From NCBI GenBank assembly GCA_944364615.1, contig CALVWF010000005.1, positions 1 to 64,000 of the forward strand: a stretch of 64,000 nucleotides of DNA, written 5' to 3'. The stretch is from an uncultured Clostridia bacterium. Its GTDB lineage: Bacteria > Bacillota > Clostridia > Christensenellales > CAG-314. The position numbers were made by a program, and so were the translations under genes. A model generated the notes under the pieces. It was given only the letters and a program-made list of their open reading frames with translations, searched no databases and was not told where the DNA came from. Below are positions 1-64,000 of this stretch, piece after piece; position 1 is the first letter of the stretch; the number at the start of each line of letters is the position of its first letter.

Positions 1-313
1 TCGGTGATTGCCTTACGTGTGGAATCGCTGTACACCAGTTCCACCACCATTCCCGCAGCGTCAAAGGTTTCCCCTTCAATATACGCCGTCTTAGTGGGCT
101 GTGTAGTGACTTCTATTCCCGTTTCCACAACGGCGGGACTTACGGTAATGGTCACTTCGGCGGTAAACTCGCCGTAACTGACTGTGACCTTGTTGTCCGA
201 AAGAGTAAGCGGTCCTGTCTTGTCCACGGTGTAATCGGTGATTGCCTTACGTGTGGAATCGCTGTACACCAGTTCCACCACCATTCCCGCAGCGTCAAAG
301 GTTTCCCCTTCGA
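1..313. repeat. Tandem 234-bp Ig-domain repeat
   Basis: Bases 1-79 recur almost unchanged at 235-313, giving a 234-bp (78-codon) period inside the lipoprotein gene. The near identity at DNA level suggests recent duplication or recombination between repeats, so the copy number may vary between strains. Confidence 0.85.
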
Positions 314-440
314 CATACGCTGTCTTGGCGGGTTGAGTGGTAATCTCCAATCCGGTGATGGACGGAGCGCAACCGGCAAACGCCAACGACACTGCGATTG
401 CGAAAACAAAGAGCAAAAATGCGACACTCCTTTTTCTCAT
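1..440 (-). CDS. Ig-like repeat lipoprotein (Big_3 domains), 3' end outside window
   Basis: The gene starts at an ATG at 440, preceded by an AGGAGG site, and runs off the left edge. The protein begins MRKRSVAFLLF, with a hydrophobic signal and the lipobox-like FAGC, so it should be a lipid-anchored surface protein. After the cysteine come repeats of the type TKTAYVEGETFDAAGMVVEL, which fit bacterial Ig-like group 3 (Big_3) domains. One full repeat and most of a second are visible, with a 78-codon period and almost identical DNA. Such domains usually act as spacers or adhesion modules; any catalytic or binding domain would lie beyond the edge. Function is therefore open. Confidence 0.85.
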   Translation of the reverse strand, partial: MRKRSVAFLLFVFAIAVSLAFAGCAPSITGLEITTQPAKTAYVEGETFDAAGMVVELVYSDSTRKAITDYTVDKTGPLTLSDNKVTVSYGEFTAEVTITVSPAVVETGIEVTTQPTKTAYIEGETFDAAGMVVELVYSDSTRKAIT

Positions 441-966
441 ATAGTTCCTCCTTTAAATTATTTAAAATCCTTTGAAATCGGATAAAAATTCAATGTCCCT
501 GATACCATTATAAAGTAGCGACGGACAATTTAAATAGTTTTTACAAATCTTTTACAGGATATTTACAATGGACAATTAATTTTATTAAATATAAAACTAA
601 ATAATATAATATTTATATTAAAAGTAAATTTTAACGGAAAATATCAGGTGTTCCGTTGATGAAACTGCTTGCATTGCCGATTGACAGAATCGGCAGAACG
701 AATGATCGTATAAATGAGCCCGAAAACATTCGGGGCGAACGGAAATTTTTAAACATCTGACTTGTATTGAAAATTGCAATACAACATAACTGAAAACAAT
801 GGGAAAGAGGAATCAGAACGCCTGCGAACGCTCGGACAAGAAGGTGCAATGCCGATGTTTTCCCTACACGAAAGCACAGTGACAACGACATTGTAAAACA
901 AATTCCGACAAAAAAAACATAAACTGAATACGCCGATTATAACTTATAACAAAAGGAACAGTCAAA
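441..966. other. AT-rich intergenic region, no supported gene
   Basis: The region holds the leader of the lipoprotein gene, with a possible minus-strand -10 (TATAAT, 507-512), followed by AT-rich sequence. A minus-strand open frame at 631-891 encodes an 86-residue hydrophobic peptide containing FKNFRSPRMF and FVLPILSI. It faintly recalls the C-terminal half of AEC-type permeases, but it has no ribosome site and no clear start. At most it is a decayed remnant; I do not call it as a gene. Confidence 0.5.
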
Positions 967-1424
967 ATGAAAAACAGTACAAAATGTATATTGACGGCAC
1001 TGTCGGTAATAGCCGTAGCCGTTACGGGAAGTATATTTACCTATATCGGACAGCAATAGTACGGAACGCTCGACAAACCCTCTCAATGGCCGCCGAACTA
1101 TCTTTTTCCCATTGTGTGGAGCGTTATATATCTTCTGACGTTTGTTACGCTGTGCAACGTAGCCAACAAAAACGAAGGGCAAAAGCGGTTTTCGTTACGG
1201 CGGCAGTAAACGGAGTGCTTAACGTTGTGTGGTGCCTGACGTTTTTTACTTTGCGTCAGATATTTCCGGCATTGGCAGTGATACTTGTAAATCTGACTGC
1301 GTCCGTACTGCTTGTACTGCAAGTAAGACGTAACGGCAAACTGTGGTTCTACGTCATGCTTATTTACCCCGTCTGGATAACTCTTGCGACCGCTCTTAAC
1401 GGCGCAATCTGGATTCTCAACTGA
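967..1424 (+). pseudogene. tspO: tspO/MBR family protein, broken by a stop and a frameshift
   Basis: Read across two frames, the sequence gives a TspO/MBR-type (tryptophan-rich sensory, translocator) membrane protein. From the ATG at 967 (AAGGA upstream) the frame encodes a hydrophobic helix, then an in-frame TAG at 1057, then YGTLDKPSQWPPNYLFPIVW, the family's hallmark. The TAG sits where the family has the conserved Trp of WY..L.KP, so a single TGG-to-TAG change explains it. A one-base deletion near 1180-1195 then moves the frame; the rest (NGVLNVVWCLTFF, PVWITLATALN) continues to 1424. Other genes here do not read TAG as sense, so recoding is unlikely. This is a pseudogene unless both lesions are assembly errors. 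Confidence 0.8.
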
Positions 1425-1554
1425 ATTACGGTTCAGCCAAACATTTTACAAAACCGCATTTGCTCAGTTTACGACAAATGCGCATATGTTCACTCGTTTT
1501 AATTAAATTTGCTCACAAATCCCGTAAAATCCCGCTATAAAATAGTAAAAAATA

Positions 1555-1583
1555 TTGAAAATGTGTGCAAAATGTAGTAAAAT
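1555..1583 (+). promoter_or_regulatory. Promoter for the GH13-HAD pair
   Basis: TTGAAA (1555-1560), a 17-bp spacer and TAAAAT (1578-1583) lie about 55 bp before the GH13 start. The match to sigmaA-type promoters is good by eye. Confidence 0.55.
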
Positions 1584-1636
1584 TATTGTGTATGCGGACA
1601 AATTTCCGCACATCTGATTAAAGGAGGCTCTTCAAA

Positions 1637-3178
1637 ATGCCGAATTGGCTTAAAAATGCCGTTTTTTACGAAATTTATCCGCAAAGTTTCTACGATTCCA
1701 ACGGTGACGGTATTGGCGACATCAACGGTATAACGGAAAAACTTTCCTATATAAAAGACCTCGGCTTCAATGCGCTGTGGCTTAATCCTTGTTACCTGTC
1801 CCCATTTATGGATGCGGGCTACGACGTACAGGACTACGAAACGGTCGCCCCGAGATACGGAACAAACGCCGATCTGTACCGTTTGTTCGACAGTGCGCAC
1901 AAAATGGGCATGCACGTAATACTGGATCTTGTACCCGGTCACACATCCGACAAGCATCCGTGGTTCGAAGAAAGCAAGAAACCGCAACGCAACAAGTACA
2001 GCGACTTTTACATCTGGTCGGACAGCGCGTGGAGCAGACCGGAAGGTTACTCATGGGTGGCAGGAATGGCAGATCGTGACGGATGCTATATGCTCAATTT
2101 CTTCAACAGTCAGCCTGCGCTCAACTACGGATTCAACCATGTGACTCAACCGTCCTGGCAGATGCACTACACCGACGAACGAGTGGCAGGCACATTTGAC
2201 GCCATACTGGATGTAATGAGATTCTGGCTGGACAGAGGATGCGACGGATTCAGAGTGGACATGGCGGACAGTCTGGTAAAAAACGACGACGAAAAGACCG
2301 CAACGGCGTCATTGTGGCGCAAAGCAAGGAAAATGCTTGATGAGCAATACCCCGAAGCAATGCTGGTGTCCGAATGGTGCAACGCTCCCCGCGCAATAAA
2401 TATGGCGGGATTCCACTGCGACTTTATACTTAATCACTACGGCAAACTGACTTACTACGCATTCCGTCACAAAGACGAAAACGGTCAAAACAAAAGTTAT
2501 TTTTGCAAAACTGCACACGTTTCCGCTCATAACATGCTCAGACAGTATCTTGACGAACTGAACGAAACGTGCGGAAAGGGATATATCAGTTTGATTTCCG
2601 GCAATCACGATACCGAACGTATTTCCTACATGCTGGATGAAAGCGAACTTGCGCTTGCTTACACTATGTTGCTAACGCTTCCCGGAGTACCCTTCTTCTA
2701 CTACGGCGACGAAATCGCGATGAGATATATTCCGCAGCAGTCAAAGGAAGGAGGATTTCAACGCACTGGTTCGCGCACGCCGATGCAATGGGACGCCGAT
2801 GAGAAAAACCTCGGATTTTCTTCGGCAGACAGGGCGCGGTTATATCTCGATGTGGATCGCGGCGATGACGCTCCATGCGTACGCCAACAACTGGAAAAAC
2901 CCGATTCGCTGATAAACACCCTTCGCAAACTTATCAAACTGCGTCAGACCTATCCTCAACTACAGGCGGACGGCAAACCGGAAATACTCGTGTGCAACGA
3001 CGACGGCGTGCTTTGTTACAAACGCGATGACATTGCCGTGGCGTTCAACCCGACGGACAGACAGGCTGTTCTGCCAATGAGAACGGACAGACAGATTTTT
3101 GTTACAGGCAATGCAACTAACGACGGCGACAACACACTGCTCGCCCCGCAGACGGCAGTAATATTTGCCCTCAACTGA
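1637..3178 (+). CDS. GH13 alpha-glucosidase / alpha-amylase family enzyme
   Basis: A 513-residue cytoplasmic glycoside hydrolase family 13 protein without a signal peptide; the start has an AAAGGAGG site. It begins WLKNAVFYEIYPQSFYDSNG, typical of oligo-1,6-glucosidase, alpha-glucosidase and trehalose-phosphate hydrolase relatives. The catalytic set is visible: nucleophile D208 in GFRVDMAD, acid/base E246 in LVSEW and transition-state stabiliser D325 in SGNHDTER. The C-terminal 80 residues form the usual small beta domain. It would cleave alpha-glucosidic bonds of imported oligosaccharides; the exact linkage cannot be read from sequence. A HAD phosphatase follows 24 bp downstream, so the two are probably co-transcribed. 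Confidence 0.9.
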   Translation: MPNWLKNAVFYEIYPQSFYDSNGDGIGDINGITEKLSYIKDLGFNALWLNPCYLSPFMDAGYDVQDYETVAPRYGTNADLYRLFDSAHKMGMHVILDLVPGHTSDKHPWFEESKKPQRNKYSDFYIWSDSAWSRPEGYSWVAGMADRDGCYMLNFFNSQPALNYGFNHVTQPSWQMHYTDERVAGTFDAILDVMRFWLDRGCDGFRVDMADSLVKNDDEKTATASLWRKARKMLDEQYPEAMLVSEWCNAPRAINMAGFHCDFILNHYGKLTYYAFRHKDENGQNKSYFCKTAHVSAHNMLRQYLDELNETCGKGYISLISGNHDTERISYMLDESELALAYTMLLTLPGVPFFYYGDEIAMRYIPQQSKEGGFQRTGSRTPMQWDADEKNLGFSSADRARLYLDVDRGDDAPCVRQQLEKPDSLINTLRKLIKLRQTYPQLQADGKPEILVCNDDGVLCYKRDDIAVAFNPTDRQAVLPMRTDRQIFVTGNATNDGDNTLLAPQTAVIFALN

Positions 3179-3202
3179 ACACTTTATAAGGACGGATGAC
3201 AA

Positions 3203-4057
3203 ATGGACAAAACGATAGTAGCAATAATTTACGACTTCGACAACACCCTTTCCACCAAAGACATGCAGGAATTTACGTTTATTCCGTCATTGGGACTTAC
3301 CGCAAAAGAGTTCTGGGAAAAATGCGATGTGGTTTCGCGTCAATACAATATGGATCACATCCTCGCCTACATGTACCTCATGGCAACGATGTCCAAACAG
3401 TGCGGGTTGTCGCTGACTGCCGAAAAACTGCGCGAAATGGGTAAAGGCGTACAGTTCTTCGACGGCGTAAAGCAATGGTTTTCGCGCATAAACGCCTACG
3501 GCGCAAGTCTCGGACTGGAAGTAAGACACTACATCATCTCCTGCGGTCTGAAACCGATGATCGAAGGCTGTGACATTGCTCACGAATTTTACAACATATT
3601 TGCCTGCGACTACGCCTACGACGAAAACGGCGAACCCGTGTGGTCGTCCGTTGCAATAAATTACACGAGCAAAACACAGTTTCTGTACCGCATAAACAAA
3701 GGCGTCGAAGATGTGTGCGAACACAAAATGTTGAATATGTATATGCCGAAAGATCAGCGTGTTGTTTCCTTCGACAACATGATATACGTAGGTGACGGAC
3801 TGACGGATATTCCCAGTATGAAACTGGCACGTCAGCGCGGAGGATACGCGATAGGCGTTTACCGCAATCCCGACGACGCGACCTACCTTGTAGACGAAAA
3901 CCGTGTGGATTTTTACGTCAAAAGCGACTACACCGAAAACAGCGAAATGGATCTGGCAATGAAAGCCATTCTGGAAAAAATACGCGCGCAGAACAACTTT
4001 ACAGAACTGTCTCAGAAATCCACTTCGAGAGGCAATAAGCAACAGATGTCCCGTTGA
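3203..4057 (+). CDS. HAD-superfamily phosphatase
   Basis: A 284-residue cytoplasmic HAD hydrolase. Motif I is YDFDNTL near residues 10-16, with D11 the predicted nucleophile and D13 the acid/base; motif IV is YVGDGLTD with the Mg-binding aspartates. It lies 24 bp after the GH13 gene and ends at a strong terminator, so the two form a small operon. A role in removing phosphate from a sugar phosphate is plausible from context but not shown. The C-terminal ~20 residues are polar and probably disordered. The ATG at 3203 is preferred because AAGGA lies upstream and the DFDNT motif follows directly. Confidence 0.85.
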   Translation: MDKTIVAIIYDFDNTLSTKDMQEFTFIPSLGLTAKEFWEKCDVVSRQYNMDHILAYMYLMATMSKQCGLSLTAEKLREMGKGVQFFDGVKQWFSRINAYGASLGLEVRHYIISCGLKPMIEGCDIAHEFYNIFACDYAYDENGEPVWSSVAINYTSKTQFLYRINKGVEDVCEHKMLNMYMPKDQRVVSFDNMIYVGDGLTDIPSMKLARQRGGYAIGVYRNPDDATYLVDENRVDFYVKSDYTENSEMDLAMKAILEKIRAQNNFTELSQKSTSRGNKQQMSR

Positions 4058-4102
4058 AAAGCGGTACCGTGCAGCAATTTACCCGAAAATACAATTTAAT
4101 TA

Positions 4103-4130
4103 AAAAAACAGGCGATATCGCCTGTTTTTT
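4103..4130. terminator. Bidirectional terminator between convergent genes
   Basis: The palindrome ACAGGCGATATCGCCTGT is flanked by an A run and a T run, so it can end transcription from the HAD gene (+) and from the HD-RyR-SLOG gene (-). Confidence 0.85.
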
Positions 4131-4150
4131 TAATTGTACGAAACTATCAC

Positions 4151-6382
4151 TTACGCCTTACGGCTGCAATGCACAATGTGTATGTCTTTGCCGTCCTCAA
4201 GCCCCTTGTCGCGCGCCATTTCGATACAATGATAGGTGCCGCCCAGATTTACGGGATTGCCTTTTTCGTCCGTCAGAGGCGTTTTTTCGCCGTCCCACAA
4301 TGCAATTACCTTGTCGCACCGCGATACGATATACTCAGAGGCTTTCAGATAGGTGTAACGGCTGTCCTCAACAGTCTTGCACACAACTGCCTGCGCCAGA
4401 AGGTGACGCATTTCAATTTCGTCCTGTTCGGTAAATGTACCGTGTAACTTTGAATCAAGCCGAACGGAGTCTATATACTCTTCGTAAGGCAACGGCAGCA
4501 CCGCTTTGGTCGCGAGTCCCAATTCATTGGCGCACCGCACTATCAACTGATCCGCTCCGGTAGCGTAACCGGAATATACCACCACGCGGAAATCTTCGCT
4601 GTACTTTAACAGAATTTCTTTAACGGCCTGTTTTAACTGTTTTTCATCCCCGTTTAAATGTCTGTGCCCTATACCCGCAATGTTGAGGTCGGGTTTTCTG
4701 CCGTAACGGTATCTGTAAATACGTATGTTGTGACCCTGTTCATACAGCAAAGGTACCATATTTCTGACCATAAGCATGTCTTTTTGCTTTTCGCTTTCCG
4801 GTAACAGATCGTAAGGCACAAGACTGACGTGTTCTTTAAGGCTGTCGCGCTTTGCCCTGTCTTCTTTGCCAGTTTCCGCATCGATGTAGGATTTACCGTA
4901 ATGCCAGCCGTCTGCAAGTTTTTCTCTTACCCATCTCAAATGTTCCTCTCTTGCAAGAAATCCCAGGTCGTCTTCGTTGCCGTCACTTCCGTCGGTAAAA
5001 TCCGTCACCACGGGGTAATCCAATTCCTTATCGCTGAAAAAGCAGTTGACAAGTTCCAGTTTGTACATATACGACTGCGCTTGTCTTATATTGGACATTT
5101 TTGTTTCGAGGGGCAGTTCGTCAAAATCCGCACCGCCGTAAATACTTTGATAACTCTTGTGAATCGCTACGGCAAAATCGCACAGATTTACAAATTTTTC
5201 CTCAGACGCATATTGCTGACGGCGTCTTGTTTTCGCACTAATTCCTGCGGTTGCGGAAATTTCCGTGTGAGGCACTACAACTTTGTAAATATTGCCTATA
5301 AATTTGCTTTTACCGTTGTCGCATTGCAACGCAAGCACGTTTCTGTTGGGATACCCGCTGTTTCTTCCGGGGACCTCCACTTCGAAACTGTCGAAAATAT
5401 AATTCACAGCAATTTTGTTGTCCGTAATATCGAATTCCGCTTTCCATGCAAGGGGATCTTTCTTGCTGACGTACCCGAACGCCTCGCGATCCCAGTTCTG
5501 TAACTCGTCGCACAGCATAAGTAAATACGCCAGAGGATGTTCCGTTGCCGTAACCGCATGCGAACATTCTATATTGTACCTGTTTAAACTGTTGTGCAGC
5601 AGTATGGCCGTCAACACGTCCAGCGTCTGTTGAGTCACAACGTTGTCGGTCATTAGTTTGTTTGCCAGCACAGCCGCACTGTAATAGCCGTGATCCATAA
5701 AAGAGTCGGGAGCGGGACTTGTACGCTTGTCAAGAATATCCTGCACATACCCTCTGTCATAGCCCATACGCGTGCTTACTCCGTATGCGAGAAGACTGTT
5801 TATATCGGTAAATTTTTCATCCGTTTCCAGTTGCGTTCGGTCGCAGTCGGTTTTCAGCACGCTGTCAAAGTTGACGATAGCAACGCCCGGTACAGCCGGT
5901 AATTGCCACAACTCGGAAACGTAAGACTTGATCTGTTCGTGAGCAAGTTGGAAGGGATAGCCTATGTCGTGAAAAAGCGCGGTAAGTCCCCAGTTTTTTA
6001 AAAAATTCATATCGCCGTCTTTACAACGGTAAAAGTCATTGTAGATTTTTCTGTAAGGTTTGTTGTTGGCATATATCGCCACTCCTATCGCAAACACATA
6101 CACCGAGTGGACGTAATGATCGCGGTGTTTTGTGAGCAAACCTCCCGAATGGTATTCGTGATCGGCAAGCAATTCCAGCAATTTCTGAGTTGCCTTATAT
6201 CCGTTGCCGAACAAGCGGAACATTTCGCAAAAGCAGAAGTACACCGAAAAAGCGTCGCTCTTGGTACCGCTGTTGCAAAAGTCGTTTAACACCCTTTTGA
6301 AACATTGAAGATCCTTTTTACCGACGCTGTCCGATGTCGCGTCGAAGGGGAAGTTGTCGCACATTTCCGCAAGCGTATACAT
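4151..6382 (-). CDS. HD - RyR - SLOG three-domain protein, putative nucleotide-signal effector
   Basis: A 743-residue soluble protein with three recognisable parts. Residues ~70-300 look like an HD-superfamily phosphohydrolase: KHRDHYVH (86-92), the dyad in ALFHDIGY (H138, D139), H231 in MDHGYYSA, H263 in ILLHN and D292 in LCDELQNWDRE. Residues ~476-545 match the RyR domain (REEHLRWVREKLADGWHYG, then LVPYDLLPESEKQKD). Residues ~567-738 match a SLOG/Rossmann-like domain (IAGIGHRH, YSGYATGADQL, VLPLPYEEY, GGTYHCIEMA). SLOG and bacterial RyR domains were proposed by Aravind and colleagues to bind nucleotide ligands in conflict and signalling systems. It has its own consensus promoter, a GAGGT site and a terminator. 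Inference: nucleotide sensing coupled to HD-catalysed hydrolysis. Substrate unknown; domain calls are by eye. Confidence 0.8.
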   Translation of the reverse strand: MYTLAEMCDNFPFDATSDSVGKKDLQCFKRVLNDFCNSGTKSDAFSVYFCFCEMFRLFGNGYKATQKLLELLADHEYHSGGLLTKHRDHYVHSVYVFAIGVAIYANNKPYRKIYNDFYRCKDGDMNFLKNWGLTALFHDIGYPFQLAHEQIKSYVSELWQLPAVPGVAIVNFDSVLKTDCDRTQLETDEKFTDINSLLAYGVSTRMGYDRGYVQDILDKRTSPAPDSFMDHGYYSAAVLANKLMTDNVVTQQTLDVLTAILLHNSLNRYNIECSHAVTATEHPLAYLLMLCDELQNWDREAFGYVSKKDPLAWKAEFDITDNKIAVNYIFDSFEVEVPGRNSGYPNRNVLALQCDNGKSKFIGNIYKVVVPHTEISATAGISAKTRRRQQYASEEKFVNLCDFAVAIHKSYQSIYGGADFDELPLETKMSNIRQAQSYMYKLELVNCFFSDKELDYPVVTDFTDGSDGNEDDLGFLAREEHLRWVREKLADGWHYGKSYIDAETGKEDRAKRDSLKEHVSLVPYDLLPESEKQKDMLMVRNMVPLLYEQGHNIRIYRYRYGRKPDLNIAGIGHRHLNGDEKQLKQAVKEILLKYSEDFRVVVYSGYATGADQLIVRCANELGLATKAVLPLPYEEYIDSVRLDSKLHGTFTEQDEIEMRHLLAQAVVCKTVEDSRYTYLKASEYIVSRCDKVIALWDGEKTPLTDEKGNPVNLGGTYHCIEMARDKGLEDGKDIHIVHCSRKA

Positions 6383-6415
6383 ATGAATACCTCACATTAA
6401 CAAATTTATAAAATA

Positions 6416-6444
6416 ATTATAAAGAATGTCTGTCGCGTTGTCAA
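6416..6444 (-). promoter_or_regulatory. Promoter of the HD-RyR-SLOG gene
   Basis: On the minus strand, TTGACA (6444-6439), a 17-bp spacer and TATAAT (6421-6416) form a perfect sigmaA consensus, about 35 bp before the start codon. Confidence 0.8.
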
Positions 6445-6505
6445 TCGTAAACGGGCACTCGGATTTTACTGAAAAACAGTTTCCCACTTGCAATTTCAAA
6501 GCCGT

Positions 6506-6534
6506 TGACGTGACTACTCTATTGTGTTATAATA
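6506..6534 (+). promoter_or_regulatory. Promoter of the nrnA-nrnA-surE operon
   Basis: TTGACG (6506-6511), a 17-bp spacer and TATAAT (6529-6534) lie 30 bp before the first nrnA start. It faces away from the HD-RyR-SLOG promoter, with about 60 bp between the two -35 boxes, room for a shared operator. Confidence 0.8.
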
Positions 6535-6563
6535 AACTCTAAAACTTTTCAGAGAGGTATAAA

Positions 6564-7508
6564 ATGTTCCGAGAGGCTCTTGAACTTATAAAAAAGTTTG
6601 ACACCGTAATTATTCACAGACACACCAATCCTGACGGCGACGCAATAGGCAGTCAGGTAGGTCTGAAACATCTGATACAGACAAATTACCCCGACAAAAA
6701 AGTTTATGCCGTCGGGGACGAAGCAAAAAGATATTCCTTCATGCAAGACAGCGTAATGGACACCGTGGAAAGCGAAACTTTTGCAAACGCACTGTCAATC
6801 GTACTCGATACGTCTGCGAAATTTCTGATTTCCGACACACGCTACACCGATGCCGCCGCAACTCTCCGATTCGATCACCACTTGTTTGTGGAAAAAATCT
6901 GCGACGTGGAAGTAATAGACACTTCGAGAGAAAGTTGCTGCGGTCTTATAACGGCATTTGCGTTGCAAAGCGGTTGGAAGTTTTCGCCTGTTGCGGCACA
7001 ATCACTGTTTACGGGAATGGTCACCGACAGCGGACGTTTCCGTTACGACGCAACTACGCCCGAGACATTCCGACTTGCCGCAATGTTGCTGGAACAGGGA
7101 TTTGACATAAACGACGTCTATTCCCCTCTTTACGCCGACGATTTCGACATGATAAAACTGCGTGCGCAGTTTGTGCTGGAAATAAAATTCACTGCCAACA
7201 ACGTTGCATACATCTACACCGACAAACAACGCGTAGAGCAACTCGGCGTTGATACTTTTACCATTTCAAGAGGAATGGTAGGGGTTATGTCGGATATACG
7301 CGGCGTGGACAACTGGGTAAACTTTACCGAAACGGATCAGGGAGTGCTGTGCGAACTGCGTTCCAAGAAATACAACATAAATCCGATTGCCGTAAAATAC
7401 GGCGGCGGAGGACACCAGAAAGCAAGCGGAGCAACCGTTCCCGACAGAGAAACGGCAATGAAAATGCTTGCCGATCTTGACGCAATGTGCGCGTCGCAAA
7501 ACAATTGA
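6564..7508 (+). CDS. nrnA: DHH-family phosphoesterase, NrnA-like (copy 1)
   Basis: A 314-residue DHH/DHHA1 protein of the NrnA type, enzymes that degrade 2-5 nt RNA, pApA and 3'-phosphoadenosine 5'-phosphate. Metal-binding motifs are intact: NPDGDAIGS (22-30), VLDTS (D82), FDHH (103-106) and GMVTDSGRFR (151-160). The DHHA1 glycine-rich motif YGGGGHQKASGA lies near the C-terminus. An AGAGAGGT site precedes the start. It is followed 14 bp later by a related gene and then by surE. Paralogues side by side suggest divided substrate ranges (inference). Confidence 0.9.
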   Translation: MFREALELIKKFDTVIIHRHTNPDGDAIGSQVGLKHLIQTNYPDKKVYAVGDEAKRYSFMQDSVMDTVESETFANALSIVLDTSAKFLISDTRYTDAAATLRFDHHLFVEKICDVEVIDTSRESCCGLITAFALQSGWKFSPVAAQSLFTGMVTDSGRFRYDATTPETFRLAAMLLEQGFDINDVYSPLYADDFDMIKLRAQFVLEIKFTANNVAYIYTDKQRVEQLGVDTFTISRGMVGVMSDIRGVDNWVNFTETDQGVLCELRSKKYNINPIAVKYGGGGHQKASGATVPDRETAMKMLADLDAMCASQNN

Positions 7509-7522
7509 TCGCGAGGTATAAA

Positions 7523-8509
7523 ATGACAGAACAATTAATCAAAATGCAACAGGTATTGGACAAAATAGAACAATACGACAAAATAATCATCTCAAGACAC
7601 AAACGTCCCGACGGCGACGCAATAGGCTCCACAAAAGGACTGCGGGGTATTCTCAAACTGACCTATCCCGACAAAGACATAAGATTGGTCAACAGCGACG
7701 GTTCAGACTATCTTGCATTTCTTGGAGGAGAAGACAGCGCTCCCGACGATTCTTTTTACAAGGACGCACTGTGCATAATCATCGATACCGCAACGGAAGA
7801 CAGAATTTCCAATCCCAAATACTCTCTTGCCAAAGAAATACTTAAAATCGACCACCACATAGATTTAAAACCCTACGGCAATCTGTGCTGGATAGAAACA
7901 TGGCGTTCATCTTCCTGCGAAATGATTGCGTTTTTCTACCACACCTTTAAAGACAAACTCAAAATGGACAGGGAAACGGCAACTTATATCTACTGCGGTA
8001 TGGTGACGGACAGCGGTCGTTTCCGCTACGAAACGGTAACCGGCGACACATTGAGACTGGCAGGAGAACTGCTCGATTTCGGAATAAATACGGACAATCT
8101 TTTTGCAAATCTCTATCTTGAAGATTTTGAAATGCTCAAATTCAAGTCCTACGTCTATAAAAAAATGCAGGTCACTCCCAACGGAGTCGCGCACATCTAC
8201 GTCGACAAGGCAATGCAACGCCGTTTTGGCCTTACAACCGAACAGGCGTGCGAAGTCGTTTCCTTCCTGTCGGGAATTAAAGGCTGTATCGCATGGATAG
8301 CGTTTATCGAAATGCCCGACAAGACAATAAGAGTAAGATTGCGCAGTCGGTTTATGCAAATACATCAACTTGCCGAAAAGTACAACGGCGGAGGCCACGA
8401 ATATACCTGCGGAGCAACACTGTACAAACGTGAAGAATCGGAACTGATGATTGCGGACGCAGACCGTATGGTAGGCGAATACAAAGCAAACAATTCCGAT
8501 TGGCTGTAA
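7523..8509 (+). CDS. nrnA: DHH-family phosphoesterase, NrnA-like (copy 2)
   Basis: A 328-residue paralogue of the preceding gene with the same order of motifs: RPDGDAIGS, IIDTA, IDHH (DHH at 110-112), GMVTDSGRFR and YNGGGHEYTCGA. The ATG at 7523 is chosen because GCGAGGT stands just upstream; an in-frame upstream start would overlap copy 1 and lacks a site. The overall layout is conserved but the sequence between motifs differs clearly from copy 1, so the duplication is old. Expected activity is 3'-5' phosphodiesterase or phosphatase on short oligonucleotides, pApA or pAp, in the cytoplasm. Confidence 0.9.
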   Translation: MTEQLIKMQQVLDKIEQYDKIIISRHKRPDGDAIGSTKGLRGILKLTYPDKDIRLVNSDGSDYLAFLGGEDSAPDDSFYKDALCIIIDTATEDRISNPKYSLAKEILKIDHHIDLKPYGNLCWIETWRSSSCEMIAFFYHTFKDKLKMDRETATYIYCGMVTDSGRFRYETVTGDTLRLAGELLDFGINTDNLFANLYLEDFEMLKFKSYVYKKMQVTPNGVAHIYVDKAMQRRFGLTTEQACEVVSFLSGIKGCIAWIAFIEMPDKTIRVRLRSRFMQIHQLAEKYNGGGHEYTCGATLYKREESELMIADADRMVGEYKANNSDWL

Positions 8510-8603
8510 CATTACACAAAACAATATTTTAAATCATCCCACCGCAACGCTATTGGTTTCGGTGGTTGATTTTGTCATTTTAATGATTTTTACAGAGGTA
8601 CAT

Positions 8604-9329
8604 ATGAAAATTCTGGTAACAAACGACGACGGCATAAACAGCGAAGGACTTGCCATACTGACGCGCTGGGCAACTAAATTGGGGGAAGTGTGGGTGTCCG
8701 CACCCGCTCAGCAGCAAAGCGGCAAAAGTCACGCGATTTCAATACACCACGCCTTCAAAATAAACGAAGTGTCCTTAGGTCTTGGAGAAAAACACGCCTA
8801 CGAAGTCGATTCCACTCCTGTGGACTGCGTGCGATTCGCAACGCTCGGTCTGAATGAAAATTTTGACCTGGTACTTTCCGGAATAAACAAAGGCTACAAT
8901 CTCGGTGAAGATATTCTGTACAGCGGAACGGTGGGAGCACTGTTTGAAACTTCGTTGCGCAGTACTAAAGGCATCGCCTTTTCCACCGAATACACTACTT
9001 TTGCCGCAGCGGAACAAAGTCTCGACGGCATCTACGAATTTTTTACGAAATACAAACTGCTCGAACACAACGTGATCTACAACGTAAATATTCCGTTGCA
9101 ACCTAAAGGCATATTGCTTACCAAACAGGGAGGTGCGTATTTTTCCGACTGCTTCCAGCATCTCGGAGAAGGCATGTGGCAGCAAAACGGCTATTGCGTG
9201 CACGAGAACAATCATGACCTAACGCTGGACACCGACGCTACGATAGACGGATATATCACCGTAACTCCCATGACAACGCAACGCAGCAATGTACTGCTGT
9301 GGAAAAAACTTAAATCGCACATTAAATAA
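8604..9329 (+). CDS. surE: 5'/3'-nucleotidase SurE
   Basis: A 241-residue SurE-family nucleotidase that dephosphorylates nucleoside 5'- and 3'-monophosphates. The metal site is present: TNDDG (D8, D9), S39 in QQQSGKSHAIS and N95 in SGINKGYNLG. Length fits the family. The ATG at 8604 has GAGGT upstream; the frame stays open to 8553, but that extension is not SurE-like. A 94-bp gap with a weak hairpin (8539-8565) separates it from nrnA copy 2, so read-through from the same promoter is likely. It would complete the breakdown of NrnA products to nucleosides. Confidence 0.93.
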   Translation: MKILVTNDDGINSEGLAILTRWATKLGEVWVSAPAQQQSGKSHAISIHHAFKINEVSLGLGEKHAYEVDSTPVDCVRFATLGLNENFDLVLSGINKGYNLGEDILYSGTVGALFETSLRSTKGIAFSTEYTTFAAAEQSLDGIYEFFTKYKLLEHNVIYNVNIPLQPKGILLTKQGGAYFSDCFQHLGEGMWQQNGYCVHENNHDLTLDTDATIDGYITVTPMTTQRSNVLLWKKLKSHIK

Positions 9330-9468
9330 AACTGTCCCGCTTACTGCACTTTAAGCACACTTTTACGCAAAATTGCCAACAGGTAAAACCGTAAAATTTA
9401 CACAACAGACTAAGCCCATATACAACTTTATCGCACAGATCACTTAAAACCGAACGCACAAAACAAAA

Positions 9469-9500
9469 AAAATGTCCTTGCTTTTTGCAAGGACATTTTT
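9469..9500. terminator. Bidirectional terminator, surE / hsp20
   Basis: The hairpin AATGTCCTTG / CAAGGACATT with loop CTTTTTG is flanked by A and T runs, and lies between the convergent surE and hsp20 genes. Confidence 0.85.
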
Positions 9501-9515
9501 AATAGAGGAAGGTAA

Positions 9516-9926
9516 TCAATCAATTACGATCTTGTGTGTGTTGTTGGCCTTTTGCTTAGGAACGTTGAGCGTAAGAACGCCGTTTTCGTAACGCGCCTTG
9601 ATGTTGGTAGCGTCAACGTCGCCAAGATAGTAACTACGAGAATAACTTTCAACACGTTCTCTGTGCAGATACTTGGGCTGAGCGTTTTCTTCCTTTTCTT
9701 CGTTAGCCTGTTCTTTCTTGGCTTCTACTGTAAGATATCCGTTTTCGAAATCTACAGTGATATCCTGTTTTTCAAAACCGGGGATTTCCACTTCCATCAT
9801 ATACTGATTTTCATCTTCCTTGATGTCGGTGCGCATGAGCGACTTCGAACTTACTCCCGAAGGGAAAAAGTCATTCCACATATTGTCAAACAAATCGTTG
9901 TTTCTTCTTACAATGTAATTTTTCAT
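9516..9926 (-). CDS. Hsp20/alpha-crystallin small heat-shock protein
   Basis: A 136-residue small heat-shock chaperone that holds unfolded proteins. It has a short N-terminal arm, an alpha-crystallin domain (about 30-125) with the VEIPGFEKQDITVDFENG strands and the hallmark ENGVLTLNVPK, and a short basic tail. The start at 9926 follows AAGGAGGT; an upstream start at 9965 would swallow this site. A promoter with a CIRCE operator over its start site lies upstream, so HrcA control is expected. It is a single-gene unit. Confidence 0.95.
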   Translation of the reverse strand: MKNYIVRRNNDLFDNMWNDFFPSGVSSKSLMRTDIKEDENQYMMEVEIPGFEKQDITVDFENGYLTVEAKKEQANEEKEENAQPKYLHRERVESYSRSYYLGDVDATNIKARYENGVLTLNVPKQKANNTHKIVID

Positions 9927-9981
9927 AATGTAAAACCTCCTTGGGTTAACTCTAATATTTAGCAACTGTTTATTGAGTGTG

Positions 9982-10008
9982 TTAGCACTCTCAACCTTTG
10001 ACTGCTAA
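9982..10008. promoter_or_regulatory. CIRCE operator (HrcA site)
   Basis: TTAGCACTC (9982-9990), nine bases, then GACTGCTAA (10000-10008). This matches the CIRCE inverted repeat with one mismatch (consensus right arm GAGTGCTAA). Its place just downstream of the hsp20 -10 box is right for repression by HrcA, whose gene is not in this window. Confidence 0.9.
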
Positions 10009-10009
10009 T

Positions 10010-10037
10010 ATAATACCACATTTACAGAATTTGTCAA
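10010..10037 (-). promoter_or_regulatory. hsp20 promoter
   Basis: On the minus strand TTGACA (10037-10032), a 16-bp spacer and TATTAT (10015-10010). Transcription would begin inside the CIRCE element. Confidence 0.75.
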
Positions 10038-10220
10038 GAGTTTTTTGCAATTTTTTTTTTGAAAAATTTTTAAAAATTTTTTGTCTGCAATCAAGTCGGC
10101 GTTAAACTTGTCCTGACAAACGCTTTATGCGTCCCAATCGGTAATTTACCGTTGCTTATCCGCCTACGTGTATTCCATTTCTGACAGCGCAACTTTGTCT
10201 GGCGCTTGCACATTGCCTAC

Positions 10221-10252
10221 AAAAAAAACGCTTTCGGCTGTAGCCGAAAGCG
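10221..10252 (-). terminator. Terminator of the corrinoid methyltransferase operon
   Basis: The stem CGCTTTCGGC / GCCGAAAGCG with loop TACA (minus strand) is followed by eight T residues on the minus strand. It lies just beyond the regulator gene's stop codon. Confidence 0.9.
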
Positions 10253-10260
10253 TCAGATAT

Positions 10261-11520
10261 TCAATTTTGCCATATTTTCCTGTATTTTGCGGGAGTAAGA
10301 CCTACGCTCTTTTTAAAAGTTTTTATAAAGTGATTGTAATCGCCGAACCCTGATTCCGACGCTATCGATTCCACCGACTTACCTTTGGCACGCAGCAGTT
10401 CCTTTGCCCTCTCCACGCGCAGCGTGCACAGATATTCCGAAAAGGTAGTATGCATTTCCTTTCTGAACAGATGACTGAGATAGTAACTGTTGATGTAAAC
10501 TTTTTCCGCAACATCGGACAGCGACAACCCTTCTTCCGTAAAGTGTTCGTTGATGTACTGAATTGCCTTTCCGAGATGTATGGAAACATTCTTCTGCGGT
10601 TGCAACGCATAGATTTTGTCTATACAGTAATTCAGTATAGACACAATTGTCTGGCAAATATCGGTAAATCCGGCATTTTTGTTAAGTATGGAAGAGGCGT
10701 TTCCTATAACCTCCATCATCTCGGTAAGCGGCACTCCCGCCTCTACCGTCGCACGGGAAATAAACGCGCTCAGTTCGTACAACTTTACTTTAATCACATC
10801 CAGATTACCGTCGGCAAACAGCAGTATTTCTCCGAAAAATCTGTTAATAATTTCCACCGCTTTATTGCGATTGCCCAGCAGAATGTAGGTAATAAGCTCT
10901 TTTTCCGACTTGACGGGATAGGCACTGCAACGGGCTTCCTCTAACTGTCTTGCCGACCTCAACGCATCTTCTTTTTCCGCAATCGCCTTGTTGATCTGTT
11001 TACTGGTGCGATCCATACGCCGTCTGAACTCGGAACGCTCTTCCGCCTGATGAGTAACGTAATCGGACAGCACTTTTAAAATACTCACTGCACTGCGAAG
11101 TTTTTCGCACGTAGTCTGTACGACTTCTGCCGGCTTGTCGAATTTCTGAGTGTTTCGTTCCCTTTCTTCGGGTGTTATGTCTTCCAGATCCCACAATATA
11201 ACGGGTCCGCTGATGATAGAGCCTATCAGTCTGCCGCCATAAACCACCGCAATTGCGCAAGCGACAAATCCGCAAGAGGTAAAAAAAATGTAAGGTTCGC
11301 CCAGTTCAAACGCTTTGTTTGCTCCGTAACATATCCCGCTTACGCATTCGTCACGGTTTTTAACGCACAGGCACAGTGCGTTACTGCCCGATGACAGTTG
11401 TTCATTGCCCTCGAGATCGTACAACGCCACATCGTAACCTGTTGTAACTGCGTAATTTACAAACAACTTTTTTAGTTGATCGTAATCGAATATGTTCCTG
11501 AGTTCAAGACCTTTCATCAA
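10261..11520 (-). CDS. PocR sensor - AraC DNA-binding transcriptional regulator
   Basis: A 419-residue one-component regulator. Residues ~5-160 match the PocR ligand-binding domain (LFVNYAVTTGYDVALYD, a cysteine-rich stretch with CLCVKNRDEC, LIGSIISGPVIL). A helical linker with many Lys/Glu residues (~160-200) may be a coiled coil. Residues ~315-419 form an AraC-type double helix-turn-helix (LSLSDVAEKVYINSYYLSHL and ASESGFGDYNHFIKTFKKSVG). It is the last gene of the corrinoid operon, 11 bp after the DUF2284 gene, so it probably controls its own operon in response to the methyl-donor substrate or a corrinoid (inference). PocR-AraC proteins often regulate B12-dependent pathways. Confidence 0.88.
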   Translation of the reverse strand: MMKGLELRNIFDYDQLKKLFVNYAVTTGYDVALYDLEGNEQLSSGSNALCLCVKNRDECVSGICYGANKAFELGEPYIFFTSCGFVACAIAVVYGGRLIGSIISGPVILWDLEDITPEERERNTQKFDKPAEVVQTTCEKLRSAVSILKVLSDYVTHQAEERSEFRRRMDRTSKQINKAIAEKEDALRSARQLEEARCSAYPVKSEKELITYILLGNRNKAVEIINRFFGEILLFADGNLDVIKVKLYELSAFISRATVEAGVPLTEMMEVIGNASSILNKNAGFTDICQTIVSILNYCIDKIYALQPQKNVSIHLGKAIQYINEHFTEEGLSLSDVAEKVYINSYYLSHLFRKEMHTTFSEYLCTLRVERAKELLRAKGKSVESIASESGFGDYNHFIKTFKKSVGLTPAKYRKIWQN

Positions 11521-11531
11521 TTTCTCCTGTA

Positions 11532-12065
11532 TTAAAACAACAGAGCGGAAAAATACGTCACCGTGTCCGTTCCGTTGATATAATTAATCTGACATTTACG
11601 TGCCAATTCGGCGACGTCTATTCCGCATGCTTCCAATGAAGGCGTAGCCTGATCGGGAAACCTGCACGGCTCGTCGGGGTAAGTACAAACTGAACATTTC
11701 TTACATCCGTGCGCCAACAGCAATACGGTCTCAAAAGGCAAATCATTAAAAAGCACACGCATGAGTCGGTTGTGCTGCTTGCCTGCATTTATCATTCCTT
11801 CGTAGTCGAAACTGTCTTGAAGATTGTGACAGGTAGTCATTACAAGAATATGACCGTAGCATTGCCGGTACTCCTTGAGCCGTTTTTGACCGTCTACGGC
11901 GGGAGGACAAGTCCAATATTTGCCGTACCTTCCGCATCGGTTTGCCTTGCACATATCCACTACTTGCCGACTGAACTGCAAATTGCTCGTTTCTATTATA
12001 CCATACTGAAACACTTTATTGCATATAATTTGTTCGAGTGTACTCTTTTTTTGTTGATAATCCAT
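11532..12065 (-). CDS. DUF2284 cysteine-rich metal-binding protein
   Basis: A 177-residue protein of the DUF2284 family (predicted metal-binding). Cysteines cluster in two groups: C39, C44 and C53 in DMCKANRCGRYGKYWTCPP, and a second group in HGCKKCSVCTYPDEPCRFP. That pattern suggests an iron-sulfur cluster or Zn site. The start lies 3 bp after the reductive-activator stop, with no clear ribosome site, so translation is probably coupled. DUF2284 genes commonly accompany corrinoid methyltransferase modules; a redox role in cobalamin re-activation is possible but unproven. Confidence 0.85.
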   Translation of the reverse strand: MDYQQKKSTLEQIICNKVFQYGIIETSNLQFSRQVVDMCKANRCGRYGKYWTCPPAVDGQKRLKEYRQCYGHILVMTTCHNLQDSFDYEGMINAGKQHNRLMRVLFNDLPFETVLLLAHGCKKCSVCTYPDEPCRFPDQATPSLEACGIDVAELARKCQINYINGTDTVTYFSALLF

Positions 12066-12068
12066 ATT

Positions 12069-13535
12069 TTAAAAACTCAGATTTTCTATATACGTCTCCG
12101 CGAAATCCGCATCGTCAGACAATTCAACCACGTTACATTTCGAAGTCTTTTCCTTAAGCACGTCCAGCAACGATCTGTCGTCAAGTATTCTGATCGCTCC
12201 TTGCAGGCTGCTGTTGCCCACCGCAATAGCCTTGTCTTTGAGTTGACGCGGAATTACGCCGGCAATACTTGCGTTGGAAATATCAGTGTAATATCCGAGA
12301 CCGCCCGCTATGTACAGTCTGTCAACATCGTCCAACGACGCGCCCGCCTTTTTAAGCAGTACTGTTACTCCCGAACACAATGCGCTTTTAGCCAACTGGA
12401 ATTGTCTTATATCCTTTTGTGAAACATAAACATCGCAAGTTATATACGCTCTGTCATTAAAGTCTGATTTTTCCAAAAAAGGTCTCTTGCCGTTACAGAA
12501 TGCACCGCTCTCGTCTATTCCTCCGTTTTCGATAAGCAATGCGATTGCATCCGTCAGACCGCTTCCGCACAAGCCCTTGGCGGCAGTTCCGTTTATCGTT
12601 TGGATATTTAGCCGTCCGTCAAAACCTATTCGGCTAATCGCCCCGTCAACACCTCCCATTCCGCAGGAACACGCTCCTTCGAAAGCGGGACCAGCCGCAG
12701 TGGAAGCACACCACAAAACGCCGTTGTTGTTCACAACAACTTCGCCGTTTGTTCCTATGTCCATCAACACTTTCACTCCGCTGTCGCCCAGCATATCCGT
12801 TGCCACCAATCCCGCAGCGACGTCGGCACCGACATATGCCGAAATTCCGCACACAAGAGTTGCTTTTTTTATAAGTAAATTGCTGTCTGTAACAATTTTT
12901 GCGTCAAGAAAAGTCGGTTTAAAAGGTGCAACGCCCATTGAAACGGGACTGACTCCGCACAAAATGTGCAACATTGTAGTGTTTGCCGCGATTACACCGT
13001 TTTCCACCGCGCTGTCACAGCCTGTAAGGCTTCGTATCAAACCGTTTATGTCATTTGTCACCGCGTCGCGCATCTTTTCGAGATTGCGTACGTCGGAGCA
13101 GGCGCGTATTCTTGAAATCACATCACTTCCGAACACGCTTTGCGAATTCAGACAACTGGCATATCGGATGTTTTTGCCGTCACAGTAAGCCGCAGCAATC
13201 GTAGTTGTTCCTACGTCAACGGCTATGCCTGTTTTGTCCGTGGAAATACCGCTGAAAAACTTTTCAATTCCTTTACCTTCTGCTTCATCCAGATCCACCG
13301 TAATGTCTTCCTTGACAATACTTCGGCACGCTCGCACTTTGCCACTGCCTGTAACCGCACATTCGCCGCTGGTTACGTTTACCACGCACTTGCCACACTT
13401 GCCGTTGCCACCGCAAGGCGCAACGACAAGGTGACCCGTACGTTGCAAAAAGGTTAAAAGATCGATGTTTTTCTCGCAGTCATAACAGGTTGTCCGCCCA
13501 TGTTGCTTTACCGTAACAGTACAGAAATCACGCAC
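12069..13535 (-). CDS. Corrinoid reductive activase (2Fe-2S ferredoxin - ASKHA ATPase, RamA/RACo type)
   Basis: About 488 residues. The N-terminal ferredoxin domain has the pattern C41-x5-C47-x2-C50-x19-C70 in PCGGNGKCGKC, typical of a plant-type [2Fe-2S] cluster. The rest is an ASKHA ATPase-like domain (DUF4445) with GIAVDVGTTTIAAAY, MDIGTNGEVVV and GLCGSGLTDAI. Such proteins use ATP to reduce inactivated Co(II) corrinoid back to Co(I). I place the start at a GTG (13535) overlapping the corrinoid gene's stop, with AAGG six bases upstream; an upstream start at 13586 would add a proline-rich, non-family leader. It acts on the protein encoded just before it. Confidence 0.88.
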   Translation of the reverse strand: MRDFCTVTVKQHGRTTCYDCEKNIDLLTFLQRTGHLVVAPCGGNGKCGKCVVNVTSGECAVTGSGKVRACRSIVKEDITVDLDEAEGKGIEKFFSGISTDKTGIAVDVGTTTIAAAYCDGKNIRYASCLNSQSVFGSDVISRIRACSDVRNLEKMRDAVTNDINGLIRSLTGCDSAVENGVIAANTTMLHILCGVSPVSMGVAPFKPTFLDAKIVTDSNLLIKKATLVCGISAYVGADVAAGLVATDMLGDSGVKVLMDIGTNGEVVVNNNGVLWCASTAAGPAFEGACSCGMGGVDGAISRIGFDGRLNIQTINGTAAKGLCGSGLTDAIALLIENGGIDESGAFCNGKRPFLEKSDFNDRAYITCDVYVSQKDIRQFQLAKSALCSGVTVLLKKAGASLDDVDRLYIAGGLGYYTDISNASIAGVIPRQLKDKAIAVGNSSLQGAIRILDDRSLLDVLKEKTSKCNVVELSDDADFAETYIENLSF

Positions 13536-14160
13536 AGTATGCCTTGGCGACCTCGGCGGCGGTAGCAGCATCGGGAGTATAAGCATCTGCTCCTATCTCG
13601 TCTGCGAATTGCTGCGTAACAGGCGCCCCTCCTATCATTATTTTAACTTTGTCACGCAATCCCGCCTGATCGATTGACTCTATAATGTCTTTCATATTTA
13701 CCATTGTAGTAGTGAGCAACGATGACAAACCTACTATATCGGCGTTATACCGGCGTATGGCATCGATTATCTTGTCCGCACCGCAATCCACGCCAAGATC
13801 AACAACGTTAAAACCTACCCCTTCCATCATTATCTTGACCAGATTTTTACCTATATCGTGAAGATCTCCTTTTACGGTACAAAGCACTACCGTTCCTATT
13901 GACTGCACTCCTTCATTTACAAGCGCAGGTTTCAAAACTTTTAAAGCCATGTTCATTGCACGAGCGGCTATAAGCACTTCAGGAACAAAAACCTCGTTGT
14001 TTTTAAACTTTTCGCCTATTATCGACATCCCCTTGATAAGGCCTTCTGTCAATATGTCTTTGGGAGATACTCCGGCAGCAAGTTGCTGTTCGACCAACGC
14101 AGTAAGATCCTTTGCTTTACCGCGCTCAAGAAGTTGCGCCATTTCGTCAAATGTATTCAT
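13528..14160 (-). CDS. Corrinoid (B12-binding) methyl-carrier protein, MtbC/MtaC type
   Basis: A 210-residue two-domain protein: a helical cap (about 1-85) and a Rossmann-like B12-binding domain. The cobalt-ligating signature is KGDLHDIGKN, with D99, H101 and G104 giving DxHxxG; SLLTTTM and GGAPVTQQFADEIGADAY complete the domain. It carries a methyl group on cobalt between a donor-specific and an acceptor methyltransferase. AGGAGGT precedes the ATG. It lies 36 bp after the UroD-type methyltransferase gene. Confidence 0.93.
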   Translation of the reverse strand: MNTFDEMAQLLERGKAKDLTALVEQQLAAGVSPKDILTEGLIKGMSIIGEKFKNNEVFVPEVLIAARAMNMALKVLKPALVNEGVQSIGTVVLCTVKGDLHDIGKNLVKIMMEGVGFNVVDLGVDCGADKIIDAIRRYNADIVGLSSLLTTTMVNMKDIIESIDQAGLRDKVKIMIGGAPVTQQFADEIGADAYTPDAATAAEVAKAYCA

Positions 14161-14196
14161 ACTTACCTCCTATTGTAATGTAAAGCCTTCGCTGTA

Positions 14197-15210
14197 CTAT
14201 TTGCCGTTGTAGTAGTCGGAAACGGCATTGAAGAAACTTTGTATATTCTTCCAGTCTGCATGGTAGGGAATATCACACCCCGATGAAATGACAAAGTTGG
14301 GGTATTTGTCGCACAGCCTTTCCATGAGTTGCTTTGTGCAACGGTAAACGGACTCCTCGCTTCCGTTGCAAAACTGTCCGGCAGGATCTATATTTCCCAT
14401 AGCAATTACATCTGACGGCATTCCCGCCAGCACATCGCCCATGTCCACAGCATTGCCGAAATGGTAACAACTGCAACCCGTACGCAGAATAGAGGGCAAC
14501 ATTTTTACCGTTTCGTTTCCGCAGTTGTGGTAAATGACTATAAAATTGTCCTCCTGTAACTGCGCAAGTCTGCGAACAAAAGGTTCGGAAAACCTTTCGG
14601 CAAATTCAGGCGACAGCAATCCTGCAAGCGGTTCGGCAACCACTACTCCGTCTGCACCCGCCCGCTTGTATTCGTTGATGTAATTTTCCAGAAACCGTGT
14701 AGTTTTGTCAAGCAAACGTTCTAACGCCTCAGGCTCATCGTAACAGTAAAACATAGCCTCATTTACGTCAAGCAGTCTGCCTGCAAGAGAAAACGGACCT
14801 ATCACGCCCGCAAACACCGGACGGTCGGTAATATTGTTTTTGGCAATACGCACTGCTTCCACATAAACAGGCGCCCTGCAACTCGACACGGCAGGAACTT
14901 CAAGGCTGTCTATTTCTTCGGGAGAAGTTACCACAGAATGAGTTACGGTTGGCACTTCGTCATCGGAAAACACCAACTGCGCTCCGAAACATTCCGCTTC
15001 GACAGACAAATCCATAAAACTTACGGATGCTGCCGAATTTGTCCTTTCCGCTACAGCCTTCATTGCCATTGCCTGCAATTTGCTGTCTTTTACAAGTTGC
15101 CCTATACTTGTGCCTATCAGTTGTCCGCCCGGATAAGACAAAATCGGCAAAACCTTGCCGGCGTCCTTTCTTTCCAGCAAAGACTTTACCCATTCGATCC
15201 TGTTAAACAT
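14197..15210 (-). CDS. UroD-family cobalamin-dependent methyltransferase
   Basis: A 337-residue member of the uroporphyrinogen-decarboxylase superfamily, in the methyltransferase branch (MtaA/MtbA/CmuA type) rather than the heme enzyme. Supporting this, it has HNCG near residue 228 and SGCDIP near 312, the His-x-Cys...Cys set that binds zinc in this branch, and it heads an operon with a corrinoid protein and a reductive activase. The heme decarboxylase's N-terminal arginine motif is not apparent. It either demethylates a growth substrate or passes methyl from cobalt to an acceptor; no MttB- or MtaB-type partner lies in the window. GGAGG precedes the start. Confidence 0.85.
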   Translation of the reverse strand: MFNRIEWVKSLLERKDAGKVLPILSYPGGQLIGTSIGQLVKDSKLQAMAMKAVAERTNSAASVSFMDLSVEAECFGAQLVFSDDEVPTVTHSVVTSPEEIDSLEVPAVSSCRAPVYVEAVRIAKNNITDRPVFAGVIGPFSLAGRLLDVNEAMFYCYDEPEALERLLDKTTRFLENYINEYKRAGADGVVVAEPLAGLLSPEFAERFSEPFVRRLAQLQEDNFIVIYHNCGNETVKMLPSILRTGCSCYHFGNAVDMGDVLAGMPSDVIAMGNIDPAGQFCNGSEESVYRCTKQLMERLCDKYPNFVISSGCDIPYHADWKNIQSFFNAVSDYYNGK

Positions 15211-15585
15211 TTAGAACCTCCGAAACAGTATTCGCTTTTATTGTACCTATTGTGACACAAAAATAAACATTTTGCAAGTTGCCGAATTGTTAAAAAATCG
15301 TCTTTTTTTGCTGTTGACGGTATTACAGCGCTAAATTGCAAATGCTGTTTTTGGTGTACTTCGTCACAGAGGTTTTCCTTCGCCACTAACGCAGTATAAC
15401 CTGTGCCTTCAAATTTGTAACGGTAGACACGTCAAAAGATATACGGTTAAAACATGTGTTGTCAGAGCGTATTAACACAGTGCAATTTAAACCGTTTAAC
15501 ATTCAGGTTAACTGCGGTTGACCACAACGTAACTTTACAATGACGCTAAATTTGTAAAAAAAAAACGGCACGTCTGTGCCGTTTT
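15211..15585. other. Intergenic region upstream of the corrinoid operon
   Basis: It holds the operon leader. A minus-strand TACAAT may be the -10, without a good -35, as expected for an activator-dependent promoter. The palindrome TTGTGACACAA (15250-15260) lies close by and could be a regulator site. The rest shows no supported gene; short minus-strand frames here lack ribosome sites. Confidence 0.4.
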
Positions 15586-15586
15586 T
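15561..15586 (-). terminator. Terminator of the small membrane protein gene
   Basis: The stem ACGGCAC / GTGCCGT is followed by a T run on the minus strand, directly at the stop codon of the 15586-16110 gene. Confidence 0.85.
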
Positions 15587-16110
15587 TACTGCTGTTCCGT
15601 TACAACAGATGAAGATTTTAGTTTCTTTAAAAGCAAAGCAAATTGTACAGCCCAACAAACAGTACCCGTACCCACAGCAATTGCCACAGGCAGAAAGGAC
15701 ATATAGGTGCTTGAGGCAAGCGCGACGACATAAACAGTCAATGCTACCAGCATAACGCAGGCGATTGTGTTTAAAACAGTAAGTTTCTTTGCTTTTTCAG
15801 ACAAGATTCCCTTTACCTCATATTTTTTAAACGTGCGCGCGACAACAAGCATATAAATGTCAAATGCCAGCCCCAGAACCGCGCTTAACGCTAAAAGCAC
15901 ACCTACCACGACAACTGCTATCGCAGAAGCAAGCGCAACTCCGAACGCACCCGTTACACTTCCTGTGCCGTTAGCGGCGTTGTTGTTGATTTGCGCAATT
16001 GCAGTAGCAGGAAAAATCTTTAATGCATAAATCATAAAATACACCATCGCAACTGCAATTAAAATTACGCACACTAACTGTAATGCGTATATTGCCGATT
16101 TCTTTGTCAT
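15586..16110 (-). CDS. Unrecognised four-helix membrane protein
   Basis: A 174-residue protein I do not recognise. Four hydrophobic segments are visible at about 8-30, 50-85 (long, Ala/Val-rich), 110-130 and 140-160. The segment between the second and third is basic and charged (RTFKKYEVKGILSEKAKK), and the tail is polar. The start at 16110 is chosen because AAGGGGGTG lies at the correct distance; an in-frame GTG nine bases earlier falls inside that ribosome site. It stands alone with its own terminator. The function is unknown. Confidence 0.7.
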   Translation of the reverse strand: MTKKSAIYALQLVCVILIAVAMVYFMIYALKIFPATAIAQINNNAANGTGSVTGAFGVALASAIAVVVVGVLLALSAVLGLAFDIYMLVVARTFKKYEVKGILSEKAKKLTVLNTIACVMLVALTVYVVALASSTYMSFLPVAIAVGTGTVCWAVQFALLLKKLKSSSVVTEQQ

Positions 16111-16484
16111 ATCGTGCACCCCCTTCCGTAGCGGTATGACCGCTTTAACAGGACAGATTTAGACTGTCACACATCAAACAATTGTTTTAAGTAATTATAT
16201 CACATACTGAAAGTATGTCAATACGCAAAATCTCGACATATGCATATAGATTTTGTCATGTAGTGTTTTTTTGCCTCAACACAGCATAAAGCACTTCACC
16301 GACAAGAATTTTAAATCGGCCACGTTTTATCCAAACTAATTAAGATTGAATACGAATACTTCCGCTCAAAACATAATGACCACCGAATTTACTCTTACAT
16401 AATAAAAAAGCAAGGCACGGCCTTTAACCGTGCCTTACCTTATTTACTTATTTCTAAGCATATTGTTAGAATGCCTATGTGTTT
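16111..16484. other. Intergenic region between the membrane protein gene and the ABC/nuclease operon
   Basis: It is AT-rich. It contains the leader of the small membrane protein gene and the terminator at 16412-16436. I see nothing else supported. Confidence 0.5.
16412..16436 (-). terminator. Terminator of the eight-gene ABC/nuclease operon
   Basis: The stem AAGGCACGG / CCGTGCCTT with loop CCTTTAA is followed on the minus strand by TGCTTTTTTATT. It lies about 50 bp after the last gene. Confidence 0.8.
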
Positions 16485-19400
16485 TTACACCGCAACATAA
16501 GTAATTGTAATTGAAGTGATGTTGGGCTTGTCAGAAGTTGCAACGAAAGACACGGATGTACCGTTAACTGTAAATGCAACTCCGCTTGCAAGTTTAGTTT
16601 CGTTGTTTTCCAAAGCAGTGTTTGAATCATTATATTCAATTGCGATTGTAGCAATCTGGTAACCTTCAGCGGCAGTGAAAGTTATTGATCCTGATTCACT
16701 TGAATATAATCTAAGACTTTGGTTAGAGCTATAGTATTTGCCTGTATTTGATCCGCCGTTATAGCTTACGGTAATCACTTCATCCAAAGTAAACGGATTG
16801 GTAACTTGTTTACTGTTTGTCCAACTGTTGGCTGTAGCAAGTTCGGCAATTGTCTTAGTAACTGTTGTAAGTGAAACTCCTTCTTCAGCGGTTTCCAAAG
16901 TAATTGTGGTGTTGCCCTTGATAGTACCTGTGTAAGTACCTTCAACTGCTTCGACAGTTTCGCCGTTGACTTTTACAGAAACGATTTGGAATCCTTCGGA
17001 AACCTGGACGGTAAACGTAAACGTAGTACCGTTCAAGCCTTCGGTTCTGCTGAGATTTTCAACCGTAGCGTGAGCGTCATTCGTAAATGTTACAGTGGAT
17101 TCACCGGCTGTACGTGAAGTGAATTCGGCGTAATCACCCTGATAGCTGGAAACTTCCAAAGTTCCGTAGTAATTAGTAAGATATCCGGAAATGACTACCG
17201 TATCGTTGGGATACACTTCTGTTATCGTGTCAGAGTAATTGACGCTGTAAACCAGAAGTTCCTTGCCTTCGGCATCCGTAAGGTAAACATTTCTCAGATA
17301 AGAACCGTAAGAACCGATGCTCTTTACAGTGCCCGTAATGTAAACTTTTTCGGAATAATCACCTTCCGCCAAAGCTCCTGCCACAATCAAAGCGTCAGCA
17401 ACTGTGTAAGGATCTTCAACCGTGCCTGCGTGTTCGGGAGTAACAACGGGGTCTTCGCCACCTTCGCCACCGTCAACGAACACGCCGTTTGCACCGCTGC
17501 TGAATCGAACTGTACCCTTGTAGTTTTCCAACGAACCTGTAACTACAAGTTCATCTCCGACCTTGGCTGTAGCGGCAGCGTCACCTTTCATACGGTAGCA
17601 CTGAATATCGGTATCACCGACGGTGATGGTAAGGGTGACATTCTTGTACTGATCACTGTATGCTTCGTCAATGCTCTTGACTGTACCGGTCAATGAGAAA
17701 GTACCGTTAAGTTTATCTCCCTCCTGCATCAGTTTGACAGCATCCAACACATCTACTACTGCAAAGAGAACAAATTGTTTCGTATCCGTTGCCTCACCGC
17801 ATGTGAGAGTAGCCGTAACAACTATTCTTGCACTTGCCGCCGGCATCGTCAACGCAAAGTTTGCCCCATCTATAACAACCGAAGCATTGTCAGCCGTCCA
17901 AGCGATTGTAACATCTCCATAGGTTTCTCCGACAAGAGGCAATGTCGCTGTGCCGTCTTCGGTGTATGTTGTGTTTTCCCAAGCTAATGCGTTTTTCTCA
18001 ACAGACACTTTGTCTGCATCTGCAGGTTTTTTAAATGTTACGAATCTTGCAACAAATTGAGATTTACCTATAACGCTTGCGTCTTCTATGTAAGAAACTT
18101 TGCTTGCGCTAATAGTATTGTAATTTCCGTATGTGCCGAGGAAGTAAGTTGTGTCGCCGAGCGTTGCCGTAATTATGTTTCTTTCAGCTTCCCACGTCCA
18201 TTCGTACGGAGTGTCGCCAATCAAAACGTTGATGTGCGAACCGTCGTCAGCAATAGAAAGATACTTGGTCACGCCCTCTTTGTTGACAAAGGAAAGAGTA
18301 TAGGTATTTTCAGCGGTACCGGCTGTAACAACGATATCCACACCGTTAATTGCATCTTCGCTTGTTGCATAGTAGTAACCGTTCATTTCGCCCGTGAAGT
18401 ACAGATTCTTGCCCAGATTTGCCTGTTCCATAAACAATTTATATGTACCGGCAGCAGGTGTTTCTATAACTTCGGGAACATAGCCTGCATAAGGATCTGC
18501 TATTACTGTTACATAGTAGTCACGGCTCTTGCTTTCGCCGTTCAAGGTAACGGTTGCGGTCAGAACTACTGTCTGATCTTTGTCTGTGCGTGTTACTTTT
18601 GCAACACCGTCGACGATTTCAATACCTGTACCTGTCTTTACTGTCCAGGTTGCGTTTTCATCCAGTTTGTAATCTTCGCGCAATTCCATCGGAGGCACTT
18701 CAATTTCATCAATCATTGTGTCGAGCGTAGGAACAAGCGATTCGATGTCGAAGAACTGCGCTGTCGTATAAACAACGGTTTCGCCGTCCTTTACAGTGTA
18801 AGTTACTTTAACTGTCGAGAGTTCGTGTTTGCCGGGTGTAACCGTAAACTTGCCTTCTTCGATAACTACAGACTTGCTGTCACGGCAAAGTTCGTAAGCA
18901 ATTTCAACACCGTTGGATGTTGTGGGCAATGTAAATTCGGTTGCCTTGGTGATACGAGCGTCAACTTTGTTGTCCGTCAAAGTCTTGTTGACTTCTTCAA
19001 TAGCCTTAGCGGCTGTCTGTCCGGGGTAAACGGTATCCGCAGGATCGGCTGTTCCGCCCGTCTTTACGTCTTCGGCACTGAAAGGCATAATCTGCGCGCC
19101 GTTGTAGTTGCCCAGCAAACCTGTAACGCTTACTACGTCGCCAACCTTAATGGTTCCCTGCAATGCGCAAAGAGCTTCCCATGTAGCGTCACCTTCCGCT
19201 GTATCGTAAACGCCCTTGAGATACTTGGATACAACTACAGGTACTTCAACTCCGCCCTTTTCCAATGTAAACAGAGTGTCTGTGGAACCTGCTTCGGGAG
19301 CGGTTGTTGCAACGCTCTTCACCGTCCAGTTGGTCAACGAAACAAGTCTGGATTGATGATAGATTGCTCCGGGAACGTTGCCCAGTATATCCTGATCGAT

Positions 19401-20339
19401 TGCGTAAACGTAGTCGGTAACATCGATCTTGTCTTTGGTAGTATCAACAACGAGGTTTCCGCCTGCATTTGTTTCAACGAGTCCGTTGTAATTTGTATTT
19501 GTTGTTCCTGTGATTGTTACGTAAGCACCCGGTTCGATAAGCGCGCCGTTTTCAGCGTCCGTCTTTACACGGTAAGCATAGTAACCGCCTACGAATTCTT
19601 CATCAAGTACGTACAGAGATACGTTACCGTACTGTTCGGAATAAGGATCTGCAACAGCTACAACGTAACCTTTGATTTCCACCGATACGTCAGTGTTGTA
19701 GTACCAGTAGTTGATTTCTTCGAGAGCGCTTCTTTGCAGACCGACGGTCAACTTGTAACTTACGGTTGTCGTTTCGTCGCCGTAAGTGAATGTAGCCTTG
19801 ATTCTTACCTGAGGATTAAGACTCGTGGGGAACACTACACAGGTGTTTCCGTCTTCGCTGATAGTCAGGTAATCGGAATAGGAGTCATCGACAGTCCAAC
19901 TGATGTTGGCGGTTTTACCTGCGAAGGTAAACGTTCTGTCCAATGTAAAGTCTTCATATACCGTTGCGTTTTCTTTGGTGAAAACATACTGATCAGCAAG
20001 GTAGTAGACGTCAAGCGCGGCAACTCTTACGGTAAATGTCTTGCTTGCATTTCCCAAAGTAACGGTGAGTTTTACTGCTGTAACTTCATCACCCAGATTT
20101 ACCTTGGCAAGGTAATCGTCCGTTCTCTTTTCGATCTGAACAGCATCGTTGTCGGATGCCCATGTAACTGCCTGATCCTGAATTTTAGCAGGCAACACAA
20201 AGTCCTTGTCCACCAATTGTTCATCTTGATCCAAGAGGTAAGCGTCCAAGATCTTCTGAGCGTTGTTGTTGCATGCGGCAAGGCCGATACAACTTACAAC
20301 CAGAAGTAACGCCAACAATACAAGTGTAATCTTTTTCAT
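16485..20339 (-). CDS. Giant lipoprotein with repeated OB-fold-like and Ig-like domains
   Basis: A 1284-residue surface lipoprotein (MKKITLVLLALLLVVSC signal, lipobox LAAC, C23). Two kinds of module alternate. Ig-like or atrophied-Ig segments lie at about 30-205, 450-640 and 780-865. OB-fold-like segments (DUF5689/YhcR type) carry a repeated V.(I/V)(T/S)G...NY.G signature near residues 283, 408, 938 and 1058 (for example VSVTGLLGNYNGAQI and VVISGYLTNYYGTLE). The last ~130 residues are rich in Ser/Thr and may form a carbohydrate- or ligand-binding beta domain. No catalytic motif is seen. It is the last gene of the operon, 21 bp after the nuclease lipoprotein. A role in binding polymer at the cell surface is inference. 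Confidence 0.8.
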   Translation of the reverse strand: MKKITLVLLALLLVVSCIGLAACNNNAQKILDAYLLDQDEQLVDKDFVLPAKIQDQAVTWASDNDAVQIEKRTDDYLAKVNLGDEVTAVKLTVTLGNASKTFTVRVAALDVYYLADQYVFTKENATVYEDFTLDRTFTFAGKTANISWTVDDSYSDYLTISEDGNTCVVFPTSLNPQVRIKATFTYGDETTTVSYKLTVGLQRSALEEINYWYYNTDVSVEIKGYVVAVADPYSEQYGNVSLYVLDEEFVGGYYAYRVKTDAENGALIEPGAYVTITGTTNTNYNGLVETNAGGNLVVDTTKDKIDVTDYVYAIDQDILGNVPGAIYHQSRLVSLTNWTVKSVATTAPEAGSTDTLFTLEKGGVEVPVVVSKYLKGVYDTAEGDATWEALCALQGTIKVGDVVSVTGLLGNYNGAQIMPFSAEDVKTGGTADPADTVYPGQTAAKAIEEVNKTLTDNKVDARITKATEFTLPTTSNGVEIAYELCRDSKSVVIEEGKFTVTPGKHELSTVKVTYTVKDGETVVYTTAQFFDIESLVPTLDTMIDEIEVPPMELREDYKLDENATWTVKTGTGIEIVDGVAKVTRTDKDQTVVLTATVTLNGESKSRDYYVTVIADPYAGYVPEVIETPAAGTYKLFMEQANLGKNLYFTGEMNGYYYATSEDAINGVDIVVTAGTAENTYTLSFVNKEGVTKYLSIADDGSHINVLIGDTPYEWTWEAERNIITATLGDTTYFLGTYGNYNTISASKVSYIEDASVIGKSQFVARFVTFKKPADADKVSVEKNALAWENTTYTEDGTATLPLVGETYGDVTIAWTADNASVVIDGANFALTMPAASARIVVTATLTCGEATDTKQFVLFAVVDVLDAVKLMQEGDKLNGTFSLTGTVKSIDEAYSDQYKNVTLTITVGDTDIQCYRMKGDAAATAKVGDELVVTGSLENYKGTVRFSSGANGVFVDGGEGGEDPVVTPEHAGTVEDPYTVADALIVAGALAEGDYSEKVYITGTVKSIGSYGSYLRNVYLTDAEGKELLVYSVNYSDTITEVYPNDTVVISGYLTNYYGTLEVSSYQGDYAEFTSRTAGESTVTFTNDAHATVENLSRTEGLNGTTFTFTVQVSEGFQIVSVKVNGETVEAVEGTYTGTIKGNTTITLETAEEGVSLTTVTKTIAELATANSWTNSKQVTNPFTLDEVITVSYNGGSNTGKYYSSNQSLRLYSSESGSITFTAAEGYQIATIAIEYNDSNTALENNETKLASGVAFTVNGTSVSFVATSDKPNITSITITYVAV

Positions 20340-20360
20340 GGTTTTCTCCTTAAAAATTTT

Positions 20361-21626
20361 TTATTTCAGTACTATATCTGAAAAACGAAGAACTGTGATT
20401 ATTCCGGAATTTTCCTCTAACTGCAATCCCGAAACGCTGAACGTGTCGCCTGCTTTTATCGTATCGGAATAATTTTCGGCAACAGTTACTTTGAAAGTGA
20501 ATGTTTCAGCCTCTTTCCAACCGTCTTTAGTACGCTTCTGCGCCGTACCTACAATTGTCAGTTCCGTTCCCTCCAACGTTGCGGAAGTTACGGTAACGTC
20601 ACTGTAAAGCGTTGCGCTGTAATGTGTGCTGTAACTCATGGACGAATTGAATGTAAGGTAGTAGTTGTATTGTGTTACATAAGTGAATTCGGGCATCTGG
20701 AACAGTGTTTCGTAAATTACACCGGAAATCTGGAATTTGCCGTTGTATTTCTGCACGTTGCCTACTATTCTGTACAGATGTCCAATAGGCATCTGAGACG
20801 CTGCGGCGGATACATATCCGGCGTACACGCTTATAGAATAGGTGTTGCCCGTTTCCGCATCGTATTCCGTTGCCGTAAAGGTGTAGGTACCGGAATTTGA
20901 AACGCGCAGATCGGTAAGGTAAGCGTAAAATTCCACCTTGGATCCTACGTCCGCTTCCTCGTTGTAATACGCTTCGTTGTTTTCAAGGAAATCCTTGATA
21001 GTCATAGGTACGGGGTCTGTGGAATACAGAGGATCCTCCAACTCGGAATACAGTCTCAACTTAATGGATCTTGCAAAATCGTTGGCTTTTTTGAAATAGT
21101 CGTAATAAGGATAATCCGATGTATTTATACCCTTGTTATCACTGAAACCGTTTTCCACAAGTTCGAGATTGAGATTTTTAAAATCGGTATCTTCGGCAGT
21201 CTTGTACCACACGTAACCGATATAACGTCCGTAAGTTTCGGTTGACGCCGGCACCGTCGTTGCTTCCAGAACAATTTCGGTAGCCGCGCTCAACTTTTCC
21301 TTGACAAAGTTGGAAGCCGCCTTGCCCCACTTTTCCACACCGCCTGTGCTTTCGGGTGTGTCTACACTGTAATAACGCATATTGATGCTGTCACCCTGTT
21401 CAAGCGTGAAACGGGTTGTATCGCCGTCCGTCAGAAGTTCAAGAGTGGCACGACCTATACCGTCGCTCAGATAAGACTTTCCCTCAAATTGTTTGGTGAG
21501 TTTTAATGTCTTTGTAATGGCGTCGTAATACTCTGTATTGTCAGCTATCTGCGGCCCGCACGCAGCAAGCACACAGCAACTGACGACCAGGAGAGCAACG
21601 ATCACCACGCTTAAGATTTTTTTCAT
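20361..21626 (-). CDS. Secreted staphylococcal-nuclease (SNase)-like lipoprotein
   Basis: A 421-residue lipoprotein (lipobox LAAC, C23). Residues ~55-200 match a thermonuclease/SNase fold: DGDTTRF (67-73), MRYYSVDTPES with R84, D89, T90 and E92, and YGRYIGYVW with R134. These correspond to the D21, R35, D40, T41, E43 and R87 set of staphylococcal nuclease, so Ca-dependent cleavage of DNA/RNA outside the cell is predicted. The C-terminal half is beta-rich with an OB-like segment (YRIVGNVQKYNGKFQISG) like those of the next protein. AAAGGAA precedes the start. It lies 39 bp after the solute-binding-protein gene, in the same operon. Confidence 0.85.
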   Translation of the reverse strand: MKKILSVVIVALLVVSCCVLAACGPQIADNTEYYDAITKTLKLTKQFEGKSYLSDGIGRATLELLTDGDTTRFTLEQGDSINMRYYSVDTPESTGGVEKWGKAASNFVKEKLSAATEIVLEATTVPASTETYGRYIGYVWYKTAEDTDFKNLNLELVENGFSDNKGINTSDYPYYDYFKKANDFARSIKLRLYSELEDPLYSTDPVPMTIKDFLENNEAYYNEEADVGSKVEFYAYLTDLRVSNSGTYTFTATEYDAETGNTYSISVYAGYVSAAASQMPIGHLYRIVGNVQKYNGKFQISGVIYETLFQMPEFTYVTQYNYYLTFNSSMSYSTHYSATLYSDVTVTSATLEGTELTIVGTAQKRTKDGWKEAETFTFKVTVAENYSDTIKAGDTFSVSGLQLEENSGIITVLRFSDIVLK

Positions 21627-21665
21627 CGTTGTTCCTTTTAATTAAGTTTTTATAATCTGATAAAA

Positions 21666-23066
21666 TTATTTACCACCGCAGTTTTTATATGCGTCAGCCA
21701 ATGCCTTTTCGGCAGTTTTTCTTCCCGTCAACGCGTAAAGCAGGGCGTTACCAACCTGCAAACGTGCAGTAGAAGAACCTACGAAGGCGGGAGATACGAA
21801 GAATCTGTCGGACAGTTCTACGGCAACACTTGCCGCAACAGCCGTGATTCCGTCGCCAGCCATATGTGTTTTATAAGCTTCGATGTCGTAAACGGATTCA
21901 CGTGAAGGATTGTAACCGGATTCGATAGCGAATGATGCCTGGAATGTAGGATCAAGCAATTCCTTGATGAACATAAATGTCATCTTTTCCTTTTCTTCAA
22001 CGTTAGTTACATTGTGACCGCCGGAAAGCATTACCAGCGAGGGACCCTGAGAAATAACGCTGTAATTTACGGGACCGTCTGTCTGTGTCGAACCGGGAAT
22101 AGGAGCCACGCCCCATTCGAAGTTTTCCGTTGCCTGATAGGATGCACCGCCGGATGAACCTATGCAGTATACCAGACCGCCGTCATCAACGCCCTTGGTG
22201 AACAGCGCGGATGTGTAAGCACCGTAGTCTTCCTGAGTGGTGATGTATCCCTTGTCGTAGTATTCGGCAAGTTTTTCAAGCCATGCTTTTGTGTCGTTGT
22301 TGTTGAACAGATAATGATTGTTAGCATCGGCACTGGTGTATCCCCAGCCGTTCTGTTCGCACATTGTGATGAACCAGTTTGCTTCACTGTCGTAGCCGAG
22401 AGGCGTGCACTTGGGATATCTTGCCTTCAACGTTGCGCACTGTGCCCACAGTTCGTCCCATGTCGTTGCGGGCTTGAGACCTACCGACTTCAACGCATCG
22501 TTGTTGTAGTACAGCAGTTCCGTCGACTTAACGAAAGGAAGAGTAAGCAGAGCGTTTTCGGAGTAACCGTATTCGGCGTAACCGGTGTAGTTTGTAGCGT
22601 AACCTTCCTGGTAGTAACCGGGTACGAAATCGTCGATTTCCTCTTGCGTGTAACCTATAGTGTACTCTTTGGTGACATTGCCGTCTTCATCTTTGATCTG
22701 AATCTTTTCGTCGGAAGTCATGTACTTGTTGAGGTCAACCACCTTGGAAGTCTGAAGATATTGAGCAACGTGGTCAGGATAGCAGTAAGCCAGGTCGGGC
22801 TGAAGTCCTGCCGTAAGATCCGACACCACTTTTGATTTTACTTCATCGTAACCGCCTACGGGGATATGTTCAACTTTCCAACCGGGATACTTTGCTTCAA
22901 AAGATGCAATGGCAATCGATGTCTTCTGTTGCAATTTGTCTCCTTGTGAAGAATAGAAAACAATTGTCTTTTCGTAGTCAGTCGCAGGCGTACAACTGGA
23001 AAATACTATAGTAGCAGCCGGCAACATCAACGCCAATACAAGAATTGCGATGATAACTTTTTTCAT
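21666..23066 (-). CDS. Family 1 extracellular solute-binding lipoprotein of an ABC importer
   Basis: A 466-residue lipid-anchored binding protein (signal MKKVIIAILVLALMLP, lipobox FSSC, C25). Its layout follows family 1 (UgpB/MalE-like) binding proteins: IVFYSSQGDKLQQKT, then FEAKYPGWKVEHIPVGGYDE and DLTAGLQPDLAYCYPD in lobe 1, with an aromatic-rich middle (NEQNGWGYTSAD-like region) that often holds sugar-stacking residues. The start at 23066 has AAGGAGA upstream; the frame is open to 23123, but the extra residues precede the signal peptide. The ligand cannot be read from sequence; the neighbouring nuclease raises nucleosides or sugar phosphates as an option (inference). Confidence 0.9.
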   Translation of the reverse strand: MKKVIIAILVLALMLPAATIVFSSCTPATDYEKTIVFYSSQGDKLQQKTSIAIASFEAKYPGWKVEHIPVGGYDEVKSKVVSDLTAGLQPDLAYCYPDHVAQYLQTSKVVDLNKYMTSDEKIQIKDEDGNVTKEYTIGYTQEEIDDFVPGYYQEGYATNYTGYAEYGYSENALLTLPFVKSTELLYYNNDALKSVGLKPATTWDELWAQCATLKARYPKCTPLGYDSEANWFITMCEQNGWGYTSADANNHYLFNNNDTKAWLEKLAEYYDKGYITTQEDYGAYTSALFTKGVDDGGLVYCIGSSGGASYQATENFEWGVAPIPGSTQTDGPVNYSVISQGPSLVMLSGGHNVTNVEEKEKMTFMFIKELLDPTFQASFAIESGYNPSRESVYDIEAYKTHMAGDGITAVAASVAVELSDRFFVSPAFVGSSTARLQVGNALLYALTGRKTAEKALADAYKNCGGK

Positions 23067-23144
23067 GATTATCTCCTTAAATTTATTTATACTCTTGCGC
23101 CATTTATCGCAAGTTGTATACACTTTAAACTTTTGTAAAGAGCA

Positions 23145-24164
23145 TCAGCCTTTTGTTCCGCTCTTGGATACGCCGTGCATGATGTACTTACGGCAGAAAA
23201 TGAACAACAGGAACAGAGGCAACGAAACCATACAAACAGCCGCCATCTTCAGCGTGTTGAGCGCTTCGGACGTACTGCCTCCCAATATTCCCGCGGAATC
23301 GGTAAAGCCGCTTGTTACCCAGTTGGAGATCATACGCCAATCGGGTATATTGACCAGTCTCGGCCAGATGTAGGAGTTCCATGTGCCTATAAATTTGAGC
23401 AACGAAATAGATACCAGAGTAGGAGCGGTAAGAGGTATCATTACCTTAATGAGATAGCCCATGTCGGACAATCCGTCCACCTTCGCTGCCTGATAAAGCG
23501 AGTTTGGTATCTGCATGAAGTTGTTGCGCAACAGGTAAATGTAATACACGCTGACAAGGAAGGGGACGATAAGTATCGTAAAAGTATCGTTCCACTGCCA
23601 CTTTGACACCGTAATATAGTTGGTAATCGTGTACATTTCACCGGGAATCATCATTGTGGCAAGCATCAGAGCAAACAGGAAATTTTTACCTTTGAAATTG
23701 ATTCTTGCCAATGCGTAAGCGGTAATTATAATGACAATCAGTCCGAGCGTCGTGGACAGAAGCCCTACTACAAGAGTATTGAGCAATATCCTTCCGAATG
23801 ATGCTCCCGCTCCCGTCTGCGACAATACAACGCTGTAGTTTTTCCACTGGAAGGTTCTCGGGAAAAATGTCGGTATCGATTCGCGGTATTCGGCTTCCGT
23901 CTTAAAGGACGAAATAATCATCCAGTAGAAGGGCAGAAATGCCGCAATTGCACACAAGGTCAAAAAGGTGTAAACAAAGATATTTTTGACGATTGTGGCT
24001 GTACGCTGTTTCTTGGTTTCCGCTTCGACGTTGAACTGAGTTATTTCTCTGTTAAAAAGAGCGGCGTCGGAACTCAATGCGGACACGGTCTGATCGAGCG
24101 TCTTTCCTTCTTCTGTCTTGACGACAGTTTCACTGTTGGAAGTTTCTTTTATTTTCTTTGTCAT
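23145..24164 (-). CDS. ABC importer permease, MalG/UgpE type
   Basis: A 339-residue inner-membrane permease with six predicted helices after a polar N-terminal extension of about 70 residues. The cytoplasmic EAA loop that docks the ATPase is LYQAAKVDGLSDMGYLIKVM. It would pair with the MalF-type permease encoded 8 bp upstream. GAGGTT precedes the start. The acidic N-terminal extension (NSETVVKTEEGKTLDQTVS) is longer than is usual for the family; the partner permease has one too. Confidence 0.92.
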   Translation of the reverse strand: MTKKIKETSNSETVVKTEEGKTLDQTVSALSSDAALFNREITQFNVEAETKKQRTATIVKNIFVYTFLTLCAIAAFLPFYWMIISSFKTEAEYRESIPTFFPRTFQWKNYSVVLSQTGAGASFGRILLNTLVVGLLSTTLGLIVIIITAYALARINFKGKNFLFALMLATMMIPGEMYTITNYITVSKWQWNDTFTILIVPFLVSVYYIYLLRNNFMQIPNSLYQAAKVDGLSDMGYLIKVMIPLTAPTLVSISLLKFIGTWNSYIWPRLVNIPDWRMISNWVTSGFTDSAGILGGSTSEALNTLKMAAVCMVSLPLFLLFIFCRKYIMHGVSKSGTKG

Positions 24165-24172
24165 GTTGAACC

Positions 24173-25393
24173 TCAGTATGTCACTCTTTTCTTACTGATT
24201 CTGTTGCTTATCGCGGTAATCACCATGATTATAGCAAACAACATCAGCGAACCGGCAAACGCGTAGCCGGTGTAGCCGTCTTCGATGTAACGGTAGATGT
24301 ATCCTACCATTGTGCCCATGTCGTAGTCGATACCCATTTGTTCGCCAAACAAACCTACTATCGCAGAATACTGCTTCATACCGCCCATAATACCCGTAAT
24401 CAAAAGGTAGGATATCATCGGGGAAATCATGGGAGCGGTAATTTTCCACAAAATCGTGGACCTGGACGCACCGTCTATCTTTGCTGCGTCGTAATACTGT
24501 TTGTTGACGCTTTGCAATGCGCTGAACAAAATCAGTATTTTAAAGGGCAATCCTGACCACACCTCGTACACTATTACCACAATGTACTTCGCCCAAGGTA
24601 TTGAAATGGCACCCAATTCCCACGTGGGAGAACCTATACCCATCCAGTCGATGGGAGCAATGCCGAACGCCTGCAACGCCAGGTTGACAAGACCGGGTGT
24701 TTCGGGATTGCTCTTTGTTCCTATAATGGTAAAGAACGTTGCGAAAACCGCGCCCATTGCCAGCGAGTTGGTAAGGTAAGGCAAAAACAGTACCGTCTGG
24801 TAAGCCTTCTGCAAAGGCTTGATTGAGTTCAACGCAACGGAGATAAGCAATGCTATCAATGTGGACAAAGGTACCGAAACCAATGTGAACACCAATGTGT
24901 TGACAAGGCATTGCAGGAATGTCGCGCCGCCCGTTCCGGTGTCGCCCTTTAAAACGCGCACGAAGTTTTCAAATCCGAAACCGTCGAAACGTCCGGTCGT
25001 CGCCTGATAATTTTGCTTGAAACTGCCCACAAATGCGTTGATGATGGGATAGAAAGTAAATATGCACATCAGCAATACGGCAGGCAGAACGAACAGCCAG
25101 CCTGACTGCGAGTGTAAAAACCGTGAAAACTTTTCTTTTCGGGAAAGTTGCGGACCCGCCAACATTTCTGCCGTTATCACGGTGTTGCCTGCGTCTCTGA
25201 TCAAAGCAACCTGATCTTTTACAAAGACGCCCTTTATCTTTTTGCCGAGATCGGCAAACGCTTGTTTGGTTTTTTGCGCCAAAGACGGTTTGACGGCTTG
25301 AGGCTGCTGAGGAGCGTCGTTGGAAACGTTTTCTTCAACGCCTGCCACGTCGTTTACGTCATTTTGCGGTAATGTGTCTTTCTTATCGGGCAT
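24173..25393 (-). CDS. ABC importer permease, MalF/UgpA type
   Basis: A 406-residue permease. An unusual N-terminal ~95-residue soluble extension (acidic, then basic, KTKQAFADLGKKIKGVF) comes before the first helix (GWLFVLPAVLLMCIFTFYPI). Six helices follow, with the EAA loop KQYYDAAKIDGASRSTILWK. Its start codon overlaps the stop of the ATPase gene by one base (TAATG), so translation is coupled. It forms the heterodimeric channel with the MalG-type permease. Confidence 0.92.
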   Translation of the reverse strand: MPDKKDTLPQNDVNDVAGVEENVSNDAPQQPQAVKPSLAQKTKQAFADLGKKIKGVFVKDQVALIRDAGNTVITAEMLAGPQLSRKEKFSRFLHSQSGWLFVLPAVLLMCIFTFYPIINAFVGSFKQNYQATTGRFDGFGFENFVRVLKGDTGTGGATFLQCLVNTLVFTLVSVPLSTLIALLISVALNSIKPLQKAYQTVLFLPYLTNSLAMGAVFATFFTIIGTKSNPETPGLVNLALQAFGIAPIDWMGIGSPTWELGAISIPWAKYIVVIVYEVWSGLPFKILILFSALQSVNKQYYDAAKIDGASRSTILWKITAPMISPMISYLLITGIMGGMKQYSAIVGLFGEQMGIDYDMGTMVGYIYRYIEDGYTGYAFAGSLMLFAIIMVITAISNRISKKRVTY

Positions 25394-26463
25394 TACAGAA
25401 TCCTCTCTTCGCTTTCGGCATTGAACAAGAACACCTTGTTGGGTTTAAGGTTGAATTTAAGTTCATCCTTGGACGGAAGTTTTACGTCCGAATCCAGAAT
25501 ACTTCTTACGGTAGGCTTGGTGGAAGAAGGATGCACGGAAACGACTGACTTGTCACGTCCCATTACTTCCAGATGATCTACTTTGAGGGTAAGCACTCCC
25601 TTTTCGTCGTAAATAAATCCTTCGGGACGTATACCCACGAAAACTTCCTGATCGGGGATTTTCGTCTTCATTATCGCTTCGTCGCCGATATACACTTTGC
25701 CGCCCTCTATCCTGCCTTTGAAAATGTTGATGGGAGGCGTTCCGAGGAAGTTTGCGACGAACAGGTTACAGGGATTGTCGTAAATCGACTGAGGTTCGCC
25801 TATCTGCTGTACGATACCCAGTTTCATTACTACCATTATATCGCAGATGGACATTGCTTCTTCCTGGTCGTGAGTTACGAACACGGTTGTGATGCCCGTT
25901 TCACGCTGAATACGCTTTATTTCTTCACGCGTCTGCAAACGCAAACGTGCGTCAAGGTTACTCAACGGTTCGTCCAGCAACAGAACGTTCGGCATCTTGA
26001 CCAACGCACGGGCAATGGCAACACGCTGTTGCTGACCGCCGGAAAGTTCGTTGGGCTTGCGTGCCATAAGGTCTTCTATCTGAACGAGACGCGCCGCGTC
26101 CAATGCCTTTTCTTTGGCTTCTTCGGCGGGAATACGCATGTTTGTAAGCGGGAACATTATGTTTTGCTGAACCGTCATGTGAGGATACAAAGCGTAGTTC
26201 TGAAAAACAAGCCCTATACCTCTTCTTTCGGGAGCGAGAGTTGTTACGTCCTGTTCGTCAAAAAGAATACGTCCGACGGTAGGATTTTCCAGTCCCGACA
26301 GCATAAACAACGTAGTGGATTTACCGCAACCGGAAGGTCCGAGCAATCCTACAAGTTTACCTGAGGGAATTTCGATATTCATATCGTTGACGGCTATTAC
26401 GGGCTGTCCTTTCTTGTTTCTGCTGGGAAATGCTTTAGTAAGATGCTGAATGGTTATTTTCAT
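25393..26463 (-). CDS. Sugar ABC importer ATPase, MsmK/UgpC/MalK type
   Basis: A 356-residue ATPase. It has Walker A GPSGCGKST, Q-loop VFQNYALYPHM, signature LSGGQQQR, Walker B VLLLDEPLSNLD and H-loop VTHDQEEA. The C-terminal ~120 residues form the OB-type (TOBE) regulatory domain of the MalK/UgpC group (GTPPINIFKGRIEGGKVYIG). AGAGG precedes the ATG. In many Bacillota this ATPase is unlinked and shared among transporters; here it sits in the same operon as its permeases, so the system is self-contained. Confidence 0.94.
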   Translation of the reverse strand: MKITIQHLTKAFPSRNKKGQPVIAVNDMNIEIPSGKLVGLLGPSGCGKSTTLFMLSGLENPTVGRILFDEQDVTTLAPERRGIGLVFQNYALYPHMTVQQNIMFPLTNMRIPAEEAKEKALDAARLVQIEDLMARKPNELSGGQQQRVAIARALVKMPNVLLLDEPLSNLDARLRLQTREEIKRIQRETGITTVFVTHDQEEAMSICDIMVVMKLGIVQQIGEPQSIYDNPCNLFVANFLGTPPINIFKGRIEGGKVYIGDEAIMKTKIPDQEVFVGIRPEGFIYDEKGVLTLKVDHLEVMGRDKSVVSVHPSSTKPTVRSILDSDVKLPSKDELKFNLKPNKVFLFNAESEERIL

Positions 26464-26469
26464 AAAATT

Positions 26470-27714
26470 TTAAACCTCTTGCCTTGTAAGATTTATTTTA
26501 AATGCCTTCCTGTACCCCTCTGCTACCAGTACGGACGGAAGATTTGCAATCGTATATTTGCCGTCAAGATCCACATGCAAATTCATGTATTTGCCTGCTT
26601 TGACACGCTGAGTGTCGGTATAGCCGTTTTCCTTCATCAAGAGGAAGTTTGCCTCGTTTTCGCCGTTGGAGTAATGTATCTGAACGCTTTGTGCGAAATC
26701 CGCAACCGCAGACGTATCCAACACCATCGTTACCTGACAGTAATAGTCGTTGCCGAATATTTCCTGTCTGTCCGGTTCCTTCTTTTCGGGAAACTTGACC
26801 TTGAACACCTTGACAAGCAACCATTTGAAAAACTTTAATATATAACGTTTACCCAATATAAAATCGGACACCACGTAAACTGCCACAAAATACAACACCA
26901 CCGCTACGGCAGCCTTTCTGTCAGCGGCGCTTTTGGCGACCACTCCGTAGGAGCTCTTGGCGTAATCGGTACTCTTTGCCAGAAATTCCTCGTCCAGTTG
27001 ATTGCAACGCTCCGCCTGCTGTTTCTTCTCTTCATCCGTGGTCACGTCTCTGTTGTATTCCGTTACGAACTCGTCAACGTCGGCGAAAAACCGTTCGTCA
27101 AAATTAAGATTGAGAGAATTTTCGGAAGGGACGGTAGCAAAGACTTCACCTTTGCTGTCTATAAGAGTGATTGAAGAAATAGAAGGTATAACGTCCTGAG
27201 CCAGATCTATGTAAAAGAATCCGTTGGTGTCTACGGTTGAAATGCTGTCGTTTACGCTGTCGCCGTCGCTGTCGGTGTTGAGAATCTGCACTTCGTGTTC
27301 GACGCCAGCAGTGTCGGTTACAATCATCAGCACACCGTTGTCGGAGTTGCCTGAAACGGAGTAACTGTCTTTTATACCGTACACAAATCCAGCATATGCC
27401 TTGTGCATTTTGGTGATCTGTTCCGTCTGACCGTCCGACTGCTGTTCTTCCGTAACGACAAGAGTCGTAGCCTCAAACAACACTATACCCCCGCCGTCGG
27501 GAAACTCTTCCACAAATGCCGGTTGTCTGTTGTAATAACCGCCTACCAGCGACATTGCGTCGCTGTAATTGCCGCTTTCCAACGCCTCCTGCATGTTGTT
27601 GAGCGACTCGCTGCTGTAAAGGTAGTAAAAAGGCAAAAAAAGCGCAAGCAGTATTCCTATCGAAAAGGTAAAAATATAATAAATGACGGCAGTAAAGATT
27701 TTTCCACTTCTCAT
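26470..27714 (-). CDS. Unrecognised two-helix membrane protein with extracytoplasmic domain
   Basis: A 414-residue protein of unknown family. A first helix at about 9-31 (IYYIFTFSIGILLALFLPF) leads to a ~240-residue domain outside the membrane, which includes a Ca-loop-like motif NTDSDGDSVND. A second helix at about 275-295 (AAVAVVLYFVAVYVVSDFIL) returns the chain, followed by a basic stretch and a ~115-residue C-terminal domain. It starts 3 bp after the stop of the upstream small gene, with no clear ribosome site, so coupling is likely. Its conserved place with the importer suggests an accessory or regulatory part of the transport system (inference). Confidence 0.65.
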   Translation of the reverse strand: MRSGKIFTAVIYYIFTFSIGILLALFLPFYYLYSSESLNNMQEALESGNYSDAMSLVGGYYNRQPAFVEEFPDGGGIVLFEATTLVVTEEQQSDGQTEQITKMHKAYAGFVYGIKDSYSVSGNSDNGVLMIVTDTAGVEHEVQILNTDSDGDSVNDSISTVDTNGFFYIDLAQDVIPSISSITLIDSKGEVFATVPSENSLNLNFDERFFADVDEFVTEYNRDVTTDEEKKQQAERCNQLDEEFLAKSTDYAKSSYGVVAKSAADRKAAVAVVLYFVAVYVVSDFILGKRYILKFFKWLLVKVFKVKFPEKKEPDRQEIFGNDYYCQVTMVLDTSAVADFAQSVQIHYSNGENEANFLLMKENGYTDTQRVKAGKYMNLHVDLDGKYTIANLPSVLVAEGYRKAFKINLTRQEV

Positions 27715-27717
27715 AAA

Positions 27718-27957
27718 TCAGTTCTTGACATCGGACTGTTGTTCCGTTTTTTTACCTTCCTCTGAGTCTACCGCAAGGCTTTCTTCGGATTTTTGTCTAT
27801 TTAAATTACGTTTAAAAGATTCTTCGCGCAACTTGAGATTGTCGCGCTGTTCCTGATATTGTTTCTTATGAATGACCGGAATTAGAAAATAGTAACCGAC
27901 TCCCAATGCAACGAGAACCGCACAAACAATAAAAAATATAACGTCTACGAGTTTCAT
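27718..27957 (-). CDS. Small single-helix membrane protein heading the ABC/nuclease operon
   Basis: A 79-residue protein: one N-terminal helix (VDVIFFIVCAVLVALGVGYY, residues ~3-22) and a highly charged, probably coiled-coil cytoplasmic tail rich in Lys, Glu and Gln (EQRDNLKLREESFKRNLNRQ). The start at 27957 has AAGGAGA just upstream; the longer open frame to 28056 is not protein-like. No family is recognised. It is the first gene of the eight-gene unit. Confidence 0.6.
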   Translation of the reverse strand: MKLVDVIFFIVCAVLVALGVGYYFLIPVIHKKQYQEQRDNLKLREESFKRNLNRQKSEESLAVDSEEGKKTEQQSDVKN

Positions 27958-28663
27958 AAAATCTCCTTCGTACACGCCCGATAGTACAGGCATTTTATTT
28001 TCATAGTGTCGACAAACACCAAGCGTGTTAAACAAAACGATTGCACACAAAAACAATCAGACCGTCCTGTGACGGTAAAGCGATTAAAGAACGTACCCGT
28101 CAGGAAATCCTATAATAGATATATTAATTTACAAATAAAATAATAAACGTCAACCACAAGATTTCCTTTAAAGATTATACCATTTGCAATGTAAAAAATC
28201 AACACTTTACTTATATTTCATCAATCAAAAATTTTAATGGCGTCATTGCAACGAGCCGACGTGAAAAAACGGTAAACGCTTTGCCCTTCTTAAAATAACG
28301 TCGGATGTAACGTATTATGCCGTACACGCACATACGAAATACTGCCCGAAAAGTACGGATAACACGCAAAAAACACCCTACGTGGCATAAAAAAGCGAAA
28401 AATGTTTTTGTTGAAAAATTTTCGGAATAAAACGCCGAAAACGTCGCCGAAACCATTGTCGCAAGAGTTTTTCGCTTCACAAACGGCAATTGTGGCAAAA
28501 ACCCGCTCACACCGTAATTTACGCGAAGAACGGTTCACATCGTTTTTTTTCATAATGTCAACGTACTGTTATAAATGTTTTTTATACTTTGTTATTGTTG
28601 CCGTCAATAAAAAACCGCGGGCGTTGTTTTTCGTACACACGGTTTAAATTACGACAAACCGAT
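27958..28663. other. 706-bp intergenic region before the ABC/nuclease operon
   Basis: It carries the promoter region for the operon on the minus strand, but no convincing -35/-10 pair was fixed. Minus-strand TATAAT and TTGACG occur around 28150-28190 at poor spacing. Short open frames at 28211-28553 (minus) and 28402-28647 (plus) lack ribosome sites and have protein-unlike composition. I see no RNA gene. Confidence 0.4.
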
Positions 28664-31558
<2,895 letters not shown>

Positions 31559-31782
31559 ATCCTGCTCCTCTAAAATATATTAACATACATACTTTTTGTT
31601 TGCAATAGCAAAACGATATAAATAAACGCCATTCGCAAAAAAATGACATTAAATACCCGATTATTCCCGCAATCAACGCCAAATGTACGTAATTGTGCTA
31701 AACTTTTCAAACGGAAAATGCGTAACTTCTTTTTTACCGTTAAGAGGAAGCAATAAAAAACGACATTTTTTTTATATTCTTA

Positions 31783-31811
31783 TTGACAGCGCGGACAGGT
31801 GATTATATAAT
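31783..31811 (+). promoter_or_regulatory. pyrG promoter
   Basis: TTGACA (31783-31788), a 17-bp spacer and TATAAT (31806-31811) are a perfect sigmaA match. Transcription would start near 31818, leaving a leader of about 100 nt before the pyrG ribosome site. Confidence 0.85.
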
Positions 31812-31814
31812 TAA

Positions 31815-33518
<1,704 letters not shown>

Positions 33519-33624
33519 AATGCGTGTGTCGGGCATTAACCGACGCCGTTTGTAGCAAACTTCAATACATGCGCATCTGAGCATAACAGCATACGTTTGT
33601 TACTTACAACAAATATTACCGTAC

Positions 33625-33666
33625 AAAAAAGCAGCATCGACTCGGTCGATGCTGCTTTGATTTTTT
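33625..33666. terminator. Bidirectional terminator, pyrG / CorC-like gene
   Basis: The stem GCAGCATCGAC / GTCGATGCTGC with a three-base loop is flanked by A and T runs, between two convergent genes. Confidence 0.85.
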
Positions 33667-33669
33667 TAT

Positions 33670-34950
33670 TTATTCCGTACGTTTGTCGTCCGATTTTTGT
33701 TCTTCTTCCTTGTCGGTTGGCGCCGTTACCTTTACCAGTGCGGATATCACTCTGTGCGCGTCCGTTTCGGTAACGGTTATATCGAGATTTTCAAACAGAA
33801 AATTGTCGTCTTTTTCCGGCACCTTGTCCAGTTTTTCCGCTATCCAACCGTTTAAAGTGCTGCTGTCGCTGTCCGTCTTGACATCGAAAAAGTTGCAGAA
33901 GTCATCCATGCTCATATCACAATTTACAAGGTACTCGCCTTCGCCCACTTGTTTGAAGTCTTCCAGAACGTCATCGTGCTCGTCCCAGATTTCCCCTACC
34001 AGTTCTTCGAGGATGTCTTCCATTGTCACTATGCCCAACGTTCCGCCGAATTCGTCAAGCACTACCGCAATGTGAGATTTTTCCGTCTGCAATCTTTTGA
34101 GCAACGAACTTGCCTTTTCCGTCTTGTGAATGAATATGGGAGTGGTCATTATTTCTTCCACCGACTTGTCGGTAATACCGTCTTTGGTATAAAAGTCCTT
34201 TATGTGCAGCACGCCCACTATATTGTCAATGTCGTCCTTGTAGACCAGCAGTCTGGAAAACTTGGAGGTTGCGAACATGTCCGCTATTTCTTCTTTGGAA
34301 CTGTCCACCGACAGTGATTCGATATCCACGCGGTGAGTGAGAATTTCTTCCGCGCGCAAATCGGAAAATTCTATCGCGTTGCGCAGCAGGTTGCCCTCGC
34401 TGTCGTCTATGCTTCCTTCCTCCTGCACTTCGTCCACCAGCATCAGCAGTTCTTCCTGCGACATCTTGTCGTCGCCCTTGTCCTTGAAAAACAACGACAG
34501 AAATTTCTTCCACATGGTAAACAGAAAATTGACAGGCAGTAAAATCCATATCAGAAATCTGATTATAGGTGCGGAAAACATCGCAAACTTTTCGGGAAAA
34601 TCCTTGGCAATGCTCTTGGGAGAAATTTCTCCGAATATAAGTACCACGACTGTTATTACCACGGTGGAAATAGTCGCGCCTATATCGCCGTAGATCTTGA
34701 CAAACATCACTGTGCCCAACGACGCCGCCGCAATGTTTACGATGTTGTTGCCTATCAGTATGGTAGACAGCAATTTGTCGTAGTTTTCCGACAGTTTAAG
34801 CACGAGCGAAGCCCGTTTGCTGCCCTTTTCCGCAAGGGTTTTTATTCTTGTTCTGTTATAAGATGAAAACGCCGTTTCCGTCGCCGAGAAAAATGCCGAG
34901 CATATCACGCACGCCACCATTGCAATAATATAAAATATGTATTGATCCAT
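33670..34950 (-). CDS. CNNM/CorC (HlyC)-type transporter-associated membrane protein
   Basis: A 426-residue protein with the CNNM (DUF21) membrane domain at residues ~1-190 (IFYIIAMVACVICSAFFSATETAF, TILIGNNIVNIAAASLGTV), two CBS domains at about 205-330 (MTTPIFIHKTEKASSLLKRL, LDEFGGTLGIVTMEDILEELVGEI) and a C-terminal CorC/HlyC domain (~345-410). Family members are linked to Mg/Co export or resistance; the CBS pair binds adenine nucleotides and Mg. AGGAG precedes the start. It is a single-gene unit. The old 'hemolysin' name has no support here. Confidence 0.93.
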   Translation of the reverse strand: MDQYIFYIIAMVACVICSAFFSATETAFSSYNRTRIKTLAEKGSKRASLVLKLSENYDKLLSTILIGNNIVNIAAASLGTVMFVKIYGDIGATISTVVITVVVLIFGEISPKSIAKDFPEKFAMFSAPIIRFLIWILLPVNFLFTMWKKFLSLFFKDKGDDKMSQEELLMLVDEVQEEGSIDDSEGNLLRNAIEFSDLRAEEILTHRVDIESLSVDSSKEEIADMFATSKFSRLLVYKDDIDNIVGVLHIKDFYTKDGITDKSVEEIMTTPIFIHKTEKASSLLKRLQTEKSHIAVVLDEFGGTLGIVTMEDILEELVGEIWDEHDDVLEDFKQVGEGEYLVNCDMSMDDFCNFFDVKTDSDSSTLNGWIAEKLDKVPEKDDNFLFENLDITVTETDAHRVISALVKVTAPTDKEEEQKSDDKRTE

Positions 34951-35415
34951 TTCAGCACTCCTGTGTATCTAAAAAATCCGTTTTAAAACGCGTATAGCAA
35001 TTGTTTAAAACATATCTTGTAAATATCCGTTGTGCCGTGTTTACATAAAATGTGCTTCGCCCGTGACACCGGCCGCACCCGTCTCCGTCCATACAGACCT
35101 CCTTAAAAATTACTGATTTTCATAATACCAAAAAATCTACTGCCCGTCAAGAATATCATGTCATTTTTATATATTCACTGTCATTTTACGCTTGTTGCCA
35201 GAGGTAAAATGTACGCTTCGCTAAAATTTTACCTCTTACACTATTGCAATTACCGTAATTTTACCTTTACCAGCATTGCAGTTGACCGATATCGATTGCC
35301 CTGACTGTAACAACCGAAAAACTTGCCGCATACATTACATTACACGGAATATATAAATCCGCTTATTCAACAAAAACTCGCCGTCAGCATATAATGTGCA
35401 ATGAGGAGGTTAAAA
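34951..35415. other. Divergent intergenic region with a hairpin and repeated ATTTTACC
   Basis: GAGGTAAAAT (35201-35210) and ATTTTACCTC (35226-35235) form a 10-bp inverted repeat. ATTTTACCT recurs about 30 bp downstream (near 35258). This cluster may be a regulator site. The amidase-like gene's promoter lies at the right end. No gene is seen. Confidence 0.5.
35390..35395 (+). promoter_or_regulatory. -10 box of the amidase-like gene
   Basis: TATAAT at 35390-35395 has no good sigmaA -35 upstream. The context CATATAAT resembles the -10 of mother-cell sigmaE promoters, so sporulation control is possible. The predicted start (~35402) falls after the ATG at 35401, which supports TTG 35416 as the true start codon. 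Confidence 0.45.
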
Positions 35416-36471
35416 TTGACTTACAACTTTGTAATAGGCGGTAACGACGAACACGGACTCAATCCCCCTACCGCAGGCAAACGAACCCCTGTGATGCCCT
35501 ACCTGAATGTGCAGATATACGAAAATCAGTTCAATGTGGAAGCAAAAAGATTTTTCTTTCAGGCATGTCTGCGCAACGGACTTAAAATTTACGATGTAAA
35601 GCCGGAAACACAGGACGTTTCTCTGACAACAAGAGTAAACCGTGTAAACTCGCAGGATCTTACCTGCCTTGTGACATTTGCTTACAACGCATTCGGAACA
35701 GGCGAAACATTCAACAGCGCAAACGGATTTGAAACTTTTTACTCAAATCTTAATCCGAGAGCATTTCAGAGCAAGCAACTGTCGGAAGAAATATTCGAGC
35801 AATTGTCCAAAGACAATCTGCAACGCCCGAGACGTGTGGACAATCTGAACATTGCCATTCTCTCGCGGGTAAACTGTCCTTCTACCCTTGTGGAAGCGGG
35901 ATTTATGACAAACCTTACCGAAGCGGGATATATGCTTGACCCCGATTTTCAGGTGAGAGTGGCAGAATGCTCCTGTCAGGGAGTGTGCTTGTGGCTGGGT
36001 ATTCCCTATGTGGTACGCGACAATCTGCAAAATTACCCGACCTTGCGTCTCGGCTCTACCGGAAACTTTGTCACACTGTTACAGTACATATTGGTTTTGA
36101 ACGGATTTAACATCGACGTGGACGGAATAATGGGACCTCGTACGGTCGCCGCATTGCGCAACTTCCAGTCATTCAACAAACTTGCTGTGGATGGAATAGC
36201 AGGACCGATGACATGGAAAACAATGCTGTTTTTACCGCCCTATCCCACATTGCGTCAAGGTTCAACGGGCGTATATGTACAGTACTTGCAGTACAAACTG
36301 CAAAGCAAACTGTATCCTACCGGACGTGCGGACGGAATCTTCGGTCCCAACACGCTTTCGGCGGTTCGCCTGTTCCAGGCAGACAACAACCTTGCCGTAG
36401 ACGGTATAGTAGGTCCGCGTACCTGGGAAAAACTGTCTCCCATCGCAGGCGGACAGCGTCCGGTTGAATAA
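35416..36471 (+). CDS. Amidase_3-like protein with two peptidoglycan-binding domains, active site altered
   Basis: A 351-residue protein without a signal peptide. The N-terminal ~195 residues follow the zinc amidase (Amidase_3) plan: EHGLNPPTAGKRTP (first His), IYENQFN (Glu ligand), LVTFAYNAFG, and STLVEAGFMTN (catalytic Glu). The third zinc ligand, normally His in S(I/L)HxNA, is Ala here (TFAYNA), so activity is doubtful. Two PG_binding_1 domains follow (YPTLRLGSTGNFV...DGIMGPRTV; YPTLRQGSTGVYV...DGIFGPNTL). TTG at 35416 is the best start: AGGAGG lies six bases upstream and the frame's earlier ATG overlaps that site. It may be a spore-wall or cell-wall binding protein. It ends at a strong terminator. 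Confidence 0.85.
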   Translation: MTYNFVIGGNDEHGLNPPTAGKRTPVMPYLNVQIYENQFNVEAKRFFFQACLRNGLKIYDVKPETQDVSLTTRVNRVNSQDLTCLVTFAYNAFGTGETFNSANGFETFYSNLNPRAFQSKQLSEEIFEQLSKDNLQRPRRVDNLNIAILSRVNCPSTLVEAGFMTNLTEAGYMLDPDFQVRVAECSCQGVCLWLGIPYVVRDNLQNYPTLRLGSTGNFVTLLQYILVLNGFNIDVDGIMGPRTVAALRNFQSFNKLAVDGIAGPMTWKTMLFLPPYPTLRQGSTGVYVQYLQYKLQSKLYPTGRADGIFGPNTLSAVRLFQADNNLAVDGIVGPRTWEKLSPIAGGQRPVE

Positions 36472-36473
36472 CA

Positions 36474-36506
36474 AAAAATACGGTTTCGCAGGAAACCGTA
36501 TTTTTT
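36474..36506. terminator. Terminator after the amidase-like gene
   Basis: The stem AAAAAATACGGTTTC / GAAACCGTATTTTTT with a four-base loop continues into a T run. It can also serve the opposite strand, where the M18 gene ends. Confidence 0.9.
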
Positions 36507-36579
36507 TTCGCCTGTATATGTACATATGAACATACAAACAATTTATTTACGCTTTGTCAACAGCGCAAAACAGTAGACG

Positions 36580-37806
36580 TCAGTTTTCTTTACCTATTTC
36601 GGCGCCGAAAAACTCCGTCAGACAATCAGTCATGTATCTGACGTCTTTAAGTCCCGCCGTCTCTACGGCGGAATGCATTGCCAACTGAGCGATTCCTATG
36701 TCACAGGACTTCATCTGCAATGCGCAGGAGGCAAACAAACCCAGAGTGCTTCCGCAACGCATATCGGAACGGTTGTAGTAATCCTGGTAAGGAACTTTGC
36801 CCTTCAACAGATATTTGAGCAGTGCGGAAGTCTGTCCGTCCGTACTGTAATTGACGTGGTGTTTTATCACCACACCGCCGTTCAGTACCGTCTTGTAAGC
36901 GGAGTCGTACTTTTCCGCATAGGACGGATGCGTCGCGTGTCCGTTGTCTACAGACAATATCATCCCGTTTTGCTGAGCGTACAGCAGTTGTTGTTCTTTA
37001 CCGCCCGACGCCTCGATTATTTTTCTCAACACAGAGGGCAAAAATTCCGATTTCGCTCCCTGTTTGGTTCCGCTTCCTATTTCTTCATTGTCGAACAGCG
37101 CAACGACTGCGGTGCCCTTTACCTTGCATTGCGCAATTGCCTTGACACTGCTGTAAACGCTTGTAAGGTTGTCGATACGGGGAGAGCACAGAAACTCGCT
37201 GTCGCTGCCCGCAATAAAAGGCTTGACGTCGGGAACAACGTACAAATCGGCGTCCAGCACTTCTCCGTCGCACAGAGTAGCCATTATATCTTTCTGACCA
37301 GTTGCAATCAGAGGCAACATTTCCTTCTGTACGTTTACGGAAAAACTTTTGTTGGCGTCGGGATTGTGATGTATCGCAAGACTTGGTATAACCGTATTGT
37401 ACGAAGAAGTTACCACACGACATTCAACGCCTTTTTCAGTCGCTACGAAAACTCTGCCCGCTATTCTGAGCGGAATGTCCAGCATCGAATAAAGCAACGC
37501 TCCTCCGTACATTTCGCAATTTGCCCGAGTGTAACTGCACAATGCAGGCTTGTCCCCTTTTATTTTAAGACAGGGACTGTCGGTGTGACATGCGCAAATA
37601 TTGAACACCGTGTCTTTTGCTCCGTCGGTGGTAAACGCTATAAGCGCACTGCCGTTTTTGGTTACAAAATATTTACCGTTGGGTTGCAGTTTCCATTTAT
37701 CAGTGATGGAAAGTTCGGTAAATCCCTGTTCTTCAAGAAAATTTATACATTTGTTTACGACGTGGTAAGGAGTGTATCCCGTACCCAAAAATTTTAACAG
37801 TTCCAT
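36580..37806 (-). CDS. M18-family aminopeptidase
   Basis: A 408-residue zinc metallopeptidase of the aspartyl-aminopeptidase family that removes N-terminal residues from peptides in the cytoplasm. Metal and catalytic motifs: CHTDSPCLKIK (His ligand and Asp), FDNEEIGSGTKQGA (catalytic Glu and ligand) and SVDNGHATHP. The start at 37806 has AAAGGGGA upstream; the open frame reaches 37836 without support. It is 10 bp downstream of the ATP-grasp ligase gene, so the two form an operon. Confidence 0.93.
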   Translation of the reverse strand: MELLKFLGTGYTPYHVVNKCINFLEEQGFTELSITDKWKLQPNGKYFVTKNGSALIAFTTDGAKDTVFNICACHTDSPCLKIKGDKPALCSYTRANCEMYGGALLYSMLDIPLRIAGRVFVATEKGVECRVVTSSYNTVIPSLAIHHNPDANKSFSVNVQKEMLPLIATGQKDIMATLCDGEVLDADLYVVPDVKPFIAGSDSEFLCSPRIDNLTSVYSSVKAIAQCKVKGTAVVALFDNEEIGSGTKQGAKSEFLPSVLRKIIEASGGKEQQLLYAQQNGMILSVDNGHATHPSYAEKYDSAYKTVLNGGVVIKHHVNYSTDGQTSALLKYLLKGKVPYQDYYNRSDMRCGSTLGLFASCALQMKSCDIGIAQLAMHSAVETAGLKDVRYMTDCLTEFFGAEIGKEN

Positions 37807-37816
37807 ATTTTCCCCT

Positions 37817-38710
37817 TTAGTGCCGTCCGCCCGCACCGTAATTGAGTTTGTTCAAGATGTGATTGACGTAACAATCGGCGATGTCCACTTCGGTAACGCG
37901 TTCCGCCTCGCCTATCATTGCATTGCTGTTTGCTTCGCACAGCAACGGTCCGTCTTTGCCGAAAAGAATGTCCGCTCCGCAAAAATCCAGTTGCAATATC
38001 TCCGCGCTTTTTTCCGCAATGCGTCGGAAACTGTCGGGCAGATCGCAGACATACCCTTTGCCTCCCGCTTCCACGTTGGAACGGAAATCGATTTCCGACC
38101 GTCTTGTCATCCATGCGACAGCCTTGCCGCCCACCACGATCACGCGCATATCCTTGCCGTGACTTTCCTTTACGTATCTCTGAAACAGAGTAGCGCTGTT
38201 TTTTAAACGTGATGCAATTTCCTTTAACGTTGAGTAATTTTCCGCAAGATGCACCTGCTGACCGTAACTGCCGTAGCAACTCTTTACCACCAAAGGCAAT
38301 CCCAGAGTGTCGGCAATGTATTTGAGATATTCTTCCTTCAACTGCGATTCGCCGCTGTAACACAACGCTCCGCCCAGCGTCATAGGCATGTCTATGCCGT
38401 GGTTGACAAGCGCAATGTGCGTCATCATCTTGTCGTCGCACAACTCGGTGCTTCTTGCGCTGTTGAATACGGCAATACCCGCTTTTTCCAGAAGGTACTG
38501 CACGTACTTGTCCTTGTCGAGATAAACGGCAAAGTCCGCGTCGGTATTCAATCCGACCTTACCGCCCTCGCCCACAACGGCAAGAAATCTGTCGTTGGGC
38601 ACAATCTTCGTCTGCACTCCCCGACGGGAGAAACTGTCCGACATGCGATTGGCCTTATACATTACGTTTTTACCGCAATCGAATGCGTTGACTACAATGA
38701 TTCCTTTCAT
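37817..38710 (-). CDS. RimK-like ATP-grasp ligase
   Basis: A 297-residue ATP-grasp enzyme of the RimK/LysX group, which joins an amino acid (often glutamate) to a carboxylate of a protein or small molecule. The fold is visible: a pre-ATP-grasp domain (1-~90), ELCDDKMMTHIALVNHGIDM, the nucleotide-binding KSCYGSYGQQVHL, RYVKESHGKDMRVIVVGGK, and the Mg-binding end DILFGKDGPLLCEANSNAM. Substrate is not predictable. It is followed 10 bp later by an M18 aminopeptidase, hinting at linked peptide metabolism (inference). Confidence 0.88.
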   Translation of the reverse strand: MKGIIVVNAFDCGKNVMYKANRMSDSFSRRGVQTKIVPNDRFLAVVGEGGKVGLNTDADFAVYLDKDKYVQYLLEKAGIAVFNSARSTELCDDKMMTHIALVNHGIDMPMTLGGALCYSGESQLKEEYLKYIADTLGLPLVVKSCYGSYGQQVHLAENYSTLKEIASRLKNSATLFQRYVKESHGKDMRVIVVGGKAVAWMTRRSEIDFRSNVEAGGKGYVCDLPDSFRRIAEKSAEILQLDFCGADILFGKDGPLLCEANSNAMIGEAERVTEVDIADCYVNHILNKLNYGAGGRH

Positions 38711-38803
38711 ATCACACCTGTAACTGACATTTTACCACAGCAATTTCTCCCCGTCAATCGTACGGACGGTTTACAGTTTAGCCGTGTCAGACAGAGCACA
38801 AAA

Positions 38804-38833
38804 CAGTCGGAACGCTTTAAAGCATTCCGACTG
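38804..38833 (-). terminator. Terminator of the gerABC operon
   Basis: The stem CAGTCGGAA / TTCCGACTG with inner GCTTTAAAGC is followed by TTTTG on the minus strand, about 65 bp after gerC. Confidence 0.7.
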
Positions 38834-38898
38834 TACCTGGCCTCATGCAACGGGTAAAATTAAAATTAGATTTAAACGTCATTCAACGACAAGCGTTC

Positions 38899-40005
38899 TT
38901 ATTGCTGTTTGCAAGTCACGTTGATTGAAACTTCGCTTAAAGGCAACGCGTCACCCTCTTTCAGATTGTCACGTTTTTTGACCAGTCCCGTAATGTCCAC
39001 GCCCAACTGCGACTGCGCTTCAAAAAACGCCGCTATATCTTCTTCGATCTGCGAACGGGCATCCTGCAACTGACTGTCCGTAACGGTCTGAGGTTTGCGC
39101 ATGAACAGGCTGTTTCTCGGATCGCCGTCGCCGGTACGCAGAACGTCCAGAGAAAAATCCGCATCGGCAATTGCAGTTTTGTCAAATTTCAGTTGAACGT
39201 TTTTGTTGCTTACATACAGACTGAAGGGACGGTCGTTTTTTACAACGTTGTAAAGTTGCCCGGTATAACCTTCAAGAATGAGTGAAAATCCCTTTGTCTG
39301 TTGGCTGTCCAGTACGCCCACATAGTCAAAATCTTTAAACACCGCTATATTCTGACAGTTCAGAGAGCCTTCTTTGCCCGACTGTTCCTGTTGTTCTTCC
39401 ACTTTTTCCTCTTCGAAACTGACAAATGTCATATAACCGCATTTGCCGTAGCCCGCCTGACTTCTTACAAAACCGCTGACGCTCTGAGAGATAACTCCCG
39501 CTTTCTTGGAACTTCCCAGCAACTCTGTCAGGGAAAAGGAAAAACTTTTTCCCACAGGCAACTTGTTCTGCATTATATCCATTGCCTTGCCCTTCACGCA
39601 ACACACCAGCGAACTGTCCTTGAAACTGTTGAGGTAGGAAAAGAAGGTAACGGCGGAATCGACGGGGATATTTTCGTACAGATCCTGTCCCAGCAATACA
39701 ATAAGACACTGTCCCAGCGACGGAATTCGCCCCAGGCGCGTAAATATGTCGTAAACCGCTTCTTCGGGCGTGGGTCCGCTTCCCTCTATAAGTTTGCTGA
39801 ACTGTACGTTCGATGTTTCGTTGTTTTCGTGAGGACTGACGACTTCGGCGGTGATGTTGTAAATCTCACTGTCGGTATCGTAATCCAGACCGATTCCCAA
39901 CACGATGGAGCGTGAGGAAATGTCCTTTCCCCCGAAAAGAGAGGACAAGAGTATCAGCGCGACGCCTACCGCCAGTATTATTGCCGTACGTTTAAGCGTA
40001 TTCAT
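38899..40005 (-). CDS. gerC: GerC-family germinant receptor subunit without lipobox cysteine
   Basis: A 368-residue C subunit of a spore germinant receptor. The N-terminal hydrophobic segment is followed by ISSRSIVLGIGLDYD, equivalent to the WDRREI...VxGIGID start of GerC proteins, and the C-terminal domain (IAAFFEAQSQLGVDITGL) fits the family. GerC proteins are normally lipoproteins with LxxC before this point; here the segment reads LILLSSLFGGKD, with no cysteine. It may be held by its uncleaved helix instead. It overlaps gerB by 14 bp and has its own GGAGGG site. Confidence 0.88.
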   Translation of the reverse strand: MNTLKRTAIILAVGVALILLSSLFGGKDISSRSIVLGIGLDYDTDSEIYNITAEVVSPHENNETSNVQFSKLIEGSGPTPEEAVYDIFTRLGRIPSLGQCLIVLLGQDLYENIPVDSAVTFFSYLNSFKDSSLVCCVKGKAMDIMQNKLPVGKSFSFSLTELLGSSKKAGVISQSVSGFVRSQAGYGKCGYMTFVSFEEEKVEEQQEQSGKEGSLNCQNIAVFKDFDYVGVLDSQQTKGFSLILEGYTGQLYNVVKNDRPFSLYVSNKNVQLKFDKTAIADADFSLDVLRTGDGDPRNSLFMRKPQTVTDSQLQDARSQIEEDIAAFFEAQSQLGVDITGLVKKRDNLKEGDALPLSEVSINVTCKQQ

Positions 40006-41098
40006 GAGTTACGCCCTCCTTCAGGGTACGTCTGTGCGCCAAGGTGACAAGCAAAGGCATTGTCATCGGCAAGATGTACTGCACAACGGCAAAAGGATAT
40101 TTCAACACTTTCAGCGCCTTCAATAGATACTCTTCAACCGGGAACAGCAACGGAGTCAATCCCGCCAACGCAATCACCGACACTATCCACCAATTTAAAG
40201 CGGGCGATGCGGTACGGAAAATGCTGCACATACATCTGTAAGCGCAAAAGGCAAATACGCACAGTTTTATAAAGATGGACATCATCCACACTGACAGGAA
40301 CAACCAGTCGAGACGTCCGTTGACAGACGCAAATACGGCAAACTGACTGACTTTGCTCATTGCAGGATTGTAAAACTGCGCGGTGTTTCCGTAAAGTGCG
40401 CAAAACACCGTGTTCATAAACACAGCAAACAAACTTCCCGTTATAAAACAGATCAGTGTAACGGGAGCAACGTTCTTCTGCGATTTAATGTCCGACAGCA
40501 AAAAGTAAATAAACACGTAATCGCTGAACCAAAAGGAGTAGTCCTCCATTGTTTCTTTAAGTTTACCGATGTCCGTAGCAACAGGATACAGTTCTTCCCA
40601 GTTGGCATTCGTCGCAGGGTAGACAAGCATACATATTAGGCAGATGATTATTATGGTAAACAACGCTTCGTTTACTCTTGCTATCGCATTGAATCCTCTT
40701 GACAATGAAAACGTCATCAGCAAAAAGACAGGTATGAAAAACCCCAGCCAGTTGGTGTTTACCGCAAAGGAAGCGGAAAACACGTCGTAAGCAGACGTCA
40801 TCAACGTCACCATTCTTATAAGCACAAACGCTAAAAAAATTACAAAAACGATTTTGGCAACAGGACGTCCGACAGTCATGTTGAGAATGTCTTTCAACTC
40901 GTATCTGTGATTGAGACCGACAGCCCACAGCAAAAAGCACAGACATATCAGATCTATTAAAAGCATTGTCGCTATAACTATCCAACTGTCGGTACCCGTT
41001 TGTCGGGCGAGCATTGCCGGTAACGTAAGATATTTGCCACCGGGAATAATTACCAACAATATGAGCGCGAGTTGTCGCATGTTAACATTGTTGTTCAT
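39992..41098 (-). CDS. gerB: GerB-family germinant receptor permease
   Basis: A 368-residue protein with about ten helices, of the spore-germination permease family (APC-like) that binds the germinant in the inner spore membrane. The N-terminal NVNMRQLALILLVIIPGGK and the helix pattern fit. The start at 41098 has GAGGTG five bases upstream; an in-frame GTG two codons earlier overlaps that site. It lies 7 bp after gerA and overlaps gerC, so the three are translated together. Confidence 0.92.
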   Translation of the reverse strand: MNNNVNMRQLALILLVIIPGGKYLTLPAMLARQTGTDSWIVIATMLLIDLICLCFLLWAVGLNHRYELKDILNMTVGRPVAKIVFVIFLAFVLIRMVTLMTSAYDVFSASFAVNTNWLGFFIPVFLLMTFSLSRGFNAIARVNEALFTIIIICLICMLVYPATNANWEELYPVATDIGKLKETMEDYSFWFSDYVFIYFLLSDIKSQKNVAPVTLICFITGSLFAVFMNTVFCALYGNTAQFYNPAMSKVSQFAVFASVNGRLDWLFLSVWMMSIFIKLCVFAFCAYRCMCSIFRTASPALNWWIVSVIALAGLTPLLFPVEEYLLKALKVLKYPFAVVQYILPMTMPLLVTLAHRRTLKEGVTHEYA

Positions 41099-41105
41099 GA
41101 GCACC

Positions 41106-42518
41106 TCATTTTTTTCTTGTCTTGTTTACGTTGGGAACAGAATCGGGACGCTGCAACGTGTCGTTGATGGACTTAGCAAACACTGCGTCCTGTCTGTCCT
41201 TTTGTACCGAAGGAGCATAGGGTGCAAGATACGGAGTTCCGAAACTGTCTACACTGCTCATATACAGCAACAATACAAGCAGTCCCAACAACACGCCCAG
41301 CAATCCCATAATGCCCCCTATATACGTAAATGCCATTCTCAGCATACTGAGCACAAGAGTGTTTTCCGGCATTGTGTACAGACCTATTCCGCTGAGTGCT
41401 CCGACCATTACCGCCGGTGCGCTGAGCAATCCTGCCTTGACTGCGGCGTCTCCCAACACGATTGCCCCTACCAACGACAGCGACATGCCTACCGCCGTGG
41501 GCATTCGGAGATTTGCTTCACGCAAAATATCGAAAATGATGATGACCATCAGCATTTCGGACAGCGGAGAGAAGGGTATAGACTGTGTGGAATTGAGTAT
41601 GGTTATCAGAAACTTTAACGGTATTATCTGGTAATTGTACTTCTGCAGACAGACATATACCGCCGGAAGCAACACAGACGCCAACACACTTATAAAACGC
41701 AACAGTCTGCTGACGGATGTTACCAGTCCGCTTTCATGGTAATCGCCGGGACTTTGCAAATCTTCTATAAACAAATAGGGTAGCGTCAGCACCATCGGAG
41801 AACCGTCCACCACGACGGACACCCTCCCTTCCAACATTTTTGCCACCGCCACGTCGGGTTTTTCCGTTACGCCTACACGGTAAAACAAAGCCGTTTTCCG
41901 GGGGTCGAGATATCTTGACAGATAACTGCTGTCCATAACTCCGTCAATGTCTATGTCGGAAATTCTTTGCACGATTTTTTCCACCACCTGAATGTCCGCT
42001 ATACCCTCGATATAGCAGACGTAAACCGCTGTGTCGGTGTATCTTCCCACATTCAGTTGCACCGTCTTGAAGTCGGGAGTTTTGAGTCTCTTGCGCAGTA
42101 AAGTAATGTTTACCTTGACGTCTTCCACAAATCCTTCACGCGGTCCTCGCATCACAAGAGATGTCGGCGGTTCGGTAACGGAACGTCCCGTCTCCACGCG
42201 GGTGTCTACACATACGCAACCGTCCTCTCCGTCCACAAACACCAAAGTGTAACCGTTGGTAAAGTCGGACAGCGCCTGTTCGAAAGACACCGCTTCTCTG
42301 ACGGTTATTCCGCAGGATATACTGTTTAAAATTTCTTTCAGTCCGTGTGCCTTTACGCAAATAAGCGGTTCGATGACGAATTCGCGTATTTTGCTTACGC
42401 TGCACATCGTGTCAAGACTTACGACGTTTATGTCGCAACCGTTGGTTATAGTCCTTACTCGGAAGTCGTCGCAGCCTCTGTACAACTGACTGAGTTTTGT
42501 AAAATACTTGCTGTTCAT
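41106..42518 (-). CDS. gerA: GerA-family germinant receptor subunit
   Basis: About 470 residues. A soluble N-terminal domain (~1-270) with MRGPREGFVEDVKVNITLLR and VVVDGSPMVLTLPYLF, both typical of GerA proteins, is followed by about five helices and a polar tail. GerA, GerB and GerC form the receptor that triggers spore germination, so this operon marks the organism as a spore former. The start is uncertain: ATG 42518 gives a family-like beginning and has a TATAAT (42544-42549, minus) upstream, but a weak ribosome site. The frame stays open to an ATG at 42563. A better site (AAGGAG) upstream fits only a 9-codon leader frame. Confidence 0.85.
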   Translation of the reverse strand: MNSKYFTKLSQLYRGCDDFRVRTITNGCDINVVSLDTMCSVSKIREFVIEPLICVKAHGLKEILNSISCGITVREAVSFEQALSDFTNGYTLVFVDGEDGCVCVDTRVETGRSVTEPPTSLVMRGPREGFVEDVKVNITLLRKRLKTPDFKTVQLNVGRYTDTAVYVCYIEGIADIQVVEKIVQRISDIDIDGVMDSSYLSRYLDPRKTALFYRVGVTEKPDVAVAKMLEGRVSVVVDGSPMVLTLPYLFIEDLQSPGDYHESGLVTSVSRLLRFISVLASVLLPAVYVCLQKYNYQIIPLKFLITILNSTQSIPFSPLSEMLMVIIIFDILREANLRMPTAVGMSLSLVGAIVLGDAAVKAGLLSAPAVMVGALSGIGLYTMPENTLVLSMLRMAFTYIGGIMGLLGVLLGLLVLLLYMSSVDSFGTPYLAPYAPSVQKDRQDAVFAKSINDTLQRPDSVPNVNKTRKK

Positions 42519-42681
42519 GCCTTTAATGTGTGTAACACAACGGATTATATACCACCAAAGCATTGTCCGAACACCCGATTTCTCCTTCTATATTTTTAAA
42601 AACTATAAAAGTAACCTGTAAGATGTCACCGTGCACACAGTAATTTAAAACATCCGAAACATCTTTTTAAAGTAACGTGCA

Positions 42682-42710
42682 TAAAAAAAAGACGTGCATT
42701 TCTGCACGTC
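42682..42710 (-). terminator. Terminator of the lepB operon
   Basis: The stem GACGTGCA / TGCACGTC is followed on the minus strand by TTTTTTTTAT, 13 bp after the lepB stop. Confidence 0.85.
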
Positions 42711-42722
42711 TGTAGGTTCAGT

Positions 42723-43325
42723 TCAGTCTATTACCACTCCGAAAACACGGGAATAACTTACGTCCCCCACTTCGGTATTGCGTGAATCCTTGCTGTTGTT
42801 GCGGTTGTCTCCCATTGCGAAAAAATAACCTTCCGGCACGGTATAGGCGTTTTCTTCCCCTATACAGTCTTTAAGCCTTTCGAGATAAGTGCGACCTATA
42901 TTGGGAATTTCCACTTCGTTTCCTTTCCAAATGTACTTTTCCTCAGCCGTTTCGCCCGTGTCGTTACAGCGCACCATCACTTTGAAAGTATCTTCCGTCA
43001 CGTTTTCCACCCAGATGCTGTCCCCCGCTACCGCAACGACTCTTTTTATCAACTTTTTGTTGCTGTCGTCGAAAGACTGCCACCAGTTGGTGTCCTCCAC
43101 GAAAAACACTACCACGTCGCCTCGTTGTATCTTGGCGGTCTTACTTACCCAGACTACGTCGCCGTCCTTTAAAGTGGGAAACATCGACGTCTGACTGACT
43201 TTAACGCTGGTAAAGAAAAAAACCTTGACTATAAGCAAAACAGTGAGTACGACGCAACCCGTAATAAGTAAAATATTTATTATATCGTATTTGTTTTTTT
43301 TCGGCGTCGTTTCACCGTTGTTCAT
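42723..43325 (-). CDS. lepB: Signal peptidase I
   Basis: A 200-residue, single-helix S26 serine protease that removes signal peptides outside the membrane. The catalytic serine is S47 in SQTSMFPTL and the general base is K94 in LIKRVVAVAGD; the C-terminal MGDNRNNSKDSR is also conserved. The N-terminal helix is at ~15-38. Its start lies inside the 3' end of the DUF951 gene (14-bp overlap), with AAGGCGGT as ribosome site. Confidence 0.95.
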   Translation of the reverse strand: MNNGETTPKKNKYDIINILLITGCVVLTVLLIVKVFFFTSVKVSQTSMFPTLKDGDVVWVSKTAKIQRGDVVVFFVEDTNWWQSFDDSNKKLIKRVVAVAGDSIWVENVTEDTFKVMVRCNDTGETAEEKYIWKGNEVEIPNIGRTYLERLKDCIGEENAYTVPEGYFFAMGDNRNNSKDSRNTEVGDVSYSRVFGVVID

Positions 43326-43497
43326 CGTTTTTTACCGCCTTGTGAAATTGTTGTGAATCAAGCATTACCACGCGTTTGCAATTGTTGCATTGCAATTTAT
43401 AGTCCGCGCCCACTCGCAGTACAGTCCAACTGCTGCTTCCGCAAGCGTGCGGTTTCCTTGTAGTAATAGTTTGTCCAACGGTATAGTTTATACTCAT
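43312..43497 (-). CDS. DUF951 small Cys-containing protein
   Basis: A 61-residue protein matching DUF951, seen widely in Bacillota: RKPHACGSSSWTVLRVGADY, then KLQCNNCKRVVML. C19, C37 and C40 with H18 suggest a zinc-ribbon-like site. Function is unknown. Its ATG overlaps the TGA of the preceding gene (ATGA), so it depends on translational coupling, and it overlaps lepB by 14 bp. Confidence 0.9.
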   Translation of the reverse strand: MSINYTVGQTITTRKPHACGSSSWTVLRVGADYKLQCNNCKRVVMLDSQQFHKAVKNDEQR

Positions 43498-45146
43498 ATC
43501 AATACAATATTGTTTACAATTATCTTGTTGTCGCACAAAAACGCCATTGACAACGGACGCTGTTCGGCAGGCATGGGTTCGCCGTGTTCGTTGTAAAAGG
43601 CACTGTACTCCGCAGTGACTTTCTGCCACTTTCCGTCCCCTGCAAGGTCTGCCTCGAATGTGTACCTGTTGCCGTCTTCCGCAGTTGCTACCAACGTGAG
43701 TTTTCCTGCAATTTCCGTGCAGACATCCAGACTGATGCTGTCGCAGTTTCTGTATGTGACAAAATCGTCATGAACGGCGAAAGTGAGCATCCGTTTGCCT
43801 TCCACTCCCGTTATGCCGAGATAACCTTCCGCACGCACAAGTCTGTTTTCGTTGCTGTGCCAATGTTTGCCGTTGCCTATCGCTATCAGTTTGCCCGACA
43901 TCATAGAACCGTCGAAAACAAGTCTTGTGGCTGTCTTCAGACGATACTTGTCGCTAACCTTTATTCTTAGCAGAGGACTTGTGATATCTATCGTTTCGTG
44001 ATTGTACATATACGCCAACGCAAGCACTTCCTTGCCCGTTGAGTAAACGTCCAATTGAGCCGTTATCGTTCCGTCCTCCGATACGCTGACGGGGGCTTTT
44101 ACCCAGTTTTTACCTTTCAAAGACGCGTCACGACAATACCACACTCTGATGTCTTCCGCCGGGAAGGAGGTATTTACCCTGACTGTAAGCACGTCGCTAT
44201 CGGTAAGCGAAAGTTCCAGATCGTCATCCACCGTCTTGTCTTCAAACCATCTGACTATATTGAGTGCGCAGGTTTCCGTCATATAATCCATTACTTTGGG
44301 CACTATAAGCAGACGACTGCTGTCGTTTGCTCTAAAATACGTTGTAGACAACTTGACTACGTCTACCGTACCGCTGTTGCCTCCGCTTACCACGTACAAA
44401 GGCACTTTTATCAACGGAACATAACTTTGCGGACTGAGTCCTATTTCCCAGATTTTGTGCAAAGTGTCTTCGTGCAGAACTTCTTCCATTTCCTCTTTGC
44501 TGTCCGACTCGGCAACGACTTCCATTACCTTTTCGTCGTCAGAGTACCTGCCCTGCAGATATTCTTCGTACAGATTGCCGAACACTACCGAACCTTTCTT
44601 GATTCTGCCGTCCATTGCAAGCACGATAAGTCCGGTACGACTGCCCTGTCCCACCGTCAGTACGGAAACGTCTTTTATAAAGGACAAACTTTTCAGATAA
44701 GTAATAGCCCTCATGCTGTTTATTGCGTATTCGTACCACTTGGTGTTTCTGACGTCGTTTGCCACGTAGTAATCATCGGTTTGCGCAGATGCGTTGGCGT
44801 ATTCGATGACGTCGGGGTAAAGAGTAAATCTGCCCTTTTCCGCATAACCCCTGTAATCTATAGCCATTGCGCAAAATCCGTAACTTGCCCAGTAAACAAG
44901 GTCTTCGTGGTCAATTTCTTTGCGACTGTCGTTTATTACCAGAATTGCAGACTTCGCCGACGAATTGTCGGGATAACACAATTCCGCATATACACGACTT
45001 TTTTTCTCGCCGAAATTCCGTCCTGTAAAATACACGCACTCGGTAACGACTCCGTCCGTCACGGTGCGTTTTACCACGGATTCTTCCAGCGGCTGATTTG
45101 CGTCAAAGTCACCGAATATTTCGGCTGCTGTAAGTAAGTTTTGCAT
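43494..45146 (-). CDS. Alpha/beta-hydrolase-like (acetyl-esterase type) protein with C-terminal beta domain
   Basis: A 550-residue cytoplasmic protein. Residues ~1-310 resemble the alpha/beta-hydrolase fold of acyl/acetyl-xylan esterases: SAILVINDSRKEIDHEDLVY, MAIDYRGYAEKGRFTLYP and, at the expected nucleophile elbow, VLTVGQGSRTGLIVLAMDG. The elbow is GQGSRTG rather than a clean GxSxG, so activity is uncertain. Residues ~310-550 look beta-rich and may be accessory domains. The start at 45146 has AGGAGA upstream. It is the first gene of a unit with DUF951 and lepB. Confidence 0.6.
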   Translation of the reverse strand: MQNLLTAAEIFGDFDANQPLEESVVKRTVTDGVVTECVYFTGRNFGEKKSRVYAELCYPDNSSAKSAILVINDSRKEIDHEDLVYWASYGFCAMAIDYRGYAEKGRFTLYPDVIEYANASAQTDDYYVANDVRNTKWYEYAINSMRAITYLKSLSFIKDVSVLTVGQGSRTGLIVLAMDGRIKKGSVVFGNLYEEYLQGRYSDDEKVMEVVAESDSKEEMEEVLHEDTLHKIWEIGLSPQSYVPLIKVPLYVVSGGNSGTVDVVKLSTTYFRANDSSRLLIVPKVMDYMTETCALNIVRWFEDKTVDDDLELSLTDSDVLTVRVNTSFPAEDIRVWYCRDASLKGKNWVKAPVSVSEDGTITAQLDVYSTGKEVLALAYMYNHETIDITSPLLRIKVSDKYRLKTATRLVFDGSMMSGKLIAIGNGKHWHSNENRLVRAEGYLGITGVEGKRMLTFAVHDDFVTYRNCDSISLDVCTEIAGKLTLVATAEDGNRYTFEADLAGDGKWQKVTAEYSAFYNEHGEPMPAEQRPLSMAFLCDNKIIVNNIVLI

Positions 45147-45218
45147 AATTCTCCTGAAAAACGTAATGCAACAATTGTAGCACAACGAAAATATTTGTCA
45201 ATAACGCTTTTAAAACAA

Positions 45219-45689
45219 CTACTTGTGGTATCCCACATTGTTGTTTATGGCAAGTATTCTGTATATCTGTTCGGCAGTTACCACTCTTGCCAACTGATGC
45301 GGAAGAGTTACCGCTCCAAGGGACCAACGAACGTCGGCGCGCTGTCTGACTTCTTCTGACAAGCCGTAACTGCCGCCTATTAAAAAAGTGAACGTCGAAT
45401 GCGTCTGCATTGCACGTTTTACCGTTTCCGCCATTTCGGTACTTGACAGCATCTTGCCGGCTGTGTCCATTGCTACGACAAAACCTTCGGCGTTTTCCAA
45501 CAGCAAACGTCCTTCCTGTTTCAATATCGTTTCCGTTTCGGCACTGTTGGGCACGCCTTTAAACAGCGTTTCAGGCACTTCTCTGACTTCGGTGCGGGCA
45601 AATCTCGAACAGCGTTTCAGATATTCTTCTATTGCCTGCAAAAAAAATTTTTCCTTTACCTTTCCTACCGCCACTATTTTTATCTTCAT
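45219..45689 (-). CDS. rlmH: 23S rRNA (pseudouridine1915-N3)-methyltransferase
   Basis: A 156-residue SPOUT methyltransferase that methylates pseudouridine 1915 in helix 69 of 23S rRNA with S-adenosylmethionine. It starts MKIKIVAVGKVKEKF and ends in the family-specific trefoil knot: FLIGGSYGLSEEV and LPHQLARVVTAEQIYRI. Length is normal. Its ATG overlaps the stop of the CPBP protease gene by four bases. Confidence 0.96.
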   Translation of the reverse strand: MKIKIVAVGKVKEKFFLQAIEEYLKRCSRFARTEVREVPETLFKGVPNSAETETILKQEGRLLLENAEGFVVAMDTAGKMLSSTEMAETVKRAMQTHSTFTFLIGGSYGLSEEVRQRADVRWSLGAVTLPHQLARVVTAEQIYRILAINNNVGYHK

Positions 45690-46567
45690 GAAAATAACAC
45701 CAACACCCACATCGCCGCGCAGAAAATTACCGCAAGAATAAAACCTGCATTGATTACCGCAACGTATCCGTCAGGCTTTTGCCCGCCTTCGTTGTTTTTC
45801 TTGAACGGAAATACTTTTACATACACCGCGCACAGCACGAGAAGCAGTATAAGCGATACAAAAAATATTTCCAGCGGATGGTCGCTGTAAAATCCTGTAG
45901 GCTCTAACGTCAGCGACAGCACAACCGCAAGTATATTGTTGAACATATGAAGCGCAACGCAGGTAAAGAAACCGCCCCTGCGTACCGCAATTGTCAATGC
46001 ACACCCCAACACAAACTGATGCACTGTCTGCGCAGGGTTCATGTGGAACAGCGAAAACAGCAGACCGCTCAACGCAATTCCTTTAATACCGCTTTCGGCA
46101 AGAGTGTTGCCTATCATTCCGCGGAAAACAAATTCTTCGGTGAATGCGGCTACGACGCACGCAACGATTATTACGGCAGGCAACGTTTCGGGACTTATCA
46201 CTATCCCCACCGACGGCCGTTTCAGTCCCGCCGCTTCTATAAGATCTCCCAACCATTCGTTTACGGGAGTCATTACGTTTACCAGCAACAGCACAAAAGC
46301 CAGTCCGAAAAGCAAATGCCTGTAATCGAATTTTCTGATGTTGGCAACCGTCACTATATCGGCTTTTACGGTCCTCGCATAAACATAAGCAGTCAGCGCA
46401 AGCGCAACGGAATAGACGCCGTTTGCCCATATTACAGTTACGTCGTTGCCGTTCATTATCACCAAAGACAATGCCAACTGCAATATAAGCGACGCAGCCA
46501 CGACTACCGCAAAGCAGTTGTACGCAGACCTCTTGCCGTATGTGTTGAATGTTGTCTGATTACTCAA
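45686..46567 (-). CDS. CPBP-family intramembrane metalloprotease
   Basis: A 293-residue membrane protein with about eight helices. It belongs to the CAAX-protease/bacteriocin-processing (CPBP, Abi) family: EEFVFRG supplies the glutamate pair, FSLFHMNP the first histidine, and ALHMFNN the second. Roles range from bacteriocin self-immunity to protein processing; the target is unknown. I choose the TTG at 46567, overlapping the walJ stop, because GGAG lies eight bases upstream; another TTG ten codons earlier has no site. It sits between walJ and rlmH in a three-gene operon. Confidence 0.88.
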   Translation of the reverse strand: MSNQTTFNTYGKRSAYNCFAVVVAASLILQLALSLVIMNGNDVTVIWANGVYSVALALTAYVYARTVKADIVTVANIRKFDYRHLLFGLAFVLLLVNVMTPVNEWLGDLIEAAGLKRPSVGIVISPETLPAVIIVACVVAAFTEEFVFRGMIGNTLAESGIKGIALSGLLFSLFHMNPAQTVHQFVLGCALTIAVRRGGFFTCVALHMFNNILAVVLSLTLEPTGFYSDHPLEIFFVSLILLLVLCAVYVKVFPFKKNNEGGQKPDGYVAVINAGFILAVIFCAAMWVLVLFS

Positions 46568-47333
46568 TGGTCTTGCTCCTGTTGTACTGATAGGCAAGGT
46601 GCAGCCGCACCTGTCTGCCCTCCTCTATATGCCTGTTTCTGAATACTTTCATTGCTTCGGCAAAGGCAAGTTCGTGAGTGTTGTTGTTTTCGGAAATGTG
46701 CGCAAGCACAATGTCTCTGACGTTACCGTTTAAAAGTTTGTCTATAAGAACCGACGCCTGTCTGTTTGACAGGTGTCCGTTGTCGGACAGTATCCTGCGT
46801 TTCAACTGATAGGGATAATTGCCTCTGACCAGCATATCTTCGTCGTGATTGCTTTCTATCTGTACTATACTGCACGGCAACAGAAATTCTTCCAGTTGTT
46901 CCGTTACCGTGCCCGTGTCGGTGACGCTGGCAACGTAGTTGTAACCGTCGTAAAAGCGGTAACCGCAACAGTAAGACGCATCGTGACTGCATTTTACAAA
47001 ATCCACACTGACGTCGCCCACACGAAACCCGTCGTCAAATCTTTGTACACCCGTTATTCCGCACTTGCTCTCCACCGACGGAGCGCACAGTCTGTGCGCG
47101 AAAACGGGAGTGTCGTTGTGTTGTGCCCAGCCCGACAACGCGCCTATGTGGTCTCCGTGTTCGTGAGTAATCAGAATCGCGGTAATGTCGGAAGGGGTAA
47201 GCCCCACTTCGTTGAGGTATCTTTTTAAAGTATTGTAAGTAAATCCGGCGTCTACAAGTATATTGCTTTCAGCCGATTGTATCAAAGTGCAGTTGCCGTG
47301 ACTGCCACTGTAAAGAGAGGTTAATTTTACCAT
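46560..47333 (-). CDS. walJ: Metallo-beta-lactamase-fold hydrolase, WalJ/YycJ type
   Basis: A 257-residue MBL-fold protein with the di-metal motif THEHGDH (H57, H59, D61, H62), further metal residues in CSHDASYC and SDTGTVTEQ-like positions, and late LSNRQAS and LAHISENNN. The layout matches YycJ/WalJ proteins, nuclease-like MBL enzymes linked to coordination of cell division with replication. There is no ribosome site; the promoter's -10 is only seven bases before the ATG, so the mRNA is probably leaderless. Confidence 0.85.
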   Translation of the reverse strand: MVKLTSLYSGSHGNCTLIQSAESNILVDAGFTYNTLKRYLNEVGLTPSDITAILITHEHGDHIGALSGWAQHNDTPVFAHRLCAPSVESKCGITGVQRFDDGFRVGDVSVDFVKCSHDASYCCGYRFYDGYNYVASVTDTGTVTEQLEEFLLPCSIVQIESNHDEDMLVRGNYPYQLKRRILSDNGHLSNRQASVLIDKLLNGNVRDIVLAHISENNNTHELAFAEAMKVFRNRHIEEGRQVRLHLAYQYNRSKTIE

Positions 47334-47340
47334 AAAAAGT

Positions 47341-47369
47341 ATTATACCACATACCTGCGATTTTTTCAA
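47341..47369 (-). promoter_or_regulatory. walJ promoter, predicted leaderless start
   Basis: On the minus strand TTGAAA (47369-47364), a 17-bp spacer and TATAAT (47346-47341). The ATG begins eight bases after the -10, where transcription itself should start. Confidence 0.75.
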
Positions 47370-47406
47370 CAATTAACAGTCGATGCACTTCACGCCGTAC
47401 AAAAAA

Positions 47407-47428
47407 CACGGCACAACGTTGTGCCGTG
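47407..47428 (-). terminator. Terminator of the GPH symporter gene
   Basis: The perfect 22-bp palindrome CACGGCACAACGTTGTGCCGTG is followed by TTTTTTG on the minus strand, 10 bp after the symporter stop. Confidence 0.85.
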
Positions 47429-47437
47429 CGTATTTTG

Positions 47438-49069
47438 TTAAAGTTGATTCAAGAGTTCCTGCCTCTTGCTTTCGTAATCGGGGTCACTGTCTTTGCTTTC
47501 GATAAGGTTTACTATCTTAGTCTGCATGTCTTTGTCCAACTTATACTTAAAAGCAATTATGATTCCTACAATACAAATTGCAATGGGCAACAAGGTCAGG
47601 GTAAACCGTATTGCCTGCTGCGCGCTTTCCACCTGTATTACGGGAGTCAACTGGTAAGTTTCCCCTACAAGCGTCGCCTTGAAATTTTCCAGCGCCATTC
47701 CCAACTGCTGCAATGCCGACTGAGGATCGCTAAGATAACTGTTGTACTGTTCTACCGAAATATACTGTGTTTCAACGTAGCCTGCCATACCTATAAACAG
47801 CGGAGGAATGGACAATCCTATTGCCTGGGCGGTAGTATTCAAAAAGTTGGTAAGCCCTGAAAACGCCCCCTCGGTGCGTTCGCCGAAGTACAACTGTCCT
47901 ACGTCACACACGTCGCCGAATGCCGAATGAGGAATAAACATCGTGCCTCCGATGCCCAGTCCTATCGCTACGCCCATGACAAGCACAAACCAATCGGGTA
48001 CTCCCGCAGTGGTAACAATACTGTTGTTTACTACGGATATTGCGCCTTCCGCCGGCAAAAACATCAGAATCACCGACAAAACTATCCACAAAGACGCACC
48101 GAAAATATAGGCGAAGCGTTTGCTTTTCTTTCTGATTATGTACAGATACAACGGCAAAGCGATAATCTGCGCAAAGAACATCAGCCCTGCGGTAACCGTA
48201 GCAATCGGGAAACGGGAAGCACCGCTTTCCATCGTTTCGAGATAGGTATATCTGCGCAAATAAAAATCGCAGTATGTAAAGAAGAAACTGCTCATTACCG
48301 CCATTCCCATACTTGTGCACATCTGCATACCGAGATACTGACGGTAAGTCTTTACTTTCAGAGGACGGAAAAACTGTCTGAAAGAAATCTTTTTTCTGAC
48401 GGGAGGAGTGACTATCTGTTCTTTACTGAACAATGCGGTTATTATAATGGACAGCGCAAATATAACTCCGAAAACAGAGGACATCAGAATATAACTTACA
48501 CCGCTGTCCCCCTTGGTCGGGCTTGCAATCATTCCCGGTACCACGACGCAAACAATGCTGGACGTCAGCGAAAAAGCAATGCGTACTGCGTTCACCTTGT
48601 TGCGTTCGGTAAAATCGTCCGTCATTTCGCTGGCGTGCGAATAGTAGGGAATAAGCACGAAAGACTGTGCCGTGGCGTACAGTATGTACATGAAAATGAC
48701 CAGCACAATCTTCAACGCCACACTGTTGGTCACAAGATTCCACGGGAAAAACAACAGTATCAACGCCACAAGCACGACAGGCGCAAATATCAGCATAAAA
48801 TATCTGCGTTTGCCCAGTCTGCCGGGCTTCTTGCCGTCGGTTACTGTTCCTATAAACGGATCTATAAGTCCGTCCCAGAACTTGCTGAACAACAGTATCA
48901 CAGACACCCAATACATGGGAATGCCCACTACCAGAGTCAGAAAAGGAACGAATAAAAAGTTGATTATATTAAACGATCCGCCACCGAATATATCTCCGGA
49001 AGCAAATGCCAACTTGTTGCCCAGCGAAACTTTGCCCGCAGGCGCGCTCTTTACGGTACCTTTGCTCAA
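47438..49069 (-). CDS. GPH-family (MelB-like) sugar:cation symporter
   Basis: A 543-residue major-facilitator-type membrane protein with 12 predicted helices. The glycoside-pentoside-hexuronide symporter signature is clear: KFWDGLIDPFIGTVTDGKK, GRLGKRRYFML, and the second-half GIGGTMFIPHSAFGDVCDV. It imports a sugar or glycoside with Na+ or H+; the substrate cannot be read. A long C-terminal cytoplasmic tail ends in a charged helix. It is 9 bp after the ychF gene, so both may share a transcript. Confidence 0.9.
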   Translation of the reverse strand: MSKGTVKSAPAGKVSLGNKLAFASGDIFGGGSFNIINFLFVPFLTLVVGIPMYWVSVILLFSKFWDGLIDPFIGTVTDGKKPGRLGKRRYFMLIFAPVVLVALILLFFPWNLVTNSVALKIVLVIFMYILYATAQSFVLIPYYSHASEMTDDFTERNKVNAVRIAFSLTSSIVCVVVPGMIASPTKGDSGVSYILMSSVFGVIFALSIIITALFSKEQIVTPPVRKKISFRQFFRPLKVKTYRQYLGMQMCTSMGMAVMSSFFFTYCDFYLRRYTYLETMESGASRFPIATVTAGLMFFAQIIALPLYLYIIRKKSKRFAYIFGASLWIVLSVILMFLPAEGAISVVNNSIVTTAGVPDWFVLVMGVAIGLGIGGTMFIPHSAFGDVCDVGQLYFGERTEGAFSGLTNFLNTTAQAIGLSIPPLFIGMAGYVETQYISVEQYNSYLSDPQSALQQLGMALENFKATLVGETYQLTPVIQVESAQQAIRFTLTLLPIAICIVGIIIAFKYKLDKDMQTKIVNLIESKDSDPDYESKRQELLNQL

Positions 49070-49078
49070 AACTACCTC

Positions 49079-50170
49079 CTATACGTTGAAACGGAACAAC
49101 ACCACGTCGCCGTCCTTGATGACGTAGTCTTTGCCTTCGCTTCTGACCTTGCCGTGTTCTTTAGCCTGATTGTATCCGCCCAGTTCGATCATTGTTTCGT
49201 AAGGTACTATTTCGGCACGGATAAATCCTTTTTCAAAATCGCTGTGTATCTTTCCGGCAGCCTGAGGCGCTTTTGTCCCCTCCTGAACCGTCCATGCACG
49301 GGTTTCCTTTTCGCCTGCCGTAAGGTAACTGATAAGTCCCAACAGTTTGTAGCACTTGCTGACAAGTCTTTCCAGTCCGCTGTGCTCTATTCCGTAACTT
49401 TCCAGAAACATCTGCTTTTCTTCTTCGTCCATGGATGCAAGTTCTTCTTCCACCTTGGCGCAAATTACCAACGTTTCGGCATTTTCCTTGGCTGCACGCT
49501 GTTTTACCGCCTTGACAAAATCGCCGTCGGGCTTGCCCAGTTGGTCTTCGGAAATGTTTGCCGCGTAAATAACGGGTTTGGCTGTAAGCAACAACATCTC
49601 GTCCACTACCGGTTTTTCTTCCTCGTCCAGTTGCATTGTCCTGACAGGCTGTTCGCTTTCAAGATGTTTTAAAACACGTTCCTGTATTTCACATTCCGTA
49701 CGGTACTTCTTGTCACCCGACTTCATCATGTTGCGCGTCTTTGCAAGCCTGTTGTTTACCGTTTCGATGTCGGCAAAAATCAGTTCGAGGTTGATGGTGT
49801 CAATGTCCGCAACGGGGTCTATCTTGTCGGAAACGTGCGTAATGTTACTGTCTTCGAAACATCTGACAACGTGTACGATTGCGTCCACTTCTCTTATGTG
49901 CGACAAAAACTTGTTGCCCAGTCCTTCACCGCGACTTGCTCCCTTTACCAGCCCCGCAATGTCAACGAATTTTAAAAAAGTGGGAGTTATTTTCTTGCTG
50001 TTGTACAACTGCGCAAGTTTGTTGAGCCGTTCGTCGGGAACTGCCACCACTCCAACATTCGGTTCTATAGTACAGAAAGGATAATTTGCCGATTCCGCTC
50101 CCGCCTGTGTAATTGCATTGAATAATGTGCTTTTGCCCACGTTGGGCAAACCTACTACTCCGAGTTTCAT
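49079..50170 (-). CDS. ychF: Obg-family ribosome-associated ATPase/GTPase YchF
   Basis: A 363-residue P-loop protein: G1 GLPNVGKSTLF, G3 DIAGLVKGAS, a TGS-like C-terminal domain (TAWTVQEG-type region, then RSEGKDYVIKDGDVVLFRFN). YchF/OLA1 proteins hydrolyse ATP as well as GTP and bind ribosomes. The start at 50170 has GGAGAA upstream; the open frame reaches 50221 without support. Length is normal. Confidence 0.97.
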   Translation of the reverse strand: MKLGVVGLPNVGKSTLFNAITQAGAESANYPFCTIEPNVGVVAVPDERLNKLAQLYNSKKITPTFLKFVDIAGLVKGASRGEGLGNKFLSHIREVDAIVHVVRCFEDSNITHVSDKIDPVADIDTINLELIFADIETVNNRLAKTRNMMKSGDKKYRTECEIQERVLKHLESEQPVRTMQLDEEEKPVVDEMLLLTAKPVIYAANISEDQLGKPDGDFVKAVKQRAAKENAETLVICAKVEEELASMDEEEKQMFLESYGIEHSGLERLVSKCYKLLGLISYLTAGEKETRAWTVQEGTKAPQAAGKIHSDFEKGFIRAEIVPYETMIELGGYNQAKEHGKVRSEGKDYVIKDGDVVLFRFNV

Positions 50171-50277
50171 AAATATTTCTCCGTTTTGTCTAAAAAACGC
50201 CCTGTCGGCGTAAAATATCATTAGTAAAAATATTGTACTACAAATTTATTAAAATGTAAATAAAAAGGTAAAGTAAA

Positions 50278-51036
50278 ATGACCGTACTTGAAAGTGTATT
50301 TTTAGGTTTGTTGCAGGGACTTACGGAATTTTTGCCCGTTTCCAGCAGCGGACATCTCATACTTGCGGAAAGGCTGTTTGCCATTGAAGCAAATCTTTTC
50401 TTCGACATCATACTGCATTTCGGCACATTGCTGGCAGTAATCGTTGTTTACAGACAGACATTGTGGCAAGCAATAAGACATCCATTAAAGGACAAAACCG
50501 CTTTGTACGTAATTATCGCGAGTATACCTACATTCATTATTGCGTTTGTTGTGGAATTTTTTATCCCCGAACAACTTCTTTACAACCTTTTACCGCTGGG
50601 ATTTGCACTGACTGCTGTTTTGCTGGTGCTTTCAGACGTGCTGTACCGCCCGTCGTCTACTCTGCAATCGACAAAAATAATGTCCGTCGTGACAACGGGT
50701 ATAGTACAGGGACTTGCGGTATTTCCAGGACTAAGTCGCAGCGGCAGCACCGTCTCCACGATGAAACTTTTCGGTGTGAAACAATCCGACTGCGCAACAT
50801 TTTCCTTTTTGCTGTCCATTCCCGTGATACTTGCCGCCTGCGCGGTAAAAACCTACCGATATGTCAAATCCCCTTCGAACATCGACGTCATATGTGTTTT
50901 AGTTGGGGTGGTCACAGCGTTTTTAAGCGGTTGGGTTGCACTGAAAACCGTGCAACGTGTATTAAAAAAAGGCAAATGGTCTATGTTTGCCGTTTATCTT
51001 GCAATACCGTTTTTACTTTCCTTGCTCACCATGTGA
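50278..51036 (+). CDS. uppP: Undecaprenyl-diphosphate phosphatase
   Basis: A 252-residue integral membrane enzyme of the BacA/UppP family that recycles undecaprenyl diphosphate to the lipid carrier used for peptidoglycan. Both active-site motifs are present: GLLQGLTEFLPVSSSGHL near the N-terminus and GLAVFPGLSRSGSTVS in the second half. About seven helices are seen. AAAGG precedes the ATG. High expression gives bacitracin resistance in other species. Confidence 0.96.
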   Translation: MTVLESVFLGLLQGLTEFLPVSSSGHLILAERLFAIEANLFFDIILHFGTLLAVIVVYRQTLWQAIRHPLKDKTALYVIIASIPTFIIAFVVEFFIPEQLLYNLLPLGFALTAVLLVLSDVLYRPSSTLQSTKIMSVVTTGIVQGLAVFPGLSRSGSTVSTMKLFGVKQSDCATFSFLLSIPVILAACAVKTYRYVKSPSNIDVICVLVGVVTAFLSGWVALKTVQRVLKKGKWSMFAVYLAIPFLLSLLTM

Positions 51037-51396
51037 CGGCGGACGACAAACCGTTTAAATGCACAACTTGCCTGACTGTATTGTCGGTTAACGGCATAAG
51101 TCTATTTGAAGTAACGGCAGGAAATAAGCGCAATGCGGCCAAAATACCACCGCTTGTGCCTGAAATTTTACAAAACGTCTCAGAGCATATAATAAATATA
51201 AACTCGGTCAAACTGATAAGAAACGATGTAATACCTGCACTTTAAAATACAGTTTTTTAAATCAAGAAGACGGCACAAAGATACATCGGTATCTTCATGC
51301 CGTCTTTACTGTCCTCGCCTTCGGGAACTTTTCCTTACCGTTATTCTTTATGTTAATACTGCAAAAAAGGATATTAAAGGAAAATTCTTTTTCTGC
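51037..51396. other. Intergenic region between uppP and the toxin/immunity pair
   Basis: A long hairpin at 51267-51306 (AAGACGGCA / TGCCGTCTT with inner AGATAC / GTATCT) may end one or both convergent genes. No gene is supported in the rest. Confidence 0.5.
51267..51306. terminator. Two-step hairpin, possible terminator
   Basis: Outer arms AAGACGGCA / TGCCGTCTT and inner arms AGATAC / GTATCT are separated by three-base bulges. The flanking T run is weak, so efficiency is uncertain. Confidence 0.5.
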
Positions 51397-51852
51397 TTAT
51401 TTCAATGCCAATATCTGTTTTCGCATTTTGTCGCTAAAAACTACGTACGGAACTAATGCCCTGTGATTCTTCGCCAACTTCTTTATGTATGGAATTCCTT
51501 CACGAATGATGGGGATTACATCCTTTTTTACAAGCAGATCCAGTTCTTGCAGAAACTTCTCTTTCGTCCACAAAGCATACTCTACCCCAAATCCCTTCTT
51601 ATTGTTATATACCAAGCTTCCGCCCAAAGTATCCCAGACTTCGTCGTTTAGCATTGACTTTATTTCGGGGTGCAGTGCCTTGATCCTGAAATAGTAGTAG
51701 AAAGTATACAAGTCGGAAAAATGTGAATGATCCATCATGACTTGCAACGTTAATTCTTCATTGTCGTAGAAAAACCGTGTCTTCTTCAGAACCTGAAAAC
51801 CAATACTCTTAAAATACTCTCTTGTTGCGTCCTGAATTTCCTTTTTATCCAT
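51397..51852 (-). CDS. Candidate immunity protein (DUF4304-like) for the adjacent toxin domain
   Basis: A 151-residue soluble protein. The stretch EYFKSIGFQVLKKTRFFYDN, followed by alternating strands (LTLQVMM, YTFYYYFRIKAL), has some likeness to DUF4304; I am not certain. AGAAGGG precedes the ATG. It starts 27 bp after the stop of a nuclease-toxin domain on the same strand, the usual place of an immunity gene in polymorphic toxin loci. The base composition is more AT-rich than the housekeeping genes, which suits recent acquisition. Confidence 0.55.
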   Translation of the reverse strand: MDKKEIQDATREYFKSIGFQVLKKTRFFYDNEELTLQVMMDHSHFSDLYTFYYYFRIKALHPEIKSMLNDEVWDTLGGSLVYNNKKGFGVEYALWTKEKFLQELDLLVKKDVIPIIREGIPYIKKLAKNHRALVPYVVFSDKMRKQILALK

Positions 51853-51879
51853 ATTGGCCCTTCTAGTACAATACGAGTA

Positions 51880-52128
51880 CTAATTTAAAGCCACCGCTAA
51901 TGCTTCGATATATCTCTTTAATTGTTTTATTCCTCTTGCAATCGAAGAAGGATTGTTTGGCTTTAGCTCATAAATTATTTTCTTTGCTTCGTCATAAAAA
52001 TCGAATCTGCCTATTCCTTTATAAAGATACTCCTTCCCATCATTTATAAATTCGGTTTTATACCCCTTGTGAATGAACTGCCCGTCAACCAATGTGGATC
52101 TTGTACTGCCATCTGCGTTTTTGGGCAA
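51880..52128 (-). pseudogene. Orphan C-terminal nuclease domain of a polymorphic toxin
   Basis: An 82-residue open frame with no ribosome site; it begins right after an in-frame stop, and its only start would be a TTG. The peptide LPKNADGSTRSTLVDGQF then GRFDFYDEAKKIIYELKP and GIKQLKRYIEAL fits the restriction-endonuclease-fold toxin domains at the C-termini of Rhs/WapA-like proteins: D43, E54-x-K56 and Q69 give the PD-(D/E)xK set. No delivery region is left upstream, so it looks like a cast-off toxin tip kept with its immunity gene. It could still be translated, but I judge it a remnant. Confidence 0.6.
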
Positions 52129-52569
52129 ACTATTTATTCTATCCCGCGCTTATTGTGTAAAATCCTCTCTTTTTACCCGTTGTATTTTAATCTTGCTTAT
52201 GTAAGCATACTTTATTGCAGAAATTCATGAAGAGACAGATGCAAATACGCAAGCAATGAATATAGCGTCAGCAACAGAATAGCCTTCGGGACAAGTGAAT
52301 TGTAGCATACTGTTACATTTAAGTCAATATAGGTTGGTAAGTGCTAAGTTACGCAACGGATAACGCTGTGGCATTCTCCGCCTGAAATTTCTGTTTGTGA
52401 CAGCGGTAGTTTACGCCGATGTAGATTTATTTTTCTTGTAAATATCTTTTCAGTAATAGTATTAAACGTCGTTGAACTGTTGACATCATACTTTTCACGT
52501 AATAAAATGAGCAAAAGCATAAACGGACATAGAAAAAGGACGCTTTAAAGCGTCCTCTGTAAATTTCTG
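52129..52569. other. Intergenic region upstream of the orphan toxin domain
   Basis: It is AT-rich and has stops in all minus-strand frames. I looked for the missing toxin body and found no repeat or core-domain trace. The cvpA terminator lies at its right end. Confidence 0.5.
52538..52557 (-). terminator. Terminator of cvpA
   Basis: The palindrome AGGACGCTTTAAAGCGTCCT is followed by TTTTTCT on the minus strand, 13 bp after the cvpA stop. Confidence 0.85.
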
Positions 52570-53091
52570 TCATTGTCCCATTTGTACAAGGCGTTGCTTT
52601 ATTACTTCCACGATGTAATCACCGAAAAAGTTGTTGCTGTACAATGTGGGGAAAATCTTGCTTTGAGTAAACTGATCACCGATAAGTTTTTTTATCAGGG
52701 GCAAGAATTCAGCGGAAGTATTTGTCATCATTGCTTCAAGTACGGCAAACGCAAGATATACCATTCCTACCGATATCACAAGTCCGAGCAATCTGTCGGC
52801 AAGACGTATACCCGTTGTCTTGTGCAAAAGTTTTACTATAAGTCCGGTAATAAGTCCGTACACCAACGACAACGCAATAAACGTCACAACTACCGACACT
52901 ATCGTAAGCAAGGAACCGTCTGTTATAAGACCGGACAGCCATTGTGCGGGATACACCGAAAGATAGGCTGTGCCTATCGGCACGACAATAAATGCCAAAA
53001 ATCCGAAAAGCAGTTTAAAAAAGCCTTTCAGAAGTCCCACAATAATTCCGATTGCGCACAGCGCAATAAATATATAATCAATTACAGCCAC
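52570..53091 (-). CDS. cvpA: CvpA-family membrane protein
   Basis: A 173-residue protein with four predicted helices: VIDYIFIALCAIGIIVGLLKGF, LLFGFLAFIVVPIGTAYLSV, IVSVVVTFIALSLVYGLITG and LLGLVISVGMVYLAFAVLEA. The conserved D near the N-terminus, the Gly-rich first loop and the RLLGL(V/I) motif fit CvpA. The family is linked to colicin V production and bile/envelope stress; its molecular role is unclear. It stands alone. Confidence 0.85.
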   Translation of the reverse strand: MAVIDYIFIALCAIGIIVGLLKGFFKLLFGFLAFIVVPIGTAYLSVYPAQWLSGLITDGSLLTIVSVVVTFIALSLVYGLITGLIVKLLHKTTGIRLADRLLGLVISVGMVYLAFAVLEAMMTNTSAEFLPLIKKLIGDQFTQSKIFPTLYSNNFFGDYIVEVIKQRLVQMGQ

Positions 53092-53402
53092 TTTTAAATC
53101 TCCTGTATTTTACTGACATATTTACACTATTACTTTACATCACCGTAAAAACATTGTCAACAGATTTTTAATTTTTAACGGTTCGTGACAAAATGCCGTT
53201 ACACATCGGCAATAAGGTAAACTGACAGAATATCTGCTACTATTATTACACATTTTACTCAAAAAACAGCGTTTGTGTGCCAAATTAAACTTAAAGTTGG
53301 AAAAATTTCAACTTTTAAGTTGAACGATTCGCCTTTTAAGTGCTTGTAAAATGACACCGACGATAGTAAAATGAAGACACAATCAAATCACGGAGGTACA
53401 AC
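53092..53402. other. Divergent region upstream of the XRE gene, with a candidate operator
   Basis: The palindrome described at 53307-53324 lies in an AT-rich setting. No exact promoter was fixed. Confidence 0.45.
53293..53324. promoter_or_regulatory. Candidate operator for the XRE regulator
   Basis: TTCAACTT-TT-AAGTTGAA (53307-53324) is a palindrome with 8-bp arms, and a third half-site AAAGTTG (53293-53299) lies 9 bp before it. Their position, 80-110 bp before the regulator's start, suits autoregulation. Confidence 0.5.
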
Positions 53403-53874
53403 ATGAACACATTGGGATCACGCCTGACGGCTTTACGTAAAGAAAAAAGGATTGACGCAAGAGCAACTTGCGGAAAAACTGGGGGTTACCAATCAATCCG
53501 TATCGAAATGGGAAAACGACATCAACGCTCCCGACATCTCTATTCTTATAATGCTTGCCGACCTTTACGATACTACCGTAGACAGTCTGCTGGGAAGAGA
53601 AAAACAGCCTATAGTAAGCACAACTACAAAGAATATAGACAATCTAATACTTAAAATTAAAATTTTGTCCAACGACAACGATAAAGTGAATATCAACTTG
53701 CCATTCAGTCTTGTAAAAGTATTTGTAAAGGACGGCAACCTGTCCGTGCTGAAGGACAAGAACATTGACATTGACTTTAACCAACTGATAAAACTTGTAG
53801 AAGAAGGGGTTGTCGGCGAACTGGTAGACATTCAATCCGGCGACGGCGATACCGTAAAGATATTTATAGAATAA
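53403..53874 (+). pseudogene. XRE helix-turn-helix regulator, split by a one-base frameshift
   Basis: The ATG at 53403 has CGGAGGT upstream and encodes MNTLGSRLTALRKEK. The natural continuation, LTQEQLAEKLGVTNQSVSKW, lies in the +1 frame. Removing one A from the A6 run at 53443-53448 restores a perfect LRKEKGLTQEQLAEKL. After the HTH (to ~70) comes a domain (LILKIKILSNDNDKVNINLP ... GELVDIQSGDGDTVKIFIE) like those in envelope-stress and LiaX/YvlB-type proteins. It is either a recent pseudogene, a phase-variable tract, or a base-call error in a homopolymer. The downstream gene is intact and overlaps its stop. Confidence 0.75.
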
Positions 53875-54104
53875 TGAAAATACGTATAGAAAGCAAAAAC
53901 GAGAAAAACATTTCACTGACGTTGCCTAATTTTATGGCAAAGTCTATATTGGCGAAACTTATTAAAAAATATACCGGAATAACAGCGAGCAGACAACAGT
54001 TAAAGCAAATCTTTTCCGCAGTTAAACGATACAAACGCACAAACGGAGAATTTGCCTTGATGGAAATCGAATCGGAAGAGGAAAAAGTCAAAATTCTGCT
54101 GTAA
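53874..54104 (+). CDS. Small partner protein with the same C-terminal-type domain as the XRE regulator
   Basis: A 76-residue protein whose ATG overlaps the regulator's TAA (TAATG), so its translation depends on reading through the regulator frame. The pattern MKIRIESKNEKNISLTLPNF ... LMEIESEEEKVKILL resembles the regulator's C-terminal domain, which suggests direct contact between the two (inference). No function is known. It is basic in the middle (ILAKLIKKY, AVKRYKR). Confidence 0.65.
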   Translation: MKIRIESKNEKNISLTLPNFMAKSILAKLIKKYTGITASRQQLKQIFSAVKRYKRTNGEFALMEIESEEEKVKILL

Positions 54105-54107
54105 TAT

Positions 54108-54148
54108 TAGCCACACACGGTTGCGCATATCGCAACCGTGTGTGGCTA
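54108..54148. repeat. 41-bp palindrome with 18-bp arms
   Basis: TAGCCACACACGGTTGCG and its exact complement enclose the loop CATAT. The stem is unusually long and GC-rich for this AT-rich place and has no T run on either side, so it is not a standard terminator. It may still end the regulator transcript or be a remnant of a mobile repeat. Confidence 0.9.
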
Positions 54149-54813
54149 CAAAAGGATAAATATAATTGTAAAATTTCACATTTTAATAGTTATCCTTGTT
54201 TACTATATCTTTACTTCTTATAAACTGCATTCAATACAACTCCTTAAACGTTACCCCACGCTTTCAAACATAAACGCCAATTTATCGTGATAGACATTTG
54301 CTGTATATCGACGCGTCACACTACGTATAATGTTTCGTGTTAATTCGTCATACAAGCATTGACTTTACTGCCAATACCGTTTTTCAATAAAAACAGACCA
54401 TATAACTTACACGCTTTGCCGCAATACGACAAAGCGCTCGCATTATGTATCCAAATGCAATTGTTACAAAACATCTGCACGCTTTTTTATTCAATCATTA
54501 ATTCAGTCTGCGGTTTAGCTTAAATTGAAGTCAAACGTACAGTTTAGTTAACTGTAATTTTTATATTTTGAACAAATTTATTTGATAAATATACCAGCGA
54601 CCTAACCATATATATTTAATTTATCCGAATCTTTTAAATCTCATATAAGCAACCTGAAAATTTAAATTGAGACTGACTGTTTCATAAATTGTTCACCGTT
54701 TGGACCAATTACAATTACGTGTGCCGTTAAATTTTTTACCGTTATTTAACACCTTCTTCAAAAGATGTAATTTACTTTATCTGAAGTTAATTTGACTTTT
54801 TTGTTGTACTTGA

Positions 54814-54841
54814 TTGACTTTGTTTATTTTTATGATATTAT
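54814..54841 (+). promoter_or_regulatory. Promoter of the LRR lipoprotein gene
   Basis: TTGACT (54814-54819), a 16-bp spacer and TATTAT (54836-54841), about 55 bp before the start codon. Confidence 0.6.
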
Positions 54842-54897
54842 ATTTATATAAAAATTATATGTAAATAAGAGTTAAAATGTTATCTAAGGAGGGAGTT

Positions 54898-56721
54898 ATG
54901 AATAAAAAGATATTTATTACGATTTTACTTCTAATAGCGCTGGTTGTTACCCTTGCGCTGACGGGGTGTGATTTGTTGGAAAAGTTGCCGGACACGCCCG
55001 AATTATCTGACGAAGAAATAGAACAACAGCTGTTGGCAAAATTTTCCGAATTTATCGAAGACATCGAAACGGAAACAAAATACCGCCTTGTAGTTGAAAT
55101 CGGAGAAGATGCAGAAAAACATATTACGGAAATTTCTGTTGAAGAAGACAAACTTCATATAAACCAGTCGGAAAATTCCGATATTTACGCCATAACAAAC
55201 GGCAAATATATATTTTCAAATGACAAATTGGTTTACACCGGAAAAGAGTTGGAAGGTATACAAAACATCGTTGGATATTTATTTCCCGATATTGCCGACT
55301 ACATCCCCGATATTTTTGATGCAATTTCAAAAGCCGTTTTAAACGATACCGAATTTGAATTCGAAAGCGATACTGTCAAGAACGGAAAAATACACTTAAA
55401 CGCATCGGAATCCGAGATTACTTTTCAATTGCAGACAGACAAACCGGTGCAAGTAAAACTGACATTGAGTGAAATGGGTACAAATTTACAGACTGTTCCC
55501 GACGAAATATTAATGAGTTTTGAAGCATTAGACGAATACGAATACATCTATCGCCAGATGGAATACGTCCTCTACTCTTCAAATGCCACTGTGGATATTT
55601 TGTTTAACGACAATGACAATAACACGATGTTTACAACGAATGTGATACTGAGTAATGGAGAAATGGAGTTAAGCACCGGAAGCTATAGAAAATCGGCAGT
55701 TCTTAAACATGAAGATTATTGGATTTCAATTACAGACTACGCAACAATCAGCGTCGATAGAGGTCCTGAAAACGGAGCAGACGTCTCTTATGTTTTAACA
55801 ACCAATGTAAACTTTCTGACGTATGTAAAAGGTGATTTTATATATGATCCTGAAACTAAATCCGCTACGGCAACTGCTCAAGCGATTGCTGAGAGGTATA
55901 ATATGTGTGAAAATATCGAAATAGATTTTTCACAGGAAGGACATTATATAATCAATCTGACTGTGCTGGACCAATATACCTATGAAATGATGGGAGCGAA
56001 AAAACTGATCATCGACATATATGATGTTGACCGTCAAAAGCAATTGTCCGTCAACGAAAAATACGCAGACGTAACCGAAAAAATTAAAGACGATATTTAT
56101 TATAAGATTTTATCGCAAAATACACTGATCGTAAACACCTACTTAGGCAACGAAGTCGACGTTGTAATACCCGAAAGCGTCACTATCTACGGAAAAGAAT
56201 ATGCTGTAGAAGTTGTGGACAGTTACGCTTTCTCACATGCACGACTTTCATCTTTGACATTGCCAAAGTCCATTAAAACCATATACGCCTACTACGCTTA
56301 TAAAGGCATAGATAATCTGATTTACCAAGGAACTCTTGCCGATTGGTGTGGAATCACTCACTCGTCATACCGGACGCCTATATTAGACAACGTAAATAAT
56401 TTATATATAGACGGACAGTTGATTAGCACAGAACTTGTCATACCTGACGGCGTGACACAAATAAACAATGTCTTTGCCGGTTACAAATCCATTGTGTCCG
56501 TTGTCATTCCGAAAAGCGTGCAATCCATCAATGAAGATGCATTCTACGGATGTCCTATAACAACAATTATGTACGAAGGCGCGCAAGAAGAATGGAATAA
56601 TTCGGCTCTAGCGGACAATAATTTCGCGGCAAACGCTACCGTCTACTTTTACAGTGAAACACAGCCTGAATCCGAAGGTTACTTCTGGCATTATGTAGAC
56701 GGTAAAGTGACAGTATGGTAA
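54898..56721 (+). CDS. Lipoprotein with BspA-type leucine-rich repeats
   Basis: A 607-residue surface lipoprotein (MNKKIFITILLLIALVVTLALTGC; lipobox LTGC). Residues ~25-400 are an acidic, unrecognised region with no repeats I could see. Residues ~410-590 carry LRR_5/BspA-type repeats: VVIPESVTIYGKEYAVEVVD, AFSHARLSSLTLPKSIKTI, LVIPDGVTQINNVFAGYKSI and VVIPKSVQSINEDAFYGCPI. BspA-type repeats bind host or microbial surface partners in other species. GGAGGG precedes the start. The AT-rich composition and position next to a gene-free gap suggest acquisition. It ends at a strong terminator. Confidence 0.85.
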   Translation: MNKKIFITILLLIALVVTLALTGCDLLEKLPDTPELSDEEIEQQLLAKFSEFIEDIETETKYRLVVEIGEDAEKHITEISVEEDKLHINQSENSDIYAITNGKYIFSNDKLVYTGKELEGIQNIVGYLFPDIADYIPDIFDAISKAVLNDTEFEFESDTVKNGKIHLNASESEITFQLQTDKPVQVKLTLSEMGTNLQTVPDEILMSFEALDEYEYIYRQMEYVLYSSNATVDILFNDNDNNTMFTTNVILSNGEMELSTGSYRKSAVLKHEDYWISITDYATISVDRGPENGADVSYVLTTNVNFLTYVKGDFIYDPETKSATATAQAIAERYNMCENIEIDFSQEGHYIINLTVLDQYTYEMMGAKKLIIDIYDVDRQKQLSVNEKYADVTEKIKDDIYYKILSQNTLIVNTYLGNEVDVVIPESVTIYGKEYAVEVVDSYAFSHARLSSLTLPKSIKTIYAYYAYKGIDNLIYQGTLADWCGITHSSYRTPILDNVNNLYIDGQLISTELVIPDGVTQINNVFAGYKSIVSVVIPKSVQSINEDAFYGCPITTIMYEGAQEEWNNSALADNNFAANATVYFYSETQPESEGYFWHYVDGKVTVW

Positions 56722-56753
56722 GAGTTTATATTATTAAAAATATACAGAAATTG

Positions 56754-56797
56754 ATATGCACCCCAAAAGTTGAATATTTTTGGGGTGCATATTTTTA
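56754..56797 (+). terminator. Terminator of the LRR lipoprotein gene
   Basis: The 15-bp stem ATATGCACCCCAAAA / TTTTGGGGTGCATAT is followed by TTTTTA. Confidence 0.9.
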
Positions 56798-56947
56798 TGT
56801 CAATTTTATTGTGAGTTATTCAATTTATATTTACGTTACGCCATACAATCACAAATAAAGGCGATTAATCAGGCATAGCAGTAATAAATTCATCAATAAC
56901 ACAAATGCACTTTCAGGATCGGAATACACCGACGAAACCAATGACGT

Positions 56948-58645
56948 TCACATCTGTTCGGGCGCCTCGATGCCCAACAAAGCAAGGCCTTTGCGAAGCA
57001 CCAGTTGTACGCACTCCACCAACGAAAGACGGGCGTTCTGTACAGACAAATCTTCGCCCAGAACGCGATGTCCGATATAGAAACGGTTGAATGCTTGTGC
57101 AAGGTCTATAAGATACTTGGACAATATACTGGGTTCGTACTTATAGGCACTGTCGGATACTATAACGGGGAAGTTGCGCAGCAATTTGACAAGGCGCAAT
57201 GTTTCCACGTCATCCAGACCGCTGTAATTGCGGGCAATACGGGTGAGGTAACTCATTCCCGCTTTCTTTAAAAGCGAATTGCAACGGGCGTGTGTGTATT
57301 GAAGATAAGGAGCCGTTTCGCCGTCAAAGTTCAACACTCTGTCAAAGGTAAAAGTAATGTCCTTGATACGGGCGTTTTCCAACGCGGAGAAAATTACCGC
57401 CCCTACGCCTACCTGTTCGGCGACCTTTTCCTTGTCGGGAAGATCGGGGTTCTTAGTGCAGATTATATCCAGGCTTTTACTTACCGCTCTGTCCAGCACG
57501 TCCTTTAAAAACACGGTGTTGCCCTTTCTGGTAGACATACTTCCTTCTTCCAGCGAAACCATTCCGTAGGCAACGTGCACCAAATCTTTAGCCCAGTCCA
57601 GCCCTGCCAGTTCAAGCACTTTGAATATCTGTCTGAAGTGCAGATTTTGCTGATAGGCAACTACGTACAGACACTTGTCGAAGTTGTAATGTTCCTTGCG
57701 ATAGAATGCCGCCGCAATGTCTCTCGTTGCGTACAGCGACGATCCGTCGCTCTTTACCAGCAGACAGGGAGGCATTCCGTAGTCGGACAAATCCACCACC
57801 TTCGCACCGTCGCTCACGGTGACAAGACCTTTGTCTTCCAGAAACTTCAACGGCTTGTCCATCTTGTCGTTGTAGAAACTTTCGCCGTTCCAACTGTCAA
57901 ACGTGACGTTGAGTCTGTCGTACACCTGTCTGACGTCGTCCAAAGTAATTTTCTTGAAATATTCAAACAGTTTTACCGCTTCGGGGTCCCCCTTTTCTAT
58001 ACGGGCAAACCAGTGACGCGCCTGTTCGGTAAGTTCGGGATGTTCCTCCTCTTCGCGGTGAAAACGCACATAAAGATCCTGCAAAGCCCTGACGCCTTCT
58101 TTCGCGATGACTTCGTCGTTGCCCCACAGTTTGTAAGCGACGATCATCTTGCCGAACTGAGTACCGTAATCGCCGAGGTGATTGATACCTATAACTTTGT
58201 ATCCCAATGCGGCAAACAGTTTGTACAGACTTCCGCCTATAGCCGTTGTGCCGAGATGCCCTATATGCAAGGATTTGGCAATGTTGACGGAACTGTAATC
58301 GATGCAAATGGTCTTTCCGTTGCCTTCGTTGCTGTTTCCGTAATTTTCACCCTGTTCGAGAACGCCGTAAACGGTGTCTGTGAGCATTGCCGAGCGATTT
58401 ACAAAAAAGTTGAGATAGCCGTTTACCGCCTTTACTTCGCCGATGTACTCGTCGGTGAGGTAATTTTCGGCAAGTTGCTGTGCAATGGCCACAGGCGACT
58501 TGCGCAACTGTGCCGCAAATTTGAAACAGGGCAGACTGTAATCGCCCATATTGTCGTCGGCGGTATTTACTATCGAAGAATACAACATCTCTTTGTCAAT
58601 ATCCGCAGAAATGTTGTCTGCAATGTGTTTTTTAAAATCGAACAT
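56948..58645 (-). CDS. argS: Arginyl-tRNA synthetase
   Basis: A 565-residue class I synthetase that charges tRNA-Arg. The N-terminal additional domain (MFDFKKHIADNISADIDKEM) precedes the Rossmann core with the HIGH box at 127-130 (AKSLHIGHLG). The KMSKS-type loop is replaced by SMSTRKGNTV, as in many ArgS enzymes. The C-terminal anticodon-binding domain ends in LVECVQLVLRKGLALLGIEAP. The start at 58645 has GAGGAA upstream. It stands alone. Confidence 0.97.
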   Translation of the reverse strand: MFDFKKHIADNISADIDKEMLYSSIVNTADDNMGDYSLPCFKFAAQLRKSPVAIAQQLAENYLTDEYIGEVKAVNGYLNFFVNRSAMLTDTVYGVLEQGENYGNSNEGNGKTICIDYSSVNIAKSLHIGHLGTTAIGGSLYKLFAALGYKVIGINHLGDYGTQFGKMIVAYKLWGNDEVIAKEGVRALQDLYVRFHREEEEHPELTEQARHWFARIEKGDPEAVKLFEYFKKITLDDVRQVYDRLNVTFDSWNGESFYNDKMDKPLKFLEDKGLVTVSDGAKVVDLSDYGMPPCLLVKSDGSSLYATRDIAAAFYRKEHYNFDKCLYVVAYQQNLHFRQIFKVLELAGLDWAKDLVHVAYGMVSLEEGSMSTRKGNTVFLKDVLDRAVSKSLDIICTKNPDLPDKEKVAEQVGVGAVIFSALENARIKDITFTFDRVLNFDGETAPYLQYTHARCNSLLKKAGMSYLTRIARNYSGLDDVETLRLVKLLRNFPVIVSDSAYKYEPSILSKYLIDLAQAFNRFYIGHRVLGEDLSVQNARLSLVECVQLVLRKGLALLGIEAPEQM

Positions 58646-58736
58646 CTGATATTTCCTCTTGATATATGTGGTGACAGTATAACAAATCACCGGATATTTG
58701 TAAACAGATTACGCTGATGTGGCGCAAAACAGTCAA

Positions 58737-58769
58737 ATAAGGGCGAAACGTACGACGTTCCGTCCTTAT
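58737..58769 (-). terminator. Terminator of gyrA
   Basis: The stem ATAAGGACGGAACGT / ACGTTTCGCCCTTAT (minus strand, one mismatch) is followed by TTTGACTGTTTT. It lies about 20 bp after the gyrA stop. Confidence 0.7.
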
Positions 58770-58787
58770 CTGTAATTGTAAAAGTCG

Positions 58788-61277
58788 TTACTCTTCCGAG
58801 CCTTCTTCCAGTTCGTCGGCACTTGCGGGAGTTGCCGAAACGCTTACTACCTTGCCGCCGTCCTTGAATTTCATTATGCGTACGCCCAAAGTGTCACGTC
58901 CGATTTTGCTGATTTCCTTTGCACGTATACGTATAACTATACCGGTATCGGCAATAAGCATTATGTCGTTTTCGGGATCGACAAGTTTGAGATTGACAAG
59001 TTTGCCTGTCTTTTCGTTGAACACGCCCGCCTTGATTCCCTTGCCTGCACGACTTTGCAGACGGTAATCGACCACACTGCTGCGCTTGCCGAATCCGTAT
59101 TCGGACACGGTGATCACTTCGCAGCCGTTACGTATGACAGCCATGTCCACAACGTAATCGCCTTCATCCAGACGCATACTGATGACGCCCTGCGCTTCAC
59201 GTCCCATAGGACGTACTTCTTCTTCCGAAAATCTGATACACTTGCCTTCGTGACTTGCAACTATTATTTCGTCGTAACCGGTCGTCATTTCAACGCTTAT
59301 AAGTTCGTCCCCTTCCACAAGAGAAATGGCTATCTTGCCTCCCTTACGAATGGACTCGAATTCTTTAAGATCGGTCTTCTTGACAAGTCCGTTTTTAGTA
59401 GCCATAAACAGGTTACCAGTACTGTCTTCCTTGCGCGGAATAACGGTTGTGACCTTTTCGCCGCCGGAAAGTTGCAAAATGTTGACAATGGCTCTTCCTC
59501 TTGCGGTCTTTTCCGCTTCGGGAATCTCGTACGCCTTGATGCAGTACACCTTGCCGAAATTGGTAAAGAACAGCAAATCGTCGTGAGTGTTGGAAATAAA
59601 CATGGTTTCCACAAAGTCTTCTTCACGCGGTTTGTGCGCCGTAACGCCTCTGCCACCTCTGCGCTGAGTACGGTACTCGGTGACGGGCAGACGCTTAACA
59701 TATCCGCAGTGAGTCATGCTGATTACCACGTCTTCTTTTTCAATCAGATCGCCTATGTCTATATCCGAGTAATCGGTGGAGATTTCAGTGCGTCTCGGGG
59801 AACCGTATTTCGTCTTTATTTCGGTAAGTTCCGTCTTGATTATTTCCCCTACGCGTTCGGGTTTTGCAAGAATGTCGCGGTAATCTTCTATCTGCTTTTT
59901 CAGATTTTCCATATCTTCATGCAGGCTGCTTACTTCCAGCGTGGTCAGGCGGTACAACTTCATTTCGAGGATTGCATTTGCCTGACGTTCGGACAAGGCA
60001 AAGCGTTCCATAAGTTTTTCCATTGCGTCCTGCTTGTCCTTGGTACTCTTGATGATGGCGACCACGTCGTCGATGTTGTCAAGAGCAATGACCATACCTG
60101 CCAGAATGTGGTATCTGTCTTCCGCTTTTTCCAGATCGTAGCGTGTACGGCGAGTCACCACGTCGCGTTGGTGAGCGATGTAGTAAGCGAGAATTTCTTT
60201 CAGGTTGAGTATCTTGGGTTCGCCGTCGGCAAGAGCAAGCAACGTTATACCCGTAGACACCTGCAGTTGCGTGTGCTTGTACAGCATATTGAGCACCACC
60301 TGAGCATTGGCGTCGCGTTTGAGTTCTATTACCACACGCATACCCTGACGGTCGCTTTCTTCGCGTATATCGGCAATGCCGTCCAGACGTTTGTCCTTGA
60401 CCATTGCGGCAATGCTTTCCACAAGTTTAGCTTTGTTGACCTGATAAGGCAATTCGGTGACGATTATACGCTGTCTGCCGTTACTGTGTTCTTCTATTTC
60501 CGTGCGGGCGCGCACTACCACGCCGCCTCGTCCCGTGCGGTAGGCGTTGCGCACGTTTGCGCCGCCCATAAGTATACCGCCTGTGGGATAATCGGGAGCG
60601 GGTATTATACGCAACAGTTCATCCACCGTGATGTCGGGATTTTCCAACTGAGCGATGACGCCGTCTATAACTTCGTTGAGGTTGTGAGGAGGTATATTTG
60701 TTGCCATACCCACAGCAATACCGTCCGCCCCGTTAACCAACAGGTTGGGAAATCTGCTGGGAAGCACGACGGGCTGCATGAGAGTGTCATCGAAGTTGGG
60801 ATAGAAATCAACGGTATTTTTGTCGATGTCTCTCAGCATTTCCGACGATATCTTTGAAAGCCTTGCTTCGGTATATCTCTGCGCCGCGGCAGGGTCGCCG
60901 TCCACGCTTCCGAAGTTGCCCTGTCCGTCTACCAACGGACAACGTATGGAAAAGTCCTGCGCAAGACGCACCAACGCGTCGTACACCGCGCTGTCGCCGT
61001 GCGGATGGTATTTACCCAACACGTCACCGACAATACGCGCGCACTTACGGTAAGGTTTGTCGGCAAACAGATTGAGTTCGCCCATCGCGTAAAGTATACG
61101 TCTGTGAACGGGTTTCAAGCCGTCTCTTACGTCGGGTATGGCACGCGACACGTTGACCGCCATTGCATATGCAATGAAGGACTTGCGCATTTCGTCTTCC
61201 ACCTTGACTTTCTTTATATTGCTGCTTTTCAGCGCCTCTATATATTCGATTTTGGTATTCTGATCGTTTTTAGCCAT
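58788..61277 (-). CDS. gyrA: DNA gyrase subunit A
   Basis: An 829-residue type IIA topoisomerase subunit. The catalytic tyrosine is Y135 in [13 protein letters not shown]. The quinolone region reads [13 protein letters not shown], with Ser96 and Asp100 at the two classic resistance positions, so both are the sensitive residues. The GyrA box QRRGGRG, needed for DNA wrapping, starts the C-terminal beta-pinwheel, which distinguishes gyrase from topoisomerase IV. The tail is acidic. It is 12 bp after gyrB. Confidence 0.98.
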
Positions 61278-61289
61278 TGTAACCCTCCA

Positions 61290-63206
<1,917 letters not shown>

Positions 63207-63225
63207 TTAAAATTTTCTTTATTCA

Positions 63226-63254
63226 ATTATACCACACCTGAAAAAATATGTACA
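63226..63254 (-). promoter_or_regulatory. gyrBA promoter
   Basis: On the minus strand TATAAT (63231-63226) lies 17 bp after TGTACA (63254-63249). The -10 is perfect; the -35 is weak. Confidence 0.45.
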
Positions 63255-63486
63255 CAATTCAAAAGGAAAATATCGGATAATTTTTCGCATATGTCATTTT
63301 GAGGGCGAAAAACGCTCACAGAACGGAATTGCCCTTTTGTCAATGGCGTTTATTTACTGAAAGATTTTCCCAACAAAAGCCGTTTTATAGGCTTTTAGCG
63401 ATTTTGCGAAAATCTTTATTCAAACGTAAAAACACTTTTCGGAAATGACGGAAACGACATAATGTCTTAAAAAAAATCAATTTGTA

Positions 63487-63515
63487 TTGTGAAAATACAA
63501 GTTGTGTGATATACT
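63487..63515 (+). promoter_or_regulatory. recF promoter with overlapping inverted repeat, predicted leaderless start
   Basis: TTGTGA (63487-63492), a 17-bp spacer and TATACT (63510-63515) stand six bases before the recF ATG. The inverted repeat TTGTATT / AATACAA (63482-63500) covers the -35. Confidence 0.6.
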
Positions 63516-63521
63516 TAAATT

Positions 63522-64000
63522 ATGAAAGTAACGACCGTAAAGGTAAAGCATTACCGCAATCTGTTGCCCCAGACAGTAACGCTGTCCGACGGGCTGAATA
63601 TACTGCGCGGAGATAACGCTCAGGGAAAGACTAACTTCCTTGAAAGCGTCTATTTGTGTTGCATAGGCAAAAGTCCACGAACCGATAAAGACCGCGAACT
63701 GATAGCATGGCAACAGAACAATGCACTTGTAAGCACTTCCTACACCTGCCGATACGGCGAAGGTCAGATAGAAATACTGCTGACAGCAGGCAAAAAAAAG
63801 CAAATCAAAATAAACAGCGTTGCGGTAAACAAAACCGCAGATCTGATGGGATACCTCAACTGCGTGTACTTTTCGCCGTCGGAAATAAAGATCGTCAGCG
63901 AATCCCCGTCGGAAAGGCGCAAATTCATGGACATCGACCTGTGTCAGACGGACAAGAATTACTTTTACAGTCTGACGCGTTTTAACCGTTCGCTGCAACA
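63522..64000 (+). CDS. recF: DNA replication/repair protein RecF (5' part)
   Basis: The first ~159 residues of RecF, which helps load RecA at gapped DNA; it continues past the right edge. MKVTTVKVKHYRNLL is the typical start; the Walker A motif is GDNAQGKTNFLESVY. The Arg-rich SPSERRKFMDIDLCQTD stretch is also RecF-specific. There is no ribosome site, and the -10 lies six bases before the ATG, so initiation on a leaderless mRNA is likely. In most Bacillota recF precedes gyrB in the same direction; here it diverges from gyrBA. Confidence 0.93.
   Translation, partial: MKVTTVKVKHYRNLLPQTVTLSDGLNILRGDNAQGKTNFLESVYLCCIGKSPRTDKDRELIAWQQNNALVSTSYTCRYGEGQIEILLTAGKKKQIKINSVAVNKTADLMGYLNCVYFSPSEIKIVSESPSERRKFMDIDLCQTDKNYFYSLTRFNRSLQ

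Follow-up and report, generated by a model that had tools for sequence, protein, structure and literature searches.

The methylthiol:coenzyme M methyltransferase MtsA/MtsB of Methanosarcina barkeri, reportedly described by Tallant in 2001, is said to catalyze both half-reactions of methyl transfer with one UroD-type enzyme and one corrinoid protein. For bacteria, the available portion of the work of Kountz and Balskus on MtaA-like proteins (Mlps) describes Type 1 mlp gene clusters, which require at least two Mlps and are recognized by a corrinoid protein and a Ram/RACo activase co-oriented within 2 kb, with no folate methylase within 20 kb (PMC10418091). The same portion gives a His-Cys-Cys set as the marker of sulfur and selenium methyltransferases; ClMlp2 methylates selenide and, more slowly, sulfide, and in the first enzyme of O-demethylases a carboxylate or a missing ligand replaces a zinc cysteine (PMC10418091). 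OdmB, VdmB, MtvB, MtoB, and CdmB appear as UroD-family first methyltransferases in the available part of PMC13222342. Sulfide-dependent O-demethylation to methanethiol and dimethylsulfide is attributed to Sporobacter, Sporobacterium, and Parasporobacterium in the accessible text of PMC8359953; the literature surveyed gave no naming of the enzyme behind it.

The window analyzed here is a stretch of 64,000 nucleotides of contig CALVWF010000005.1 from an uncultured, gut-type Clostridia bacterium. It contains a five-gene operon that is read, tentatively and at somewhat less than an even chance, as a folate-independent corrinoid system moving methyl groups between sulfur atoms, with a partner that is present in relatives and lost here. 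The preliminary description had united a UroD-type protein, a corrinoid carrier, an activase, a DUF2284 protein, and a PocR-AraC regulator in one operon. The operon is real: all five genes lie where they had been placed, intact and on one strand, and every domain scores over its Pfam cutoff.

14197 to 15210, minus strand: UroD-family corrinoid methyltransferase, termed URO-A (337 amino acids), MtaA-like, from PF01208 (URO-D, 179 bits) and predicted structure
13528 to 14160, minus strand: corrinoid protein (210 amino acids) with the D-x-H-x-x-G cobalamin motif (DLHDIG), from PF02310/PF02607 (B12-binding, 97 bits; B12-binding_2, 73 bits)
12069 to 13535, minus strand: RACo-type ATP-dependent corrinoid activase with an N-terminal 2Fe-2S-like cysteine cluster, from PF14574 and PF17651 (RACo C-terminal, 208 bits; RACo middle, 121 bits)
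11532 to 12065, minus strand: DUF2284 protein with 7 invariant cysteines and a predicted nitroreductase-like fold, from PF10050 (141 bits)
10261 to 11517, minus strand: PocR-sensor/AraC-type regulator, last gene of the operon, from PF10114 and PF12833 (PocR, 71 bits; AraC-type HTH, 80 bits)
10227 to 10254, minus strand: intrinsic terminator-like stem-loop 3' of PocR, from a consensus scan (12 pairs, then a T run)

In the sequence, URO-A and the corrinoid gene are 36 bp apart, the corrinoid gene and the activase gene overlap by about 8 bp, and gaps of 3 bp and 14 bp follow toward PocR. This tight spacing and the stem-loop with its T run (10254 to 10227) after PocR make a single operon very likely. 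The longest form of the activase frame reaches 13586 (505 amino acids, ATG start); translation probably begins instead at the GTG at 13535, which overlaps the stop of the corrinoid gene, and that of PocR probably at the ATG at 11517. An Rfam scan of the window gave no matches and hence no cobalamin riboswitch over threshold. The nearest PDB sequence to the corrinoid protein is 1y80 and that to the activase is RACo 3zyy, with the N-terminal segment aligned at 18.2 bits; both ASKHA domains and the N-terminal 2Fe-2S cysteines of a RACo-type enzyme are present in the activase.

URO-A contains the full His-Cys-Cys set of predicted zinc ligands found in the methanogen thiol methyltransferase MtaA, as judged by alignment, and the three positions are invariant in the best 80 of 564 orthologues.

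14527 to 14529, minus strand: codon of His228, predicted zinc ligand, aligned with the MtaA histidine; His in 80 of 80
14521 to 14523, minus strand: codon of Cys230, predicted zinc ligand, aligned with an MtaA cysteine; Cys in 80 of 80
14275 to 14277, minus strand: codon of Cys312, predicted zinc ligand, aligned with an MtaA cysteine; Cys in 80 of 80

In NCBIfam, the protein stays below the cutoffs of TIGR01463 (129.8 against 235.4 bits), PRK06252 (134.1 against 244 bits), the MtaA model (103.2 against 400 bits), and the MtbA model (94.6 against 600 bits). An identity as the uroporphyrinogen decarboxylase HemE was rejected, TIGR01464 giving 70.7 bits against a cutoff of 302.95. The predicted structure (pLDDT 94.2) has MtaA 4ay8 as its nearest PDB structure, with a Z score of 39.5 by VIA-align, and MtaA also ranks first by Foldseek. 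HemE entries reach a Z score of about 35 by the same method, and MetE shares the fold at about 23.

Orthologues of URO-A are widespread, with 564 confirmed candidates in one scan; isolates with an orthologue include Christensenella hongkongensis and Faecalicatena orotica, and a protein of 26% identity (G065) was not accepted as one. The 80 loci studied are the best 80 of these 564 and so favor close relatives and are mutually nonindependent. Among them, 44 encode a corrinoid protein within 6 kb of URO-A, accompanied by RACo at 29, DUF2284 at 27, and PocR at 29 of these 44 loci. This recurrence at the loci of relatives shows that the grouping is no chance. A UroD partner lacking His-Cys-Cys occurs at 18 and MttB at 4 of the 44 corrinoid-linked loci, and 21 hold no partner inside 6 kb, all within the same best 80 of 564; the partner counts disregard UroD-like frames scoring below 100 bits and retain 36 of 45, 34 of them alignable. 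At one locus, a corrinoid protein, MttB, and URO-A follow each other directly. The genome G114 also encodes MttB, and its sole UroD is URO-A; its only Pterin_bind match sits in a MetH-like frame of about 799 amino acids. URO-A is thus the constant component in relatives, and the partners vary, being mostly UroD proteins without His-Cys-Cys or else MttB.

A tree of 60 rows, with every fifth of the 80 URO-A rows sampled and anchored only by MtaA (partial, taken from the PDB alignment) and the cluster proteins of Faecalicatena orotica, places the 17 rows of the URO-A clade (support 98/100) with those anchors on the His-Cys-Cys side. The opposite side holds 29 partner rows, none with His-Cys-Cys, and the split has a support of 100/99. 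Since URO-A lies on the His-Cys-Cys, MtaA-like branch, apart from the variable partner proteins, the methoxylated aromatics, methylamines, and betaines suggested earlier are poor guesses for its own substrate. The neighbors of stand-alone URO-A genes, judged by eye from sequence starts, resemble housekeeping genes and give no hint of a substrate. A possible association with genes of sugar transport and with glycosidase-like ones was also seen. Plasmid records hold one good orthologue, unannotated, and viral contigs no relatives, one scan giving 34 pattern matches of which none was confirmed.

The remainder of the genome was searched in an assembly of 1.69 Mb in 14 contigs (93.45% complete). 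The whole assembly yields no match to MttB (PF06253) or MtaB (PF12176), no URO-D protein other than URO-A, and no B12-binding_2 protein other than that of the operon. A partner of the MttB, MtaB, or UroD family elsewhere in the assembly is therefore rejected, and the MttB-type gene that the preliminary description had named as counterevidence did not appear. Its statement that a second methyltransferase is lacking extends from the window to the assembly, and its compact corrinoid methyl-transfer system is supported. Across the UroD, B12-binding_2, MttB, and MtaB families, this 93% complete assembly holds the MtsA-like gene set of one UroD and one corrinoid protein. The lack of MttB and MtaB is in itself no oddity, because UroD-family proteins are known as first methyltransferases, as given in the available part of PMC13222342. 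Searches of the assembly for pterin-binding methyltransferases (Pterin_bind), methylene-folate reductase (MTHFR), and known methionine synthases (S-methyl_trans and MetE) were likewise empty. With both Pterin_bind and MTHFR missing, neither folate nor a working acetyl-CoA pathway is open to the methyl group; a tetrahydrofolate or acetogenic sink, including the acetyl-CoA route, is excluded.

The His-Cys-Cys site, the MtaA-like predicted structure, and the pattern of a constant enzyme with varied partners make URO-A most likely the thiol-side enzyme, a folate-independent equivalent of MtaA/MtbA in bacteria. In relatives, it would serve as the thiol-side partner of separate demethylases; after loss of that partner in this genome, the single enzyme may carry out both half-reactions by analogy to the archaeal MtsA. 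The zinc of URO-A would bind a thiolate or thioether sulfur, and a methylthio or methylseleno compound would lose its methyl group to Co(I) on the corrinoid protein. Another thiol, be it sulfide, homocysteine, cysteine, or a small thiol, would take up the methyl group in the second half-reaction, much as coenzyme M does with MtsA. RACo would return oxidized Co(II) to Co(I) at the expense of ATP, and the PocR-AraC protein would sense a small substrate and switch the operon.

The DUF2284 protein probably handles the corrinoid or supplies electrons to it. Its cysteines 39, 44, 53, 121, 124, 127, and 134 are kept in 23 of 23 sequences, and its predicted nitroreductase-like fold may resemble that of B12-handling proteins, the B12-dependent members QueG, RdhA, and MMACHC ranking first. 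The best Foldseek match of the model is QueG (E value of 5.8e-4), and VIA Z scores are 8.9 for NpRdhA, 8.7 for MMACHC, and 8.2 for QueG. At the sequence level, hhalign with QueG covers just 30 columns (E value of 0.041), the best PDB match is a carbon monoxide dehydrogenase (E value of 0.012), and further Pfam matches are weak.

The foremost alternative, rather unlikely, is a two-enzyme system in which URO-A is the second, thiol-side enzyme only and the first methyltransferase belongs to an unrecognized family or lies in unassembled DNA. The varied partners in relatives, MttB among them, are consistent with it, as are the 2 to 19 UroD proteins in 17 of 21 URO-A genomes; most genomes whose locus shows no partner inside 6 kb have additional UroD proteins, which makes a one-enzyme system the exception. 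The partner could sit in the missing 6 to 7% of the assembly or belong to another family. The empty searches for UroD, MttB, and MtaB argue against it, as does the sister species of the same genus (G001), whose adjacent partner is lost or being lost.

It is improbable that the operon is a corrinoid methionine synthase with homocysteine as the thiol in a cell without a known enzyme of this kind. S-methyl_trans, MetE, MTHFR, and Pterin_bind are all missing in G000, G001, and G059, each of which has URO-A, and MetE, of the same fold, has a His/Cys zinc site. However, S-methyl_trans is missing in 20 of 23 listed family genomes, of which only G000 and G001 have URO-A, and it coexists with URO-A in 13 of a set of 16 genomes. 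Loss of MetH-type domains with or without URO-A is therefore a family trait untied to URO-A, and this control weakens the proposal that URO-A replaces MetH.

There is equally little chance that the operon is a relic disappearing after loss of its demethylase. In G001, the partner gene looks broken, with a frame change and two TAA codons, and the PocR gene contains a stop; in G103, the N terminus of the activase is fused with the end part of another UroD, read as the mark of a deletion. The broken genes of G001 fit decay as well as specialization, but none of the five genes of the operon studied here is broken; their catalytic residues are conserved, and they are tightly spaced. An O-demethylase role, in which URO-A itself would take the methyl group from a methoxylated compound, is very improbable: this activity occurs in the UroD family (available part of PMC13222342) and shares the activase and corrinoid protein, but URO-A has the His-Cys-Cys set on the MtaA side of the split, and the assembly holds no folate-side second methyltransferase.

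Methyl groups from diet and host compounds must go somewhere in nonacetogenic gut bacteria. The URO-A group is common in gut Clostridia, seems unstudied in the laboratory, and may explain their methyl disposal. A broader proposal, put forward as doubtful, is that URO-A is their missing methyl-corrinoid:sulfide/thiol methyltransferase, a bacterial MtaA without coenzyme M or folate that would be fed by interchangeable UroD or MttB demethylases and release methanethiol or a methylated thiol; in this genome it would act as the only enzyme, and DUF2284 would be a novel Fe-S protein that handles B12. If true, this would account for demethylation that strictly requires sulfide, as reported for Parasporobacterium, and provide a folate-free methyl route bearing on volatile sulfur, on the cycling of methylated sulfur and selenium, and on gut methyl metabolism, and DUF2284 would gain a testable role. 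Given the wide distribution of URO-A, the methyl-sink question is directly testable with one purified enzyme.

Among published systems, the Type 1 mlp gene clusters (available portion of PMC10418091) come nearest; URO-A differs from them as a distinct clade with its own layout. Both have a His-Cys-Cys UroD, a corrinoid protein, a Ram/RACo activase, no folate methylase, anaerobic hosts, and a patchy distribution; the single URO-D of this assembly stands against the at least two MtaA-like proteins required there. The gene part of the Type 1 layout is present and Pterin_bind is missing from the assembly, but the operon ends only 10.3 kb from the contig start, short of 20 kb. The available portion of the Type 1 description makes no mention of DUF2284 or PocR (PMC10418091). 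F. orotica has both URO-A and an mlp-type cluster, and the four UroD proteins of that cluster fall outside the URO-A clade. The OdmB, VdmB, MtvB, and MtoB systems likewise combine a UroD-type enzyme, a corrinoid protein, and a RACo-type activase, but their first enzyme lacks the full His-Cys-Cys set of URO-A (available portion of PMC10418091). Their second enzyme methylates tetrahydrofolate, and this assembly has none such. MtsA/MtsB, compared at the level of gene content, shares the pairing of one UroD-type enzyme with one corrinoid protein but is archaeal and has coenzyme M as the acceptor. The methylcobamide:coenzyme M methyltransferases MtaA and MtbA differ from URO-A, which falls under every NCBIfam cutoff and has 22% identity with MtaA 4ay7, but they share with it the predicted fold, the zinc ligands, and the putative thiol-side role beside MttB-type partners.

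In the window, the preliminary description had placed a corrinoid methyl-transfer operon lacking an MttB- or MtaB-type enzyme, and the operon itself is borne out by five tightly spaced minus-strand genes with a terminator-like stem downstream:

15210 down to 10261, minus strand, five-gene operon encoding, in that order, the UroD-family methyltransferase URO-A, a corrinoid protein, a RACo-type activase, a DUF2284 protein and a PocR-AraC regulator
10254-10227, terminator-like stem after the operon

The genes are assigned to one operon because of this stem and the short intergenic distances of 36, -8, 3 and 14 bp, values that assume corrected starts at GTG 13535 and ATG 11517. The corrinoid protein contains the DxHxxG motif and has 1y80 as its closest PDB entry; that of the activase is RACo 3zyy.

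URO-A scores below the curated cutoff for each of MtaA, MtbA, MtaA/CmuA and HemE and is thus rejected as a member of these named families. Its predicted zinc ligands, from alignment with MtaA (4ay7), are His228, Cys230 and Cys312, and the His-Cys-Cys set occurs in 80 of 80 orthologues (the best 80 of 564 from the genome collection). Among 34 alignable neighboring UroD-like proteins scoring >100 bits, 4 show His-Cys-Cys, 1 Phe-Cys-Cys and 29 other sets (HDN, HCH, HDC and others). A UroD tree of 60 rows splits cleanly in two (support 100/99): one side has 29 rows, none with His-Cys-Cys, and the other has 31, 27 with His-Cys-Cys, including MtaA, the mlp-type UroD proteins of Faecalicatena orotica and URO-A, which forms a separate clade of 17 rows (support 98/100). 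Since F. orotica carries both an mlp-type cluster (L171, G109:C3), made up of four UroD-like genes plus those for a corrinoid protein and an activase, and a URO-A gene outside it (L174), the two types are paralogues. MtaA is nearest to the URO-A model (pLDDT 94.2) with Foldseek (E 3e-20) and VIA-align (Z 39.5, rmsd 2.1 over 320), compared to a Z of about 35 for uroporphyrinogen decarboxylases. The system is probably a variant of MtaA-like/Mlp corrinoid S-methyl transfer. UroD-type proteins of about 455 to 460 aa with a Phe-Cys-Cys site cluster together in the tree (L066:2561-3943 and L177:6520-7881); the C-terminal part of the L177 protein matches thioredoxin models, hinting at a thiol acceptor in the same chain.

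The DUF2284 proteins share seven invariant cysteines (23 of 23). The best Foldseek match of the window's model (11532-12065; pLDDT 89.7) is epoxyqueuosine reductase (E 5.8e-4). This enzyme ranks third in VIA-align (Z 8.2), after NpRdhA, a reductive dehalogenase (Z 8.9), and human MMACHC (Z 8.7), and flavin nitroreductases of the same fold come next; these Z values are close to the level reachable by unrelated matches. The three top-ranked proteins all depend on B12 or handle it. A sequence match with QueG covers 30 N-terminal columns (E 0.041, compared to 0.46 for one unrelated control). As a lead, this protein and its A5 relatives may be corrinoid-handling or electron-feeding Fe-S proteins with a predicted nitroreductase-like fold; the available portions of the literature mentioning DUF2284 give no function for it.

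Contig 5 of a 1.69-Mb assembly (93.45% complete) starts with the window. In this assembly, a search beyond the operon finds no MttB, no MtaB, no second URO-D protein, no further B12-binding_2 protein, no Pterin_bind protein of any kind, and no S-methyl_trans, MetE or MTHFR; each family searched gave matches in control genomes. In genomes that carry URO-A, Pterin_bind is missing in 5 of 26 (the window's genome G000, G001, G046, just 51% complete, G059 and G105), S-methyl_trans in 3 of 16 (G000, G001 and G059), MetE in all 16 and MTHFR in 4 of 16. G000, G001 and G059, each 90 to 94% complete, lack all four families; the corrinoid-bound methyl is therefore cut off from methyl-folate, which is neither its source nor its sink by any known enzyme. 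Replacement of methionine synthase by URO-A is not shown: S-methyl_trans is detected in 47 of 101 relatives but is missing in 20 of the 23 listed genomes of the window's family (present in 3), where URO-A is found only in G000 and G001, so its loss is a family trait regardless of URO-A.

Across the 80 loci (best 80 of 564), URO-A is constant and the partner, another methyltransferase encoded nearby, varies. A corrinoid gene lies within 6 kb in 44 loci, whose partners are a non-His-Cys-Cys UroD protein (18), MttB (4) or solely another Cys-Cys UroD protein (1); in the other 21, none is encoded at that distance, and 11 of these loci have flanks of 5 kb or more on each side. With 25 queries, no folate-type methyltransferase was found in the 80 loci, the sole pterin-binding match being a dihydropteroate-synthase-like gene in L060. 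In L087, genes for a corrinoid protein, MttB and URO-A are consecutive on one strand, and in G114 (L064), which has MttB, URO-A is the sole UroD protein and the single Pterin_bind match lies inside a MetH-like frame of about 799 aa. This arrangement is the bacterial equivalent of the methanogen layout MttB-MttC-MtbA. The constancy of URO-A beside varying partners, together with its His-Cys-Cys set, probably places it on the thiol side. According to Kountz and Balskus (PMC10418091), this set marks S- or Se-methyltransferases, a Cys being replaced in O-demethylases, and ClMlp2 transfers methyl groups to selenide and, at a lower rate, to sulfide.

Several loci have further neighbors. URO-A or related corrinoid-UroD genes adjoin sugar ABC permeases in L027, L033 (1-10000), L059, L073, L074, L100 and L140, with glycosidase-like genes also in L027 and L033; methylated sugars could be donors. 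In L025, L026, L035 and L085, the cluster is flanked by genes for a small membrane protein and a lipoprotein whose DUF4430 match is below threshold; as a guess, the two could be an ECF-type cobalamin uptake pair. Upstream of URO-A in two genomes, proteins of about 675 to 683 aa (L014:6596-8644; L076, about 5340-7360) begin with GIDTGGTYTDAV, which we take to be hydantoinase/oxoprolinase-like. In one Treponema genome (L098), a homocysteine-methyltransferase-like stretch (GGCCGT motif) follows just after URO-A on the opposite strand, at about 10046-10190 and up to 10657.

A single URO-D match occurs in 4 of 21 URO-A genomes, the others having 2 to 19 (plasmid record W01 excluded): G000, G103, G114, which has MttB, and G091, 86% complete with the gene at a contig end. 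G001, the sole same-genus genome searched, also has URO-A; the next gene codes for a UroD partner (His-Cys-His set) but has two TAA stops and its front half in a different frame. The PocR gene of G001 has an internal stop:

L017 (G001), 9512-10571, broken-looking second UroD gene
L017 (G001), 4373-5560, broken-looking PocR gene

In G103 (Candidatus Gallimonas; L036:7093-7413), the activase N terminus is joined, without a change of frame, to the tail of another UroD protein, a fusion that suggests the leftover of a deletion or a misassembly. These two cases suggest that one-enzyme systems come about through loss. For the window, function is preferred over decay because all five operon genes (5/5) are intact.

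The preliminary description had the UroD-type protein demethylating a substrate itself or its partner encoded elsewhere. This interpretation is partly supported. The absence of MttB, MtaB and a second URO-D protein from the assembly agrees with the first alternative; the His-Cys-Cys set, unlike that of O-demethylases, makes methoxylated aromatics an unlikely substrate. The main rival, a first methyltransferase that exists but escaped detection, is rather unlikely. The reading that we favor, tentatively and by analogy, is that URO-A alone would catalyze both half-reactions on sulfur. According to PMC8359953, Sporobacter, Sporobacterium and Parasporobacterium convert methoxylated aromatics to products including methanethiol or dimethylsulfide, a process titled obligately sulfide-dependent for Parasporobacterium in a reference cited there. 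Among the literature matches listed, mostly titles, no name was found for the enzyme of the sulfide step or for the UroD clade of URO-A. URO-A is a good candidate for this enzyme and makes the long-known phenotype of sulfide-dependent demethylation testable. The one-enzyme scheme proposed for the window is the same as that of archaeal MtsA, in which a single enzyme reportedly covers both half-reactions on sulfur.
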